In this document: one piece after another, positions 1-64,000 of the stretch | How the letters are laid out: every line of letters begins with the position of its first letter | Position numbering within the stretch: position 1 is the stretch's first letter | Assembly (NCBI RefSeq): GCF_009908265.2 | Contig: NZ_JAAATX020000007.1 | Coordinates: forward strand, 124,001-188,000 | Direction of reading: 5' to 3' | Length of the DNA: 64,000 nt | DNA from: Paragemmobacter amnigenus | Lineage (GTDB): Bacteria; Pseudomonadota; Alphaproteobacteria; Rhodobacterales; Rhodobacteraceae | The notes under the pieces: model-generated | What the model saw: only the letters and a program-made list of their open reading frames with translations | Databases searched by the model: none | What the model was told of the DNA's origin: nothing | Translations under genes and position numbers: made by a program

Positions 1-19
1 CGGCTTTACCGCCTGATCC

Positions 20-1144
20 CTAGCCGATCACCGAGCGCCCTACCCTTTCGTCATAATGCCGCTTGAGCCGCTGGAGCGCGATCCGCAGGACGATCTTGCC
101 CGAACGCGCGGCCCAGCCCATGCGGCGTTCGGTGGTTTCGATGCCTTCCAGAAAACAGCAGACGCGCAAGGCCACATCGGCCAGACCGGGGCCAAGGTCA
201 CGCAGCGCCTCGGCCACGCGGTCACGCGCGGCGCGGGGGCCGTCGGCGATGCCGCTGTCGGGGCCGAAGCTGCCGCGATCCCCTGCCGCGAGGAAGCGGT
301 CCCAGTTCTGGGCTACGCGCGGGCCCATCTGGGCCAGTTCGAAATCCTCGCGCAGGCGTTCGGCGATGCGGACGAGGTCATGCGACAGATAGGGCTTTCC
401 GTCGCGGTCGAGCTTGCGGCCAAGCGCGGTGACAGGGCTTTCGGCTGCGTTATAGCGCAGGCGACGCGGGCCGTCCCCCGCGGGCGCGTCGCGTTCGGCC
501 ATGTCGCGATGCTGGGAGGCGTAGATGAACTGTGCCTCGCGTACGCCACCCGCGCGCATCTCGTCCTCGGCCAGCAGGCGGCGGAGGGCTCCGCGACCGG
601 CAGAGGTGATGCGGTAGGCGGCAACCTTGCCCGGGCGATCGCAGGCGATCCAGTCCTTCAGGGCGAAGGCTTGCGCGATGTTGCGTTCGACCACGCAGAG
701 GCGCGACTGGCGGCCGTCGGGCTGTTCGCGCAGGACCACGGCGCGATCGAGTTCGCTGGAAATGGCTAGCACCGAGCCGGGTTCGGCAAGTCGGCGCAGG
801 ACGCGGCGCGCCTCGGCGGCGAGGGTGGCGGCATCCTGCGGCAGGGCATCGGGGCGGGGATGGGCGGTCATGGCGGTGTTGTCCTTTGGGGACGCGCCCC
901 CCTGCCCCCGACCCGCGCCCGCGGCACCGCGCAGCGCGTCGAGCGCCGCGTCAACCAGAGGGTCGTCACGGCGCGTCTCGCATTGGCGGACCTGACGCAG
1001 CACGGTCGAGGCCGCCACGCCATCACGGCGGGCAAGTTCGCGCAGCGAGGTGCCACCGGCGGTATGGTCAAGATAGTGGCGCACCGAAACGGGCAGCCAT
1101 TGCGGCAGGGTATCGGAAACAGGGGGCAGCGTCGGGTGATGCAT
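20..1144 (-). CDS. DUF6456 domain protein with N-terminal helix-turn-helix
   Basis: A 374-residue soluble protein. Residues about 20-70 look like a helix-turn-helix (the stretch SLRELARRDGVAASTVLRQV), which suggests DNA binding. The C-terminal third (about 225-370, with YLSHDLVRIAERLREDF and a region ending in ALQRLKRHY) matches the DUF6456 family as I know it from Rhodobacteraceae. I chose the ATG at 1144 because AAGGA lies about 8 bases upstream; a TTG 13 codons earlier has no ribosome site. It is divergent from the DUF6477 gene, and the two share a 208-base intergenic region that carries repeated GCGCAAC motifs, so it may regulate itself and its neighbour. That is inference. The target and the physiological role are unknown. 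Confidence 0.8.
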   Translation of the reverse strand: MHHPTLPPVSDTLPQWLPVSVRHYLDHTAGGTSLRELARRDGVAASTVLRQVRQCETRRDDPLVDAALDALRGAAGAGRGQGGASPKDNTAMTAHPRPDALPQDAATLAAEARRVLRRLAEPGSVLAISSELDRAVVLREQPDGRQSRLCVVERNIAQAFALKDWIACDRPGKVAAYRITSAGRGALRRLLAEDEMRAGGVREAQFIYASQHRDMAERDAPAGDGPRRLRYNAAESPVTALGRKLDRDGKPYLSHDLVRIAERLREDFELAQMGPRVAQNWDRFLAAGDRGSFGPDSGIADGPRAARDRVAEALRDLGPGLADVALRVCCFLEGIETTERRMGWAARSGKIVLRIALQRLKRHYDERVGRSVIG

Positions 1145-1278
1145 GTCTTGTCCTTCTCGCGCCCCGTTCAACAGGCCGGACAAGGCCGAAGCCGCGTCCG
1201 GTTGCCGGAAAATTAATGAATAACGGGCCGCAAACCGAGAATTGTTGCCCGAGTGTCAACAAAAACTTACACCTGCGC

Positions 1279-1315
1279 GCGCAACTCTGCAACTGCGCGC
1301 AACGCAGGGTTGCGC
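1279..1315. promoter_or_regulatory. Repeated GCGCAAC motifs between divergent genes (possible operator)
   Basis: GCGCAAC occurs at 1279-1285 and 1297-1303 (18-base period) and in inverted orientation as GTTGCGC at 1309-1315. The last two copies could form a 7-base-pair hairpin. The cluster lies 37-74 bases upstream of the DUF6477 start, in the region shared with the HTH protein gene. An operator role is inference from spacing and location only. Confidence 0.35.
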
Positions 1316-1352
1316 ACCCCTAGGCTGGAAACGTCCAGTTCAGGAGGTTGCC

Positions 1353-1655
1353 ATGTCCCGTCGTTCCGCCCTTGCCCAGACCCCGAACGTGCCCGAGAAC
1401 ATGCCGACAGACCGGCGTCCGCGGCTTTTGATGGCAGCGGCGCGGCACGGGTTGATGGAGTATCGCAGGGACCGTGACCTGCCGCGCCTGCTGCGCGGCG
1501 AGACACCGAAGGGAGGGGCCGTTCTGGAGCGGCTGGTGGCGCTGGAGGCCGAGACCGAGGCCGCGCGGCGCGAGGGGAGTCCGCAATGGAACAGCGTGCG
1601 CCATGTCGAATTGCTGATCGCGCTTCTGGCCGAACAAAGGTTGCGCGGGCTTTAG
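1353..1655 (+). CDS. DUF6477 family protein
   Basis: A 100-residue, arginine-rich, probably cytosolic protein. The core RRPRLLMAAARHGLMEYRR followed by LPRLLRG and a second helical block (VLERLVALEAETEAAR, then HVELLIALLAEQRL) is the pattern of the DUF6477 family of Rhodobacterales. No catalytic motif is visible and the function is unknown. The start is the ATG at 1353, preceded by AGGAGG 5 bases away; the longer open frame from 1242 has no such site. It is transcribed divergently from the DUF6456 gene and converges on the MttB-like gene, with a GC-rich hairpin between. Confidence 0.8.
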   Translation: MSRRSALAQTPNVPENMPTDRRPRLLMAAARHGLMEYRRDRDLPRLLRGETPKGGAVLERLVALEAETEAARREGSPQWNSVRHVELLIALLAEQRLRGL

Positions 1656-1663
1656 CCATGTAT

Positions 1664-1688
1664 GCGCCCCCCGACCGGCGGGGGGCGC
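1664..1688. terminator. GC-rich hairpin between convergent genes
   Basis: A 10-base-pair stem (GCGCCCCCCG paired with CGGGGGGCGC) with a 5-base loop lies between the stops of the DUF6477 gene and the MttB-like gene. No clear T-run follows on either strand, so a bidirectional terminator role is likely but not certain. Confidence 0.5.
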
Positions 1689-1695
1689 GGAGGGA

Positions 1696-3252
1696 TCAGA
1701 TGAAGGCGTCCGGCATGGAGGCCTTTTTCTTGGCCACATATTCGTCCAGCGATTCCCGGATGCCTTCGTCCAAGGCGGGTTGCTGGTAATCGGCCAGCTG
1801 CTTTTTCACCCGTTCGTTGGCCAGTTGCATCGTATCGCGGCTGCCTTCTTCGGCCCATGTCTCGAAGGGTTTGTAGTCGAAGAGGTCCGACCGCCAGAAG
1901 GCCGATTTGAAATTGGCCTGCGTGTGCTCGCAGCCCAGATAGTGGCCGCCCGGACCGACTTCGCGGATGGCGTCCATGCCCTGCCCGTTCTGGTCCATGA
2001 AGATGCCCTGCGCCAGATGGTGCAGCGTGCCGAGCTGGTCGGCATCCATGACGAATTTCTCGTAGGAGGAGACCAGCCCGCCTTCCAGCCAGCCGCAAGC
2101 GTGGAGCATGAAGTTCACACCCGCGAGCAGTGCCATGTTCAGGCTGTTGGCGGTTTCATAGGCGGCCTGCGCGTCGGGCAGTTTCGAGCCGCAGAAAGAC
2201 CCGCCCGAGCGGTAGGGCAGACCCAGACGGCGGGCAAGCTGCCCTGCGCCATAGGTGATGTGTGCGGCTTCGGGGGTGCCGAAGGTGGGCGCGCCCGAGT
2301 TCATGTCGATGGAGGTCACGAAGGCCCCGAAGATCACCGGCGCGCCCTTGCGGATGAGCTGGCTGTAGGCCACGCCCGCCAGAACCTCGGCCAGGACCTG
2401 CGTCAGGGTGCCTGCGACCGTCACCGGCGCCATGGCCCCGCCCACGATGAAGGGCGACACGATCGCGGCCTGGTTCGCCTTGGCATAGACTTCCAACGCG
2501 CCCATCATGATGCTGTCGAAGGTGAGCGGCGAGTTGATGTTGATGAGCGAGGTCATCACCGTGTTCTGGTCGACGAAATCCGACCCGAACAGGAGTTTTG
2601 CCATCTCGACCGAATCCTCGGCGCGGCTGGGTTCGGTGACAGAGCCCATGAAAGGCTTGTCGGACAGCGTCATATGGGCGTGCAGCATGTCGAGGTGACG
2701 CTTGTTCACCGCCACATCGGTCGGCTCGCAGACCGTGCCGCCCGAATGGTGCAGCCATTTGGACATGTAGCCCAGTTTCACGAAGTTGCGGAAATCCTCG
2801 ATCGTGGCATAGCGGCGGCCGCCTTCCATGTCGCGCACGAAGGGCGGGCCGTAGACGGGGGCCAGAACCAGATTGCGCCCGCCGATATCGACGTTGCGGG
2901 CCGAGTTGCGCGCGTGCTGGGTGAAGGTCGAGGGCGCGGTGGCACAGAGTTTGCGCGCCAGACCGCGGGGGATGCGGACGCGTTCGCCCTGCACGTCGGC
3001 ACCGGCATCCTTCCAGCGCTTCAGCGCCTCGGGGTTCTCGGGGAAGTTGACGCCGATTTCCTCAAGGACGGTTTCGGCGTTCCATTCGATGATTTCGAGC
3101 GCCTCGTCGTTGAGGATCTCGAAGTTGGGGATGTTGCGCTGGATGAACTTCGCGGTGTCAAGGCTGACCGCGGTGCGTTCCGCCCGCCGTGCCGAACCGC
3201 CGCCGCCGCGCACCCGACGTCCTGCCCCTGCTGCAACATCCATGTCGCTCAT
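1696..3252 (-). CDS. Trimethylamine methyltransferase (MttB) superfamily protein, non-pyrrolysine
   Basis: A 518-residue cytosolic protein of the MttB superfamily, whose members move a methyl group from quaternary or tertiary amines to a corrinoid protein. Family-like stretches include NVDIGGRNLVLAPVYGPPFV (about 120-140) and a C-terminal GPGGHYLGCEHTQANF (about 450). The reading frame is continuous with no internal UAG, so it lacks the pyrrolysine of true MttB and resembles the glycine-betaine type (MtgB) or related demethylases. I chose the ATG at 3252 because GGAG precedes it by 6 bases; the frame extends 4 codons further. No corrinoid protein gene is adjacent. The substrate cannot be read from the sequence; betaine, proline betaine or carnitine are possible. 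Confidence 0.85.
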   Translation of the reverse strand: MSDMDVAAGAGRRVRGGGGSARRAERTAVSLDTAKFIQRNIPNFEILNDEALEIIEWNAETVLEEIGVNFPENPEALKRWKDAGADVQGERVRIPRGLARKLCATAPSTFTQHARNSARNVDIGGRNLVLAPVYGPPFVRDMEGGRRYATIEDFRNFVKLGYMSKWLHHSGGTVCEPTDVAVNKRHLDMLHAHMTLSDKPFMGSVTEPSRAEDSVEMAKLLFGSDFVDQNTVMTSLININSPLTFDSIMMGALEVYAKANQAAIVSPFIVGGAMAPVTVAGTLTQVLAEVLAGVAYSQLIRKGAPVIFGAFVTSIDMNSGAPTFGTPEAAHITYGAGQLARRLGLPYRSGGSFCGSKLPDAQAAYETANSLNMALLAGVNFMLHACGWLEGGLVSSYEKFVMDADQLGTLHHLAQGIFMDQNGQGMDAIREVGPGGHYLGCEHTQANFKSAFWRSDLFDYKPFETWAEEGSRDTMQLANERVKKQLADYQQPALDEGIRESLDEYVAKKKASMPDAFI

Positions 3253-3451
3253 CGCTGTCTCCATGCCTTTGCGCCGCCGGAAAAGGGCGCATCCTTTGAC
3301 CCGCTTATGCGCCCAAATGAGGGTAAGCCGGTCGCCGAATCCGGCGCTTGAGGTGCAAAAACGACATGTCGGGAAACGGCCAGCGACCTTGCCGTCGCAG
3401 CAGGTGCGGAAGCGGGCGTGCGCCGCCGCGACGGCGCGCGCCCGTCCTGTG

Positions 3452-4060
3452 TCAGGGGGCTACGGTGACCTTGGCCATGTAATCCGGCGCGTCGACGGCG
3501 CCGTTTGCGTCGGGATCGCCCTTCTTGATGGCGTCCACCACCTCCATCCCTGCGATGACGCGGCCCACGACGGTGTATTGCCCGTCGAGATGCGGCGCGG
3601 GGGCGAACATGATGAAGAACTGGCTGTTGGCCGAGTTCGGGTCCATCGAACGCGCCATGCCCACGACGCCACGGTCGAAGGTCGCGGCCGAGAATTCGGC
3701 GGCGAGGTCGGGTTTCGTCGACCCGCCCATGCCCGCCTGTGCCAGATCCCCGCCGTTGCGGCCGAATTCGACATCGCCGGTCTGGGCCATGAAGCCTTCG
3801 ATCACACGGTGGAAGACCACGCCGTCATAGGCGCCTTCCTGTGCCAGCGCGGTGATCTGGGCCACATGGGCGGGGGCAAGGTCCGGCGCCATGTCGATGG
3901 TGATGGTGCCTGTGGTGGAACCCGCCACCTCGATCACCAGATTGGGGCCGGGGCCGTCGGTGGCGTCCTGTGCGGTGGCGGTCTGGGACAGCGCGAAGCC
4001 GCCAAGCGCGGCAAGGCCGAGCGCGAAGAGCCCCCCTGCGATCAGACGGTCACGCGACAT
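3452..4060 (-). CDS. Peptidyl-prolyl cis-trans isomerase, cyclophilin type, exported
   Basis: A 202-residue cyclophilin. Residues 1-30 form a signal peptide (LIAGGLFALGLAALGGFALS, cleavage probably after TATAQ), so it should act in the periplasm on folding proteins. The cyclophilin motifs FHRVIEGFMAQTGD (about 83-96) and NSANSQFFI (about 142-150) are intact, including the catalytic arginine of FHR. Its start overlaps the end of the upstream cytosolic cyclophilin gene by 11 bases, so the two are co-transcribed and probably translationally coupled. The pair looks like a duplication that gave one exported and one cytosolic copy. Confidence 0.93.
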   Translation of the reverse strand: MSRDRLIAGGLFALGLAALGGFALSQTATAQDATDGPGPNLVIEVAGSTTGTITIDMAPDLAPAHVAQITALAQEGAYDGVVFHRVIEGFMAQTGDVEFGRNGGDLAQAGMGGSTKPDLAAEFSAATFDRGVVGMARSMDPNSANSQFFIMFAPAPHLDGQYTVVGRVIAGMEVVDAIKKGDPDANGAVDAPDYMAKVTVAP

Positions 4061-4559
4061 CGGCGGCCACCCGGACGGTGATCATGCGGTCGGGGGTCGC
4101 CGGCGGCTCGCCCCGCGTGATCTTGTCGACATGGGCCATGCCCGAGATGACGCGGCCATAGACCGTGTACTGGCCGTTCAGGAAATGGTTGTCGGTGAAG
4201 TTGATGAAGAACTGGCTGTTCGCGCTGTTCGGGTTCATCGACCGCGCAGCCCCCAGCGTGCCGCGGTCATGCGGGATGCGGCTGAATTCGGCCGGCAGAT
4301 CGGGATAGGACGACCCGCCCGTGCCCGCGCGGCGCAGGTTGAAGTTGTTTTCCATGTTGCCGTTTTCCACATCGCCAGTCTGGGCCATGAAGCCCTCGAT
4401 CACGCGGTGGAAGGCCACGTTGTCATAGGCCTTGTCGCGGGCAAGCTGCTTCATCCGTTCGCAATGCTTGGGGGCGATGTCGGTGAGAAGCTCGATCACC
4501 ACCTCGCCGTCTTTCAGCGTCAGGATGATCGTGTTCTCGGGGTCTTTGATCTCGGCCAT
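4050..4559 (-). CDS. ppiB: Peptidyl-prolyl cis-trans isomerase, cyclophilin type, cytosolic
   Basis: A 169-residue cyclophilin without signal peptide, expected to isomerise proline peptide bonds in the cytosol. Motifs FHRVIEGFMAQTGD (about 53-66) and MNPNSANSQFFINF (about 108-121) carry the catalytic arginine and the substrate-binding phenylalanines. GGAACC precedes the ATG. It is the first gene of a two-gene unit with the exported cyclophilin and is divergent from pgk across 140 bases that must hold both promoters. Confidence 0.93.
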   Translation of the reverse strand: MAEIKDPENTIILTLKDGEVVIELLTDIAPKHCERMKQLARDKAYDNVAFHRVIEGFMAQTGDVENGNMENNFNLRRAGTGGSSYPDLPAEFSRIPHDRGTLGAARSMNPNSANSQFFINFTDNHFLNGQYTVYGRVISGMAHVDKITRGEPPATPDRMITVRVAADVA

Positions 4560-4699
4560 GGGGGTTCCTTCGGGTTTCTTGATGCGGGGAACCTAATGGC
4601 GCGGGCGGGCCAAGGAAAGGGGTGTGCGTTCCCGCGCGGTTGACGGGCGCGCCGAAGCGGCGGAAAGAGGGGCATGACTCGCGGGAACTGGAGGCGATG

Positions 4700-5890
4700 A
4701 TGGGCTGGAAGACGCTGGATGACGTGGCACTGGCGGGCAAGACCGTGCTTGTGCGCGTGGACATCAACGTGCCGATGGAGGGCGGGCGGGTGACCGACGC
4801 CACGCGGATCGAGAAGATCGTCCCCACGGTCGAGGACATCGTCGCACGCGGCGGCAAGGTGGTGCTGCTGGCGCATTTCGACCGGCCCAAGGGCAAGGTC
4901 GTGCCCGAGATGAGCCTGCGCCATGTCGTGGGTGCGCTGGAGGCGGCGACGGGGCGGAAGGTCATATTTGGCGAGGATTGCGTGGGCGATGCCGCGCGGG
5001 CGGCGATTGCGGCGGCGGGTGCCGGGGATGTGGTCCTGCTGGAAAACACCCGTTTCCACGCGGGCGAAGAGAAGAACGACCCCGCGCTGGCGCAGGGGAT
5101 GGCCGCGCTGGGGGATGTCTATGTCAACGACGCCTTCTCGGCCGCGCATCGCGCCCATGCCTCGACCGCCGGAATCGCGGGGCTGCTGCCCACCGCCGCG
5201 GGTCGGCTGATGGAGGCGGAGCTGCGCGCGCTGGAGGCGGCGCTGGGATCGCCCGCGCGGCCCGTGGTGGCCGTGGTGGGCGGGGCGAAGGTTTCGACCA
5301 AGCTCGACCTTCTGGGCAATCTGGTGACCAAGGTCGACCATCTGGTGATCGGGGGGGGCATGGCCAATACCTTCCTCGTCGCACAGGGGATCGAGGTCGG
5401 CAAATCGCTGGCCGAACGCGACATGGCCGATACGGCGCGCGAGATTCTGGGCAAGGCGAAGGTGGCGGGCTGCACGATCCATCTGCCGGTCGACGTGGTC
5501 GTCGCGCGCGAGTTCAAGGCGGGTGCCGCGAACGAGACGGTGGCGGTGACGGCCTGCCCTGCGGATGCGATGATCCTCGACGCCGGTCCGCAGACGGTGG
5601 CGGGGCTGGTAAAGGTGTTCGAGGGTGCCAAGACGCTGATCTGGAACGGGCCGTTGGGTGCCTTCGAGATCGAACCCTTCAACGCCGCGACCAATGCGGC
5701 GGCGCAGGCCGTGGCGCGGCTGACCAAGGCGGGTGGCCTGATCTCGGTCGCGGGCGGGGGCGATACGGTGGCGGCGCTGAACGCGGCGGGGGCAGCGGCG
5801 GACTTCACCTTCATCTCGACCGCCGGAGGGGCCTTCCTCGAATGGATGGAGGGCAAGGACCTGCCCGGCGTTGCGGCGCTGATGGGCTGA
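4700..5890 (+). CDS. pgk: Phosphoglycerate kinase
   Basis: A 396-residue glycolytic and Calvin-cycle enzyme, interconverting 1,3-bisphosphoglycerate with ADP and 3-phosphoglycerate with [13 protein letters not shown] (about 18-27), the [10 protein letters not shown] phosphate-binding loop (about 56-65), [15 protein letters not shown] (about 114-128) and the C-terminal nucleotide loop GGGDTVAAL (about 351-359) are all present, and length is normal. Two ATG codons are adjacent (4697 and 4700). GGAGG at 4690-4694 is better spaced for 4700, which also gives the usual MGWKTLDD start. A BON protein and the class I aldolase follow on the same strand, a glycolytic neighbourhood common in Rhodobacter relatives. 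Confidence 0.97.
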
Positions 5891-5947
5891 CGGGAACGAA
5901 GCCCGCGCGGTGCGGTTTCCCCTGTCGCCAGACGGAAGGGGATGGGG

Positions 5948-6178
5948 ATGCAGGACGACTCACTGCCGCCGCGTGCGGATCGGGCCATGATGGCGCGGGT
6001 CCTGTCCGCGCTGTCTGACCCGGAACTCGGGCTGGGGGACCTTCAGGTCGAGTATATCGAGGATACCATCGTCCTGCGCGGCCGCGCCCCGTCCGAGACG
6101 GCGCGAGAGGCCGCGGGGACCATCGCTCTCACCGTGGGCGGGGTGGCGGGCGTGTCCAACCGGATAAGCGTCGGATGA
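5948..6178 (+). CDS. Small BON-domain-like protein
   Basis: A 76-residue protein, about the size of a single BON domain: RVLSALSDPELGLGDLQVEYIEDTIVLRGRAP followed by an alpha-helical stretch and GGVAGVSNRISV. This follows the BON order (helix, strand with LxG, helix, V-strand with V.N.I). BON domains bind phospholipid or act as small docking modules. No signal peptide is visible, so it is probably cytosolic. GGAAGG is placed better for the ATG at 5948 than for the one at 5942. It lies between pgk and the aldolase gene on the same strand, but a link to glycolysis is unsupported. Confidence 0.75.
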   Translation: MQDDSLPPRADRAMMARVLSALSDPELGLGDLQVEYIEDTIVLRGRAPSETAREAAGTIALTVGGVAGVSNRISVG

Positions 6179-6317
6179 GGTTTCGCCATGGCCCGCGCGA
6201 CCGGCGGAAAAAAGTGACGAAAGGCGGGGATGGTTGCGCTAACCTGTTTGCGAAGGCGATCCCGCTTGCCTAAACGGGCGCAAGGCCCGCGATTTGACCG
6301 AAAAGGGATGTGAGAGA

Positions 6318-7247
6318 ATGCGCGCGACGAAGACCGTCCAGAAGATCCTGAGCAACTACGAGGGCGAGGCGCCCGGCGTGAAGGCGAACCTCTGCCGGAT
6401 GCTGATGGAGGGCAAGCTGGGCGGGACGGGCAAGATGATCATCCTGCCGGTCGACCAGGGCTTCGAACATGGCCCCGCGCGGTCCTTCGCGGTGAATGCC
6501 GCAGGTTACGACCCGCATTACCACTATCAGCTGGCGATCGACGCGGGGCTGTCGGCCTATGCCGCGCCGCTGGCCAACCTCGAGGCGGGGGCGGACACCT
6601 TTGCGGGCCAGATCCCCACCATCCTGAAGATGAACCATGCCAACAGCCTGATGTCGGGCACGGCGGGCAAGAATCAGGCGGTCGTTGCCTCGGTCCAGGA
6701 TGCGCTGCGGCTGGGCTGCTCGGCCATCGGGTTCACGATCTATCCGGGGTCGGACATGGCGCTGGACATGTACGAGGAGATCAAGGAACTGCGTGCCGAG
6801 GCGGCGGCCTGCGGGATTGCCACCGTGATCTGGTCCTATCCGCGCGGCGAGGCGCTGTCGAAAGAGGGCGAGACGGCCTTTGACGTGACCGCCTATGCCG
6901 CCCATATCGCGACCATGCTGGGCGCGCATATCATCAAGGTGAAGTTGCCGTCGGACTATCTGGAACAGGACGAGGCGAAGAAGGTCTACCTCAAACAGCA
7001 GATCGACGGGTCGACCATGGCCGCCCGCGTGCGCCACATCGTCGATGCCTGCTTTGCGGGGCGCCGTCTGGTGGTCTTTTCGGGCGGCGCGGCCAAGGGC
7101 GAGGATGCGGTCTATGACGATGCGCGCGCCATCCGTGACGGTGGCGGCAACGGATCGATCATCGGGCGGAACAGTTTCCAGCGGCCGCGGGCGGATGCGC
7201 TGGCCATGCTGAACAAGCTGGTCGACATCTACAAGGGTCGCGGCTGA
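6318..7247 (+). CDS. fbaB: Class I fructose-bisphosphate aldolase (DhnA/FbaB type)
   Basis: A 309-residue Schiff-base aldolase of the DeoC/FbaB/LacD fold that splits fructose-1,6-bisphosphate into glyceraldehyde-3-phosphate and dihydroxyacetone phosphate. The start of the barrel has ILPVDQGFEHGP (about 42-53). The strand HIIKVKLPSDY (about 206-216) carries the candidate Schiff-base lysine, and FSGGAAKGEDAV near 255-266 plus GGNGSIIGRNSFQRP near 275-290 form the phosphate site. I chose the ATG at 6318 with GAGAG just upstream. It lies downstream of pgk and the BON gene on the same strand, 139 bases from the latter, so it may have its own promoter. This family differs from the metal-dependent class II enzyme. 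Confidence 0.93.
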   Translation: MRATKTVQKILSNYEGEAPGVKANLCRMLMEGKLGGTGKMIILPVDQGFEHGPARSFAVNAAGYDPHYHYQLAIDAGLSAYAAPLANLEAGADTFAGQIPTILKMNHANSLMSGTAGKNQAVVASVQDALRLGCSAIGFTIYPGSDMALDMYEEIKELRAEAAACGIATVIWSYPRGEALSKEGETAFDVTAYAAHIATMLGAHIIKVKLPSDYLEQDEAKKVYLKQQIDGSTMAARVRHIVDACFAGRRLVVFSGGAAKGEDAVYDDARAIRDGGGNGSIIGRNSFQRPRADALAMLNKLVDIYKGRG

Positions 7248-7347
7248 GGCCGGTAAGCTCTCCGCGCTTGGCGCGCGGGCAATCCGGAGGCATTGTGAAG
7301 GGGCGTTCCGCGACGGGCGGGGCGCCTTCTTTGATTGCGGAGAGATC

Positions 7348-7740
7348 ATGTTCAGACCGGTTCTGTTTGCTGCCGCCTTGTCCTGCCTTGCGCCCGCAGC
7401 CCATGCCTTCGAGATCGCCTTCACCTGGGACGGGTTGAAGCTGTGCAACACCGGCAATGCCAAAACGGTGAAAAGCCCCGCCTTCACCATCAAGGACGCC
7501 CCCGAAGGAACCGCCTTCATCAAGTTCCGGCTGGTGGACCGCGACGTGCCTTCGTTCAACCATGGCGGCGGCGTGGTGGCCTATGACGGCAGCGGAACGG
7601 TGCCCGCGGGCGCCTTCAGCTATAAATCCCCCTGCCCGCCCGGCGAGGTGCATACCTACGAGTGGACCGCCACCGCGCAGAGCAAGAAGAACGGCGGCAA
7701 ACTTGGTGTGGCCAAGGCGAGCCGGACCTATCCCGAATAG
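7348..7740 (+). CDS. Exported PEBP-like protein (YbhB/YbcL family)
   Basis: A 130-residue protein with a clear signal peptide (residues 1-20, ending in APAAHA), so probably periplasmic. The mature part contains SPAFTIKDAPEGTAFIKFRLVDRDVPS, then AFSYKSPCPPGEVHTYEW. This resembles the anion-binding pocket of phosphatidylethanolamine-binding proteins (D.D.P, then GPCPP...H.Y.W), although the first part is more divergent than in typical YbhB. Ligand and role are unknown. It follows the aldolase gene by 100 bases. GGAGAG precedes the ATG. Confidence 0.65.
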   Translation: MFRPVLFAAALSCLAPAAHAFEIAFTWDGLKLCNTGNAKTVKSPAFTIKDAPEGTAFIKFRLVDRDVPSFNHGGGVVAYDGSGTVPAGAFSYKSPCPPGEVHTYEWTATAQSKKNGGKLGVAKASRTYPE

Positions 7741-7890
7741 CGGCACGGGCGCGGCGGGCTGTTGCGCGAAAGTCCCAATCGGCGGATGCGCTGCCAGAGG
7801 CGGGGCCGTGACGCTTGGCCCGCGCGCGGGAATGTGGTCAAGTCATCTTAACGGACCCCCGTCAAGAGGGGCCGATAGAGGCAAGAGCAG

Positions 7891-8193
7891 ATGAACCAAT
7901 CCTCGGCGCGCCCGTCCCTTGGGGCCATGGTCTATTTCCTGTTGGCCTTCACGCTGGGCAGTTACTTCACCTTTGCCGCCGTGCAGGGCGACTATGGGGT
8001 CTTCAGGCAAGTCGAGATCGCCGCCGAGGCGGAGGAATTGCAGGCCGAGCGCGACGCCCTCGCCGCCGAACTGGCCCAGATGCAGAACCGCACGAAGCGG
8101 CTGTCGGACGAGTTTCTGGATATCGACCTGCTGGATGAACAGGCACGGGAAGTGCTGGGTTATGTCCGCGCGGACGAGGTCGTCATCCACTGA
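7891..8193 (+). CDS. FtsB/DivIC-like septum formation initiator
   Basis: A 100-residue bitopic membrane protein: a short cytosolic N-terminus, one membrane helix (about 13-33, MVYFLLAFTLGSYFTFAAVQG), then a periplasmic coiled coil (AEAEELQAERDALAAELAQMQNRTKRL) ending with LLDEQAREVLGYVRADEVVI. The size, the single helix, the coiled coil and the LDEQAREVLG-type tail match the FtsB/DivIC family, which links early and late divisome proteins. In many alphaproteobacteria this gene precedes the pyruvate dehydrogenase genes; here it converges on phoB. Confidence 0.85.
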   Translation: MNQSSARPSLGAMVYFLLAFTLGSYFTFAAVQGDYGVFRQVEIAAEAEELQAERDALAAELAQMQNRTKRLSDEFLDIDLLDEQAREVLGYVRADEVVIH

Positions 8194-8194
8194 C

Positions 8195-8210
8195 AGCCCC
8201 GCACGGGGCC
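8195..8210. terminator. Short hairpin between convergent ftsB-like gene and phoB
   Basis: CCCC-GCAC-GGGG with one more flanking pair lies between two convergent stop codons only 27 bases apart. It could end transcription in both directions. No T-run follows, so this is a weak call. Confidence 0.3.
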
Positions 8211-8220
8211 GTCCCCTGCC

Positions 8221-8904
8221 CTAGCCCAGAGAATAGCCGGCACCGCGTACCGTGCGGATCGGGTCGTCCCCGCCCTTTTCGGTAAGCGCCTTTCGCAGGC
8301 GACCCACATGCACATCCACGGTGCGGGTTTCGACATAGATGTCGCGCCCCCAGACACGGTCGAGCAAGGCCTCGCGCGTGAAGACGCGACCGGGTTTTTC
8401 AAGGAAGGTCGTGAGGAGGCGGAATTCGGTGGGGCCCAGCTTCACCTCGACCGCGCCCCGATGGACGCGGTGCGTTTCCGGATCAAGCCGGATGTCGCCA
8501 TGTTCCAGCACCAATCCCACCGTCACGGGCCGCACGCGGCGCAGTTGCACGCGCAGGCGGGCCATGAGTTCGACCATGGAATAGGGTTTGACGACATAGT
8601 CATCCGCCCCCGTCTCCAGCCCGCGCACACGATCCACCTCTTCGCTGCGGGCGGAAATCATGACGACGGGAATCGACCGCGTCTCGGGGCGCAGCTTGAT
8701 CCGGCGGCAGAGTTCGATCCCCGAAAGCTCTGGCATCATCCAGTCGAGAAGGATCAGGTCGGGCGGGGATTCCCGCAAGAGCAGTTCGGCCTCGGCCCCT
8801 GTGGCGGCGGTCTGGACGACGAAACCCTCGGCGGCAAGGTTGTAGGCCAGAACCTCGCGTTGGGCCGGTTCGTCCTCGACAAGCAGGACGCTGGGCTGGG
8901 TCAT
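8221..8904 (-). CDS. phoB: Phosphate regulon response regulator PhoB
   Basis: A 227-residue OmpR/PhoB-type regulator. The receiver domain (1-120) has the acidic pocket VEDE (9-12), phospho-acceptor Asp54 in LLDWMMPELSG and the conserved KPYS lysine near 105. The C-terminal winged helix (about 130-227) includes LGPTEFRLLTTFLEKPGRVF and VDVHVGRLRKAL, which in PhoB reads Pho boxes. It is the last gene of the phoR-pst-phoU-phoB series and overlaps phoU by 4 bases. It probably binds the Pho box found before pstS, which would place it under its own control. Confidence 0.95.
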   Translation of the reverse strand: MTQPSVLLVEDEPAQREVLAYNLAAEGFVVQTAATGAEAELLLRESPPDLILLDWMMPELSGIELCRRIKLRPETRSIPVVMISARSEEVDRVRGLETGADDYVVKPYSMVELMARLRVQLRRVRPVTVGLVLEHGDIRLDPETHRVHRGAVEVKLGPTEFRLLTTFLEKPGRVFTREALLDRVWGRDIYVETRTVDVHVGRLRKALTEKGGDDPIRTVRGAGYSLG

Positions 8905-9611
8905 GCGCCCTGCCCGCCTGCGGTGGTACTGTCGATCTTGGGACGCGCCTCGCCGGGCAACTGTCCGGTGACGAGGTAGATCACCTGTTCCGCGATGCCG
9001 GTGGCATGATCGCCCACACGTTCGATGTTCTTGGCAATGAAATGCAGGTGCATCGCGGGGGTGATGTTGCGCGGATCTTCCATCATGTGGGTCAGGAGTT
9101 CACGGAAGAGCGCGTTGTACATCTGGTCGACGTCCTGATCGCGCTGGCGCACGTCTTCGGCCATGCGGGCATCGCGGGCGATATAGGCGTCGAGTGCGTC
9201 CTTCAGCAGCAGTGTCACCTGTTTTGCCATGCGCCGGATCGATCCGGTGGACCCCGGAAGCGCGGCCATCTGCGACAGCACCATCGACCGTTTGGCAAGG
9301 TTCTTGGCATAGTCGCCGCAGCGTTCGAGGTTGGCCGCAATCTTCATCACGGTCAGGATCGTACGCAGGTCCGAGGCAGCGGGGGCGCGGATCGCGATGA
9401 CGCGGGCGCATTCGGCGTTGATCTGTTCCTCCAGCGCGTCGATGGCCTTGTCACCGGCGCGGACGCGCTGGGCCATTTCCTCGTCTCGGGTTTCCAGCGC
9501 CTCGGCCGCGTCGAGGATGGCAGCCTCGACCAGACCGCCCATGCGCATGACAAGGGCCTGGATGGATTCGAGGTCGCGGTCGAAGGCCGAGAGGATGTGG
9601 GATTGGGTCAT
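8901..9611 (-). CDS. phoU: Phosphate transport system regulator PhoU
   Basis: A 236-residue all-helical cytosolic protein with the two PhoU repeats (about 15-105 and 120-210). Metal-cluster style motifs are visible: VRAGDKAIDALEEQINAE, ERCGDYAKNLAKRS in the first and ERVGDHATGIAEQV in the second. PhoU transmits the transport state of PstSCAB to PhoR and holds the kinase in its inhibiting mode when phosphate is plentiful. It starts 12 bases after pstB and overlaps phoB by 4 bases, as expected for one transcript. Confidence 0.96.
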   Translation of the reverse strand: MTQSHILSAFDRDLESIQALVMRMGGLVEAAILDAAEALETRDEEMAQRVRAGDKAIDALEEQINAECARVIAIRAPAASDLRTILTVMKIAANLERCGDYAKNLAKRSMVLSQMAALPGSTGSIRRMAKQVTLLLKDALDAYIARDARMAEDVRQRDQDVDQMYNALFRELLTHMMEDPRNITPAMHLHFIAKNIERVGDHATGIAEQVIYLVTGQLPGEARPKIDSTTAGGQGA

Positions 9612-9623
9612 GATGTCCTCGGA

Positions 9624-10418
9624 TCAGCCGATGCGGCCGGTGATGTAGGCTTCGGTGCGGGGGTCGGTGGGGTTGGTGAAGATGTGCCCCGTCTCGCCGT
9701 ATTCGACCAGATGGCCAAGGTGGAAGAAGGCCGTGCGCTGCGACACACGCGCCGCCTGCTGCATGGAATGGGTGACGATCACCACCGAGAATTGCGCGCG
9801 GAGTTCGTCGATCAGTTCCTCGACCTGCGCGGTGGCGATGGGATCGAGGGCGGAACAGGGTTCGTCCATCAGAAGAACCTCGGGGCTGGTCGCCACGGCG
9901 CGCGCGATGCAGAGGCGCTGCTGCTGGCCGCCCGAAAGGCCGGTGCCGGGGGCGGCGAGACGGTCCTTCACCTCGTTCCAGAGCGCTGCCTTCTTGAGCG
10001 AGGTTTCCACGATCTCGTCCAGTTCAGCCTTGCCGCGGGCGAGGCCGTGGATCTTGGGGCCATAGGCCACGTTGTCGTAGATGGATTTCGGGAAGGGGTT
10101 GGGCTTCTGGAACACCATCCCGACCTTGGCGCGCAGTTGCACCGGGTCGACGCGGGGGTCGTAGATGTCCTGACCGTCCATCTCGATCCGGCCCGTGACG
10201 CGGGCGGAGGCGACGGTGTCGTTCATCCGGTTCAGGCAGCGCAGGAAGGTGGATTTGCCACAGCCCGAGGGGCCGATGAAGGCGGTCACCGTCTTGTCGA
10301 GGATGTCGACATCGACATCCTTCAGGGCGTGATTGGTGCCGTAATGGACCTGCACGCCGCGGGCGGTGATCTTGGCTGTCTCGGTCACGACTTTCTCCGT
10401 CAGACGCATGTCGTTCAT
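9624..10418 (-). CDS. pstB: Phosphate ABC transporter ATP-binding protein PstB
   Basis: A 264-residue ATPase driving phosphate import. Walker [10 protein letters not shown] (about 47-55), signature [14 protein letters not shown] (about 155-168) and Walker [14 protein letters not shown] (about 175-187) are intact, as is the H-loop [11 protein letters not shown]. The true start is the ATG at 10418 with GGAG 6 bases upstream; the open frame runs much further upstream, but that part is a shadow of pstA. It follows pstA by 11 bases and precedes phoU by 12. Confidence 0.97.
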
Positions 10419-10429
10419 GGGGGACTCCG

Positions 10430-11755
10430 TTACCAGCGCCGCTCGAAGCGGCGGCGCAGGATGATGGCGAGCGCGTTCATGGCGAGCAGGAACACGAGCA
10501 GCACGATGATGGCGCCCGAGGCGCGTTCCACGAAGGCAGGATCGGCGCGCTGGGTCCAGCTGTAGACCTGCACCGGCAGGGCCGAGGCAGGGTCGAAGAG
10601 GCCTTCGGGCGGGGCCGAGGGATAGTCGCGCACGAAGGCCACCATCCCGATGAGGAGGAGCGGCGCGGATTCGCCAAGCGCGCGCGCAAGGCCGAGGATG
10701 GTGCCCGTCAGGATCCCCGGCATGGCAAGCGGCAGGACGTGGTGGAAGATGGTCTGCATCTTGGACGCCCCCACGCCGAGCGCGGCATCGCGGATCGAGG
10801 GGGGCACGGCCTTCAGGCTGGCGCGGGTGGCGATGATGATGGTGGGCAGCGTCATCAGCGTCAGCACCAGCCCGCCCACGATGGGCGCCGATTGCGGCAG
10901 GCCCGCGATGTTGATGAACAGGGCCAGCGCAAGGATGCCGAAGACGATGGAGGGCACGGCGGCGAGGTTGGCGATGTTGATCTCGATCAGGTCGGTCCAG
11001 CGGTTCTTGGGCGCGAGTTCTTCCAGGTAGATCGAGGCCGCGACGCCGATGGGCAGCGACAGGACCAGCACCACGATCATCATGTAGGCCGACCCGAGGA
11101 TGGCCACGCCCAGACCCGCCGCCTCGGGCCGCAGTTCGGAGGCATCGGGGCGGGTCAGGAAACCCCAGTTGAGCCGCGTCTCGATCAGGCCCGCCGCCGC
11201 CATGCGGTCGGCAAGGGCAAGCTGTTCGGGGTTGATGTTGGCGTCGCGTGCGGCGCTTTCCATCGTTACGCGGCCCTTGAAATAGCCGTCGATGCGCGAG
11301 GTGGCGAAGGCCGGGAAGGTGATGGTCTGGCCCACCAGCGACGGGTCGGACAGCACAGCCTCGCGCAGGTCGGCGGGCGCCTCCTTGGACATCATTCCCA
11401 TGATTTCCTTGGGTTTCAGATCGCCCGTGTCGACACCCTTTTCGGCCAGCGCCGCGATCAGGGCGGTCTGCATCAGCTTGCCATAGCCCAGTGTCGTGAC
11501 CTTCTTCATCTCGTCCGGATTGCGATTGCCGGACTTGTCCAGCACGGCCGCATCCAGCGTGATCGGGATCGTCACATAGGTCTGGCGGAAGGACGACAGC
11601 CCGTTCCCGAGTACCGAGACCAAGAGGACGACCAAAGCGACAAGGCCGATGGCCACCGCTGCCATCCCCATCAGACGGAAGCGGCGTTCCGACGCGTTGC
11701 GCGCGCGGGTGCGGGCATCGGGGACCAGCAGCGATTTGGCGGGGGCTTGGGTCAT
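10430..11755 (-). CDS. pstA: Phosphate ABC transporter permease PstA, long form
   Basis: A 441-residue inner-membrane permease, longer than E. coli PstA (about 296). The first helix (about 30-52) is followed by a roughly 160-residue extramembrane segment (with [19 protein letters not shown] and [16 protein letters not shown]), typical of alphaproteobacterial PstA with an N-terminal DUF3333 region. The transport part begins near 215 with [31 protein letters not shown] split over helices, and the EAA-type loop [17 protein letters not shown] is near 320. Its start overlaps pstC by 4 bases. Confidence 0.95.
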
Positions 11756-13212
11756 TCGTACTGCTCGCGGTATTTGCGGACGATGTAGAGGGCGAGGATG
11801 TTGAGCCCCAGCGTGAAGACAAAGAGCGTGAGGCCGAGCGCGAAGGCGACCAGCGTCTCGGGGCTGGCAAATTCGGTGTCGCCTGTCAGCTGGCTCACGA
11901 TCTTGACGGTGACGGTGGTCATCGCCTCGAACGGGTTGAGGTCGAGCTTGGCCGCGGCCCCTGCCCCGAGCACCACGATCATGGTTTCACCGATGGCGCG
12001 GCTGGCGGCCATGAGGATCGCGCCGACGATGCCCGGAAGGGCGGCGGGAAAGACGACCTGACGGATGGTTTCGGATTGCGTGGCGCCAAGGCCGTAGGAG
12101 CCGTCGCGCAGGGATTGCGGCACGGCGTTGATGATGTCGTCCGACAGCGAGGAGACATAGGGGATCAGCATGATCCCCATGACCACCCCCGCCGTCATCA
12201 CCGAGGAGGAGCTGTCGCCAAGGCCCAGCGGTTGCGCGAACCAGTCGCGCAGGAACGGCCCCACGGTCATGAGCGCGAAAAGGCCGTAAACGATCGACGG
12301 AATGCCGGCCAGAACCTCGATCGCGGGTTTCGCGACCGCGCGCACGGCAGGGCTGGCATATTCCGACAGGTAAATCGCGGCCATAAGACCGATCGGCACG
12401 GCGACGAGAAGCGCGATGAACGAGACATAGAGCGTGCCCCAGAGCAGCGGCCAAAGCCCGAGGTCAGAGCCCCCGCCGAATTTCGGCGCCCATGTGAGCG
12501 ACAGGAAGAAGTCGCGCGCCGGGTAAAGCTGGAAGAAATGCCAGCTTTCGAAGACGAGGCTGAAGATGATGCCGATGGTAGTCAGGATGGCGACAGAGGA
12601 AGCTGCCACCAGCAGGACGCGCACAAAGCGTTCCACCACATTGCGGGCGCGGAATTCAGGCGCGATACGCCAGAGCGCGAGCAGGAAGCCTGCAACCGCC
12701 AAGGCCAGAACCGCGGCCGCCATGATCTGGCCCCCGAGCGCGGTTTGCGCGCGCCAGACCTGCGCGGCCTCGGCGATATGGGGCAGGATGGGCGCGGCCA
12801 GAGCCACGCCGGTCTGTGCCAGACGCTCTTTCAGGGCATCGGGCTGTCCGACAAGCGCTGCGATCTCGCCTTCGGACGCCGCGCCTGCGACGGCCAGCGC
12901 ATCCATGCCTTCGGCGATGCGGCGCACGTCGGACATCACCAGAACCAGCGATGATCCGGCGGTGATGTCTTCGGGCAGGATCAGCGCCGAGATGGAGCGT
13001 TCCACGATGGCGGGCTGCACGACAAGCCAGACAAGGCACAGCAGCAGCGCCGGCACCGTCGCGAATAGGGCGACCGTCTGCCCGTAATAGCCGGGCAGCG
13101 AATGCAGGTCGCGCGCATCCCCCCTGACGGCCGCAAGGGCGCGCTGGCGACCGGCCAGAAAGCCGAGCGCGCCAAGCGCCAGAAGGAGGAGAAGGAGAAG
13201 GCCAAGGCTCAT
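11752..13212 (-). CDS. pstC: Phosphate ABC transporter permease PstC, long form
   Basis: A 486-residue inner-membrane permease, partner of PstA. It opens directly with a membrane helix ([19 protein letters not shown], residues 3-21), has a second helix near 50 and an extra extramembrane segment (about 80-170), then the BPD-type transport domain with GVPIG-like [19 protein letters not shown] near 285 and the EAA loop [19 protein letters not shown] near 375. The ATG at 13212 is right for the strong N-terminal helix; the open frame continues upstream without one. It starts 25 bases after pstS and overlaps pstA by 4 bases. Confidence 0.95.
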
Positions 13213-13237
13213 GGTCCGGTCCTGTCGCGGGTTGGGG

Positions 13238-14290
13238 TCATTGGCTGAGCGGTTCCATCGGCTGTTCCGCGGCGACCATCGCCTGCGTCTTGTGGAGCTC
13301 GGGATCGGGGACAAGCCCGTAATCAGCAAGCGGGCCATCCGGCCCCGCCACCTCGTCCGACAGGAAGAAGGCGACGTATTCGCGCAGGCCGGGGATGACG
13401 CCCATATGCGCGAGCTTGACGTAGAAATAGAGCGGGCGGGACACCGGATATTCGCCGCTGGCGATGGTGTCGACCGAGGGGGTGACGCCCGACATCGTGT
13501 AGACGCGCAGGCGGTCGGTGTTGGACTGGTAGAAGGACAGGCCGAAGACGCCGATCCCCGTGGGATTGGCCTGCACGCGGGCGAGCGTTTCGGTGTAATC
13601 CCCGTCGATTTCCACCGCCAGACCGTCGGTGCGCAGGTCCAGACAGGCCTTTTCGGCCTCTTTCTTCACGGCCTCCTCGTCGCCGATGGCGGCGGCGGCA
13701 TAGAGGTCGTAGGCACCGGTTTCCTTGCAGCCGGCCAGCAGGACGTTGTGGTCGAACACCTCACGCGTGCCGTGCTTCGATCCGGGGATGAAGGCGATGA
13801 TCTCTTGCGGCGGCAGGGCGGGGTCCACCTCGGCCCAGTCGCGCAGGCGGTTCTCGACCAGCGCGCCGTCCTGCACGATGCGGGCGGACATGGCGCGGAA
13901 CCAGTGGGCGGGGGTAAAGGCATATTCGGGCGCGTCGCGCAGCGCCGCAAAGACGATGCCGTCATAGCCGAAGCGGACCTCCATCACACCCGTCACGCCA
14001 TTGGCGTTGCACAGGTCAAGGTCGGATTGCTTGATCCGGCTAGAGGAATTGGCGATGTCTATGGTCGCCTCGCCCAGACCTTCGCAGAGCTTCTTGCGCC
14101 CTGCCCCCGATCCGCCGCCCTCGACCACGGGCGTGGGGTGGTCGAAATTCTCGCCGAAGAGTTCGGCCACGATGGTGGCATAGGGCAGGACCGTCGACGA
14201 GCCCGCAATCTGGAGATTGTCGCGCGCCGCAGCGGGGCCACAGGCCAGCGCGGCCATCAGGGCGGACAGGAGGGGGAAGCGGATCGTCAT
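13238..14290 (-). CDS. pstS: Phosphate-binding periplasmic protein PstS
   Basis: A 350-residue solute-binding protein. The signal peptide covers about residues 1-22 (cleavage near AAARD). The mature protein begins with the phosphate-loop pattern LQIAGSSTVLPYA (about 25-37) and VVEGGGSGAGRKKLCEG (about 55-71), then DIANSSSRI and a C-terminal domain with SRPLYFYVK. It captures phosphate for PstCAB. It is the first gene after the Pho box and is expected to be the most abundant product of the operon. Three paired cysteines (C154-like KETG region and CLDLR) may be disulfide-linked; that is inference. Confidence 0.95.
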   Translation of the reverse strand: MTIRFPLLSALMAALACGPAAARDNLQIAGSSTVLPYATIVAELFGENFDHPTPVVEGGGSGAGRKKLCEGLGEATIDIANSSSRIKQSDLDLCNANGVTGVMEVRFGYDGIVFAALRDAPEYAFTPAHWFRAMSARIVQDGALVENRLRDWAEVDPALPPQEIIAFIPGSKHGTREVFDHNVLLAGCKETGAYDLYAAAAIGDEEAVKKEAEKACLDLRTDGLAVEIDGDYTETLARVQANPTGIGVFGLSFYQSNTDRLRVYTMSGVTPSVDTIASGEYPVSRPLYFYVKLAHMGVIPGLREYVAFFLSDEVAGPDGPLADYGLVPDPELHKTQAMVAAEQPMEPLSQ

Positions 14291-14350
14291 GGGGGCCTCG
14301 GGTCAGACAAGGTTGGACGGGCCGCCCTTGCGGCGCCCTTTTGCAACGGC

Positions 14351-14372
14351 TTTGTAACAGTCGCATGACAAA
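14351..14372 (-). promoter_or_regulatory. Pho box upstream of pstS
   Basis: On the minus strand TTGTCAT is followed by GCGA and CTGTTAC, matching the PhoB direct-repeat consensus CTGTCAT-N4-CTGTCAY at all but two or three positions. It lies 62-81 bases upstream of the pstS start, a usual position for activation, in the 120-base space after phoR. It implies that pstS and the genes after it are induced by PhoB when phosphate is low. Confidence 0.8.
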
Positions 14373-14410
14373 GGCGGGAGGCGGCACGTCGCCCCGCAGG
14401 ATGGACAGGA

Positions 14411-15433
14411 TCAGGACTCGGGAAAAATCACGCTGAAAACACTGCCTTTTCCGGGTTCGCTTTCGATACGGATCCGGCCACGGTGCCGCTGGACGATGTG
14501 TTTCACGATGGCCAGACCCAGACCCGTGCCCCCCTTTTCACGCGAACGATGGCCATCGACACGATAGAATCGCTCGGTCAGGCGGGGGATGTGCAGAGGA
14601 TCGATTCCCTCTCCCCGGTCGATCACATCCAGCCGCAGGCCGGAGCCATGGGGCAGCGCCTCGCGCGCGAGGTGCAGCGTGACATGCCCGCCGCCGCCGC
14701 CGTATTTGATCGCATTCTCCAGCAGGTTGACGATGACCTGCGTGATCTGGTCGGCATCGCCCGGCATCGGCAAGGGAGCGGGCAACCCCGTCACCTCGAC
14801 CGCAACCCCTGACCCTTCGGCCAGCGGTCGCAATGTGGAGATGGCCCCTGCGACCAGCGCGGCCAGATCGACGCGCGCCGTGGGGCGGACCCGCTCTTGC
14901 GCTTCGACGCGGCTGAGGTGGAGCAGGTCACCGATCAGCCGGTTCATGCGTCCCGCCTCGCGCTCCATGATCGCCAGAAACCGCTCGCGTGCCGCCGGAT
15001 CGTCGCGGGCTGCCCCGCGCAGGGTTTCGATGAAGCCCAGCACCGCGGTCAGCGGTGTGCGCAATTCATGGCTGACATTGGCCACGAAGTCGCGCCGCAT
15101 CTGGCCCATCTGTTCGGCTTCGGTCACATCCTCAAAGGTCAGAAGGGCGTAGCCGCGTGCCGCAGGGGATACGGTGGCGCGATAGACCACGTCCTGCGAC
15201 GGGCCGGGAATGGTATGGCGTGCGGTGCCGGTCGCTCCGTCGGCCAGAGCCGCCGAGATGGCCGATTGCAGGGCGGGCTGGCGCAGGGTCAGCAGATGGT
15301 GGCGCCCCTCGATCCCGGCACCGAACAGGGCCAGTGCGGCGGGATTTGCGGCCAGAATGCGCCCGTCCGGACCGATCGCGATGACCGGCAGGGGGATCGC
15401 AGCCACGATTGTCCGCACCAATTCCGCTTCCAT
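14411..15433 (-). CDS. phoR: Phosphate regulon sensor kinase PhoR, without membrane anchor
   Basis: A 340-residue histidine kinase. A PAS domain fills residues 8-105 (PVIAIGPDGRILAANPAALALFG), followed by the H-box NVSHELRTPL with phospho-accepting His122 and the ATPase domain with the N box NLLENAIKY and the G boxes DRGEGID and GTGLGLAIV. The PAS domain starts almost at the first residue and no membrane helix is present, unlike E. coli PhoR. The ATG at 15433 has GGAG 6 bases upstream; the longer open frame has no sensible extension. It lies upstream of pstS on the same strand and is divergent from an unknown gene. Confidence 0.93.
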   Translation of the reverse strand: MEAELVRTIVAAIPLPVIAIGPDGRILAANPAALALFGAGIEGRHHLLTLRQPALQSAISAALADGATGTARHTIPGPSQDVVYRATVSPAARGYALLTFEDVTEAEQMGQMRRDFVANVSHELRTPLTAVLGFIETLRGAARDDPAARERFLAIMEREAGRMNRLIGDLLHLSRVEAQERVRPTARVDLAALVAGAISTLRPLAEGSGVAVEVTGLPAPLPMPGDADQITQVIVNLLENAIKYGGGGGHVTLHLAREALPHGSGLRLDVIDRGEGIDPLHIPRLTERFYRVDGHRSREKGGTGLGLAIVKHIVQRHRGRIRIESEPGKGSVFSVIFPES

Positions 15434-15506
15434 GCCACTCTCCTGCCGTCTTCTGCCCGTCCTATCACGGCTTGGTATCGCCCGGACAGGTCGGAGGAAG
15501 GTCGGG

Positions 15507-15893
15507 ATGCAAGGAACCGGACAGGAGCAGGCACCGCGCCGGGGCATCACCCCGAGACGGCGCATCCCACTGGCCGAGGCGGGCCCGTCGGGCATGGCCA
15601 TCGTGCTGGGCGGGATCGTGCCGGACGGGGTGGATGGGATCGTGATCGACGGGCCCGAGGCGCTGGATCAGGTGCTGCTGGCAACGCTGGGCGCAGACCG
15701 AGTGGTCTGCCCGCTTTTTGCCGCGACGTTCGATGCCCTCGCCGTGGCGGCGCGGCTGGCGGGTTTGGGCTTTGGCGGACGGCTCTATGTCGTGGCGCCT
15801 GACCTGCCCAATCCGCGGATGGTCGAACGCGAGATCCGCGCGCAGGGCGGCGGGATCGAAGTCCGGCTGATCCCCGCCCGTCCTACCCCGTGA
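15507..15893 (+). CDS. Unknown conserved-looking protein divergent from phoR
   Basis: A 128-residue protein I do not recognise. A basic N-terminus (PRRGITPRRRIPL) precedes a probable alpha/beta fold: AIVLGGIVPDGVDGIVIDGP, DRVVCPLFAATFDALAVAARLAGLGFGG, LYVVAPDLPNPRMVEREIRAQGG, ending in a strand VRLIPARP. The alternation of hydrophobic strands and helices resembles a Rossmann or receiver-like domain, but no binding motif is clear. AGGAAGG precedes the ATG by 8 bases. It is divergent from phoR (73-base spacing) and its stop is 1 base from the iolB stop. A phosphate-related role is only a guess from position. Confidence 0.65.
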   Translation: MQGTGQEQAPRRGITPRRRIPLAEAGPSGMAIVLGGIVPDGVDGIVIDGPEALDQVLLATLGADRVVCPLFAATFDALAVAARLAGLGFGGRLYVVAPDLPNPRMVEREIRAQGGGIEVRLIPARPTP

Positions 15894-15894
15894 C

Positions 15895-16710
15895 TCAGGC
15901 CTGCGGGGTGTCGCGCCGGTAGATCCAGTCGTGATCGGGGTCGTTCTGGAAGCGCCAGTTGCGCCGCGGTCCGGCCATGACGTTCAGATAGTACATGTCA
16001 TAGCCATAGGGTGCGCCACAGGGGTGGTGCCCCTTCGGCACAAGCGTGACGTCATGGTCTTTGACCGCCATGGTCTGGTCCAGCGACCCGTCCTCGATAT
16101 AGACCCGCTGGATGCCGAAGCCCTGCGCGGGGTTGAGGCGCATGTAATAGGTCTCTTCCAGATAGGTCATGCGGGGGAAGTCGTCCTCGTCATGGCGGTG
16201 GCTTGGATAGCTGGACCAGTTGCCCTGCGGGGTGAAGACCTCGGTCACCAGCAGACTGTCGGCGACGTCGCGCGCCTCCATGGCGATGTTGTTGATGTAG
16301 CGTGTATTCGCCCCCGTGCCGCGCGGGGTGAGTTCGATCCCCTCGGGGCCAAGGCGTCGCACCGGGTGGTTGCCCTTGCCCGGCGCGGTGCAGACGGCCA
16401 GCGTGCAGTCGGTCGTCGCCACGGCCTGCCAGTCGCTGCCGTTGGGAACATAGAGGCAATGCGGCGGGGTGCGTTCGAAGACGCTCATCCGGTCGCCAAT
16501 CTCGCCTATGTCCTGCCCGCCTGCGGTGAGACGCGCCTTGCCCTCGACAAGGACAAGGATCGCCTCGCGGTCCCCCGTCGCTTCGGCCGCCGACTGGCCC
16601 GGCGTCAGGCGATAGAGGCCGAAGCCGACATAGCCCCAGCCCGCGCTTTCGGGGGTGATGTCATGGACCTTGCCGTTGGTGCCGACAGGTTTTCTCAGAA
16701 GATCGGCCAT
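15895..16710 (-). CDS. iolB: 5-deoxy-glucuronate isomerase IolB
   Basis: A 271-residue bicupin enzyme converting 5-deoxy-D-glucuronate into 2-deoxy-5-keto-D-gluconate in inositol breakdown. Signature stretches include YVGFGLYRLTPG (about 30-41), FTPQGNWSSYPSHRHDEDD (about 178-196, metal-binding histidines), the glutamate in YLEETYYMRLNP, and DVTLVPKGHHPC near the C-terminus. The ATG at 16710 has GAAGAG upstream. It is the last gene of the iolC-D-E-B unit, 70 bases after iolE, with a stable hairpin in the gap that may limit read-through. Confidence 0.96.
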   Translation of the reverse strand: MADLLRKPVGTNGKVHDITPESAGWGYVGFGLYRLTPGQSAAEATGDREAILVLVEGKARLTAGGQDIGEIGDRMSVFERTPPHCLYVPNGSDWQAVATTDCTLAVCTAPGKGNHPVRRLGPEGIELTPRGTGANTRYINNIAMEARDVADSLLVTEVFTPQGNWSSYPSHRHDEDDFPRMTYLEETYYMRLNPAQGFGIQRVYIEDGSLDQTMAVKDHDVTLVPKGHHPCGAPYGYDMYYLNVMAGPRRNWRFQNDPDHDWIYRRDTPQA

Positions 16711-16726
16711 GCCTCTTCCCCGTTGT

Positions 16727-16771
16727 GCAAATATCCTCGGGGGGTGCGGGGGGCAGACGGCCCCCCGCACC
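16727..16771. repeat. Hairpin plus TATTTGC element between iolE and iolB
   Basis: An 11-base-pair stem (GGTGCGGGGGG paired with CCCCCCGCACC, 16743-16753 and 16761-16771) is followed on the minus strand by GGATATTTGCACAACGGGGAAG. A related tail, TATTTGC then GATGAAG, lies at 49704. Such hairpin-plus-tail units recur between genes in Rhodobacterales as far as I recall. On the + side GTTTTG follows the stem. It could partly terminate the iol transcript or stabilise its upstream part. Confidence 0.5.
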
Positions 16772-16780
16772 GCCGTTTTG

Positions 16781-17677
16781 TCAAATGAGACCGGCTTCGC
16801 GCGACAGCCGCTTCAACGTCGCCAGACCCAGCGTCTGGTAAAGCAGCGGGTTGCGGATCTCGGGGTTCTGTTCGGCCTCGATCACGATCCAGCCGTCATA
16901 GCCTGCGCCGGCAAGGATCTTCAGCAGCGGGCCGAAATCGACTCCGCCTTCCTGATCGCCCGGCACGGTGAAGGCGCCTTCGACCACGCCCTTGAGGAAA
17001 GACCAGCCTTCCTTGCGGACCTTCTCCACCACGGCGGGGCGGATGTTCTTGGCGTGGAAATGGCGGACGCGGGCGATGTGTTTCGTCAGCACCGCCACCG
17101 GATCGCCGCCGCCAAAGGCACAATGGCCCGCGTCGAAGAGAAGGTGGGTATGCGGCCCTGTTGCGACCATGAAGGCGTCGATGTCGGCGGGGCTTTCGAC
17201 GATGGTTCCCATGTGGTGGTGATAGACCAGCGTGATGCCCTGCCCCGCAAGATAGGCGGCGAAGGCTTCGAGCTTTGCGCCGAAGGCGACCATTTCGGCG
17301 GCGGTCAGCGTCGGGCGGTCGTTCACCGCGCGGGCGGCATCGCCATGGATGGCGTTCGACGTCTCGCAGACGATCATCACGCGGCAGCCGTTGTGTTTCA
17401 GCTTGGCAAGGTGGTGCTGGCATGCGGCGATCTCGTCCTCGACCGAGCGGATCAGGAGTTCGGTCGAATACCAGCCCGAGATGAACTTCAGCCCGTAAGA
17501 GCCGAGAAGCGCGCGCAATTCCTCGGGGTCGTCAGGCCAGCGGTGGCCGTTCTCGATCCCGTCGAAGCCGATCTGGCGACCGGCCTCGTCCAGGATGCGG
17601 GTGGTGGCGATGTTCGCGCCGATGCTGCGGTCGTCGTCATTGGCCCAGGCGATGGGGTTGGTTCCGAAAAGGATCAT
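16781..17677 (-). CDS. iolE: Myo-inosose-2 dehydratase IolE
   Basis: A 298-residue TIM-barrel enzyme of the xylose-isomerase-like family, dehydrating 2-keto-myo-inositol to 3D-(3,5/4)-trihydroxycyclohexane-1,2-dione. [12 protein letters not shown] at the start, [11 protein letters not shown] (about 36-46), [10 protein letters not shown] (about 150-159), [12 protein letters not shown] (about 178-189) and [10 protein letters not shown] (about 261-270) carry the metal-binding glutamates, aspartate and histidines. I chose the ATG at 17677, preceded by GAGAAAG; a TTG four codons earlier lies inside that site. It starts 15 bases after iolD and is followed by iolB. Confidence 0.96.
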
Positions 17678-17691
17678 GTTCTTTCTCAATT

Positions 17692-19521
17692 TCAGCCGTC
17701 AACCGACTGCTTTGCCTTCATTTCTTCATACTTCGCACGCGCCGCGCGCACCGTTTCCCGCTCTGACACTTCGGGGACGCCCACGTCCCACCAGGTCCCG
17801 CCCGCCGCCGTGGACGGGCCGGGATCGGTGTCGATCACGATGACCGAAGGCACCTGCCCGCCGCGCATTGCGGTGATCGTCGCCTCCAGTTCGGCGACGG
17901 AGCCTGCCTTGACCGCCCGCGCGCCCATGCTGGCGGCGTGGGCGACAAAGTCGATGGCCGAGGGGTTCACGTGCCATGCGTCGTCCAGCAGGTTGTTGAA
18001 GGGCGCGCCGCCGGTGTGTTTCTGCAGGCGGTTGATGCAGCCGTAACCGCGGTTGTCGGTGATGACGACGGTGAAGGGCACGCCCATCATCACGGCGGTC
18101 GCCAACTCGCTGTTGGCCATCATGTAGGACCCGTCGCCCACCATGCAGACCACATCCGCATCGGGACGCGCCATCTTGATGCCCAAGGCCCCCGCGATTT
18201 CATAGCCCATGCAGGAAAAGCCGTATTCCATGTGATAGCCGCCCTGCGCGGCATCCCAGATCTTGTGCAACTCGCCCGGCATGGTGCCGGCCGCGCCCAT
18301 CACGATGGTGGCCGGAGTAGAGGAGCGCTGCACCGCGCCGATCACCTGCATGTCGGTGGGAAGCTGGTTGCCCGACGCGGGGGCGGCCTTCACCGCGGCC
18401 TTGGCGGCGGCCCAGTCAGATTTCAGCGCGGCATCTGGCGCGGCAAAGCGCAGGCCTTTCATCCCCGCGCCCAGTTTTTCCAGCGCGACCCTGGCATCTG
18501 CCACAAGGCTCATCGCACCATGCTTGCCCGCGTCATAGGCCTGCACGTTGATCGCAAGGATGCGCCGCGCGGGGTTCTTGAACAGCGACCACGAGCCGGT
18601 GGTGAAATCCTGAAACCGCGTGCCGAGGCCGATCACCAGATCCGCCCCCTCGCAGACGATATTGGCGGAGGAGGAGCCGGTGACGCCGACAGGTCCGAAA
18701 TTCTGTTCGTGGTCATGGGCCAGCGCGGATTTGCCGGCCTGCGTTTCCACCACCGGAATCCCGTGTTCGGTGGCAAAGGCGGCCAGCGCGGCCTCGGCCT
18801 CCGAATAGATCACGCCACCCCCCGCTACGATGACGGGCTGTTTTGCGGCGCGGATCGCTGCGATGGCGGCCTGAAGCTCTGCCTGATCCGGCTCGGGCCG
18901 GCGGATGCGCCAAACCTTGGGGGTGAAGAAGGATTCGGGGTAGTCATAGGCTTCGGCCTGCACGTCCTGACAGAAGGCCAGCGTGACGGGGCCGCATTCC
19001 GCAGGGTCCGTCATCACACGCAGGGCGCGGGGCAGCGCGGTCAGGATGTGTTCGGGCCGCGTGATGCGGTCGAAATAGCGGCTGACGGGGCGGAAGCAGT
19101 CATTGGCGCTAACCGTACCATCCGCGAAATCCTCGACCTGTTGCAGGACCGGATCGGGGGCGCGGTTGGCGAAGACATCGCCGGGGATGATGAGCAGCGG
19201 CAGGCGGTTGACATAGGCCAGCGCGGCGGCGGTCACCACATTGGTGGCGCCCGGGCCGATGGAGGTGGTCACCGCCATGGCCTTTTGCCGCTTCATCGCC
19301 TTGGCATAGGCGATGGCGGTATGGGCCATGGTCTGTTCGTTGTGCCCGCGCCATGTGGGGAAGACATCGCGCGCGCCATGCAGCGCCTCGCCCAGACCCG
19401 CCACGTTGCCGTGGCCGAAGATGGCCCAGATGCCTTCGATGAAGCGGGTGCCGTCCTCGGCCTGCTGGTTGGCAAGCCAGCGGACCATGGCCTGCGCGGC
19501 GGTGAGACGGATCGTTGTCAT
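17692..19521 (-). CDS. iolD: 3D-(3,5/4)-trihydroxycyclohexane-1,2-dione hydrolase IolD
   Basis: A 609-residue thiamine-diphosphate enzyme that opens the cyclohexanedione ring to 5-deoxy-glucuronate. The N-terminal domain has the ThDP glutamate region ([14 protein letters not shown] near 30), the middle domain ends near 350, and the C-terminal domain has the GDGS...N ThDP/magnesium motif ([20 protein letters not shown], about 458-477). Length is as in the family. It overlaps iolC by 4 bases (ATGA-type junction) and precedes iolE by 15 bases, consistent with one coupled operon. Confidence 0.96.
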
Positions 19522-21437
19522 GCGGCGATATCCTTCTTGGCGCGAGCCTCGTCCCAGATGGCGCAGAGGCGGCTGTAACGGTCCGCCATCATGGCGACGG
19601 CGGCATCATCGGAAATCTGGCCTGCCAGCCAGCCACGGGCGGCATCGGCAAAGATCGTGCGCCCCACGGCAAAGCCTTTCACCAGATCGTGCCGCGCGGC
19701 AAGCGCGAGCGAGGCGGCAAGCTGATCCTCCGGCGCGTCGAGACCCAGCACGACGATGCCGCGCACATGCGGGTCGTTGCGGGTGATGGCGGCGCAGGCA
19801 TTTGTCCATGCGGCGTCGGTGGCGAAGGGTTCCAGCTTCCACCAGTCGGGGAAGATGCCGAGGTCATAGAACCGCTGTATCACCAAGGCCGAGGTCATGT
19901 CGTCCACCGGCGCGACCTTGGAGGGGATGATTTCCAGCAGCATTTCCAGCCGGTTGCGGCGGCAGGCGTGGAACAGGCGGGTGACCGTTTCCTCTTGCCG
20001 GGCCTTGGTCGCGGCATCGTCATCGGGATGGTAGAAGCACAACACCTTGACCACATGTTCCAGCGGCCATTCCGACAGGCCGCCGAAATCGGGCCCGATT
20101 TCCGGTTCCAGCGTCAGCGGGCGCGAGCCGGGCCATTCGACGGGCCGCCCGATCCACAGACCGGTTCCCGCGGCGGCATAAAGCGCATGGCGGCCAAGGC
20201 GCGAGTCGCAGAGGATGCCGTGGCCCGGCCGGCCGTCCGCGACGGTCAGGGCGGCGGTCAGGCAGAGTTCCTTGAAGGCGCCGATCTTCGCAGGCGTGGC
20301 GCCGTCCATCTGTTCCAGCTGCATGCGGTGGTCGAAGGCGAAGACCCGCATCGTGGACCAGTCCTTGTGGCGGTTCGTCGCCCAGTGGACCTGTTCCAGT
20401 GCCGCATCCTTGCGCAGCGCCTTTTCGACGACGCCGCGTTGCAGGAAGAACTGCAGCTCTTCCCATGAAGGATAGGCGGGGGTGCAGCCGTGGCGCGACA
20501 CGGCGAAGGCCCCGCAGGCATTGGCGTATTTCAGCGCGATAGGCCAAGGTTCGCCGTCCAGCCAGCCCTTCAGCAGGCCGGACATGAAGCCGTCGCCCGC
20601 GCCAAGGACGTTGAACACCTCGATCGGGAAGCCGGGGCCGGTTTCGCCCTCGTCAAGGCTGTCGGGGATCGCGCCGGTGAAGGCGACCGCGCCCATCGGG
20701 CCGCGTTTGCATACGAGCGTGGCCTTGCTGACGGCGCGGACGGCGCGCAGGGCGGCGATGGTGTCGGTGCTGCCGCCGGCGATGTGGAATTCCTCTTCCG
20801 TGCCGACGATCAGGTCGAAGAAATGCAGCGTCGATTGCAGTTTCGCCGTGACGGCGGCAGATTCGATAAAGCGGTTTTCGCCATCGCCATGGCCCGACAG
20901 GCCCCAGAGGTTCGGGCGATAGTCAATGTCCAGCGCGGTTTGCAGACCGTGCTTGCGGGCCAGTGTCAGGGCCTTCAGCACCGCGGCCTCAGTCCGGGGA
21001 TGCGAAAGGTGCGTGCCGGTGGCGACGACCGACCGCGCGCTGGCGATGAAGGCTTCGTCGATGTCGTCTTCGCACAGCGCCATGTCGGCGCAGTTCTCGC
21101 GGTAGAAGATCAGGGGAAACTGCTTCTCGTCGCGGATGCCCAGCAGGACGAGGGCGGTCAGGCGTTCGGGGTCTGTCCTGACGCCGCGCACATCGACGCC
21201 TTCGCGCGCCAGTTCCTCGCGGATGAAGCGGCCCATATGCTCGTCGCCCACACGGGTAATGAGCGCCGATTTCAGGCCAAGACGCGCGGTGCCTGCCGCC
21301 ATGTTGGTCGGGCTGCCGCCGATATATTTCTGGAAGGAGCCCATATCCTCCAGCCGGCCGCCCACCTGCGCGCCGTAGAGGTCGACCGAGGAGCGGCCAA
21401 TGGTGATGACGTCGAGCGTCTTGGCGGAGTGGGACAC
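19518..21437 (-). CDS. iolC: Fused 5-dehydro-2-deoxygluconokinase and DUF2090 aldolase-like protein
   Basis: A 639-residue two-domain protein. Residues about 10-320 are a PfkB-type sugar kinase (ITIGRSSVDLYG near the start, VLGAGDGFMSGLLKGWL near 290 with the catalytic aspartate) that phosphorylates 2-deoxy-5-keto-gluconate. Residues about 345-635 are a DUF2090 domain (MRVFAFDHRMQLEQM, then EIGPDFGG and RHDLVKGFAVGRTIF), thought to supply the next, aldolase step. The fusion is usual in alphaproteobacteria and makes a separate iolJ unnecessary. The start is a GTG at 21437, with GGAGGAGAG 4 bases upstream; an in-frame ATG at 21491 overlaps the operator and is less likely. It is the first gene of the iol operon. 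Confidence 0.93.
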   Translation of the reverse strand: MSHSAKTLDVITIGRSSVDLYGAQVGGRLEDMGSFQKYIGGSPTNMAAGTARLGLKSALITRVGDEHMGRFIREELAREGVDVRGVRTDPERLTALVLLGIRDEKQFPLIFYRENCADMALCEDDIDEAFIASARSVVATGTHLSHPRTEAAVLKALTLARKHGLQTALDIDYRPNLWGLSGHGDGENRFIESAAVTAKLQSTLHFFDLIVGTEEEFHIAGGSTDTIAALRAVRAVSKATLVCKRGPMGAVAFTGAIPDSLDEGETGPGFPIEVFNVLGAGDGFMSGLLKGWLDGEPWPIALKYANACGAFAVSRHGCTPAYPSWEELQFFLQRGVVEKALRKDAALEQVHWATNRHKDWSTMRVFAFDHRMQLEQMDGATPAKIGAFKELCLTAALTVADGRPGHGILCDSRLGRHALYAAAGTGLWIGRPVEWPGSRPLTLEPEIGPDFGGLSEWPLEHVVKVLCFYHPDDDAATKARQEETVTRLFHACRRNRLEMLLEIIPSKVAPVDDMTSALVIQRFYDLGIFPDWWKLEPFATDAAWTNACAAITRNDPHVRGIVVLGLDAPEDQLAASLALAARHDLVKGFAVGRTIFADAARGWLAGQISDDAAVAMMADRYSRLCAIWDEARAKKDIAA

Positions 21438-21495
21438 CGTTCTCTCCTCCGGTTCCTCCACGCGATGGCGCGGAGATTCGGTTCTGTTCATATTT

Positions 21496-21511
21496 TGGAA
21501 TTTTTATTCCA
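21496..21511. promoter_or_regulatory. Operator-like palindrome upstream of iolC
   Basis: A perfect 16-base palindrome TGGAAT-TTTT-ATTCCA, 59 bases upstream of the iolC GTG. It fits GGAA-N6-TTCC, the pattern reported for RpiR-type IolR in Sinorhizobium. A near-identical site precedes the neighbouring RpiR-type gene, so the regulator likely binds both. Confidence 0.75.
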
Positions 21512-21549
21512 TAGTCGGGAAAAGTGGAAGGGCTTTCTTGACCCCTGCC

Positions 21550-22359
21550 CTATCCGCGCGCCGAACCCACGGCCACGGCCAGCGCGATCGACAGGGCCAG
21601 TGTCGCGGACAGCGAGCGGAAGGCACCGAAGTCGACCTCGGGCACGGTCAGCACCGTGCTGGACAAGCGGGCGAGCGGGCTTGTCAGGCGGTCGGTGATG
21701 CCGATCACAGGCAGTCCGCGCGTCTGGGCATCCTGTGCCAGAGCAAGGGTTTCGTCGGAATAGGGGGCGAAGGTGATCGCGATACATGCATCCCCGGCGC
21801 GCAAGGCATGGCGGTGGTCCAGCTTTCCGGTGCCGTCGTGCAGCATGGCCGGAACCTGCATCTTCTCGAAGACATAGGTCAGATAGCTGGCAACGGGATA
21901 GGCGCGCCGCAGGCCAACGACATGCAGCGTCCCCGCATCCGTCAGTTGCGCCACAGCCTGTGAAAGTGCGGCCTCGTCGACCGATTTCGCCAATTGCTCC
22001 AGCGACAGACGCCCCGCCTCGACGAATTCCGCAAGCAGGGCTGCGGGGCTTCCTGCGCCGTTTTCCTTCAGGTTGCTCAGGCGGGTGGAATAGTCCGGCC
22101 AGCCGGGCGCATAGGCATCGCGAAAAAGCTTCTGCATTTCGGAAAAGCCGGAAAACCCGAGGATCTGGCAAAAGCGCATCAGTGCCGAGGGCGGCACGTC
22201 CGCCCCTGCGGCCAGTTCGGCGACGGTCGAGACAGCGATGCGGTCGGTATTCGCGGCGATGTAGTCAGCGCATTGGCGCAGGCGTTTGGGCAGGGCATCG
22301 GTCACGTCGGCCAGACGGTTGCGGAAATCCTCGATGGTGGCGGGGGGCGTGACGGTCAT
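21550..22359 (-). CDS. iolR: MurR/RpiR family regulator of inositol genes (IolR-like)
   Basis: A 269-residue transcription factor. The N-terminal helix-turn-helix of the RpiR type (about 25-75: VSTVAELAAGADVPPSALMRFCQILGFSGFSEMQKLF) is followed by a SIS sugar-phosphate-binding domain (about 120-250, with LHVVGLRRAYPVASYL, GDACIAITFAPYSDET and LPVIGITDR). RpiR proteins sense a sugar phosphate, and in iol systems this is an inositol-pathway intermediate. The ATG at 22359 has AAGGGA upstream; the open frame extends much further but through the hairpin array. It lies just before iolC on the same strand, and palindromes GGAA-N6-TTCC precede both genes, so it probably represses the operon and itself. 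Confidence 0.88.
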   Translation of the reverse strand: MTVTPPATIEDFRNRLADVTDALPKRLRQCADYIAANTDRIAVSTVAELAAGADVPPSALMRFCQILGFSGFSEMQKLFRDAYAPGWPDYSTRLSNLKENGAGSPAALLAEFVEAGRLSLEQLAKSVDEAALSQAVAQLTDAGTLHVVGLRRAYPVASYLTYVFEKMQVPAMLHDGTGKLDHRHALRAGDACIAITFAPYSDETLALAQDAQTRGLPVIGITDRLTSPLARLSSTVLTVPEVDFGAFRSLSATLALSIALAVAVGSARG

Positions 22360-22394
22360 GATGTCCCTTCGGTTTCCAAGGGAAGCTAGCAGCG

Positions 22395-22410
22395 TGGAAC
22401 GAATATTCCA
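22395..22410. promoter_or_regulatory. Operator-like palindrome upstream of the RpiR-type regulator
   Basis: TGGAAC-GAAT-ATTCCA shares 5 + 6 arm positions with the palindrome before iolC and fits GGAA-N6-TTCC. It lies 36 bases upstream of the regulator's start, and a further half site TGGAA follows at 22419. The match points to self-regulation. Confidence 0.7.
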
Positions 22411-22423
22411 ACCATTTGTGGAA

Positions 22424-22534
22424 CGCGATGTCTGACGCAGACATCGCGCCGGAATTTCGCGCAAATTCCGGGCGCCCGGCAGATCATGCGGTTTCTGCGC
22501 CAGAAACCGCCGCGAAATCTGCGTCAGATTTCGC
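22424..22534. repeat. Array of four consecutive hairpins
   Basis: Four inverted repeats stand head to tail: 22424-22448, 22449-22471, 22488-22510 and 22512-22534. Stems are 9-11 base pairs with loops of 3-5 bases. Three of them obey GCG-N3-TCTG-N3-CAGA-N3-CGC. The variable stem triplets ATG, GTT and AAA are each matched by CAT, AAC and TTT on the other arm, so the stem is conserved by compensating change. The second (CCGGAATTT / AAATTCCGG) differs. The last overlaps the stop codon of the carbonic anhydrase gene. None is followed by a T-run, so simple terminators are unlikely; palindromic REP-like repeats are the best description. Confidence 0.8.
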
Positions 22535-23048
22535 TGACGCGCAGGCCCGCGCGAAACCGCAGCGCATTGGCGCGGTAGCCTGCGGCGGATTTCAACAGCC
22601 GATCCCGCGCTGCTTCGTCCAGTTCGCGGATCACTTTGCCGGGGCTGCCCATGACGAGCGATCCGTCGGGGATCTCTTTCCCCTCGGTCACCAGCGCGCA
22701 AGCACCGATCAGGCAGCCGCGCCCGATCCTCGCCCCGTTCAGGATCGTGGCGCCCATGCCGATCAGCGACCCCGCGCCGATCGTGCAGCCATGCAGCATG
22801 GCCTTGTGGCCGATGGTGCAATCCGGCCCGATCACCAGAGGATAGCCCATGTCGGTGTGCAGCACGCAGTTTTCCTGCACGTTGGACCCTGCGCCGATGC
22901 GGATCTCCTCGTTATCGCCGCGCAGCGTCGCGCCGAACCAGACCGAGGCGCCCGCCTCAACCACCACGCGGCCGATGATGTTGGCATCGGGGGCGATCCA
23001 TGCGTCGGGGTGGATCTCGGGCGTGATGCCGTCGAGGGAATAGATCAT
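22524..23048 (-). CDS. Gamma-class carbonic anhydrase family protein
   Basis: A 174-residue left-handed beta-helix protein, mostly hexapeptide repeats ([LIV]GxxxxI type) between residues 10 and 140, expected to form a trimer. Metal-binding histidines appear in [28 protein letters not shown]. The family includes carbonic anhydrases and the YrdA/PaaY group, and not all members are active enzymes. It overlaps gmk by 4 bases and is the last gene of the yicC-gmk unit. Its stop codon lies inside the fourth hairpin of the downstream array. Confidence 0.9.
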
Positions 23049-23686
23049 CGCGCCTCGAATTCCTTGTTCAGGGTGCGGACGAAATCGGACAGGCCGGGTT
23101 GGCGGTCGCGGCGCATCCGTTCCGATTGCAGGATGGTTTTCAGCTGTTCGAAGGTCGCGTCGAGGTCGCGGTTGACGAGGACATAGTCATATTCGGCCCA
23201 ATGGCTGATCTCGTCGCGGCTTTTGGCCATGCGGCCTGCGATCACCTCGTCGCTGTCCTGCGCGCGGGTCCGCAGGCGGCGGTCGAGTTCGGCGATGGAG
23301 GGGGGCAGCACGAAGATCGACACGACATCGCGGCCAAGGGCCGAGTTGCGGATCTGCTGGCCGCCCTGCCAATCGATGTCGAAGACGGTGTCGCAGCCGT
23401 CCTTCATGTTCGCCTCCACCGGCCCGCGGGGGGTGCCGTAGAAGTTCCCGAACACCTCGGCATGTTCCAGCATCTGGCCGTCGCGCACCATGGTTTCGAA
23501 TTCGGCGCGGCTGCGGAAGAAATATTCGCGCCCGTCCGCCTCGCCCGGTCTGGGCGCGCGGGTGGTGGCCGAGACGGAGAAGCGCATGGTCGCATCCCAT
23601 GCCATCAGCATCCGCGTCAGCGTCGACTTGCCCGCCCCCGAGGGCGAGGAAAGGATGAGCAGAAGCCCCTTGCGCGCCATGGTCAT
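23045..23686 (-). CDS. gmk: Guanylate kinase
   Basis: A 213-residue enzyme phosphorylating GMP to GDP with ATP. The P-loop [12 protein letters not shown] is at residues 12-23, the GMP-binding stretch [21 protein letters not shown] at about 37-57, then [12 protein letters not shown], the [13 protein letters not shown] Walker-B-like part (about 101-113) and the lid region [12 protein letters not shown]. The first ATG (23686) overlaps the yicC stop by 4 bases; a second in-frame ATG two codons later is also possible. yicC-gmk is a widely conserved pair. Confidence 0.97.
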
Positions 23687-24582
23687 TCCACGTTCTGAAC
23701 CTGTTCGCGCATCTGATCTATGACCGTTTTGAGGTCAAGCCCGATGCGGGTGAGCGAGAGCGCCTGCGCCTTGGAGCAGAGCGTATTCGCCTCGCGCATG
23801 AACTCCTGCATGAGGAAGTCGAACTTGCGCCCGACAGGGCCGCTTTCGTCCAGAAGGGCGCGGGCGGCGGCGACATGGGCGGTCAGGCGGTCCAGCTCTT
23901 CCGTCACGTCGTTCTTGACGGCGATCAGGGCAAGCTCCTGCGTCAGCCGCGCCTCGTCCACGCCGTCGGTGTTGGCGATGACCTTGGCCAGAGCATCGCG
24001 CAACGCGGCGGCGGTGGCATCGCGGCGGGCCTCGGCCTCGGTCGCGGCCTCGGCGGCGAGGGTGGCGATGCGGTCAAGCTGGGTCGCGATGACGTCATGC
24101 AGGGCGGCCCCTTCGGCGGCGCGCATGGCGTTGAAGTCGGACAGGAGGGCGGGCAGATCGGCAAGGATCGCGCTCCGCAGCGGGGCCGTATCCTCGTCGG
24201 CGGAAGTCGTGTCGAGCACGCCGCGGATGGACAGCACATCGGCGGCATTCGGCTGTGCCAATGTCACCCCCGCCGCCATGGCCGCATTCTCCACCTCGGC
24301 CAATGCCGAAAGAACGGCGGACAGGACAGGCGGGTTCACGCGCAGCGTCGCCTCGCCCTCGCCCATGCCATCGCGGCTGACCCGCAGCGAGAGAGAGACA
24401 TTGCCCCGTCCAAGCGCGCGGCCCAGCTCGGCACGAAGGGCGGCTTCCAGACCGTCGATCCAGTCGGGCACCCGCAGCCGCAGATCCAGCCCCTTGCCAT
24501 TGACCGAGCGCAGGTCCCAGCTCCAGCCGTAGCCGGCCCCCTGCCCCTTGCGCGCGGCGAAACCGGTCATCGAGACGGTCAT
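23683..24582 (-). CDS. yicC: YicC family endoribonuclease
   Basis: A 299-residue protein with the N-terminal YicC-like domain (starting [13 protein letters not shown], then [21 protein letters not shown], about 22-42) and the C-terminal DUF1732 domain ([20 protein letters not shown] and [22 protein letters not shown], about 215-275). E. coli YicC is an endoribonuclease that helps degrade small RNAs. It is translated together with gmk (4-base overlap) and is first in the yicC-gmk-carbonic anhydrase unit. Confidence 0.95.
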
Positions 24583-24773
24583 GTCTGCCCCCCTGCCCCG
24601 ATGCGGGGCGTGTTAACCCTTTGTTCATCATTCGCTGCCGCTGCGCCGGAATGGGCATAATATGGCCCTGCGGACTAAGCGGACGGGCGATGCGTCCGTT
24701 CTGGGGCGTAACAGAGCGGCGCGGGGCCGACAACTGGCGCTGCGCCCCGCTGGGGCCGGATCGGATACGGGCA

Positions 24774-25376
24774 ATGACTGGCGATTTCGCGGGCAAGGCA
24801 GGGTGGGCAGGACAAGCGGTGGCAGACCCGTCACCGGCGGCCCTGCTGCGGCGTCACTGGCAGTCGCTGCGCGGCGATGGCGGCGCCCCGCCGCAGCGTG
24901 AACGGATCGTGCCGCGCCAGTTGGCGCCCATGCTGGAACATTCGCTGCTGGTGGAACGGGCGGCGGGCGGGGCGGTGCTGATCCGCCATGCGGGGCTGAT
25001 GGTCTGCGCCGTCCACGGGCTGGACCTTGCGGGGCGGCCGCTGTCGGTGCTGTTCGAGGCGGGCGCGCGGCTGCGGATGCTGGAGGCAGTCGAGGCGGTG
25101 CTGGACGGGCTGCAGACGGTCGAGATGGCGCTGCATTCCGAACGCGGCATGGCGCGGCCCCCGCTGCGGGCGCGGCTGACGCTGTTGCCGCTGGCGGGGC
25201 GCACGGCGGCGGATGCGGCGGCGATCGGCTGTCTTGATCTGGAAGGGCCGCCCGTCCTGCCGCCGCGCCGGTTCCGGATCGAGCGGGTGCTGGGCGAACC
25301 GCTTGCCCCGCGCGGCGACGGGCGCGGTGCGGGGGCGTCGGGGGCGGGTCCGGTTCTGATCTGGTCGCGGCCATGA
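24774..25376 (+). CDS. PAS-domain protein (PAS_5 type)
   Basis: A 200-residue protein with one PAS-like domain. LLRRHWQSLRGDGGAPPQRERIVPRQLAPML followed by LLVERAAGGAVLIRHAGLMVCAVHGLDLAGRPLSVLF has the order typical of the short alphaproteobacterial PAS_5 family, in which R...G..IC...G.dL.G..L is conserved. No output domain is attached. Ligand and partner are unknown. The ribosome site before the ATG at 24774 is weak, and an upstream ATG at 24690 (in the same frame) cannot be ruled out. It is divergent from yicC and ends at a terminator shared with the DAHP synthase gene. Confidence 0.7.
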   Translation: MTGDFAGKAGWAGQAVADPSPAALLRRHWQSLRGDGGAPPQRERIVPRQLAPMLEHSLLVERAAGGAVLIRHAGLMVCAVHGLDLAGRPLSVLFEAGARLRMLEAVEAVLDGLQTVEMALHSERGMARPPLRARLTLLPLAGRTAADAAAIGCLDLEGPPVLPPRRFRIERVLGEPLAPRGDGRGAGASGAGPVLIWSRP

Positions 25377-25380
25377 AAAG

Positions 25381-25405
25381 GGCGGCAGGTCCGGAACCTG
25401 CCGCC
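25381..25405 (-). terminator. Intrinsic terminator after DAHP synthase
   Basis: A perfect 10-base-pair stem (GGCGGCAGGT with ACCTGCCGCC, 5-base loop). On the minus strand it is followed by CTTTTC, giving a terminator for the DAHP synthase gene 26 bases after its stop. It touches the stop of the convergent PAS gene and may serve both. Confidence 0.8.
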
Positions 25406-25430
25406 TAACCGGATGCCGCGCGGCGCGCTG

Positions 25431-26801
25431 TCAGAGCGCGATGCGCTTTTCCCCCGCGCGCAGCGCCGTCAGTTCCTCGGCCACGAGGAAGGCCAGTTCC
25501 AGCGACTGCGACGCGTTCAGGCGCGGGTCGCAGGCGGTGTGGTAGCGGTCCGACAGATCCTCGTCCGTCACGGCGCGCAGGCCGCCGGTGCATTCGGTCA
25601 CATCCTTGCCCGTCATCTCGAAATGCACGCCGCCGGGGATCGTGCCCTCGGCCTTGTGGATGGCGAAGAATTCGCGCACCTCGCGCAGGACCGAATCGAA
25701 GGGGCGGGTCTTGTAGCCCGTTGACGACTTGATCGTGTTGCCGTGCATCGGATCGCAGGACCAGACGACATTGGCGCCTTCGGCCTGTACGGTCTTGATC
25801 AGGCGCGGCATGTGTTCGCCCACCTTGCCCGCGCCGAAGCGCGCGATCAGGGTCAGGCGGCCCGCCTCGTTCTGCGGGTTCAGCTTGGCCATGAGGACCT
25901 TCAGATCCTCCGCCGTGGTGGAGGGGCCGCATTTCAGACCGATCGGGTTCAGCACGCCGCGGCAGAATTCGACATGCGCGCCGTCCGGCTGGCGCGTGCG
26001 GTCGCCGATCCAGATCATGTGACCCGACCCCGCAACCGGCTGGCCCGAGATGGAATCGATGCGGCAGAGTGCCTCTTCGTATTCCAGAAGCAGCGCTTCG
26101 TGGCTGGTGTAGAAATCGACCGTGGCCAGCGTATGCGCGGTTTCGGCGTTGACGCCGGCCGCGTTCATGAAGTCGAGCGCGTCGGAGATGCGGTTTGACA
26201 GTTCGCGGTAGCGTTCGGCCTTGTCATGTTCGGCAAAACCCAGCGTCCAGGAATGGACGCGGTGGATGTCGGCAAAGCCGCCGGTCGAGAAGGCGCGCAG
26301 AAGGTTCAGCGATGCCGCGGCCTGCGTATAGGCCTGCAGCATCCGGTTCGGATCGGGCATCCGCGCCTCGGGCGTGGCGTCGAAGCCGTTGATGATGTCG
26401 CCCTTGTAGCTGGGCAGTTCGACGCCGTTGATGACCTCGGTCGGGGCGGAACGCGGCTTGGCGAACTGGCCCGCCATGCGGCCCACCTTGATGACCGGCA
26501 CCTTGGCGCCATAGGTCAGCACGACCGCCATCTGCAGCATGACACGGAAGGTGTCACGGATGTTGTCGGCGCTGAATTCGGCGAAGGATTCCGCGCAGTC
26601 GCCCCCTTGCAGCAGGAACGCCTTGCCCTCGGCAGCAAGGGCGAGCTGCTTTTTCAGCTTGCGCGCCTCGCCCGCAAAGACGAGCGGCGGATATTTCGCA
26701 AGCTGCGCCTCGGCGGCGTTGAGTGCGGTCATATCCGGATAGTCGGGCATCTGGATCCGCGGTTTTGCGCGCCAATCCGACTTGGTCCAGCCCTTGCTCA
26801 T
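25431..26801 (-). CDS. Class II 3-deoxy-7-phosphoheptulonate synthase (DAHP synthase)
   Basis: A 456-residue enzyme joining phosphoenolpyruvate and erythrose-4-phosphate in the first step of aromatic amino acid synthesis. It belongs to class II (plant and AroG/AroA-II type), not to the E. coli class I enzymes. [14 protein letters not shown] opens the protein, [14 protein letters not shown] is at about 63-76, [12 protein letters not shown] at 108-119 (phosphate binding), and [15 protein letters not shown] and [16 protein letters not shown] (about 350 and 395) hold the metal ligands. Feedback inhibition cannot be judged. It is a single gene, divergent from the GlxA-type regulator, with an intrinsic terminator. 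Confidence 0.97.
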
Positions 26802-26959
26802 CGGTCTTCTCCGAAAGTTTGCGGTAACGGGCGCGGTATAAGCAGTCCGGCGGCATATGCAAAGGGAGAAACTGGCATGATATCCGTCGGGATTGCCCTT
26901 GCGGTGAAATTAGTTTCCTGATTGGCTGACGCCGAATACCGACGCATTTAGGTCGCACA

Positions 26960-27976
26960 ATGTCCACCGCACCCAAGAAGGCCCAGCAGGTCGCCAAAGG
27001 CGCCGCCCCGCGGCGGTTCGTCTTTCTGTTGCTGGACCGCTTTACCATGCTGTCCTTTGCGAGTGCCATCGAACCGCTGCGTATCGCCAACCGCATCACG
27101 GGCGAGACGCTGTACACGTGGAAGCTTGCCGGTGAGGGCGGCGAGACGGTCACCTGCTCCAACGGGGCGTCCTTCAGGCTGGACATGGGTCTGGACGAGA
27201 TCGAGCGCGAGGATACCGTTCTGGTCTGCGGCGGGGTGGATGTGCAGAAGGCCACGACGCGAGGCATCCTGAACTGGCTGCGGCGCGAGGCGCGTCGGGG
27301 CGTGACAATGGGGGGCCTTTGCACCGGGGCGCACGCGCTGGCCAAGGCGGGGCTGCTGGATGGCAAGAAGGCCACGATCCACTGGGAAAACCAGGACGGG
27401 TTCCTAGAGGAATTCGAGGAGGTGAAGCTGACAAAGTCGGTCTTCGTGATGGATGGCAACCGCTGGTCCACCGCGGGGGGGACGGCATCCATCGACCTTA
27501 TGCTGAAGGTGATCGCGGCGGATCATGGCGAGGATATCGCCAACACCGTTGCGGACCAGTTGATCTATTCGACCATCCGCACCGATCAGGACACGCAGCG
27601 CCTGTCGATTCCCACGCGCATCGGCGTGCGCCATCCGAAGCTGTCGCAGGTCATCCAGATGATGGAGGGCAACATCGAAGACCCGATGTCGCCCGCCGAT
27701 CTGGCCGAGGAGGTGGGGATGTCCACCCGCCAGCTCGAACGGTTGTTCCGCCGCTATCTGAACCGCAGCCCCAAGCGGTATTACATGGAACTGCGGCTGC
27801 AGAAGGCGCGCAACCTGTTGATGCAGACGGATATGAGCGTCATCAACGTGGCCTTGGCCTGCGGCTTTGCCTCGCCCTCGCATTTCTCGAAATGCTACCG
27901 CGCGCATTACAACACCACGCCCTACCGCGAGCGTGGCACGCAGGGCGGCGGCACCGGCGTCCGGCTGTCGATCTGA
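26960..27976 (+). CDS. GlxA-type transcription regulator (DJ-1/PfpI plus AraC HTH)
   Basis: A 338-residue activator-type protein. Residues about 18-190 form a DJ-1/PfpI-like sensor domain (FVFLLLDRFTMLSFASAIEPLRIAN, GLCTGAHALAKAGLLDGKKATIHWE). Residues about 232-330 are the AraC double helix-turn-helix (LAEEVGMSTRQLERLFRRYL, VALACGFASPSHFSKCYRAHY). This is the architecture of GbdR and CdhR, which control glycine betaine and carnitine breakdown. A role in the methylamine-type genes 7 kb away (DMGDH-like flavoprotein) is therefore possible but unproven. It is divergent from DAHP synthase and converges on the sugar dehydrogenase. Confidence 0.9.
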   Translation: MSTAPKKAQQVAKGAAPRRFVFLLLDRFTMLSFASAIEPLRIANRITGETLYTWKLAGEGGETVTCSNGASFRLDMGLDEIEREDTVLVCGGVDVQKATTRGILNWLRREARRGVTMGGLCTGAHALAKAGLLDGKKATIHWENQDGFLEEFEEVKLTKSVFVMDGNRWSTAGGTASIDLMLKVIAADHGEDIANTVADQLIYSTIRTDQDTQRLSIPTRIGVRHPKLSQVIQMMEGNIEDPMSPADLAEEVGMSTRQLERLFRRYLNRSPKRYYMELRLQKARNLLMQTDMSVINVALACGFASPSHFSKCYRAHYNTTPYRERGTQGGGTGVRLSI

Positions 27977-28015
27977 CCGAAAGGGCCCCGTCTTTCTGAC
28001 AGGCGGAACCGTACG

Positions 28016-29128
28016 TTATTCCTCGCGTGACAGGCGGTAGATCGCCCCGTCATGAACCGACAGGAACCAGATGGAGCCGTCGGGGGCCTGCACTACGTCG
28101 CGGACGCGGCCGGTTTGTGGCGCGGCGATCCGCTCTTCCGCAAAGCCGGAGTCGGGATCGAGTCGGCTGATGAAGTCCGAGTTCAATGATCCGGTGAAGA
28201 AATCCCCCCGCCATTCCGGAAACATCGTGCCGTCATAGATCATGAGACCCGACGGGGCGATGGACGGAACCCAGTAGTGGACCGGCTGCTCCATCCCCTT
28301 GCGCTGCGTGCCCTCGCCGATCTGCCCGCCGCCGTAGTTCTCGCCATAGCTGATCACCGGCCAGCCATAGTTGCGGCCCTGCCGGATCAGGTTCAACTCG
28401 TCCCCGCCCTGTGCGCCGTGTTCGACAAGCCAGAGCCGCCCCTGCCCGTCCATTGCCGCGCCCTGCGGATTGCGGTGACCTAGAGAGTGAAGGCCGGCCA
28501 CGGCCCCGCCCGAGGCGGCATCGGCTTTGCCGTCGGCGGACAGACGGATCACCTTGCCCTCGGCGCGCGCGGCATCCTGCGCCTCATGCCCGTCGGGGCC
28601 CGTGCCGCGGTCGCCGGTCGTGAAATAGACCGACCCGTCGGTTCCCTCGACCAGCCGTGAACCGAAATGGCGACCGCCACCGTCCGCCTGCCCCTGCCAA
28701 TGGATCGTGAACCCCTCGATCCGCGTGTTGTCTGCGGACAGAAGGCCGCTTCCGGCCGCCGTGGCCCCGCCACCGTCCAGCGGGATGGCAAAGGTGAGCC
28801 AGATCCGTCGTGACTGCGCGAAGTCACGCGGGATCATCACGTCGAGCAGCCCGCCCTGCCCTTCGGCCCAGACCGCAGGCCCCCCCGCCACCGGGCGCAA
28901 TTTCCCGTCCTGCACCAGCAGCAGGCGACCGTCACGCTCGGTCACCACGGGTGTGCCGTCGGGAAGGAAATCTATCGCCCAAGGCTCGTCCAGACCGGTC
29001 ACGACAGGATCGATCCGCGCCGGACCGGCGCTTGTGCCGATAGCCCCTGCCAGCGCGGCCGTGCCGCAAAAGGCCAGCAGGACGGTGGCGGCAACTGTCT
29101 GGCGTATCGGACGAATCTCCCTTTTCAT
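28016..29128 (-). CDS. PQQ-dependent sugar dehydrogenase family, exported
   Basis: A 370-residue beta-propeller of the glucose/sorbosone dehydrogenase family. A signal peptide spans about residues 1-28 (TVAATVLLAFCGTAALAGA), so it works in the periplasm. Family stretches are LDEPWAIDFLPDGTPVVTERDGRL, LVEHGAQGGDELNLIRQGRNYGWPVISYGENYGG split over two blades (about 240-270) and the last blade VRDVVQAPDGSIWFLS. PQQ and calcium ligands cannot be verified. I prefer the ATG at 29128, which starts the signal peptide; a GTG 14 codons earlier (29170) is also open. No PQQ biosynthesis gene is nearby. Confidence 0.88.
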   Translation of the reverse strand: MKREIRPIRQTVAATVLLAFCGTAALAGAIGTSAGPARIDPVVTGLDEPWAIDFLPDGTPVVTERDGRLLLVQDGKLRPVAGGPAVWAEGQGGLLDVMIPRDFAQSRRIWLTFAIPLDGGGATAAGSGLLSADNTRIEGFTIHWQGQADGGGRHFGSRLVEGTDGSVYFTTGDRGTGPDGHEAQDAARAEGKVIRLSADGKADAASGGAVAGLHSLGHRNPQGAAMDGQGRLWLVEHGAQGGDELNLIRQGRNYGWPVISYGENYGGGQIGEGTQRKGMEQPVHYWVPSIAPSGLMIYDGTMFPEWRGDFFTGSLNSDFISRLDPDSGFAEERIAAPQTGRVRDVVQAPDGSIWFLSVHDGAIYRLSREE

Positions 29129-29303
29129 TGAAAGCTGGCCGCCCGACGCCACCTGTCGAGGGCTGCTCACAGCTTTCTGATCCGGCGCGAGGGCGGAAAC
29201 GCGACGCAGCGGGCCATTCCCGATGCGAAAGGGGTGCTTTTCTTTTGATCAATCGCACACTAGGTTCGCTCCTCAGGACAATGATCCAATCAGGGAGCAA
29301 CCC

Positions 29304-30485
29304 ATGAAGAAACTGCTGCTGGCCACCACCGCGACCGCCCTCATGGCGGGTGCTGCTTCGGCCGAAGACGTCAAGCTCGGCATCCTCCTCGGCTTCACCG
29401 GCCCGCTGGAATCGACCGTTCCGGACATGGCCAAGGGCGCCGAATTCGCCGTGAAGGAAGTCAACGACTCGGGCAAGTTCACGCTGGGCACCGTGACCAC
29501 CGTGAACGGCGACACGACCTGCGTCGATGCGGCGGCGGCGACCGCTGCTGCCGAACGTCTCGTGACCTCGGATGGCGTCAAGGCCATCGTGGGCGGCGAC
29601 TGCTCGGGCGTGACCGGTGCGGTGCTGCAAAACGTGGCGCGTCCGAACGGGATCGGGATGATCTCGCCCTCGGCCACCTCGCCCGCGCTGTCGACCGCCG
29701 AAGATGACGGCCTGTTCTTCCGCACCGCCCCGTCGGATGCGCGTCAGGGCGAGATCATGGCCGACATCCTGTCGGAAAAGGGCATCAAGTCGGTTGCGGT
29801 GACCTACACCAACAACGACTACGGCAAGGGTCTGGCTGACAGCTTCGGCGCGGCTTTCGCGGCCAAGGGCGGCTCGGTCACGATCTCGACCCCGCATGAA
29901 GACGGCAAGGCCGACTATTCGGCAGAAGTTGCCTCGCTGGCGGCTGCCGGCGGCGAGATGCTGATCGTTGCGGGCTATGTCGACCAGGGCGGCAAGGGCG
30001 TGATCCAGGCGTCGCTCGACTCGGGCGCCTTCTCGTCCTTCTACCTCGTGGACGGCATGTATGGTGATAGCCTGATCGAAGCCATAGGCGAACCGCTGAA
30101 CGGCTCGTTCGGCGCGGTTCCCGGCACGGATTCGCCCGGCGCTGCCGCCTATGAAGAAGCGGCCAAGGCTGCAGGCTTCGACGGTTCGAACGCTTTCTCG
30201 AAGGAAAGCTATGACGCTGCCGCGCTGATCCTGCTGTCGATGGCGGCTGCCAACTCGACCAACTCCAAGGATTGGTCGGCCAAGGTGATGGATCTTGCCA
30301 ATGCTCCGGGCGAGCCGATCCTGCCCGGCGAACTGGGCAAGGCTCTGGAACTGATCGCTGCCGGCACCGACATCGACTATGTCGGCGCAAGTGCCGTCGA
30401 ACTCGTGGGCGCGGGCGAGTCCGCCGGTGCCTATCGCGAGTACGAGATCAAGGAAGGCAAGATCGAGACCGTCAAGTTCCGTTGA
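29304..30485 (+). CDS. ABC transporter substrate-binding protein, branched-chain amino acid/amide type
   Basis: A 393-residue periplasmic binding protein with a signal peptide (MKKLLLATTATALMAGAASA, residues 1-20). The mature part VKLGILLGFTGPLESTVPDMAKGAEFAV follows, then SPSATSPALS (about 142-151) and DYGKGLADSF (about 200-209), the usual Leu/Ile/Val-binding (Peripla_BP_6) pattern. Its ligand may be an amino acid, an amide or a small amine, which the sequence does not decide. AGGGAG precedes the ATG by about 7 bases. It is the first gene of the liv-type cluster and ends at a strong hairpin, so it should be made in excess over the membrane components. Confidence 0.92.
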   Translation: MKKLLLATTATALMAGAASAEDVKLGILLGFTGPLESTVPDMAKGAEFAVKEVNDSGKFTLGTVTTVNGDTTCVDAAAATAAAERLVTSDGVKAIVGGDCSGVTGAVLQNVARPNGIGMISPSATSPALSTAEDDGLFFRTAPSDARQGEIMADILSEKGIKSVAVTYTNNDYGKGLADSFGAAFAAKGGSVTISTPHEDGKADYSAEVASLAAAGGEMLIVAGYVDQGGKGVIQASLDSGAFSSFYLVDGMYGDSLIEAIGEPLNGSFGAVPGTDSPGAAAYEEAAKAAGFDGSNAFSKESYDAAALILLSMAAANSTNSKDWSAKVMDLANAPGEPILPGELGKALELIAAGTDIDYVGASAVELVGAGESAGAYREYEIKEGKIETVKFR

Positions 30486-30513
30486 GGAACCGTTAACGGT
30501 TGACGAAAGGGTG

Positions 30514-30544
30514 CGGCCCGGGCATAGGCCCGGGCCGTTGCCTT
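30514..30544 (+). terminator. Hairpin terminator or attenuator after the binding-protein gene
   Basis: A 10-base-pair perfect stem (CGGCCCGGGC / GCCCGGGCCG, loop ATAG) followed by TTGCCTT, 28 bases after the stop. Partial termination here would lower expression of livG-F-H-M relative to the binding protein. A separate perfect 14-base palindrome AACCGTTAACGGTT lies directly after the stop codon at 30488-30501. Confidence 0.7.
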
Positions 30545-30616
30545 AGACACGCATCCCGCGGCGCAGAGGCCCATAAGGGCACGGGTCGAACCGGCGGGAG
30601 ACAGGGGATAGACCAC

Positions 30617-31408
30617 ATGATCGTTGTCGAGAACCTTCACAGGCATTTCGGCGGCTTCCGCGCCGTCGACGGAGCCTCGCTGGAGATCCGGACGGGAAGC
30701 ATCACGGGCCTGATCGGCCCCAATGGCGCAGGCAAGACCACACTGTTCAACGTGATCGCAGGGCGCCTGCCGCCCACCTCGGGCCGCGTCCTGATGGATG
30801 GCGAGGACATCACCGGACTGCCGCCGCACGAGCTGTTCCACAAGGGCCTGCTGCGGACCTTCCAGATCGCGCATGAATTCGGGTCGATGACCTGTCTGGA
30901 GAACCTGATGATGGTTCCCGCGCGGCAAAAGGGTGAGACGCTGATGAACGCGTGGTTCAACCGCGCCGCTGTTGCGGAAGAGGAAGAGCGCATCCGCCAG
31001 AAGGCCAAGGACGTGTTGGAATTCCTGACGATCAGCCATCTGTCCGAACAGAAGGCGGGCCAGATCTCGGGCGGGCAGAAGAAGCTGCTGGAGCTGGGCC
31101 GCACGATGATGGTCGATGCCAAGATCGTCTTTCTGGACGAGGTGGGCGCGGGCGTGAACCGCACGCTGCTGAACACCATCGGCGATGCCATCGTGCGCCT
31201 GAACAAGGAGCGCGGCTATACCTTCTGCGTGATCGAACACGACATGGATTTCATCGCCCGCCTCTGCGATCCGGTCATCTGCATGGCCGAGGGCAAGGTG
31301 CTGGCACAGGGGACGGTCGACCAAGTGAAGAACGACGAGCGCGTGATCGAGGCCTATCTCGGCACCGGCCTGAAGAACAAGGTCAAGGAGGAGGCCGCCC
31401 ATGGCTGA
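30617..31408 (+). CDS. livG: ABC transporter ATP-binding protein LivG
   Basis: A 263-residue ATPase of the branched-chain amino acid/amide importer. Walker A GPNGAGKTT is near 36-44, the signature ISGGQKKLLELGR near 152-164 and Walker B IVFLDEVGAGVN near 171-182. The usual DEP motif after the catalytic aspartate and glutamate is DEV here, with Asp and Glu retained. The H-loop is FCVIEHDMDF. The ATG at 30617 starts 131 bases after the binding-protein gene; its stop overlaps livF by 8 bases. Confidence 0.95.
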   Translation: MIVVENLHRHFGGFRAVDGASLEIRTGSITGLIGPNGAGKTTLFNVIAGRLPPTSGRVLMDGEDITGLPPHELFHKGLLRTFQIAHEFGSMTCLENLMMVPARQKGETLMNAWFNRAAVAEEEERIRQKAKDVLEFLTISHLSEQKAGQISGGQKKLLELGRTMMVDAKIVFLDEVGAGVNRTLLNTIGDAIVRLNKERGYTFCVIEHDMDFIARLCDPVICMAEGKVLAQGTVDQVKNDERVIEAYLGTGLKNKVKEEAAHG

Positions 31409-32111
31409 GCCCTTCCTGATCGGCGAGGCGATGACCGGCGGCTATGGCGGCGCGGACATCCTTCATTCCTGCACCATCGCGGTGGAAAAGGGCCAGATCG
31501 CCGTGATCGTCGGCCCCAACGGCGCGGGCAAGTCCACGGCCATGAAGGCCGTCTTCGGGATGCTGAAACTGCGCGCAGGCCATGTGAAGCTGGACGGCGA
31601 GGACATCACCGCCCTGACCCCGCAGGCCCGCGTGGCCAAGGGGATGGGGTTCGTCCCGCAGACCCACAACATCTTCACCTCCATGACGGTGGAGGAGAAT
31701 CTGGAAATGGGCGCCTTCATCCGCACCGACGATTTCGCGGATACGATGGCGCAGGTCTATGACCTGTTCCCGATCCTGAAGCAGAAGCGGTTGCAGCCCG
31801 CGGGCGAATTGTCGGGCGGCCAGCGCCAGCAGGTGGCCGTGGGCCGCGCTCTGATGACGAAGCCGAAGGTCCTGATGCTGGACGAACCCACCGCAGGCGT
31901 CAGCCCCATAGTGATGGACGAACTTTTCGACCGCATCATCGAGGTGGCGCGGACCGGCATCTCGATCCTGATGGTCGAACAGAACGCACGTCAGGCGCTG
32001 GAGATCGCGGACAAGGGCTATGTCCTTGTGCAGGGCGCAAACCGCTTCACCGACACCGGAAAGGCGCTGCTTGCCGATCCGGAGGTCCGCCGTTCCTTCC
32101 TCGGGGGTTGA
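31401..32111 (+). CDS. livF: ABC transporter ATP-binding protein LivF
   Basis: A 236-residue ATPase, the second of the transporter pair. Walker A GPNGAGKST (about 37-45), signature LSGGQRQQVAVGRALM (about 139-154) and Walker B VLMLDEPTAGVSP (about 158-170) are standard, and the H-loop residue falls in ILMVEQNARQAL (glutamine in place of histidine, as usual for LivF). It overlaps livG by 8 bases and is followed by livH after 3 bases. Confidence 0.95.
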   Translation: MAEPFLIGEAMTGGYGGADILHSCTIAVEKGQIAVIVGPNGAGKSTAMKAVFGMLKLRAGHVKLDGEDITALTPQARVAKGMGFVPQTHNIFTSMTVEENLEMGAFIRTDDFADTMAQVYDLFPILKQKRLQPAGELSGGQRQQVAVGRALMTKPKVLMLDEPTAGVSPIVMDELFDRIIEVARTGISILMVEQNARQALEIADKGYVLVQGANRFTDTGKALLADPEVRRSFLGG

Positions 32112-32114
32112 GAG

Positions 32115-33125
32115 ATGGATATCCTGAACGCCCTCGTGGCCTTTCTGAACTTCGTCTTCGTGCCGGCGCTGGCCTATGGCTCGCAACTCGCGCTGGGGGC
32201 GCTGGGTGTGACGCTGATCTACGGCATCCTGCGCTTTTCCAACTTTGCCCATGGCGACACCATGGCCTTCGGGACGATGGTGACGATCCTTGTGACATGG
32301 TGGATGCAGTCCGTCGGCATCACCTTCGGCGTCCTGCCGACCGCACTTCTGGCCCTGCCCTTCGGGATCGCCGCGACGGCGGCCTTCGCCTTGGGGACGG
32401 ACCGCGTGATCTACCGTTTCTACCGCAAACAGAAGGCAGCGCCGGTCATTCTCGTGATGGTGTCACTGGGTGTGATGTTCGTGATGAACGGCATCGTGCG
32501 CCTGATCATCGGGGTGGAGGACCAGAATTTCGCCGATGGCGGGCGGTTCCTGATTTCCGCCGGTGATTTCAAGGAAATGACCGGTCTGGCCGAAGGTCTG
32601 GCGATCAAGGGCACGCAGGCGGTGACAGTGGTCACGGCGATTGTGGTGATGGGGCTCTTGTTCTGGTTCCTGCAGAAGACGCGCACGGGCAAGTCGATGC
32701 GCGCCTTTTCGGATAACGAGGATCTGGCGCTGTTGTCGGGCATCAACCCCGACCGCGTGGTGCAGATCACGTGGATCATCGCGGCGGCGCTGGCGACCAT
32801 CGCGGGGGTGCTCTACGGGCTGGACAAGTCCTTCAAGCCCTTCACCTATTTCCAGCTTCTGCTGCCGATCTTCGCGGCGGCCATCGTCGGCGGCCTGGGG
32901 TCGCCCATCGGGGCCATCGCGGGCGGTTTCGTCATCGCCTTTTCCGAGGTGATGGTGACCTATGCCTGGAAGAAGGTGGTGACCTATCTGGTTCCCGAAA
33001 GCATGGCGCCGGACGGGCTCGTGCAGCTCATGACCACGGATTACAAATTCGCGGTCAGCTTCGCGATCCTCATTCTCGTCCTGATCTTCATGCCCACGGG
33101 CCTGTTCAAGGGGAAATCGGTATGA
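32115..33125 (+). CDS. livH: ABC transporter permease LivH
   Basis: A 336-residue inner-membrane permease with about eight hydrophobic helices. The first lies at 25-45, followed by the LivH loop GILRFSNFAHGDTMAFGTM (about 36-54), and GLGSPIGAIAGGFVIAF (about 262-278) is near the C-terminus. It forms the channel with LivM. The gene starts 3 bases after livF and overlaps livM by 4 bases (ATGA), so the four membrane and ATPase genes are translated together. Confidence 0.95.
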   Translation: MDILNALVAFLNFVFVPALAYGSQLALGALGVTLIYGILRFSNFAHGDTMAFGTMVTILVTWWMQSVGITFGVLPTALLALPFGIAATAAFALGTDRVIYRFYRKQKAAPVILVMVSLGVMFVMNGIVRLIIGVEDQNFADGGRFLISAGDFKEMTGLAEGLAIKGTQAVTVVTAIVVMGLLFWFLQKTRTGKSMRAFSDNEDLALLSGINPDRVVQITWIIAAALATIAGVLYGLDKSFKPFTYFQLLLPIFAAAIVGGLGSPIGAIAGGFVIAFSEVMVTYAWKKVVTYLVPESMAPDGLVQLMTTDYKFAVSFAILILVLIFMPTGLFKGKSV

Positions 33126-34420
33126 ACCGGAACCTTGCGCTTTTCGCGGGGGTCGCCCTGCTGTTCGTCCTGACGGGCGTGTTCCAGAGCTGGAACCTTG
33201 CCCTGTCGATCCTGAACCTGTCGCTCATCAGCGCCATCATGGCGCTGGGGGTGAATATCCAATGGGGTTATGCGGGCCTGTTCAATACGGGCATCATGGG
33301 TTTTGCCGCGCTGGGCGGTCTGGCCGTGGTGCTGGTGTCGACGCAGCCGGTGGTCGAAGGATGGCAGGCGGGCGGCACCGGCATTCTGGCGGGGCTGTTC
33401 CTCGGCGCGGCCTCGATCGCGGCGGCGATCTTTGCCTATAACCGCCTGCCCAAGGGGCGGGTGCGGACATGGGGAACGCTGGCCATCGTGGTGGGCGGGT
33501 TCTTCCTGTTCCGCGCGGTTTTCGACCCGGCCGTCACGGCGGTCGAGGCATTCAACCCCGCCACGGCGGGCAACCTTGGCGGTCTGGGCCTGCCCGCGAC
33601 TCTGGCATGGCCGGTGGGCGGGCTGCTGGCCGCTGGCGCCGCATGGGCCATCGGCAAGATCGCGCTGGGGCTGCGGTCGGACTATCTGGCCATCGCCACG
33701 CTGGGCATCGCGGAAATCGTCATCGCGGTGATGAAGAACGAGGACTGGCTGGCGCGCGGGGTGAAGAACATCATCGACATGCCGCGCCCCTGGCCCGTGC
33801 CCTATGAGGTGCAGTTGCAGCAATCGGCAGGCTTTGTCGACTGGGCGACGCGCTGGGGCTTCGATCCGGCAACCGCGTCCTCGATCGTCGTCAAGCTTTG
33901 CTATGTGGCGATGTTCGGGGCCGTCCTTCTGGCCGTGATCTGGCTGTCGGAGCGCGCCTTGAACAGCCCGTGGGGCCGCATGATGCGCGCCATCCGCGAC
34001 AACGAGGTGTCCGCCGCCGCGATGGGCAAGAACGTGACCCGTCGGCATCTGCAGGTCTTCATCCTCGGCTCGGCCGTCGTCGGCATTGCGGGCGCCATGT
34101 ATACCAGCATGAACGGCATGCTGGCACCGGGCGAGTATAACCCGCTGCGCTTTACTTTCCTGATCTGGGTGATGGTGATCGTCGGCGGATCGGGCAACAA
34201 CTGGGGCGCAGTTCTGGGCGGCCTGCTGATCGGCTGGCTGTGGCTGATCGTGGAAAGCGTGGGTCCGGCCGTCATGGGGGCGCTGGTCGCCGGCCTGTCG
34301 GACGGGCCGCTCAAGACCCACCTGATCGACGCGGCACAGCACATGCGCCTGCTGACTATGGGTGTGGTCCTTCTGCTGGTTCTCCGGTTCAGCCCGCGCG
34401 GACTGATCCCCGAGAAATAA
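33122..34420 (+). CDS. livM: ABC transporter permease LivM
   Basis: A 432-residue permease with about nine membrane helices. Typical LivM parts are NIQWGYAGLFNTGIMGFAALGG (about 40-61), LGLRSDYLAIATLGIAEIV (about 180-198) and the EAA-like loop WGRMMRAIRDNEVSAAAMGKNV (about 283-304). An extra region between about 80 and 160 has two additional hydrophobic stretches compared with shorter LivM proteins. The ATG overlaps the livH stop by 4 bases; the open frame continues upstream only as a shadow of livH. A good terminator follows. Confidence 0.94.
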   Translation: MNRNLALFAGVALLFVLTGVFQSWNLALSILNLSLISAIMALGVNIQWGYAGLFNTGIMGFAALGGLAVVLVSTQPVVEGWQAGGTGILAGLFLGAASIAAAIFAYNRLPKGRVRTWGTLAIVVGGFFLFRAVFDPAVTAVEAFNPATAGNLGGLGLPATLAWPVGGLLAAGAAWAIGKIALGLRSDYLAIATLGIAEIVIAVMKNEDWLARGVKNIIDMPRPWPVPYEVQLQQSAGFVDWATRWGFDPATASSIVVKLCYVAMFGAVLLAVIWLSERALNSPWGRMMRAIRDNEVSAAAMGKNVTRRHLQVFILGSAVVGIAGAMYTSMNGMLAPGEYNPLRFTFLIWVMVIVGGSGNNWGAVLGGLLIGWLWLIVESVGPAVMGALVAGLSDGPLKTHLIDAAQHMRLLTMGVVLLLVLRFSPRGLIPEK

Positions 34421-34442
34421 GGGAACCCACCCAGATCGAAAG

Positions 34443-34480
34443 AGGGGGCGAAGTTCACTCTTCGCCCCATTTCCATTTTC
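34443..34480 (+). terminator. Terminator of the liv operon
   Basis: A 9-base-pair stem (GGGGCGAAG / CTTCGCCCC, 6-base loop) followed by ATTTCCATTTTCC, 25 bases after livM. The rest of the 299-base space before the flavoprotein gene shows no gene and probably holds that gene's promoter. Confidence 0.75.
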
Positions 34481-34719
34481 CGAACTTCTGCAGTCTCCCC
34501 GTGCAACGGCCCCCGGCCACGCCAGCAGACAGCAGGAAGCGTGATCGAAACCGCCACCCGCGCCCCTGACCCGTCACGTCAGGCGGTGGACGACCAACGC
34601 ATCGGGCCGAGGCACCCGACAAGCCTCGCGCATTTTCCGACACATTTCTGTCGCGGATCAACATGCCACTGCGTCCCGCTTGCGGCCAATCTGCCGTCAA
34701 TCAAGCGAGGGAGTCCCCC

Positions 34720-37146
34720 ATGAAAACCCATACCCGAGTGCTCGTGATCGGCGGCGGTGTCGTCGGCTGCTCGGTCCTTTACCACCTGACCAAGCTCGGC
34801 TGGTCCGACGTCATGCTGGTCGAACGCTCCGAACTCACCTCGGGCTCGACCTGGCACGCGGCGGGGGGCTTCCACACCCTGAACGGCGATACCAACATGG
34901 CCGCGCTTCAGGGTTACACCATCCGGCTTTACAAGGAGTTGGAGGCGATCACCGGCATGTCCTGCGGCCTGCACCATGTGGGCGGCATCACGCTGGCCGA
35001 CAACGAGGCGCGGTTCGAACAGTTGAAAGCCGAACGGGCCAAGCACCGCTACATGGGGCTGGATACGGAAATCCTCGGGCCAGAGGAAATCCGCAAGCTG
35101 ACCGACGGCATGGTCAACCTCGAAGGCATCATCGGCGCGCTTTATGATCCGCTGGACGGCCACCTCGACCCGTCGGGGACCACCCACGCCTATGCCAAAG
35201 CCGCGCGCATGGGCGGGGCGGAAATCGTGCTGCACAACCGCGTGCTGGAAACCAACCCGCGCCCCGACGGGTCGTGGGAAGTGGTCACGGAAAAGGGCAC
35301 CATCATCGCCGAACATGTCGTCAACGCCGGCGGCCTCTGGGCGCGCGAGATCGGGGCGATGGCGGGCGTCTACCTACCGCTGCTGCCGATGGCGCACCAA
35401 TACCTTGTTACCGACGACATTCCCGAGATCATGGAGATCCTGAAATCGGGCCGCGAATTCCCGCATGTGATGGACCCCGGCGGAGAAAGCTATCTGCGGC
35501 AGGAAGGGCGCGGCCTCTGCATCGGCTTCTATGAAAAGCCCTGCGAGCCGTGGTCGGTCGACACGACCCCGTGGGATTTCGGCCACGAGTTGCTGAACGA
35601 ACAGTTCGACAAGATCGAGGATTCGGTCAACTTTGCCTATCGCCGCTTCCCCGTGCTGGAACGGTCTGGGGTGAAGCGCGTGATCCACGGCCCCTTTACC
35701 TTTGCCCCCGACGGCAACCCGCTGATCGGCCCCGTGCCGGGCCTGCGCAACTACTGGTCGGCCTGTGCCGTCATGGCGGGCTTCAGCCAGGGTGGCGGCA
35801 TGGGTCTGGCGCTGGCGCAATGGATGATCGAGGGCGAGGTCGAACGCGACCCGCGCGGCTTCGACGTATCGCGCTTCGGCAACTGGACAAGCCCGGGCTA
35901 TACGGTCCCGAAGGTGATCGAAAACTACCAGATGCGCTTCTCGGTCAGCTACCCGAACGAGGAACGCCCTGCCGCCCGCCCCTTCCGCACCACGCCGATG
36001 TACGAGGTGTTCGATGGCATGAACGCCGTCTGGGGCCAGCAATACGGGCTGGAAGTGGTCAACTACCACGCCCTGCCCGGCGAGCCGCGCTATGAGGAAC
36101 CGTCCTTCAAGCGGTCGAACGCATGGGAAGCGACGCGTCAGGAAGTGCTGGCCGTGCGCGAAGGCGTCGGCATCAACGAGGTGCAGAACTTCGGCAAGTA
36201 CCGCGTCACCGGCCCCAATGCCCGCGCATGGCTTGACCGCATCATGGCGGGCCTGATCCCGAAACCGGGCCGCCTGTCGCTGACGCCGATGCTCGCCCAT
36301 TCGGGCAAGATAATCGGGGATTTCACGGTTTCCTGCCTGTCGGAAACCGAATTCCAGCTTACCGCCTCATACGGCGCGCAGGGCTGGCATTCGCGCTGGT
36401 TCGAACAGAACCCGATGGACGGGGTGACGGTCGAGAACATCTCGGACACCCGCTCCGGCTTCCAGATTGCCGGCCCGAATGCGCGCGAGCTTCTGTCCCG
36501 CGTCACCCGGGCGGATGTCAGCGCGGAAGCCTTCAGGTTCATGGACGTCCGCCGGATGACCGTGGGCATGGCCAATTGCATCGTCCAGCGCGTCAGCTAT
36601 ACGGGCGATCTGGGCTTCGAGATCTTCACCGACCATATGTCGGTGCGGCACCTTTGGGACGTGCTGACAGCGGCGGGCAAGGATCTGGGCATCCGGCCAT
36701 TCGGGATGCGGGCGATGATGTCCCTGCGTCTGGACAAGTGGTTCGGGTCCTGGGGGCGAGAGTTCAGCCCCGACTATACCCCTGCCGAAACAGGTCTCGA
36801 CCGCTTTATCCGCTGGAACAAGGCGGCAGACTGGATTGGCAAGGCCGCCGCCACCGCCGAAAAGGCTGCAGGGCCAAAGCGGCGTCTGGTGTCCTTCGTC
36901 GTCGATGCCAAGGATGCCGATGTGGTGGCGTGGGAACCGATCTGGCTGGACGGCGCGGTGGCGGGCTTCTGCACCAGCGGCGGCTTCAGCCACTGGACCG
37001 GCAAGTCGGTCGCCATGGGCTTCCTGCCCGCCGACAAGGTGAAGGACGGTCTGGGCTGCGAGATCGAGATTCTGGGCGAACGGCGCAAGGCGACCGTCCA
37101 TCTCTCGTCGCTGTGGGATGGTGACGGCGCGCGGATGCGTGGCTGA
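34720..37146 (+). CDS. Dimethylglycine/sarcosine dehydrogenase-like flavoprotein (FAD oxidase plus GcvT domain)
   Basis: An 808-residue two-part enzyme. Residues 1-400 are a DAO-type FAD domain with VLVIGGGVVGCSVLYHL (8-24) and the motif SGSTWHAAGG, whose His46 corresponds to the histidine that holds FAD covalently in dimethylglycine dehydrogenase. Residues about 430-800 are a folate-binding aminomethyltransferase (GcvT-like) domain with FGKYRVTGPNARAWLDRIM, YTGDLGFEIF and a C-terminal SGGFSHWTGKSVAMGF. The expected reaction is oxidative demethylation of a methylated amine with transfer of formaldehyde to tetrahydrofolate. The substrate is unclear; dimethylglycine, sarcosine or a related amine are candidates. 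GAGGGAG precedes the ATG at 34720. It lies alone after the liv genes, 299 bases downstream. Confidence 0.9.
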   Translation: MKTHTRVLVIGGGVVGCSVLYHLTKLGWSDVMLVERSELTSGSTWHAAGGFHTLNGDTNMAALQGYTIRLYKELEAITGMSCGLHHVGGITLADNEARFEQLKAERAKHRYMGLDTEILGPEEIRKLTDGMVNLEGIIGALYDPLDGHLDPSGTTHAYAKAARMGGAEIVLHNRVLETNPRPDGSWEVVTEKGTIIAEHVVNAGGLWAREIGAMAGVYLPLLPMAHQYLVTDDIPEIMEILKSGREFPHVMDPGGESYLRQEGRGLCIGFYEKPCEPWSVDTTPWDFGHELLNEQFDKIEDSVNFAYRRFPVLERSGVKRVIHGPFTFAPDGNPLIGPVPGLRNYWSACAVMAGFSQGGGMGLALAQWMIEGEVERDPRGFDVSRFGNWTSPGYTVPKVIENYQMRFSVSYPNEERPAARPFRTTPMYEVFDGMNAVWGQQYGLEVVNYHALPGEPRYEEPSFKRSNAWEATRQEVLAVREGVGINEVQNFGKYRVTGPNARAWLDRIMAGLIPKPGRLSLTPMLAHSGKIIGDFTVSCLSETEFQLTASYGAQGWHSRWFEQNPMDGVTVENISDTRSGFQIAGPNARELLSRVTRADVSAEAFRFMDVRRMTVGMANCIVQRVSYTGDLGFEIFTDHMSVRHLWDVLTAAGKDLGIRPFGMRAMMSLRLDKWFGSWGREFSPDYTPAETGLDRFIRWNKAADWIGKAAATAEKAAGPKRRLVSFVVDAKDADVVAWEPIWLDGAVAGFCTSGGFSHWTGKSVAMGFLPADKVKDGLGCEIEILGERRKATVHLSSLWDGDGARMRG

Positions 37147-37158
37147 TCATGGATGGCT

Positions 37159-37188
37159 CCGCCGGAGGGCCGACAGGCCGTTCGGCGG
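37159..37188. terminator. Interrupted hairpin between convergent genes
   Basis: CCGCCG pairs with CGGCGG, then after a 3-base internal loop GGCC pairs with GGCC around a 4-base loop. It sits between the flavoprotein stop and the stop of the BciB-like gene. No T-run is visible, so the role as terminator is uncertain. Confidence 0.4.
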
Positions 37189-37189
37189 A

Positions 37190-38431
37190 TCATTCTTCGG
37201 GGCGTTCGCCCTGTTTCGGGATCAGGCCATAGGGCGCCACCAGACGCCAGACATGGTCCGGAACCATGTTCTTGATCCGCGCCGGAAAGGACCGGCGCAG
37301 ATGCAGGACGGTTTCGATGGCCTTCATCTCGACCCGGGCGCGGGCAAATTCCAGCCCGCGCGGGCCTAGGCGCGGTTGCAGGAAGGCGACGATGGGGCGC
37401 GCCCAGTCGGGCATGGCGCGCAGCGGCAGGCCACCCGCTGCCCGTTCCGTATTGGCGAGGAACCCCCTGACCGGCGCGGCGCGCTTGCCCTTGTCGGTCA
37501 GGGGCGACAGGGTAAGCTGGTCGGCCAGCAGCGCCAGCACCTCTTCCCCGCGGTCATTTCGCGCGATGATCCACTGGTCACCATCGCCCCCCATGTATCC
37601 CACGGTGATATCGGCCAGACGGTTCGTGTAGTCCACGCAGGTCTTGCAGGTCATGGGAAAGAAATCGGCGGGCAGCTTGGACAAGGGCAGTTTCAGGAAG
37701 GGCACAGTGCGGGCGGGACGCCCGTCGTCATAGCGCAGTTCGACACGGTAATCGGCGCGGAACTCCAGATAGCTGATCCGGTCGGGGCGCGGGTCGATCT
37801 GGGCGAGGAAATGGTGGAAATTCTCTGTCGTGGTGTTGTCGGAACAGGGGGTGCCGATGGCATAGATGCGCTCGAACCCCAGTTCCGTCTCGATCGCGCG
37901 CAGCGCATGGATCTGGCAGGGAATGCCCACGACGGCGATACGCCTGTGGCCTGCAGCGGCAGCGGGTTCCAGCAAGGCCAGCGTCGGGCCAAAGCCCATC
38001 CGCATCCCGCGCACGCGGCGCAGTTCGGCCGGATCGGTTACGATGACAGGCAGCGGCTTCCAGCGGTCCTTGGGATCGGGGGCAGTGGCCAGCACCGCCG
38101 TGACCGCCCCCGTTTCCAGCAGGCGCGCGGCGAGCGCGGTGGTGATGCCGGTCCATTGCGCGCCATCCAGCGGGCGCGTCATCCGCGCGCGCAGCATCCG
38201 GCGGGTGACGCCGAAGAAAGCCTCTTCCCCCTGCCCCGGCCGTGCACTGCGGCCGTGGGTCTGGACCTCGCGCGCGGGATAGTCCGGTGCGATGAACTGG
38301 CAGGCCTTTCCGCAGGCCTTGCCGTCCCCCATGCGCGACACGCCGCAATCGGTGCAAAGCCCCGGGCGGGGCGCGCCACCGATGAGCGGGACAACGAAAC
38401 CGCTGGAAGGCGGAAGGGGACCGTCGGGCAT
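37190..38431 (-). CDS. FrhB-family iron-sulfur flavoprotein, BciB/HCAR-like
   Basis: A 413-residue protein of the F420 hydrogenase beta-subunit family. Near the N-terminus CTDC (26-29) and CGKAC (40-44) could hold one iron-sulfur cluster; GIPCQIHALR and GTPCSDN (about 170 and 200) and CKTCVDYTN (about 270) supply more cysteines. The end of the core, LADITVGYMGGDGDQWIIAR (about 281-300), is the pattern I associate with the 8-vinyl reductase BciB and the plant 7-hydroxymethyl-chlorophyll reductase, both flavin and 4Fe-4S enzymes of (bacterio)chlorophyll metabolism. That assignment is inference from motifs. It is supported by a PpsR/CrtJ-like site upstream, but no other photosynthesis gene is in the window. 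Confidence 0.75.
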   Translation of the reverse strand: MPDGPLPPSSGFVVPLIGGAPRPGLCTDCGVSRMGDGKACGKACQFIAPDYPAREVQTHGRSARPGQGEEAFFGVTRRMLRARMTRPLDGAQWTGITTALAARLLETGAVTAVLATAPDPKDRWKPLPVIVTDPAELRRVRGMRMGFGPTLALLEPAAAAGHRRIAVVGIPCQIHALRAIETELGFERIYAIGTPCSDNTTTENFHHFLAQIDPRPDRISYLEFRADYRVELRYDDGRPARTVPFLKLPLSKLPADFFPMTCKTCVDYTNRLADITVGYMGGDGDQWIIARNDRGEEVLALLADQLTLSPLTDKGKRAAPVRGFLANTERAAGGLPLRAMPDWARPIVAFLQPRLGPRGLEFARARVEMKAIETVLHLRRSFPARIKNMVPDHVWRLVAPYGLIPKQGERPEE

Positions 38432-38499
38432 GGCGCAGCTTTCAGGGCCGGAGTGGCCCTCTGCGGAACCTAGCGCGACGGGTGCAGGGCGTCCAGAAA

Positions 38500-38523
38500 A
38501 ACTGTCAATCCAAGTTGACAGTT
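38500..38523. promoter_or_regulatory. PpsR/CrtJ-like palindrome upstream of the BciB-like gene
   Basis: A perfect inverted repeat AACTGTCAA, 6-base spacer, TTGACAGTT. It contains TGT-N12-ACA exactly, the core recognised by PpsR/CrtJ, the aerobic repressor of photosynthesis genes in purple bacteria. It sits 69-92 bases upstream of the BciB-like start and includes TTGACA on the minus strand, a plausible -35 box that a bound repressor would cover. Confidence 0.6.
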
Positions 38524-38530
38524 GTCAGAG

Positions 38531-39019
38531 TCATGCCGTGGCGTGCAGGTCATGCAACAGGTCGGCAAGGCATGTGGCCCGCGTTTCCCGCCCCGAAATC
38601 AGGGCGACACTGCGGCGCGCGGCCTCGATATCCGTCAGGCGCAGGCCGTCCAACTGCCCGCGAAGGCACTGGTCCGTCAGCAGGACCTTCGCCTGCGCCT
38701 GCATCAGCAGGCGGTGATGCACCGTGCGTTGCGCCTGCTGCCATGCCGCACCGTCGGTATGCCTGCTGAAGCCCCAGAGGCGGATGGGAAAGGGATCGGT
38801 GGCACAGCCCCGCGTCCGGCTCCACACACTCAACCCGCCACAGGGATCCTGGGCATCGTCCTCGTCATCGACCGTTTGAAGGATGACATCCGAAAGCGTC
38901 CCGACAGATGCCACGCTCTGCACCGTCGCCCCGCGGCGTCGGGGCGCGGACCAGTCGAGCGTGACGATGGGCGCGAGCAGGGCCGAACAGAGCGTGAGGC
39001 GCGAAAGGGTTTGCGACAT
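38531..39019 (-). CDS. Unknown exported protein
   Basis: A 162-residue protein I do not recognise. Residues 1-20 form a likely signal peptide (SRLTLCSALLAPIVTLDWSA). The mature part has an acidic patch (VDDEDDAQD) then DPCGGLSVWSRTRGCATDPFPIRLWGF with two cysteines that could form a disulfide, and an arginine-rich helical C-terminus ending in TCLADLLHDLHA. It has no catalytic motif I can name. I chose the ATG at 39019, with AAGGAG 8 bases upstream. It is on the same strand as the BciB-like gene but the space between carries a promoter-like palindrome, so they need not be co-transcribed. Confidence 0.6.
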   Translation of the reverse strand: MSQTLSRLTLCSALLAPIVTLDWSAPRRRGATVQSVASVGTLSDVILQTVDDEDDAQDPCGGLSVWSRTRGCATDPFPIRLWGFSRHTDGAAWQQAQRTVHHRLLMQAQAKVLLTDQCLRGQLDGLRLTDIEAARRSVALISGRETRATCLADLLHDLHATA

Positions 39020-39144
39020 CTTCGGCACTCCTTGCCCTTGCCCCGATCGGGCACGCCGCGCAAGTAGAACACTCAACCATAAGTTTAAATCTGTCCTGCC
39101 GACGGTCACATGAACCAAAGTATGGCCCCCGTTCAAACCTGGAC

Positions 39145-39179
39145 AAAAACAAAGGGCGGCGCCGGTATGCGCCGCCCTT
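39145..39179 (-). terminator. Intrinsic terminator region next to nrdJ
   Basis: An 11-base-pair stem (AAGGGCGGCGC / GCGCCGCCCTT, 6-base loop) followed on the minus strand by TTTGTTTTTG. It lies 24 bases after the nrdJ stop and is a textbook terminator for that gene. Confidence 0.88.
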
Positions 39180-39202
39180 CGATACTGCCTTATGTGCTCT
39201 GC

Positions 39203-42200
39203 TCAGCTGCAGCCCGAGGTGCCGCCGCAGGTGTTGCACTTCATGCAGGTGCCGTTGCGGACCAACGTATAGTTGCCGCATTCGCCACAGGGGTCGCCCT
39301 CGTAGCCCTGCATCTTGGCCTTGGTGCGGGCGTCCATGCTGACGGTGCCGGTGGCCAGCGCCGTGGTCGACTCGGCCACCACCGCCGAAAAGGCCGTGGC
39401 ATCGGCATTGGTCTGGAAGGCCGTCGCCGCGCCGCCCTGGAACACCACCAGTTCCTGCGGCAGACGCTTGCGCAGATAGCCGGTCGAGGAGATCGACTTC
39501 AGCATCTCGATCGATTTCGAGGCGGCCGTATCGCTGACTTCCCCGAAGTTGCGCTTGCCCTCGTCATCGCCGCGGCCCAGATCGTCAAAGGCCGCACCCT
39601 GCGGTTTGACATGGGCAAGGTCCGTGCGGTCCAGATAGCTGATCGCCAGTTCGCGGAAGATATAGTCGAGGATCGAGGTCGCGTTCTTGATCGAGTCGTT
39701 GCCCTGCACCATGCCCGCCGGTTCGAAGCGGGTGAAGGTGAAGGCCTCCACGAATTCCTCCAGCGGGACGCCATATTGCAGGCCCACGGACACGGCGATG
39801 GCGAAGTTGTTCATCATCGCGCGGAAGCCTGCACCTTCCTTGTGCATGTCGATGAAGATCTCGCCCAGACGCCCGTCGCCATATTCGCCGGTCCGCAGAT
39901 AGACCTTGTGACCGCCGACGATGGCCTTCTGGGTATAGCCCTTGCGACGCTCGGGCAGCTTTTCGCGGTGGGTGCGGATGATCTCCTTCACCACGATCTT
40001 CTCGACGATCTTTTCGGCCAGAACGGCGGCCTTTTCCTGTGCCGAACCGGTGGCGAGGATTTCCTCGGCCTCTTCGTCATCCTCGACCAGCGCCGCCGCC
40101 AAGGGCTGCGACAGCTTCGACCCGTCGCGATAGAGCGCGTTGGCCTTGATGCCCAGCGAATGCGACAGTTCATAGGCCGCCAGCGTTTCCGCAATGGTGG
40201 CCGAGTTCGGCATGTTGATCGTCTTGGAGATCGCGCCCGAGATGAAGGACTGCGCGGCAGCCATCATGTGGATGTGGCTTTCCACCGACAGATAGCGCGT
40301 GCCCTTCTTGCCGCAGGGGTTGGCGCAGTCGAAGACCGGATAGTGTTCCGGCTTCAGGAAGGGCGCGCCTTCCAGCGTCATGGTCCCGCAGACATGGTCG
40401 TTGGCGGCGTCGATCTGGGCTTTGGTAAAGCCGAGGTGACGCAGCAGGTCGAAGGTCGGGTCCGCCAGTTTCTCGGCCGGAATGCCCAGCGTGCCCTTGC
40501 AGAACTCTTCCCCCAGCGTCCACTGGTTGAACACAAAGCGGATGTCGAAGGCCGACGGCAGCGCCGCATCAATCTTTTCCAGCTCGCGCGGGCCAAAGCC
40601 GTGGCCGATCAGCGCGGTCGGGTTGATGCCGGGGCAGTTGCCGATGGACCCGTGGCCCACGGCATAGGCCACGATCTCGGCGATCTGGGACGAGGAATAG
40701 CCCAGCGTTTCCAGCGCGGCAGGAACCGACTGGTTGATGATCTTGAAGTAGCCGCCACCGGCCAGCTTCTTGAACTTCACCAGCGCGAAGTCCGGCTCGA
40801 TCCCCGTCGTGTCGCAGTCCATGACCAGACCGATGGTCCCCGTGGGGGCGATCACGGTCGTCTGGGCGTTGCGGTAGCCATGCGCCTCACCCAGGCTCAG
40901 CGCCTCGTCCCAGGCGGATTTCGCAAGGGAAACAAGCGTTTGATCGGGGCAGTTCACCTGATCCAGCGCGACGGGGTTGACGTTGACCTGCTCGTAACCC
41001 GCAGTCTCGCCATAGGCGGCGCGGCGGTGGTTGCGGATCACGCGCAGCATGTGCTTGGCATTGCGCTGGTAGCCCGGGAAGGCACCCAGTTCGGAGGCCA
41101 TTTCCGCCGAGGTGGCATAGGTGATGCCCGTCATGAGCGCGGTCAGCGCCCCGCAGAGCGCGCGGCCCTCCTTGCTGTCATAGCCGAGGCCCATGTTCAT
41201 CAGCAGGCCGCCGATATTGGCATAGCCAAGGCCCAGCGTGCGGAAGTCATAGGAGAGCTGCGCGATTTCCTTCGACGGGAACTGCGCCATCATCACCGAA
41301 ACTTCCAGCGTCACCGTCCACAGACGGGTGGCGTGGATATAGGCATCCGCGTCGAACTTGCCGTCCTTGTAGAAGGTCAGCAGGTTCATCGACGCAAGGT
41401 TGCAGGCCGTGTCGTCAAGGAACATGTATTCCGAGCAGGGGTTCGATCCGCGGATCGGCCCGTCCTCGGGGCAGGTGTGCCAGGCGTTGACGGTGTCGTG
41501 GAACTGGATGCCCGGGTCTGCGCAGGCCCATGCAGCATGGCCCACCTGATCCCACAGCTCGCGCGCCTTGATGGTCTTGGCGGTCTTGCCGTCCGTGCGG
41601 CGGATCAGCGCCCAGTCCTCGTCGTTCTTCACGGCGTTCAAGAAGGCATCCGTCACGCGGACCGAGTTGTTCGAGTTCTGGCCCGAAACGGTGATGTAGG
41701 CCTCGGAATCCCAGTCCACATCATAGGTGGGGAATTCGATCGAGGTGAAGCCCTGCTTTGCATATTGCAGGATGCGGTTGGTGTAGGTGTCGGGGATCAT
41801 GGCCTTCTTGGCCGATTTGATCGCCGCCTTCAGCGCCGCGTTCTTGGCCGGATCGACCGAATCCTCGGCCGAACCGTCCCACTGGCGGATCGCCGCGAAG
41901 ATCTCGTTCAGCTTCAGCTCATGCGCCTTGGACCCGGCGACGAGAGAGGCGACCTTCTGCTCCTCGATCACCTTCCAGTTGATGAACTGTTCGATATCGG
42001 GGTGATCCATGTCGCAGATCACCATCTTGGCCGCGCGGCGCGTGGTGCCGCCCGACTTGATCGCACCCGCCGCGCGGTCGCCGATCTTGAGGAAGCCCAT
42101 CAGGCCCGAGGATTTGCCGCCGCCCGACAGTTTCTCTCCCTCGCCGCGCAGCGACGAGAAGTTCGTACCTGTGCCCGAGCCGTATTTGAACAGACGTGCC

Positions 42201-42862
42201 TCACGGACCCAGAGGTCCATGATCCCGCCTTCGTTCACCAGATCGTCGCTGACAGACTGGATGAAGCAGGCATGGGGCTGCGGATGCTCATAGGCGGAGT
42301 CCGACTTCGTCAGCTTGCCCGTCTGGTAATCGACGTAGAAATGCCCCTGCGACGGGCCGTCGATGCCATAGGCCCAGTGCAGGCCGGTGTTGAACCACTG
42401 GGGCGAGTTCGGCGCGGCCATCTGGCGGGCCAGCATGTAGCGCATCTCGTCGAAATAGGCACGAGCGTCGGATTCGGTGGTGAAATAGCCGCCCTTCCAG
42501 CCCCAATAGGCCCAGGCCCCGGCCAGACGGTCGAAGACCTGCTTGGCCGAGGTTTCGCCGGTGAACCGTTCGCCCTCGGGCAGGTCGGCCAGCGCCGCCT
42601 CGTCGGGGACCGAGCGCCACAGGAATTCGGGCACGCCCTTTTCCTTCACGCGCTTCAGACGCGCGGGAACGCCTGCCTTGCGAAAGTATTTCTGGGCCAG
42701 AACGTCCGAGGCGACCTGGCTCCAGCCTTCGGGAACCTCGACCGCCTCGTTGCGGAAGACGACCTTGCCGTCGGGGTTGCGGATTTCGGAGGTGGTGGTC
42801 GAAAAGGCCATCGCGCCATAGGCGCCGGTTGCCTCAGAGGTAAACTTGCGTTCGATCTTCAT
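39203..42862 (-). CDS. nrdJ: Vitamin B12-dependent (class II) ribonucleotide reductase
   Basis: A 1219-residue adenosylcobalamin-dependent enzyme reducing ribonucleotides with or without oxygen. [19 protein letters not shown] (about 130-150), [16 protein letters not shown] with the substrate-site cysteine (about 195-210), [22 protein letters not shown] (about 470-490, NPCSE finger loop) and [21 protein letters not shown] (about 665-685) are all present. The C-terminus ends with [23 protein letters not shown], a redox/zinc cysteine cluster. Length is normal for the alphaproteobacterial form. The 439-base upstream region has candidate NrdR and FNR sites. No class I nrdAB genes are in the window. 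Confidence 0.97.
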
Positions 42863-43022
42863 CGCTGCCCCGTCTCCAAATTCTTGCGGGGCCTGCGCCC
42901 CGTCCGGTTAAATCCCATCGCGGCAGGCAAAGCTTTTCCGTCCCTGCCCCAAGGGGGCAGGACCGCGGCATCCTGACCGATGCCGAACCCATGGTTGACT
43001 GAATGCCTTGCCTGTCAGACTG

Positions 43023-43038
43023 CCACTACATCTTGTGG
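43023..43038. promoter_or_regulatory. NrdR box candidate
   Basis: CCACTACATCTTGTGG fits the NrdR consensus core CACWANATNTWGTG at every specified position. NrdR represses ribonucleotide reductase genes, usually from a pair of boxes; I could find only this one at about 161 bases upstream of nrdJ. Confidence 0.6.
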
Positions 43039-43072
43039 CCTCACCGCTCACGTCGTCAAACTGTCGTAAACC

Positions 43073-43086
43073 TTGATCACGTTCAA
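43073..43086. promoter_or_regulatory. FNR-like box candidate
   Basis: TTGAT-CACG-TTCAA matches the FNR/FnrL consensus TTGAT-N4-ATCAA at 9 of 10 positions. Oxygen control would suit an enzyme that works without oxygen, but at about 210 bases from the start it may also be chance. Confidence 0.35.
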
Positions 43087-43301
43087 CGGGAATTTTTGGG
43101 GTTCCATGGTGATTTTCCGCTTGACGGTTTTCGTGCCACAGGGGCCGTGTCGGCACTCCGGCTGTGGACAGACCGGTGGATGATCGCGGGGATGGTGAAG
43201 GGAAATCCGCGAATTCTTGCGCGTTGGGGATGGTTTGGCACCGCAGGCTCAGCATGCGTGTGAATTGCGCCGGCGCGCGCCCTGCCCCGCGAAGCCGATT
43301 C

Positions 43302-44189
43302 TCAGCGCCGGTTGATCAGCACGATCCCCGCGCCGACCAGCGCGGCCGAGGCCACAAGGGAGGGCGTCACCGACTCACCAAGGAACATCCAGCCCAGAAA
43401 GATCGCAAGCACAGGGGTCAGAAAGGAAAAGCTCGCCACTGTCGCGGCCGGATAGACGGAAAGCAGCCAGAGCCAGCCGATGAAGCCCCCCGCCACGACG
43501 ATAGAGGACTGAAAGACCAGACCCACAATATGTAGGGGTTCCAGATCCCGGATCAGCGGACCGAAAAGCGGCGCGGCCAGCAACAGGATCGGGGCCGATA
43601 CCAGCACCATCCAAAACAGCTGCATCTCGGCCCCGATGTCCCGCAGCCGCGAGGCGCGCGCCACCATGGCCGTGGCGGCCCACCCCAACGCACCGCCAAG
43701 CGCCAGCAGATCGCCTGCAAGGCTGCCCCCTTCCAGCCCCGCCGCCCCCGAGCGCGACAGGATCGCCAGCGCCGTGCCCCCGAAGGCAAGCGCCAGCCCG
43801 ATGCCCCGCAGCCGCGTGATCCGCTCGCCCGGCAGGGCGACATGGGCCATCAGGGCAAACCAGACCGGCATCGAATAGAAGATGACCGAGGCACGGCTCA
43901 CCGCCGTCAGATCGAGCGCGAGGAACAGGCACAGGAATTCCGCCGCAAAGACGGTGCCGATCAGAAGGCCGGGCAGGATATGGTCGCGTCGCAGCACGGG
44001 CGGCCGCCCCCGCCAGACAAGCCAGCCGCCCACGAACAGGATCGCCAGAGCCGAACGCGCCCCCGCAAAGAAGACAGGTTGCAGACCCGCATTCACCCAT
44101 TTCACGATGATCTGGTTGAACGCCAGAAGCAGCGTCACCCCGAAGAGCGCCGAAACCCCGAAGGCATCCAGCCTGTCCCTGCGCGCCAT
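43302..44189 (-). CDS. DMT family (EamA) transporter
   Basis: A 295-residue inner-membrane protein with about ten hydrophobic helices in two EamA halves (about 10-140 and 150-290). Landmarks are SALFGVTLLLAFNQIIVKWV (first helix), SVIFYSMPVWFALMAHV (about 102-118), and PAATVASFSFLTPVLAIFLGWMFLGE (about 245-270), a usual EamA signature. Its substrate is unknown; the family exports amino acids and metabolites. It starts at the ATG at 44189 with AGGGG upstream, while the longer frame to 44780 is a shadow. It is divergent from the Fur-type regulator. Confidence 0.9.
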   Translation of the reverse strand: MARRDRLDAFGVSALFGVTLLLAFNQIIVKWVNAGLQPVFFAGARSALAILFVGGWLVWRGRPPVLRRDHILPGLLIGTVFAAEFLCLFLALDLTAVSRASVIFYSMPVWFALMAHVALPGERITRLRGIGLALAFGGTALAILSRSGAAGLEGGSLAGDLLALGGALGWAATAMVARASRLRDIGAEMQLFWMVLVSAPILLLAAPLFGPLIRDLEPLHIVGLVFQSSIVVAGGFIGWLWLLSVYPAATVASFSFLTPVLAIFLGWMFLGESVTPSLVASAALVGAGIVLINRR

Positions 44190-44276
44190 CCGCGTCCCCT
44201 GCCCGCCCGTGCCACCCGTCCGTCCCGCAAGACCCTGCGGCGCATTCCCCGCAGGCGCAAGCCGTGGGAACCATTT

Positions 44277-44289
44277 GAGAATCGTTAGC
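44277..44289. promoter_or_regulatory. Weak iron-box-like site upstream of fur
   Basis: GAGAAT-C-GTTAGC matches the Fur half-site palindrome GATAAT-N-ATTATC at 9 of 12 positions. It lies 51 bases before the Fur-type gene and might be used for self-control. The match is weak. Confidence 0.25.
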
Positions 44290-44339
44290 ACTGGAACCGA
44301 AGGGGGATGATCCCGTAAACCCCAATCAAGGGAACGTGA

Positions 44340-44762
44340 ATGAGGCAGGAGATGGCGGATATCATCGCCCGCTGCGAGGCCAAGGGCCTGCGCATGACAG
44401 ACCAGCGCCGCGTCGTCGCGCGTGTCATCGGGGACTCGGACGATCACCCCGACGTCGAAGAACTCTATTCCCGCGCGGCCAAGGTCGATCCCCGAATCTC
44501 CATCGCCACCGTTTACCGGACCGTAAAACTGTTCGAAGAGGCGGGGATACTGGACAAGCTGGAATTCGGCGACGGCCGTGCACGGTATGAGGATGCCGAG
44601 CGCGACCACCACGACCACCTGATCGACGTGAATTCCGGCGACGTGATCGAATTCGTCGACCCCGAGATCGAGGCGCTGCAGGAACGGATCGCGGCGCGGC
44701 TCGGCTACAAGCTGGTGGGGCACCGTCTGGAACTGCTTGGCGTTCCGGTCAAGAAATCCTGA
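44340..44762 (+). CDS. fur: Fur family metal-responsive regulator
   Basis: A 140-residue regulator. The N-terminal winged helix covers about 1-80 (TDQRRVVARVIGDSDDHPDVEELYSRA, ISIATVYRTVKLFEEAGIL), and the C-terminal part has DAERDHHDHLIDVNSGDVIEF (about 86-106), a histidine-rich metal site. The sequence resembles the alphaproteobacterial Fur/Mur group more than Irr, since it lacks the Irr HRM-type heme motif. In these bacteria Fur/Mur often answers to manganese. It is followed by the EamA transporter gene after 2 bases, so they form an operon. Confidence 0.9.
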   Translation: MRQEMADIIARCEAKGLRMTDQRRVVARVIGDSDDHPDVEELYSRAAKVDPRISIATVYRTVKLFEEAGILDKLEFGDGRARYEDAERDHHDHLIDVNSGDVIEFVDPEIEALQERIAARLGYKLVGHRLELLGVPVKKS

Positions 44763-44764
44763 CC

Positions 44765-46988
<2,224 letters not shown>

Positions 46989-46990
46989 CC

Positions 46991-47038
46991 GGTCGTACCG
47001 CCGGCTGTGCCGACGGTTGTGCAGACAGCTGTACATAC
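46991..47038 (+). repeat. Degenerate 12-base tandem repeat after eno
   Basis: Four 12-base units begin 3 bases after the eno stop: GGTCGTACCGCC, GGCTGTGCCGAC, GGTTGTGCAGAC and AGCTGTACATAC. Neighbouring units agree at 8-10 of 12 positions, consensus GGYTGTRCMGAC. They precede the eno terminator and are not part of a supported gene. Confidence 0.6.
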
Positions 47039-47053
47039 GCAGCGCACGGTCGC

Positions 47054-47092
47054 AACGGGCCATCGGCAATGCCGGTGGCCCGTTTCCGTTTC
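47054..47092 (+). terminator. Strong terminator of eno
   Basis: A 14-base-pair stem with one G-T pair (AACGGGCCATCGGC / GCCGGTGGCCCGTT, loop AAT) followed by TTCCGTTTC. It ends close to the stop of the convergent DadA-like gene and may serve both. Confidence 0.85.
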
Positions 47093-48161
47093 ACCCGAAG
47101 AAGCGCGCGGGGCGGAAGGGGGCAAGCTCGGGCCGGTCGCCCTGCCCCGTCAGTTCGGCGGCCATGAGGTCGGCCACCACGGCGGCCAGCGTCGCGCCGG
47201 AATGCATCACGGCCATGGAGAGGCCGTCGGTTACGGGGCCGATGGCGGGCAGGCCGTCGGGCGGGACGGGACGGTCGGCCAGCATCAGCGCATCGGGGCG
47301 GATGTCGGCGGCGGGCAGAAGCGCGCGCAGGCGTGACAGGGTGTCGTCCATCGCCCCCTGCGGGTCGGGCGGGGTGTCGGCGCTGTCGGACTGATGCGCG
47401 GCGGCGGCGGGGGCGATGAGGTGGCCGGAGGGGAGTTGGCGCACCTCCTGCCATGGCGTGGCGAGGATGTGGTTCAGGACCCGAGGCAGGGGCTGGCTGC
47501 GGAAGATCGCGCCGGGGCGGTGCAGCATCGGGAATGGCAGGCCGAGGGGGGCGAGCAGCGCAGGCGTGCCGGTGCCGGTGGCGAGGAGCGTGTGGTGGGC
47601 GGTGATCTGCCCCGACGCGGTGCGGATGCCGGTGACGCGGCGGTCGTCATGGATCAGCGCGGCGGGGCCGGTGCCGGTGATGACCTGCGCCCCCTGCGCG
47701 GTGGCGGCCGAGAGGAGCCGCGCGGTCAGCGCGGGCAGGTCGAGCGCGGATTCGGTCGGGAAGAGCAGCGCGCGGTCGGGCGGCGCGGCTAGGGCGGGCT
47801 CAAAGGCGGCGATCCCCGCGCGGTCGAGGAGGCGCAGGGGATAGCCGAGGTCGGCGAGCGTGTCGCGGGTTGTGTCGAAGGCGTCACCCTGATCCTCGTA
47901 CCACAGGCAGCCCTGAGGGGTGGCGGTCAGGCCCAGTTCGGCGGCAAGGGCGCGGTGGGCGGCCATGCCGGCAAGGCGCAGGTGGTAATGGGCGGGGGTC
48001 AGGTGGAAGCTGGCATTCACCCAGCCGAAGCTGCGGCCCGAAGCACCGCTGGCGGGGGGCATGGCATCGACCACGGTGACGGATGCGCCGAGCGTCGTGA
48101 GGCGGTGGGCCAGTGCCGCGCCGATGATGCCTGCGCCGAGGATGAGGAAGCGGGGTTGCAT
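47091..48161 (-). CDS. FAD-dependent oxidoreductase, DadA/ThiO-like
   Basis: A 356-residue flavoenzyme of the DAO fold. The FAD-binding loop FLILGAGIIGAALAHRL (about 5-21) and the GRSFGWVNASF stretch (about 42-52) are clear. The C-terminus has GLPAIGPVTDGLSMAVMHSGATLAAVVADLMAAELTG, the second FAD contact. Substrate is probably an amine such as a D-amino acid, glycine or sarcosine, but cannot be told. The ATG at 48161 has GGAGG upstream. It is divergent from the cupin gene and converges on eno. Confidence 0.88.
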   Translation of the reverse strand: MQPRFLILGAGIIGAALAHRLTTLGASVTVVDAMPPASGASGRSFGWVNASFHLTPAHYHLRLAGMAAHRALAAELGLTATPQGCLWYEDQGDAFDTTRDTLADLGYPLRLLDRAGIAAFEPALAAPPDRALLFPTESALDLPALTARLLSAATAQGAQVITGTGPAALIHDDRRVTGIRTASGQITAHHTLLATGTGTPALLAPLGLPFPMLHRPGAIFRSQPLPRVLNHILATPWQEVRQLPSGHLIAPAAAAHQSDSADTPPDPQGAMDDTLSRLRALLPAADIRPDALMLADRPVPPDGLPAIGPVTDGLSMAVMHSGATLAAVVADLMAAELTGQGDRPELAPFRPARFFG

Positions 48162-48211
48162 GGGTCCTCCCTTGCGCCGCAATCTGGCAGGGCTTGGCGT
48201 CGGGGGGAAGC

Positions 48212-48640
48212 ATGGATCAGGCGGAACGCATCATCGCGGAACTGGGATTGCAGCCGCATCCCGAGGGCGGCTGGTACCGCGAGACATGGGCCGCGCCCGA
48301 GGTCGCGGGCCGCGCGGCGGGGACTGCGATCTATTTCCTGCTGCGCGCGGGCGAGCGGTCGCATTGGCACCGCGTGGATGCGGGCGAGGTCTGGCTGTGG
48401 CATGCGGGGGCGCCGCTGGATCTGCTGATGGCGGCGACGGAGGCGGGGCCTTTGTCCGTCACGCGGCTGGGTGGCGATGTTTTGGGCGGGGAGCGGCCGC
48501 AGGCGGTGGTGCCTGCGGGGTGGTGGCAGGCGGCCGAGGCGCGCGAGGGCTGGGCGCTGGTGAGTTGCTGCGTCGCGCCGGGGTTCCGGTTCGCGGGGTT
48601 CGAACTGGCGGCGGCGGGGTTCACCATCGGCGGGCGCTGA
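48212..48640 (+). CDS. DUF985 cupin protein
   Basis: A 142-residue single-cupin protein of the DUF985 (YML079-like) family. LQPHPEGGWYRETW (residues 13-26), AIYFLLRAGERSHWHRVDAGEVWLWHAGAP (cupin motif 1, about 40-69) and GWALVSCCVAPGFRFAGFELA at the C-terminus are the conserved blocks. Metal-binding histidines are in HWHR. No enzymatic role is established for this family. GGGGAAG precedes the ATG by about 3 bases. Confidence 0.9.
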   Translation: MDQAERIIAELGLQPHPEGGWYRETWAAPEVAGRAAGTAIYFLLRAGERSHWHRVDAGEVWLWHAGAPLDLLMAATEAGPLSVTRLGGDVLGGERPQAVVPAGWWQAAEAREGWALVSCCVAPGFRFAGFELAAAGFTIGGR

Positions 48641-48641
48641 G

Positions 48642-48664
48642 GCGAAGTCTGGCGCAGAAACCGG
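48642..48664. repeat. Degraded hairpin of the 22.4-kb repeat family
   Basis: GCG-AAG-TCTG-GCG-CAGA-AAC-CGG follows the same frame as three hairpins at 22424-22534 (GCG-N3-TCTG-N3-CAGA-N3-CGC), but the variable arms no longer pair and the last base differs. It lies right after the cupin gene's stop. Confidence 0.4.
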
Positions 48665-48783
48665 CGGGAGGCGGGCGCGCGAGGCCGCATTATTGGATGA
48701 CCTCTAGCTCATAATTTTTGACTATTGCTACCGTCACAATTCCGCATTGGCGCTTTGTGCAGCAAGCCGTTAGCACGGGGGGC

Positions 48784-49680
48784 ATGAGCGATCCCGTCCC
48801 CACCCCGCCAAAGAACGAGGACAGCCCGAAGGGGTTGGTCCTTGCCGTGACCGCCTATCTGATGTGGGGGTTCCTGCCGCTTTACATGAAGGCGCTGGCC
48901 GACGTGCCGGTGCTGGAGGTGCTGGCCCATCGCGTGCTGTGGTCGGTGCCGGTGGCGGGGGCGATCCTGATCTGGCTGGGGCGGACGCGGGATCTGCAGA
49001 CGGCGCTGCGGTCGCCGCGGATGATCGGGATGGCGGCGCTGACGGCGGGGCTGATCTCGGTCAACTGGGGGATCTATGTCTGGTCGATCCAGTCGGGGCA
49101 GGCGCTGGAGGCGGCGCTGGGCTATTACATCAACCCGCTGTTTTCCATCTTTCTGGGGCGCGTGCTACTGGGCGAGCGGATGAGCCGCGCGCAGGGGGCG
49201 GCGATCGCGCTGGCCGCGCTGGCGGTGGCGGTGCTGACATGGGAGGCGGGGCGGGTGCCGGTCATCGCGCTGGGCCTGACGGTCAGTTGGGGGTTCTATG
49301 CCTATCTGAAAAAGCGCCTGCCGCTGGGGCCCAATCAGGGCTTCATGCTGGAGGTGCTGATCCTGTCGCCGCTAGCGGCGGGGTGGCTGGTCTGGATCGG
49401 CGCGCAGGGGACGATGGTCTTTGGCGCGGATGCGTGGCTGACGGCGCTCCTGCTCTGCGCGGGGGTGGTGACGGCGGTGCCCTTGATGATCTATGCCAAC
49501 GGGGCAAAGCTCTTGCGCCTGTCGACCATCGGCATCCTGCAATATATCGCGCCGACGATGATCTTCCTGACGGCGGTTCTGGTGTTTGACGAACCTTTCG
49601 GGATGGCGCGGGCGGTGGCTTTTCCGATGATCTGGGCGGCGCTGGTCATCTATACGGGGTCGATGATCCGGCGGAAGTAG
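48784..49680 (+). CDS. rarD: EamA family transporter RarD
   Basis: A 298-residue inner-membrane protein with about ten helices. GLVLAVTAYLMWGFLPLYMKAL (about 17-38), HRVLWSVPVAG (about 49-59), LISVNWGIYVWSIQSGQALEAALGYYINPL (about 90-119) and SIGILQYIAPTMIFLTAVLVFDEPF-like text (STIGILQYIAP, about 246) are the RarD signature. Its function is unclear (chloramphenicol sensitivity protein by name). The ATG at 48784 lies in an AT-rich 143-base region that probably holds its promoter. Confidence 0.93.
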   Translation: MSDPVPTPPKNEDSPKGLVLAVTAYLMWGFLPLYMKALADVPVLEVLAHRVLWSVPVAGAILIWLGRTRDLQTALRSPRMIGMAALTAGLISVNWGIYVWSIQSGQALEAALGYYINPLFSIFLGRVLLGERMSRAQGAAIALAALAVAVLTWEAGRVPVIALGLTVSWGFYAYLKKRLPLGPNQGFMLEVLILSPLAAGWLVWIGAQGTMVFGADAWLTALLLCAGVVTAVPLMIYANGAKLLRLSTIGILQYIAPTMIFLTAVLVFDEPFGMARAVAFPMIWAALVIYTGSMIRRK

Positions 49681-49698
49681 GCGATGCACCTGCCCGCA

Positions 49699-49725
49699 CG
49701 GGGTATTTGCGCCGGGATGAAGGGG
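49699..49725. repeat. TATTTGC...GATGAAG element between convergent genes
   Basis: GGGTATTTGC followed by GCCGGGATGAAGG, preceded by a small CCCG/CGGG inverted repeat, lies between rarD and anmK. A similar tail occurs at 16727. I believe this type of tail recurs after genes in Rhodobacterales; no function is known to me. Confidence 0.35.
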
Positions 49726-49729
49726 CGGG

Positions 49730-50824
49730 TCAGTCGGGATGGCTGACCTTGCCGCCGCCGACGAGGGCGGCGACGCCCGTGGTGGCGGGGCCCGAGGTGG
49801 GCAGGCCGCGCGCGACGCGGACGGCGAGGAAGGCGAAGGCCTGCGCTTCCAGCATGTCGCCGTTCAGGCCTGCGGCTTCGACGGGTTCGACATCCGCGCG
49901 CAGGCGGGTGGCGAGTTCGGCCATGAGGGCCGCGTTGTGGCGGCCCCCGCCGGTGACGAGGAGGCGGGTGACGGGCACGGGGAAATGTTCCGCCCCCCGC
50001 GCCACGGCGGCGGCGGCGGCGGCGGTCAGGGTGGCGGCGGCGTCTTCGAGCGTGAGGTTGCCCACATCGAGCGCGGCGTGGAAATCGTTGCGGTCGAGCG
50101 ATTTGGGCGGCATCCGGTGGAAGAAGGGATGGGCGAGGAAGGCGGCGAGGCGGTCTTCGTCCGGCCTGCCCCTGAGGGCGGTTTCGCCGCCGGGGTCGAG
50201 CGGTTGGCCCGTGCGGGCCTGCATCAGGTCGTTCAGCGGCGCATTGGCGGGGCCGGTGTCGAAGGCCAGAAGCGCGCCGTGGGATTCGGGGGCGGGCTGG
50301 CGCGGGTCGATCCATGTGACATTGCCCACGCCGCCGAGGTTGAGGATGGCAAGCGGCCGGTCTGCGCCGATATGGCGGGCACAGGCGAAGTGGAAGAAGG
50401 GGGCAAGCGGCGCGCCCTGCCCGCCCAAGGCCACATCCGCCGTGCGGAAGTCCCAGACCACGGGCAGGCCGAGCGCGCGCGCCAGAAGCGCGCCGTCGCC
50501 CGTCTGGTGCGTGCCCCTGCCCCGCGGGTCATGGGCCAGCGTCTGGCCGTGGAAGCCGATGAGGTCGGCCCCCGAGAAGCGGCTGAGGAGTTCGGCATGG
50601 GCGGTTTCCACCACCTCTGCCGCTGCGGCCACGCCCTCCTCGCCCGGCCAGCGGCCAAGGGCGGCGCGGATCGTGGCCTGTTCGGCGGGGGTATAGGGGC
50701 GGAAGGCGGTGGGGCCGAAGTCGAGGATGCGTTCGCCATCGGTGAGCAGCATGGCCGCATCCACCCCGTCGAGCGAGGTGCCCGACATGGTGCCCAAGGC
50801 CCAGACCGCACCGCCTTTCAGCAT
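49730..50824 (-). CDS. anmK: Anhydro-N-acetylmuramic acid kinase
   Basis: A 364-residue enzyme that phosphorylates and opens 1,6-anhydro-MurNAc released during cell-wall turnover. [15 protein letters not shown] (residues 11-25, phosphate loop), [13 protein letters not shown] (about 87-99), [15 protein letters not shown] (about 165-179) and [13 protein letters not shown] (about 286-298) are the ASKHA-fold motifs of the family. It is divergent from tyrS across 59 bases, a pairing common in proteobacteria. Confidence 0.96.
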
Positions 50825-50883
50825 CTTCCTTTCACTCCCGCTGCCCGCTATACCGCCAGCGCAGTTTAAAGCACGGGTGCCCC

Positions 50884-52134
50884 ATGACCTACCATCCGAA
50901 ATCCGACTTCATGCGCGTGATGATCGAGCGCGGCTATCTGGCCGACTGCACCGATTATCAGGCGCTGGACGAGGCGTTCCTGAAGGGGGTGGTTCCGGGC
51001 TATATCGGGTTCGATGCCACGGCGAAGTCGCTGCATGTCGGCAGCCTGATCCAGATCATGATGCTGCGCTGGTTGCAGAAATGCGGGGGCAAGCCCATCG
51101 TCCTGATGGGCGGGGGGACGACGAAGATCGGCGATCCGTCCTTCCGCGCCGAGGAACGCCCGCTGCTGACCGATGCCCAGATCGGCGAGAATATCGCGGG
51201 GATCAAGCGGGCCTTCACGCCTTACGTCACCTTTGGCGACGGGCCGAATGATGCGGTGATGGTGAACAATGCCGAATGGCTGGATGCGCTGAACTACATC
51301 GGTTTCCTGCGCGATATCGGGCGGCATTTTTCCGTCAACCGGATGCTGTCCTTTGAATCGGTGAAATCGCGGCTGGATCGCGAGCAGTCGCTGTCCTTCC
51401 TCGAATTCAACTACATGATCCTGCAGGCCTATGACTTTCTGGAGCTGCACCGCCGCTATGGCTGTCTGTTGCAGATGGGCGGGTCGGACCAGTGGGGCAA
51501 TATCGTCAACGGCGTGGACCTGACGCGGCGGGTGATCGAGCACGAGGTTTACGGGCTGACCTCGCCGCTTCTGACCACGAGCGATGGCAAGAAGATGGGC
51601 AAAAGCCAGAATGGCGCGGTCTGGCTGAATGGCGATCTGCTGTCGCCTTACGAATTCTGGCAGTTCTGGCGGAATACGACGGATGCGGATGTGGGGCGGT
51701 TCCTGAAGCTTTATACCGAATTGCCGCTGGAGGAATGCAACCGTCTGGGGGCGCTGGCAGGGTCCGAGATCAACGCGGCCAAGATCGTGCTGGCCAATGC
51801 GGTGACGACCCTTCTGCACGGGGCCGAGGCTGCGGCGGCGGCAGAGGCCACGGCGCGGGAAGTGTTCGAGAAGGGCGGGATCGGGGACGACCTGCCCACC
51901 GTGGCGCTGACGGTTGCGGAAGTGGCCGAGGGCGTGGGGATCGTGCAGCTTTTCGTGCGCGCGGGGCTGTCGGCATCGGGCAAGGATGCCAAGCGGCTGA
52001 TCGCCGAGGGCGGGGCCAAGGTGAATGACGAGATCGTCACCGATGCGGGTCTGCGCTTTGGCGCGGGCGATCTGGCCGAGCCTGTGAAGCTGACCGCGGG
52101 CAAGAAGCGCCATGCGCTGGTGGTGATCGGGTAA
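50884..52134 (+). CDS. tyrS: Tyrosyl-tRNA synthetase
   Basis: A 416-residue class I synthetase charging tRNA-Tyr. [13 protein letters not shown] (the HIGH-type motif, about residue 55), [20 protein letters not shown] (tyrosine site, about 198-217), [14 protein letters not shown] (KMSKS variant, about 236-249) and a C-terminal S4 RNA-binding domain (about 350-412, [19 protein letters not shown]) are all present. Length is normal. It is divergent from anmK. Confidence 0.97.
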
Positions 52135-52171
52135 GGCAGCCCGAGGAGGGCGGCGGTGACGGGCGGACCGC

Positions 52172-52190
52172 GTCAGGCATTGCCTGACTT
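52172..52190 (+). terminator. Hairpin after tyrS
   Basis: GTCAGGC-ATT-GCCTGAC, a perfect 7-base-pair stem, followed by TTCCC. It lies 37 bases after the tyrS stop and 34 before the RES gene, and may terminate tyrS transcription. Confidence 0.45.
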
Positions 52191-52223
52191 CCCTGCCCCC
52201 TGTCCCTGCCCCACCCTTGGCGG

Positions 52224-52733
52224 ATGAATTATCAGGGTATCCTGTACCGCGCGGTCGATCCGAAATACTGGCACCGGCCGCTGTCGGGCGAAGGGGCCGC
52301 GGCGCAGGCGCAGCGGTTCAATGCGCGGGGTGTGCCCGCGCTTTATACCGCCGCCGATCCGCAGACCGTCCTGCGCGAGAAGATGCAGGAGGGGCTGCTG
52401 CAACCCTTGCTGATCGTGGCGATCCGGGCAGAGGCGGGGCTGCTGTTCGATGCGCGGGACGCGGCGGCGCTGGCGGAGTATGGCATGAGCCCGCACGAGA
52501 TCGGGCAGGAGGACTGGCGGGACGAGGCCGCGCGCGAGGGCTTGTCGCAGGGCCAGCGTCTGGCCGAGGCGCTGCGTGCGGCGGGGTATCCGGGGATGGT
52601 GGTGCCCTCCTATGCCGAGGGGGCCACGGCGCGGGATGTGAACCTTGTCTTCTGGCGCTGGGGTGTAGCCGGGGGCGCGCGGCTGGAGGTGGTGGATGAC
52701 GCGGGCTGCCTGCCGGCAGGGGCGCGGGCCTAG
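52224..52733 (+). CDS. RES-domain protein (toxin-like NAD-degrading family), no antitoxin seen
   Basis: A 169-residue RES-domain protein. The family arginine region appears as LYRAVDPKYWHRPLSGEGA, then QRFNARGVPALYTA (about 31-44), a glutamate in VLREKMQEGLL (about 50-60), and VVPSYAEGATARDVNLVFWRW (about 126-146) with the serine. RES toxins such as MbcT degrade NAD and normally pair with a DUF2384-type antitoxin (MbcA/ParS) directly upstream. None is present: the upstream gene is tyrS. Start at 52224 has only a weak ribosome site. Its stop overlaps that of convergent mgtC in the shared CTAG (52730-52733). Confidence 0.8.
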   Translation: MNYQGILYRAVDPKYWHRPLSGEGAAAQAQRFNARGVPALYTAADPQTVLREKMQEGLLQPLLIVAIRAEAGLLFDARDAAALAEYGMSPHEIGQEDWRDEAAREGLSQGQRLAEALRAAGYPGMVVPSYAEGATARDVNLVFWRWGVAGGARLEVVDDAGCLPAGARA

Positions 52734-53443
52734 CCTTCCTCCAGCGCCTGCCAGCGGACGCGGATCAGGCCCGGTTCGGCGGCGAGGCGTTGCACGGCAA
52801 GTTCCAGCATGTCATCCGTCACGCCTTCGCCCGAGATGGTGGCGGAAAGCTCCAGCCCCTCGCCCCCCTCGCCCGCGGCGACGGCGATTTCCGACAGGTG
52901 CAGTCCGCCGATGGTGAGCGTGCGCAGGATGAGCGCGCGCACCGCCGCCTCCTGATCGGGGCGGCAGGAGATGGCGACGCGGAAGGCGCGCAGAAGGGGC
53001 GTGCCCGCGCGGGTCTTGCGCTTGATCCATTTGACGAGCGGGCGCAGGCCGAGGTTGACGAAAACCACGAGGCCCGTGAGGAGCAGCGCATGGGGCCATG
53101 CCCCCGCTCCCGACATCATGCCGACCGCCGCCGAACACCAGAGCGTGGCGGCCGTGTTCAGCCCGTGCACGTTGAAGCCGTCGCGGAAGATGATGCCCGC
53201 GCCGAGGAAGCCAATGCCGGACACGATCTGCGCGGCGACGCGGGTGGGGCTAACCTCGTCGGGGTAGAGGCCGGAGAAGACGACGAAGGCGGCGGCGCCG
53301 AGGGCGACGAGGGCATTGGTGCGAAGGCCCGCCATGCGCTGGCGCACCTGACGTTCGGACCCGATCACCGCCCCGCAGGCGAGCGCAACGGAGAGGTTCA
53401 GCGCGGCGATTTGCAGGGCGGGCGGGAAGATGGTCGACAGCAT
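52730..53443 (-). CDS. MgtC/SapB family membrane protein
   Basis: A 237-residue protein with an N-terminal membrane domain of about five helices (residues 10-140) and a soluble C-terminal ACT-like part (about 155-237). GSERQVRQRMAGLRTNALVALGAA (about 28-51), SGIGFLGAGIIFRDG (about 94-108) and HGLNTAATLWCSAAVGMMSGAG (about 112-133) are the family signature. Members support growth in low magnesium or inside hosts. It converges on the RES gene and is followed upstream by a 104-base space before the HNH gene. Confidence 0.92.
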   Translation of the reverse strand: MLSTIFPPALQIAALNLSVALACGAVIGSERQVRQRMAGLRTNALVALGAAAFVVFSGLYPDEVSPTRVAAQIVSGIGFLGAGIIFRDGFNVHGLNTAATLWCSAAVGMMSGAGAWPHALLLTGLVVFVNLGLRPLVKWIKRKTRAGTPLLRAFRVAISCRPDQEAAVRALILRTLTIGGLHLSEIAVAAGEGGEGLELSATISGEGVTDDMLELAVQRLAAEPGLIRVRWQALEEG

Positions 53444-53547
53444 GGAACCCCCAGTCGGAAAGGCCCCATCATGGGGCGCGTTCCGTCATGTAACGGTTTT
53501 GTAACGACCAATGCGCGCCGGTTTTCGCCATCTGCCGTGGCGTCAGG

Positions 53548-54132
53548 TCAATCTTCCAGTTCCGCATCCCAGTAGAGGTAGTCCATCCAGCTTTCATGCA
53601 GGTGGTTGGGGGGAAATTTGCGGCCATGGGCCTGCATCTCTTCGGCCGTGGGCTGGCGCGGGGGGCGCATCAGGTGGAGGCCGGATTGTTTGAGGGTGCG
53701 CGAGCCCTTGCGCAGGTTGCAGGGGGAACAGGCGGCGACGACGTTTTCCCACGAGGTGATGCCGCCGCGCGAGCGGGGCAGGACGTGGTCGAAGGTGAGG
53801 TCCCCTTTCGCGCCGCAGTATTGGCAGGAGAATTCGTCCCGCAGAAAAAGATTGAAGCGCGTGAATGCCACGCGCTTCTGGGGTTTGACGTAATCTTTCA
53901 GGACGACGACCGAGGGTATGCGGAACTCCTGCCTCTGGCTGCGGACGGTGTGGTCGTATTCCGCGACGATCTGCACACGGTCGAGGACCGCCGCCTTGAT
54001 CGCCTCTTGCCAGGGCCAGAGGCTGAGGGGGTAGTAACTGAGCGGGCGGTAATCGGCGTTGAGCACCAAAGCGGGGTAATGCTTCAGCGCCGCCGGATCG
54101 CGTACGAACTGTGTCCTGAAATCGCCGTCCAT
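53548..54132 (-). CDS. HNH endonuclease family protein
   Basis: A 194-residue protein with a C-terminal HNH fold. Zinc-binding CQYC (103-106) and CSPC (135-138) flank the catalytic-type stretch LTFDHVLPRSRGG (112-124, His116). The N-terminal 90 residues (ALVLNADYRPLSYYPLSLWPW) form a domain common to a widely conserved alphaproteobacterial HNH protein with no known target. It is not next to a methylase or phage gene, so a restriction role is not supported. Its start codon at 54132 precedes the palindrome-rich region. Confidence 0.9.
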   Translation of the reverse strand: MDGDFRTQFVRDPAALKHYPALVLNADYRPLSYYPLSLWPWQEAIKAAVLDRVQIVAEYDHTVRSQRQEFRIPSVVVLKDYVKPQKRVAFTRFNLFLRDEFSCQYCGAKGDLTFDHVLPRSRGGITSWENVVAACSPCNLRKGSRTLKQSGLHLMRPPRQPTAEEMQAHGRKFPPNHLHESWMDYLYWDAELED

Positions 54133-54343
54133 TCCTTGCGAGACTCCGCTTTCGACCTGCGGCCCAACCGACCCAGGGCGGGGAGCCCCGCCCCGACAGG
54201 CCCACTATATCTGGCGTTTCAGGTCTGGCAAGCCCAAGAGGCTGTGGTCACCTGTCACGTTCGCCTGAAGGGGTTTGTGGCAGGAAAGGGTGACAGGGGC
54301 GTGACGGTTCCGCCTGTTTGGTGGGCAGATCAGGCGTGTCCCC

Positions 54344-54420
54344 GTCCCGGGCTTGACCCGGGACCTCCGCTTCGGCGGGCGGTGCGGGCGGATATCGGGG
54401 CCCCGGGTCAAGCCCGGGGC
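54344..54420. repeat. Two inverted palindromic repeats (CCCGGGCTTGACCCGGG type)
   Basis: GTCCCGGG-CTTGA-CCCGGGAC at 54344-54364 and GCCCCGGG-TCAAG-CCCGGGGC at 54400-54420. Each forms an 8-base-pair hairpin, and the 17-base cores are reverse complements of each other, so the pair could also fold as one cruciform. CCCGGGCTTGACCCGGG-type elements are scattered in many alphaproteobacterial genomes. Confidence 0.8.
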
Positions 54421-54439
54421 GCGGGGTTTTCACAATAGA

Positions 54440-54470
54440 AAGGGGCGGCCCGGTTGCCCGGACCGCCCCG
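54440..54470 (-). terminator. Terminator of the cox operon
   Basis: On the minus strand GGGGCGGTCCGG pairs with CCGGGCCGCCCC (12 pairs, one U-G) around a GCAA tetraloop, followed by TTTCTATTGTG, 19 bases after the coxM stop. Confidence 0.88.
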
Positions 54471-54487
54471 AAGTCAAGTGCGACCGC

Positions 54488-55276
54488 TCAATGCGCGGCT
54501 TCGACCGCGCGCTTGGTCAGCACCTTCACGAGGTTCGCGCGATAGGCGGGCGTGCCGTGCAGGTCGCCGATCATGCCGTCGGGCGACACCGTCAGCCCCG
54601 CCACGCTGGAGGCGGCGAAGTTGGCCGAGAGGGCCTTTTCCGCCTCGGTCCAGCGGAAGACGCCGTCATTCGACGCCCCCGTCACCGCCACCCGCACGCC
54701 GTCTGCGAATTTCGCGACGAAGACGGCGGTCAGGGCAAAGCGGCTGGCGGGCTGGTTGAACTTCACATAGGCGGCCTTCTGCGGCACGGGGAAGGTCACG
54801 CCGGTGATGATCTCGCCCTCTTCCAGCGCGGTGGTGAACATGCCCTGGAAGTAGTCGTCAGCCGCGATCTTGCGCCGGTTCGTCACGATGGTGGCACCGG
54901 AACCCAGCGTGCCTGCCGGATAGCAGGCGGCGGGGTCGTTGTTGGCAAGGCTGCCGCCGATGGTGCCGCGGTTGCGGACCGCCGGATCGCCGATGCCGCC
55001 CGCGAGTGCGGCCAGCGCCGGATAATGGGCGGCGGCCTCTTTCGCCACGGTGGCATGGGTGGTGGCCGCGCCGATGGACAGGCCGTCCGCCCCCATGCAG
55101 ACACCCTTCATCTCGGCAATCCCCGTGAGGGAGACGAGCGTGGCAGGTGCCGCAAGGCGCTGTTTCATCGTGGGCGTGAGCGTCTGGCCGCCCGAAAGGG
55201 CCTGCGCCCCCTCGGCCGACAGGGCCTTGACCGCATCCGCGATGGTCGAGGGTTTCACGAAGTCGAAGTTATGCAT
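54488..55276 (-). CDS. coxM: Molybdenum hydroxylase FAD subunit (CoxM-like)
   Basis: A 262-residue FAD-binding subunit passing electrons from the iron-sulfur subunit to the acceptor. [24 protein letters not shown] (residues 27-50) and [24 protein letters not shown] (about 97-120) are the two FAD-binding motifs; the first is slightly altered from the AGGQSLLP of CO dehydrogenases. It follows coxL by 13 bases and ends the operon. Confidence 0.93.
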
Positions 55277-55289
55277 GTGCGTTCCCCTC

Positions 55290-57668
55290 TCAGCCGTTGA
55301 TCGCCTGCCAGACGCGCGAGGGCGAAACCGGCATGTCGATATGTTTGACGTGGGTCATCCCGCCCCTGTGCAGGGCGTCGATCACCGCGTTGACGACCGC
55401 CGGAGGCGAGCCGATGGCCCCCGCCTCGCCGCAGCCTTTGACGCCCAGCGGGTTGTGGGTGCAGGGCGTGATGCAGGAATGGTCCACCGTGTAGAACGGC
55501 ACGTCATCCGCGCGCGGCATGGCGTAATCCATGTAGGAGGCAGTCAGGAGCTGGCCGTTCTCGTCATAGGTGGTGTTTTCCAGCAGGGCCTGCCCGATCC
55601 CCTGCCCCACGCCGCCATGGACCTGCCCCTCGACGATCATCGGGTTCATCACGTTGCCGAAGTCGTCGGCGCAGGTGAAGGAGGCGATGTCCACCTTGCC
55701 GGTTTCGGGGTCGACCTCGACCTCGCACAGGTAGGCGCCGGCGGGATAGGTGAAGTTCGCCGGATCGTAGAAGGCCGTCTCTTCAAGGCCGGGTTCCAGC
55801 GTCTCGAGCGGGTAGTTGTGCGGGACATAGGCCGAGAAGGCGATCTCGCCGAAGGTCTTGGCCTTGTCGGTGCCCGCGACCGAGAACTTGCCGTCGGCAA
55901 AGACGATGTCGTTCTCGGAAGCTTCGAGCATGTGGGCCGCGATCTTCTTGCCCTTGGCGATGATCTTGTCGACAGCCTTGGACATGGCCGATCCGCAGAC
56001 CGCCAGCGAGCGCGAGCCGTAGGAGCCCATGCCGAAGGGGATCTTCGAGGTGTCGCCGTGGACGATCTCGATCTGCGATTCCGCGATGCCCAGCTTTTCG
56101 GCCACCACTTGTGCAAAGACCGTCTCGTGGCCCTGACCGTGGCTGTGGGCACCGGTCATCACGCTGATCGTTCCGGTGGCGTTCACGCGGACGGTGGCGG
56201 CGTCGTAAAGGCCCACGCGCGAGCCGAGGACGCCGACGAGGTTCGAGGGCGCGATGCCGCAGGCCTCGATCCAGGTGGAAAGCCCCATGCCGCGCAGCTT
56301 GCCCTTGGCCTTGGAGGCCGCGGCGCGCTTGTCGAAGCCTGCCACGTCGGCCAGGTCGATCAGCTTGTCCAGCGTCGCCTGATAGTTGCCGGTGTCATAC
56401 ACAAGGCCCACGGGCGTGGTGTAGGGGAACTGGTCCGGCTGGATCAGGTTCTTGCGGCGCACCTCGAACGGGTCGAGGTTCAGCTCGCGGCACATCTTGT
56501 CGATGATGCGTTCAAGGCTGAAGGTCGCCTCGGGACGGCCCGCGCCGCGATAGGCGTCGACGGGGGCGGTGTTTGTGAAGACGGTCTTCACGTTCACATA
56601 GACATGCGGCACCTTGTAGGGACCGGCCATCAGCGTGCCGTGCAGGAAGGTCGGCGTCGCGGTCGAGAAGTTCGACAGGTACGCGCCGACATTGGCCAGG
56701 GTTTCCGTGCGGATGGCAAGGATTTCGCCGTCCTTGGTGCTGGCCAGTTCGATCCTGGTCACATGGTCGCGGCCATGGGCGTCGGAGAGGAAGCTTTCCG
56801 TCCGTTCCGCCGTCCAGCGCACGGGACGGGCCAGTTTCTTGGCCGCGGCCAGAACCACCGCCTCTTCGCCGTAGTGATAGATCTTGGACCCGAAACCGCC
56901 GCCCACGTCGGGAGCGACCACGGTCAGCTTGTTTTCCGGGATCCCGAGGACGAAGGCACCGACCAGAAGCCGCGTCAGGTGCGGGTTCTGCGAGGTGGTG
57001 GTCAGCTTGTAGTCGCCCGTGCCGGGGTAATATTCCCCGATGGAGGAGCGCGGCTCCATCGCGTTGGGCACGAGGCGGTTGTTGACCAGTTCCAGCGTGG
57101 TGATGTGCGGGGCCTTCTCGAAGGCCGCGTTCACGGCGGCGCGGTTGTCCTCGATCCAGCCCCAGTCGAAGCAGAGGTTGTCGGGGATCTCGTCATGCAC
57201 GCGGTTCGAGGCGTCGGCCACGGCCTTCTTCATGTCGACGATGGCGGGCAGCTCCTCGATCTCGCTGTCATCAGCGAGCTGCTGGGCCGCGTCCTTGGCC
57301 TGGTTGTAGGTTTCCGCAATGACGGCGGCATAGGCGTCGCCCACATGGCGGACCTTGCCATGGGCGAGCACCGGACGCTTGGGTTCGCGCATCGGCGTGC
57401 CGTCGCGGCTGTTGATGAGCCAGCCTGCGGGGTTGCCGCCGACATCCTTGAAATCCTCGCCCGTGAAGATGGCAAGGACGCCCGGCATCTTGGCCGCGTT
57501 GGCGGTGTTGATCGACTTGATGCGCCCATGCGCCACGTTCGAGCGCACCATCACCGCATAGGTCTGGCCCGCAAGCGCGCTGTCATCGGTGTAGTATCCG
57601 CGCCCCGACAGGAAGCGCACGTCTTCGCGCCGCTTCGAGCTGGCGCCGATCCCGTGATCTTTCGGCAT
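55290..57668 (-). CDS. coxL: Molybdenum hydroxylase large subunit, form II (CoxL-like)
   Basis: A 792-residue molybdopterin subunit of the xanthine oxidase family. The active-site loop is AYRGAGR (372-378), the mark of form II, in place of the AYXCSFR of genuine CO dehydrogenase (form I). [20 protein letters not shown] (253-272) and the C-terminal [17 protein letters not shown], with the catalytic glutamate, are present. Form II enzymes are often annotated as CO dehydrogenase, but their substrate is uncertain. It starts 24 bases after coxS and is followed by coxM, the S-L-M order usual for form II. Confidence 0.94.
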
Positions 57669-57692
57669 ATAATTCCCTCCCTGAAACCGCTT

Positions 57693-58178
<486 letters not shown>

Positions 58179-58220
58179 TGTCGTCCTCCCTTGGACATCC
58201 CTGGGTAATTGGTTTGCGGT

Positions 58221-58739
58221 TCAGCCGATCAGACGCTTGAACCAGCCCTTCTTCTTTTCACCGCCCTCGGCAGTGTCTTCCTCGGCCCCCTCGTCCTGCG
58301 GGCCTTCGACGGCCTGCTGGAAGCGGGTAAAGAATTCGTCGGCCATCTTCTTGGCAAAGCCGTCGATGATGCGGCTGCCAAGCTGCGCGATCTTGCCGCC
58401 CACGCTGGCGTCGACCTCGTAGGAGAGCTTTGTGCCGCCCTCCATCGCTTCGAGCGTGACGACAGCGCCGCCCTTGGCGAAACCGGCAGGGCCACCCTTG
58501 CCTTCGCCGGAAATCTTCAGGCTTTTCCCTTCGATCCGGTCCGAGATGGTGACGGCGCCCTTGAAGGTGGCTTTGACGGGTCCGACCTTCTGGGTCACCG
58601 TCGCCTCGAATCCCTCGTCGGCATTGCCGGTCATGGACTCGCAGCCCGGGACGCAGTCCTTGAGCACATCGGGGTTCAGGATGGCGGCCCAGACGGTTGC
58701 GGGGTCTGCCTTGATCTCACGGTAATCACTCAGTTGCAT
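58221..58739 (-). CDS. coxG: CoxG-like SRPBCC protein
   Basis: A 172-residue protein. Residues 1-145 are an SRPBCC fold (SDYREIKADPATVWAAILNPDVLKDCVPGCESM at the start, LSYEVDASVGGKIAQLGSRIIDGFAKKMADEFF near 110-140), the pattern of CoxG. The tail is acidic (GPQDEGAEEDTAEGG) and ends KKKGWFKRLIG, a likely amphipathic membrane-binding helix; CoxG is thought to anchor the dehydrogenase to the membrane. The ATG at 58739 has GGAG 6 bases upstream. It is the first gene of the cox operon, 42 bases before coxS. Confidence 0.93.
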   Translation of the reverse strand: MQLSDYREIKADPATVWAAILNPDVLKDCVPGCESMTGNADEGFEATVTQKVGPVKATFKGAVTISDRIEGKSLKISGEGKGGPAGFAKGGAVVTLEAMEGGTKLSYEVDASVGGKIAQLGSRIIDGFAKKMADEFFTRFQQAVEGPQDEGAEEDTAEGGEKKKGWFKRLIG

Positions 58740-58828
58740 CGCGGTCTCCTCACCTCGGCCGCAGATTAGGCGCAGCGGGGCGCGCCCGATATGGAACAAT
58801 GGTCGTAGTCGGCCCGCGCATCCCTGCG

Positions 58829-61039
58829 TTATCCCGCCGCAGGCAGACCGGCGACGAACGCCTCGAGCGCGCGGGGTTCGAGGGGTTTCATCATCACCCC
58901 GATCCCCGCCGCGGCGCAAGCGGCATGAAGTTCGGCGCGGCGGTCCGCCGTGACGATGCGTGCGGGCACGGGGCCATGGCGGGCCTGCATTTCGGAAAGG
59001 AAGCGCAGGCCGTCCATCCCCTCGCCCAGATTGTAGTCCACGATGAAGCCGTCGGGCAGGATGCCCAGTTCGTCGATCAGGGACAGCGCCTCTTCGCCGC
59101 TGGCGGCGTCCAGAACGTTGACGCCCCATTTCTCGAGCAGGAGCCCCATCGCGCGGCGCAGGTCGGCGTCGTTTTCCACCAGAAAGACGATGCGGTTCTG
59201 GATCGAGGGGCGCGGCGGTGGCGAAGGGCGCGGGCCGTCGCTGGCAGCGGCGGATTCGGAGCGGGGAACCTGCACCATGAAACAGGTGCCGCGACCGATC
59301 TCGGACACGAGACCCAGCGGGTGGCCCAGAAGCGCGCAGGCCCGCTCGACGATGGCAAGGCCCAGCCCCATCCCCTCGGAGGCGGAGGCGCGGGCGTTGA
59401 GGCGGTGGAATTCCTTGAAGATGTTGTCCTGTTCCTCTTCGGGGATGCCGGGGCCGGTGTCGCGCACCTCGATCCGCGCCGTTGCGCCCTTGCGCCGCAC
59501 GCCCACCAGCACGCGCCCGCGGTCGGTGTAGCGGATGGCGTTGCCGATCAGGTTTTGCAGGATGCGCCGCAGATAGGCAGGGTCAGAGGTGACGGTGATG
59601 CGGGCGGGCAGCACGGTCAGACGCAGCCCCTTGGCCGCCGCGATGGCACCGAATTCGTCGTTGAGCTGGGACAGAAGCCGGTCGAGCCGGACCGGCCCCA
59701 CCGACACGGCCGCGCGCCCGCTTTCGAGTTTGGAAATGTCGAGGAGCGCGCCAAGGATGCCTTCGACCGACAAAAGCGCGTTCTGCGCCTTGTCCAGCGC
59801 GGCGCGGGCATCGGGGGCGAGCCCTTCGTCGGGGACGGAGGAGATGAAGAGCTTGGCGGCAGAGAGCGGCTGCAACAGGTCATGGCTGGCCGCCGCGACG
59901 AAGCGCGAGCGCGAGGCATTGGCGCGTTCGGCATTCCCCAGCGCGTCTTCCAGTTCCAGCGTGCGCGCCATCACCCGCGCCTCGAGCGTTTCATTGGCGC
60001 GGCTGAGCGCCTCGATCGCGGCGCGTTCGGCGGTGACATCGGTGAAGGACATCACGAAGCCGCCATCGGGCATCCCTTGGGCGAAGACGTCCATGATCAT
60101 GTCGGGATCGCGCCGCAACTCGAACCGCAGCGCCCCGCGTCCGCCCGCGCCCTTGCCCGCCACCCAGTCGCCCAGCCGCCCTTCGGTCATGCCGTCCCCG
60201 AAGGCGAGGTCGGGGCGGAACCGGTCGAGGATGGCGTCAAAGCTGACGCCGCGGCGGAAGCGGGCCATGGGGATGGTCAGAAGCTGGCCCAGACGCTGGT
60301 TCCAGCCCACCAGCCGCGCCTCGGCGTCGAAGATGCAGACGCCCTGCCCGATATGGTCGAGCGTGGCGCGGATCACGCGGGCCTGATCGTCCAGCATCTT
60401 GCCGCGTTCGGAGCGTTCGGCGCGGATGATCTCGGTCACGTCGGTCTGCAGGATCACGGTGCCGCCATCGGCGGTACGGTGTTCGCTGACCTGCACCCAG
60501 CGGTCCCAGACCATGCGGACGTTGAAGATGACGTGCCGGTCCTGATGCCGCCTGCGCCGCGCGACGGCCCAGTCCTGCGCCGTCTCGCCCGGGGGGAGTT
60601 CGAAAAAGCGCGAGCGGCTGACGCGTCCGACATAGTCGTCGAAGGTCAGGCCCGGTTTCAGATGCGGGCGCACATCGGACATGTGCATTCCGAAGCGCGA
60701 GTTGCACATCACCAGCACGTCCTGCGCGTCGAAGAGCGCGAAGCCTTCCTGGATCGTCTCGATCGCATTGGCGAGGTTCTGGCGCGCGGCCTCGGTTGCG
60801 CGGTTGGCCTCGGCCAGACGGGCATTGCTGTCGTTCAGAAGGTCGAGCGCGCGTTCCAGGTCGCGGGTGCGTTCGCGGACCTGATCCTCCAGCATGGCGG
60901 CGCGCTGGAACTGGGCATAGGCGGCGCCGCTGTCATCGGTGATCTGTTCGACCCGCCGCATCAGGACCTGCGCGATGGTCAGCAGTTTCTGCGTCTGCCG
61001 TTCGGGCGGATCGGCGGGGTCGATGAGCGAGTCGATCAT
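58829..61039 (-). CDS. nahK: PAS hybrid sensor histidine kinase, NahK-like
   Basis: A 736-residue cytosolic hybrid kinase with no membrane helix. A coiled coil (about 35-100, RERTRDLERALDLLNDSNARL) is followed by PAS domains (about 95-215 and 225-345), a second coiled coil, the H-box VAAASHDLLQPLSAAKLFI (about 385-403), an ATPase domain with NLIGNAIRY and GMGLGLAIV, and a C-terminal receiver domain (about 615-736) with DGFIVDYNLGEGMDG. This order matches NahK/ErcS-type kinases whose activity is controlled by NosP. Its start overlaps the nosP-like gene by 4 bases. Confidence 0.88.
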   Translation of the reverse strand: MIDSLIDPADPPERQTQKLLTIAQVLMRRVEQITDDSGAAYAQFQRAAMLEDQVRERTRDLERALDLLNDSNARLAEANRATEAARQNLANAIETIQEGFALFDAQDVLVMCNSRFGMHMSDVRPHLKPGLTFDDYVGRVSRSRFFELPPGETAQDWAVARRRRHQDRHVIFNVRMVWDRWVQVSEHRTADGGTVILQTDVTEIIRAERSERGKMLDDQARVIRATLDHIGQGVCIFDAEARLVGWNQRLGQLLTIPMARFRRGVSFDAILDRFRPDLAFGDGMTEGRLGDWVAGKGAGGRGALRFELRRDPDMIMDVFAQGMPDGGFVMSFTDVTAERAAIEALSRANETLEARVMARTLELEDALGNAERANASRSRFVAAASHDLLQPLSAAKLFISSVPDEGLAPDARAALDKAQNALLSVEGILGALLDISKLESGRAAVSVGPVRLDRLLSQLNDEFGAIAAAKGLRLTVLPARITVTSDPAYLRRILQNLIGNAIRYTDRGRVLVGVRRKGATARIEVRDTGPGIPEEEQDNIFKEFHRLNARASASEGMGLGLAIVERACALLGHPLGLVSEIGRGTCFMVQVPRSESAAASDGPRPSPPPRPSIQNRIVFLVENDADLRRAMGLLLEKWGVNVLDAASGEEALSLIDELGILPDGFIVDYNLGEGMDGLRFLSEMQARHGPVPARIVTADRRAELHAACAAAGIGVMMKPLEPRALEAFVAGLPAAG

Positions 61040-62223
61040 GCCGCCCCGTCCCCGACGGGGGGATAGATCGCGACGCCCGTCATCGTCTGGTTCACATGCA
61101 TCGAATTGAGCTGTTCGCCATAGGTGGAAAAGCCGACCACCCCGTGCTGGCGCAGAAGGGCCGACACGGCGCCGGTCTTCTGTTTCTCCTGCGCCTCCAT
61201 CCGGCGCAGGATGCAGTCGCAGGCGAGGATGGCCACGGGGCGGCCATGGGCAGCGAGCCCGTCGAGCTGGGTGGCGAGATGGGCAACCATGTCCTGCGGT
61301 TCGGCAAGGGTGAGGACCACGCCCTCGTCGATGGCCGAGAAGAAGACGAGATCGCCCCCCTCGCCCACCTGACGGATGGCGCGGACATGGTGCTTGCCCC
61401 CGATCCGCACGACGACGGGATGGGCGGCGAAGGTGAAGGTGGTCAGTTGCGCGGGATCCTTGCCCAGAAGGCGGGCATATTCTTGGGCGGCGGGTTCGGC
61501 GTTGATCTGGCGGACGATGCGGCGGGCGGGGTCGGCCTCGGTCACCACCATGCGGGCACCGGTGGGAAGCAGGTGGTCAAGGCTGAACACCCTGACGCGG
61601 CAATCGGTGCGGATCAGGGCCAGAACGGCGGCGTTCTGGAGCGCCTGCCCCTCGTGCAGGACATAGGTGGCGCGAAAGCGCGTGCCGTCCCCCGCCGAGC
61701 CGCCGAAAAGCGGGACGGGGCCAAGACCCGAGGCGAGCGCAGAGGCAAGTTCATCCTCGCGCACAGAAAGGCCGTCGACCATGAGGAAGGCGAATTCCCC
61801 CTCCCAGTCAGGGGCCTGTCGCGCGAGATCCTGCCGCGAGCGGATCAGGCGGCCGATCAGCTGTTCGCGTTCCAGCACCGACAGGTCGGGCACCAGCAGC
61901 ACGTCGGCGGCGAAATGCGCGGCGGGCAGGGCCACGGCGACGATCTCGCCCTCGGCATAGCCGGCGGCGGAAATCTCGCCCGCGGTGGAACAGCCGATGA
62001 CGCGCGCGCCGCCAAACCGTCCGGGAAGGCGCAGGGCAAGGGCGTCGAGATCGGCATCGGGCGAGACGAAGAGGATGACGAGGGCGAAGGGTCCGGGGCC
62101 GAGCGCCTCTTCCAGACGGCGCAGGGGGTTGGGGATGTCCACGGGGACCGAGGCGCGGGCCACCAGCGCAGCCCCGTCAACCGTGCCGGACGACACGGGA
62201 AAATCCAGTCCCTGCCGGTTCAT
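61036..62223 (-). CDS. nosP: FIST-domain protein, NosP-like nitric-oxide sensor
   Basis: A 395-residue FIST protein with FIST_N (about 35-215: LVILFVSPDADLDALALRL, VIGCSTAGEISAAGYAEGEIVAVAL) and FIST_C (about 225-375: FTFAAHPVVVRIGGKHHVRAIRQV, VGFSTYGEQLNSMHVNQTMTGVAIYPP). In Pseudomonas, Vibrio and Legionella NosP binds heme, senses nitric oxide and inhibits the NahK kinase next to it. The heme ligand cannot be fixed from sequence alone. GGAGG precedes the ATG at 62223. It overlaps the NahK-like kinase gene by 4 bases, so they are co-translated. Confidence 0.85.
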   Translation of the reverse strand: MNRQGLDFPVSSGTVDGAALVARASVPVDIPNPLRRLEEALGPGPFALVILFVSPDADLDALALRLPGRFGGARVIGCSTAGEISAAGYAEGEIVAVALPAAHFAADVLLVPDLSVLEREQLIGRLIRSRQDLARQAPDWEGEFAFLMVDGLSVREDELASALASGLGPVPLFGGSAGDGTRFRATYVLHEGQALQNAAVLALIRTDCRVRVFSLDHLLPTGARMVVTEADPARRIVRQINAEPAAQEYARLLGKDPAQLTTFTFAAHPVVVRIGGKHHVRAIRQVGEGGDLVFFSAIDEGVVLTLAEPQDMVAHLATQLDGLAAHGRPVAILACDCILRRMEAQEKQKTGAVSALLRQHGVVGFSTYGEQLNSMHVNQTMTGVAIYPPVGDGAA

Positions 62224-62290
62224 CGCGTCCTCCCCAACGCAGGCGAGGCTAGCGGCGGCAGGCACGGCGGGCAAGCGTCGCGTGGGGGTG

Positions 62291-62977
62291 TCACCCGTTC
62301 TCGGGCATCAGGCGGTCGAAGCTGGCCTCGCGCGCGATGAGCACGGCCTGCGTGCGCGATTGCACGCCGAGTTTGCGCATGATCGCGGTGACATGGGCCT
62401 TGACCGTGGTTTCGGCGATGGTGAGTTCGTAGGCGATCTGCTTGTTCAGCATCCCCTCGCAGATCAGTTGCAGGATCTTGGCCTGCTGGCGGGTCAGCAG
62501 GGACAGGCGCGCGATGGCATCCTCGCGCTGGCTGGCGGGGGCGTCGGGATCGGCCTGTGGGACGAAGCCTTCGGGCACGAACCCCTCGCCCGCGCGGATG
62601 GCGTCGAAGGCGGCCTTGAACACCTCGCGCCGCGAATGTTTGGGCACGAAGCCCACAGCGCCCACCCGCAGCGCCGCGCCGATCACGCGGTTGTCGGCCA
62701 GCGAGGAGACGACGACAACCGGCACGTCGCCCGCCGTGGCGCGCAGGCGGATGAGGCCGTCAAGACCGTTCACGTCGGGAAGGTTCAGGTCCAGAACGAT
62801 GATGTCGGGTGCTGGCGACAGGTCCAGCCGCGACAGCGCGGTTTCCAGACGGTCGGCCGTCTCGATCCCCTCGATCCCCGCCACGGCGCGCAGCGTCATC
62901 GACAGCGCGTCGCAGAAGAGCGGATGGTCATCCACGATCAGTGCCGTTGCCAGCCTGCGCCCCGCGTTGTCCACCAT
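62291..62977 (-). CDS. NarL/FixJ-type response regulator
   Basis: A 228-residue regulator. The receiver domain (about 10-130) has the acidic pair DD (16-17), phospho-acceptor Asp63 (VLDLNLPDVNG) and the KHSR lysine near 115. The LuxR-type DNA-binding domain (about 160-222) has LLTRQQAKILQLICEGMLNKQIAYEL and TVKAHVTAIMRKLGVQSRTQA. It leads the nosP-nahK unit, 67 bases upstream, and is the most likely target of the kinase. The ATG at 62977 has only a weak ribosome site. Confidence 0.9.
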   Translation of the reverse strand: MVDNAGRRLATALIVDDHPLFCDALSMTLRAVAGIEGIETADRLETALSRLDLSPAPDIIVLDLNLPDVNGLDGLIRLRATAGDVPVVVVSSLADNRVIGAALRVGAVGFVPKHSRREVFKAAFDAIRAGEGFVPEGFVPQADPDAPASQREDAIARLSLLTRQQAKILQLICEGMLNKQIAYELTIAETTVKAHVTAIMRKLGVQSRTQAVLIAREASFDRLMPENG

Positions 62978-63164
62978 GTCGATGCCCCGTATCACTTGCG
63001 CGGTCAGGCTAGCAGTGCCCGCCGCCTGCGCCAACCGCGCCAAAGGTCGGACATGCCGCCGTCCGGACCGCGCGCGAAAAGCCGCGCGCGGGGCAGGCTT
63101 GCCCTTTCGCCCAGCGGTGCGCCCCGCTATCACGGGGCCGAACCCATCCCTTGCAGGTTGACCC

Positions 63165-63620
63165 ATGCACGTTTCCCGCCGCCTGTTCCTTGCCCTGTCC
63201 CTGCCCGCGCTGCTGGCCGCCTGCGGCGGGGGCAGGGACAGGGAAGAGGCGCGCGGTCCGCAGGGTCCGGTCGAGATCAACCGGCTGATCACGAAATATG
63301 CCCGCATCCACGACATCCCCGAGCGGCTGATCCACGAGACGGTACAGCGCGAGAGCGGCTACAACCCCGCCGCCCGCAACGGGCCCTATTACGGGCTGAT
63401 GCAGATTCATCCGCAGACCGCGCGGACCATGGGCTATCGCGGCGATCCGGCGGGGCTGCTGGATGCCGAGACCAACCTGATCTATGCGGGCAAATATCTG
63501 CGCGGGGCGTGGCTGGTGTCGCGCGGCAATTACGACCGCGCCCATATGTGGTACCGCAAGGGGTACTATTACGAGGCCAAGCGCATGGGCCTGCTGGAAG
63601 AGACCGGCCTGCGGTCCTGA
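63165..63620 (+). CDS. Lytic transglycosylase lipoprotein
   Basis: A 151-residue SLT-type lytic transglycosylase that cleaves peptidoglycan glycan strands. A lipoprotein signal ends in LLAAC with acylated Cys20. The catalytic glutamate is Glu63 in ETVQRESGYNPAARNGPYYGLMQI (residues 58-82), followed by the helix with NLIYAGKYLRGAW and the aromatic MWYRKGYYY. The tiny size (one SLT domain) is usual for this family in Rhodobacteraceae. It converges on pgm. Confidence 0.9.
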   Translation: MHVSRRLFLALSLPALLAACGGGRDREEARGPQGPVEINRLITKYARIHDIPERLIHETVQRESGYNPAARNGPYYGLMQIHPQTARTMGYRGDPAGLLDAETNLIYAGKYLRGAWLVSRGNYDRAHMWYRKGYYYEAKRMGLLEETGLRS

Positions 63621-63667
63621 GCGGCGCGCGGGTGACGGGGTACGGGGCGCGGTGCCCCCTGCCCCGT

Positions 63668-64000
63668 TCAGGTCACCACGTCGGGCGACAGGCGACCGGT
63701 GAATTCCGCGATGCGCGCGATCTGCTGTGCGGCGCGGATCACGGGGGCAAGGGCCATTTGCGGATCGAGGTCCAGCCCCTCGGGCCCTGCGGCATAGCGT
63801 TCGAGATAGAGCCGCAATGTGGCGCCTTCGGTGCCGGTTCCGGACAGACGCAGAACAAAGCGTGACCCATCGGCGAACATGATCCGCACGCCCTGTTTCG
63901 TGCTGACCGAGCCGTCGACAGGGTCGGAATAGGCGAAGTCGTCGGCGGCGGCGATGGTCATGTCTTCGACCACGCGGCCCCGCAGCGCGGGAAGGGCAGA
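63668..64000 (-). CDS. pgm: Phosphoglucomutase, C-terminal part (cut by window edge)
   Basis: The last 110 residues of an alpha-D-glucose phosphate mutase, open to the right edge. FAYSDPVDGSVSTKQGVRIMF and SRFVLRLSGTGTEGATLRLYLERY are the C-terminal phosphate-binding domain, with the RLSGTGTEGAT loop that contacts the substrate phosphate. The enzyme interconverts glucose-1- and glucose-6-phosphate. The catalytic serine lies outside the window. Confidence 0.93.
   Translation of the reverse strand, partial: SALPALRGRVVEDMTIAAADDFAYSDPVDGSVSTKQGVRIMFADGSRFVLRLSGTGTEGATLRLYLERYAAGPEGLDLDPQMALAPVIRAAQQIARIAEFTGRLSPDVVT

Follow-up and report, generated by a model that had tools for sequence, protein, structure and literature searches.

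REP-like four-hairpin elements with variable stems and a conserved loop core form a genus-wide family in Paragemmobacter that is very probably under selection for pairing

Hairpins sharing the loop core TGACGCA make up a REP-like family that extends across the genus Paragemmobacter and is, with high probability, under selection for base pairing. Beyond what the original prediction had described, the element is a unit of four hairpins, two of left type followed by two of right type (LLRR), with a conserved loop core and a position at the 3' ends of genes. It has long been asked whether the REP-like repeats of bacteria are selfish DNA or features that the host maintains, and the TGACGCA family makes the question testable, as its members persist at orthologous sites, change their stems in pairs, keep their loops fixed and in one lineage (here designated G010) seem to have lost their maintenance. 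A comparison of G010 with its sister lineage G002 could expose a factor that reads the loop.

The four hairpins and their neighbourhood

The window, i.e. the whole 64,000-nt stretch of the Paragemmobacter amnigenus contig NZ_JAAATX020000007.1 that was analysed, was predicted to carry four inverted repeats between a carbonic anhydrase gene and an iol regulator, and these are present at 22425-22534, within the following neighbourhood:

19518-21491: iolC-like fused kinase gene, adjoining the HexR-like regulator gene
21550-22359, minus strand: HexR-like regulator, downstream of the element (NF008451, 62.3 bits, below the cut-off of 296)
22395-22410, no strand: palindrome TGGAACGAATATTCCA, between the element and the regulator start, upstream of the regulator
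22425-22447, no strand: hairpin 1, left type, loop core TGACGCA, stem GCGATGTC
22449-22471, no strand: hairpin 2 (CCGGAATTTCGCGCAAATTCCGG), left position, stem CCGGAATT, loop core mutated to TCGCGCA
22472-22487, no strand: 16-nt spacer between the two halves, differing between copies in length and sequence
22488-22510, no strand: hairpin 3, right type, loop core TGCGCCA (a variant of TGCGTCA), stem GCGGTTTC
22512-22534, no strand: hairpin 4, right type, loop core TGCGTCA, stem GCGAAATC, containing the carbonic anhydrase stop codon
22524-23048, minus strand: gamma-carbonic-anhydrase-like gene, upstream of the element (NF050158, 167.8 bits, below the model cut-off of 250)

HexR is a regulator of the RpiR kind. 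Hairpins 1, 3 and 4 follow the pattern GCG-N3-TCTG-N3-CAGA-N3-CGC exactly, with the triplets ATG/CAT, GTT/AAC and AAA/TTT as claimed, and hairpin 2 is a fourth family member with a different stem and a mutated loop. The four do not lie end to end throughout, as had been supposed, since the spacer parts hairpins 2 and 3. The expected overlap of the last hairpin with the carbonic anhydrase gene was found: hairpin 4 forms the last codons and the TGA stop of that gene, the TGA lying inside its TGACGCA loop on the minus strand. Against Rfam, the best of 11 matches with E of 10 or less scored 25.8 bits where its gathering score is 268, and all the others fell short of theirs as well. The 15-nt core GGAACGAATATTCCA of the palindrome upstream of the regulator is kept in 16 of 17 orthologous loci, and the palindrome is probably an operator or promoter element.

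A dispersed family with a fixed architecture

The strict pattern occurs at 47 sites in the 4.14-Mb genome, compared with none for the reversed control, and its free triplets are complementary at 44 of these, a match that chance would produce once in 64 at each site. Of the three exceptions (L017, L018 and L026), the last is without an adjoining family hairpin and looks like a chance match. By this test the array is not a coincidence: allowing up to two mismatches, the window holds six matches against 0.82 expected, and none of 100 shuffles reached six. Comparing intergenic with coding DNA, for which the gene caller was retrained, placed none of the 42 clusters of this genome inside a gene.

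Across 33 regions and the window, the actual unit is ~110 bp long and consists of two TGACGCA-loop hairpins, a variable spacer and two TGCGTCA-loop hairpins. When a cluster was defined as at least two typed hairpins, a rule that excludes L025, L026 and L158 of the 42 own loci, 248 clusters were counted; they lie in 226 of the 251 loci, a set with some overlaps, and 127 of the 248 were LLRR. Within a half, hairpins are spaced 24 nt apart in 237 of the 254 half-elements of LLRR units, and the middle distance ranges widely. A right loop precedes a left loop only once among the 25 commonest patterns, which comprise 245 of the 248 clusters.

An extra central hairpin in the spacer gave a weak signal (72 spacers, mean z -0.69, 15 below -1.5). 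A kissing interaction or long-range stem between the loops of hairpins 1 and 4 was rejected as a conserved trait, as no covariation was seen and 44 of 80 were complementary compared with 46.3 after shuffling. An apparent avoidance of equal stems within an element was likewise discarded, having mostly disappeared once elements were aligned by polarity, which indicates that shared ancestry explains most of it; after this alignment, equality of hairpins 3 and 4 was depleted (0 against 5.1 expected) and that of hairpins 1 and 3 slightly enriched (25 against 17.9).

Two further arrangements were observed. In P. straminiformis, six right halves of the element follow one another in steps of 83 bp in the array L105 (2381-2884). 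A motif, TTGTGCCCTGTTTTGTGCC..TTTTGTGC.GC, recurs near elements of G002 (in the flanks of L240, L242, L246, L247, L248 and L232) and is possibly another repeat family. No account of the TGACGCA-loop family, nor of four of its sequence strings, was found in the literature searched, most subscription journals lying outside it.

Conservation of loops and pairing

In an alignment (A1) of 48 half-elements from the P. amnigenus genome, the invariant letters lie in or beside the loop core, with the addition of one G of the outer stem. Standard pairs fill 98.4% of the 940 pair cells compared with 79.6% after shuffling, slid registers coming nowhere near; 15 of the 20 pairs have changed on both sides and G-U accounts for 4 of the 940 cells. 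As these half-elements had been selected by loop type and by pairing at 8 of 10, the A1 figures overstate both pairing and loop conservation. The core TG-N3-CA is present in 101 of 102 well-paired hairpins near the own strict sites, 77 of them reading exactly TGACGCA or TGCGTCA, a count in which part of the core is dictated by the strict pattern. Hairpins found by the loop core alone have non-pairing stem positions at 9 of 770 (G000), 10 of 392 (G002), 1 of 490 (G014), 10 of 371 (G006) and 0 of 182 (G008), i.e. 0 to 2.7% in these five genomes. The loop core and its orientation, and not the stem, are the conserved sequence of the element.

Paired change at orthologous sites

The carbonic anhydrase/regulator locus was found, at least in part, in all 19 genomes of the genus, and of the 17 species in whose genomes both genes are readable, 12 carry the element and five do not. 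On the flanking-gene tree, the absences comprise the clade G009/G015/G016 together with G003 and G010; the latter two are sisters of carriers with a support of 0.99 or more, and their nesting beside carriers leads us to read these two absences as losses. Stems differ among the 12 orthologous copies, most of whose hairpins are still paired; decay has affected the G012 copy and one half of the G017 copy.

Flanking sequences yield 32 orthologous groups over 178 elements, and for 25 of the 42 own elements an orthologue was found among the relatives sampled. A count restricted to LLRR pairs (102 of the 269 supported by flanks) and to hairpins with 3-nt loops (378 of 408) gave 266 two-sided against 69 one-sided pair differences in the 378 hairpin comparisons. 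L063, a duplicate of L132, was left out of the ortholog, stop-codon and flank counts and of the 177 elements placed by gene context below, and kept, where it qualified, in the initial gene-context, equal-stem and polarity counts. The closest species pair, G006/G018, shows no two-sided and seven one-sided differences in 38 hairpins, and G008/G014 shows two and none, respectively. The G006/G018 result, few as its events are, with seven differences in a single pair, suggests that mismatches precede the restoration of pairing, the order expected under selection; the G008/G014 counts go against it. Flips of A-T/T-A or G-C/C-G, which cannot pass through G-U, make up about half of the two-sided changes (142 of 266), so some replacement of whole hairpins by other copies probably contributes.

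Judged from the sequences, pairing is kept by more than copying, because orthologous copies differ in stem yet mostly stay paired. The clade G009/G015/G016, at the loci seen, keeps the loops and the LLRR order with stem types of its own. The original prediction had offered selection for a folded unit or expansion by REP-like copying, and both halves were borne out, by orthologous stems that differ while remaining paired and by a REP-like dispersed family, respectively.

Distribution across the genus and the family Rhodobacteraceae

A covariance model of the half-element matches all 19 genus genomes on both strands, with at least 2 to at least 140 matches each. The lowest number, at least two, belongs to G004, a genome of 1.5 Mb that may represent a reduced lineage or a misplacement. 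The strict pattern is found in 18 of the 19 genus genomes and in one of 42 others, where the single match looks like chance. Scanning named genomes with the pattern yielded 53 stretches, every one under a Rhodobacter, Gemmobacter, Tabrizicola or Rhodobacteraceae title, and the named carriers P. kunshanensis, P. ruber and P. straminiformis are placed in Paragemmobacter. Outside the genus, model matches at E up to 1e-4 occur in at least 17 of 246 genomes of the family.

Ten of these out-of-genus loci (L111-L120) were viewed: nine carry two to four hairpins with a period of 23-24 nt, and L119 carries a single hairpin. The arrays, from other Rhodobacteraceae genera, mostly have other loops, with related cores in L111, L112 and L113. 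The P. amnigenus genome itself also contains tandem AT-rich hairpins with self-complementary TTCGAA loops and a period of ~22 bp (L322-L327), several of them shortly after gene stops; the TTCGAA-loop pattern, with up to two mismatches, was matched in 18 of the 19 genus genomes.

Decay of the hairpins in lineage G010

The model has at least 19 matches in G010 compared with at least 107 in its sister G002. Among 14 G010 hairpins found by the loop core alone, pairing fails at 13 of 98 stem positions, in contrast to the 0 to 2.7% of the five other genomes, and the choice of G010 loci by model matches biases this count against finding decay. The sites of six G002 elements that have orthologues in other species were traced in G010 through the flanking sequence, and none held an intact element, in a lookup that covered ~330 nt past the left flank and that for L234, L244 and L243 used the left flank. 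One element was decayed, a second had shrunk to a mismatched hairpin with a TTCGAA-loop array behind it, one was replaced by GTAGGATGGGC hairpins and one site had a GGTGGGC/GCCCATCC hairpin; of the remaining two sites, one was without any hairpin and one had other DNA. In the same genome, both TTCGAA-loop hairpins seen and six of eight GTAG half-sites are perfect. Since TGACGCA hairpins decay there while most of the other hairpins seen are perfect, pairing does not look automatic and would seem tied to some feature specific to the TGACGCA family. At the window locus, inspection by eye of the G010 junction, which lacks the element, gave no clear target-site duplication, the mark expected of a MITE, at this one locus.

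Placement at gene ends and a possible role as punctuation

Gene context was assigned with a gene caller that was made for this analysis and retrained, and whose start positions are approximate. Of 177 elements, 81 lie between unidirectional, 71 between convergent and 22 between divergent genes, three are at sequence edges and none is inside a gene. A stop codon is located at -11 to +15 nt from the element edge in 126 of the 177, the other 51 having none in that range. Among 223 distances to gene 3' ends, 27 put the stop in the TGA of the loop, 58 are at -1, 0 or +1, and three are below -11. In the P. amnigenus genome, 17 convergent, 20 unidirectional and 5 divergent elements, set against 10, 38 and 10 gene pairs of these kinds in the window, represent an enrichment of convergent positions (P 0.0003).

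We put at about even the chance that the element would serve as gene-end punctuation that is read through its loop. A putative trans-acting factor would read the loop core in its hairpin form, and the element would act independently of orientation, either ending or shielding the transcripts of a single gene or of a convergent pair; if the factor, or the need for it, was lost in G010, that would account for the hairpin decay there. Several observations count against this reading: the absence of the element from G003 and G010 shows that it is dispensable at a site, 51 of the 177 elements have no stop codon in the range given above, about half of the two-sided changes are flips, and, as detailed below, the sense-strand test for RNA is ambiguous and RNA folds often prefer long-range pairing. 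A broader version is tentative and on balance doubtful, namely a loop-coded gene-end system in which four-hairpin marks with free stems stand at dozens of 3' ends and would be read through a clade-specific loop by a trans factor. Its extension to G010, whereby loss of the factor would let the marks decay and other hairpins, including GTAG REPs, take some gene ends, is possible and on balance doubtful; that the tandem arrays with other loops in other Rhodobacteraceae could be parallel versions is a suggestion to be held just as loosely.

Alternative explanations

A selfish, REPIN-like element, in which the hairpins, as single-stranded DNA ends, would be bound by a putative transposase and copies would stay perfect since only mobilisable ones could spread or overwrite old ones, appears unlikely. 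The inverted, paired layout does resemble REPIN doublets, and the restriction to the genus with differences in copy number, the mixture of stem types and the identical left half of L022 and L023 all fit such an origin. The G010 decay is what transposase loss would lead one to expect, and many two-sided flips are what replacement of copies would yield. However, no match to Y1_Tnp (PF01797) exceeded the cut-off in any of the 19 genus genomes, which went against the suggestion that REP-associated tyrosine transposase (RAYT) genes might be found, for a profile that also missed the RAYT of G005. The single PF01797 match below the cut-off, in G008, is a RAYT linked to GTAG repeats. When the G008 RAYT was compared by tblastn with the collected loci, only L310, L292 and L297 were matched, all of them GTAG loci, with no such gene beside the collected TGACGCA copies, and a RAYT is likely absent from the genome of the window. 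In the list for that genome, moreover, no pair of halves was, by eye, far enough apart to flank a gene, and copies are shared at orthologous sites with stems that differ between them.

The RAYT that was found belongs to a separate hairpin family, GTAGGATGGGC..GCCCATCCTAC, which has a RAYT adjacent at L310 1203-1734 (G008) and at L292 and L297 (G005, one place). The 153-aa G008 protein beside it matches NF047646, a REP-associated tyrosine transposase, at 1.9e-44, with a homologue at the G005 GTAG locus. Forward matches to GTAGGATGGGC number 58 in G005, 35 in G008, 57 in G010, 14 in G002 and 5 in G000; G014 has a single reverse match, and 13 genomes lack matches. This family and its RAYT are an ordinary GTAG REP/RAYT system, in contrast to the genus-wide TGACGCA family.

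A host function at the level of DNA, in which cruciforms or single-stranded hairpins would, for example, bind a topoisomerase or nucleoid protein between converging genes, is unlikely on present evidence. Escherichia coli BIMEs bind topoisomerase or nucleoid protein between converging genes, and the convergent enrichment agrees with such a function, as does element polarity, which shows no relation to transcription (24 the same, 28 opposite). Folding lends some support, although by itself it is ambiguous: the DNA minimum of the window copy consists of four local hairpins, whereas the RNA minimum pairs hairpins 1 and 4, and all four local hairpins are the predicted minimum for 37 of 104 elements as DNA and 7 of 104 as RNA. 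Were an RNA strand selected, the sense strand should tolerate G-U more readily than A-C. Unidirectional sites show no significant preference of this kind (21 to 16 across all ten pairs, with P 0.51, and 9 to 8 across the inner nine). At convergent sites, where each half was read from the nearer gene, the ratio is 20 to 4 (6 to 2 over the inner nine), an excess that lies mostly in the outermost pair and is confounded, as the reading direction coincides there with the half orientation of the element. With both kinds of site taken together, P is 0.01 for all ten pairs and 0.42 for the inner nine. Mismatches in orthologous hairpins (G-U 23, A-C 23, other 23), for which the strand read is arbitrary, are silent on RNA versus DNA. 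Against a DNA-level function, the ten-pair G-U count leans towards RNA, the tight placement at stop codons is more easily explained by a role in transcripts, and there is no known binding protein.

An intrinsic terminator, of the classical or the hairpin-cluster kind, would overlap with the punctuation reading and is quite unlikely. The position after stop codons suits it, and hairpin clusters without a U-run have been proposed as terminators in the available part of PMC8355165. The window copy, however, lacks a T-run, as the original prediction had noted: neither a terminator-like site nor the G+C-rich stem with T-run that marks an intrinsic terminator was found in 22200-22800, the inner stems are AT-rich, and the L020 copy follows, by eye, an apparent terminator of its own.

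Neutral perfection of palindromes by template switching during replication, a mechanism documented in the part of PMC8794818 available, could keep pairing without selection and would accord with the few G-U pairs (4 of 940 cells) and the many flips, but is very improbable, as all seven changes in the closest species pair are one-sided, loop orientation is kept although switching can invert loops, and TGACGCA hairpins decay in G010 while TTCGAA hairpins and six of eight GTAG half-sites are perfect.

Comparison with known systems

With the hairpin clusters proposed as terminators, the element that we favour as gene-end punctuation shares several short hairpins no more than 15 nt apart, closeness to the stop codon and independence of a U-run; in the available part of PMC8355165, those clusters are predicted individual sites, without a family-wide loop core or strict orientation.

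GTAG REPs and REPINs, as described in the accessible portions of PMC3733652 and PMC3116915, are similar in being short extragenic palindromes in inverted pairs, with many copies, at gene 3' ends, and in being able to supply a stop codon. The inverted organization of GTAG REP doublets is shared (LLRR), whereas the conserved stems of such doublets are missing. The GTAG tag or its complement was found in none of the 208 outer 8-nt flanks of LLRR elements, in which no column exceeds 62% of one letter. The TGACGCA family differs further in its varying stems with a constant loop, its four hairpins per unit and its persistence at orthologous sites.

CGTC REPs, according to the available part of PMC3733652, carry a terminal unpaired CGTC tag, stems of 8-9 bp starting with A/T, loops of 4-5 nt and a CCA-like tail. 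In the same outer flanks of LLRR elements, CGTC occurs in 1 of 208 and its complement in 4 of 208. In that portion of PMC3733652, the CGTC REPs resemble the TGACGCA family in being alphaproteobacterial, in having no dedicated transposase found, in forming frequent dimers of unlike units and in lying near gene 3' ends. The TGACGCA family is set apart from them by a conserved, unpaired loop of 3 nt and by stems that mostly start with GCG or CCG.
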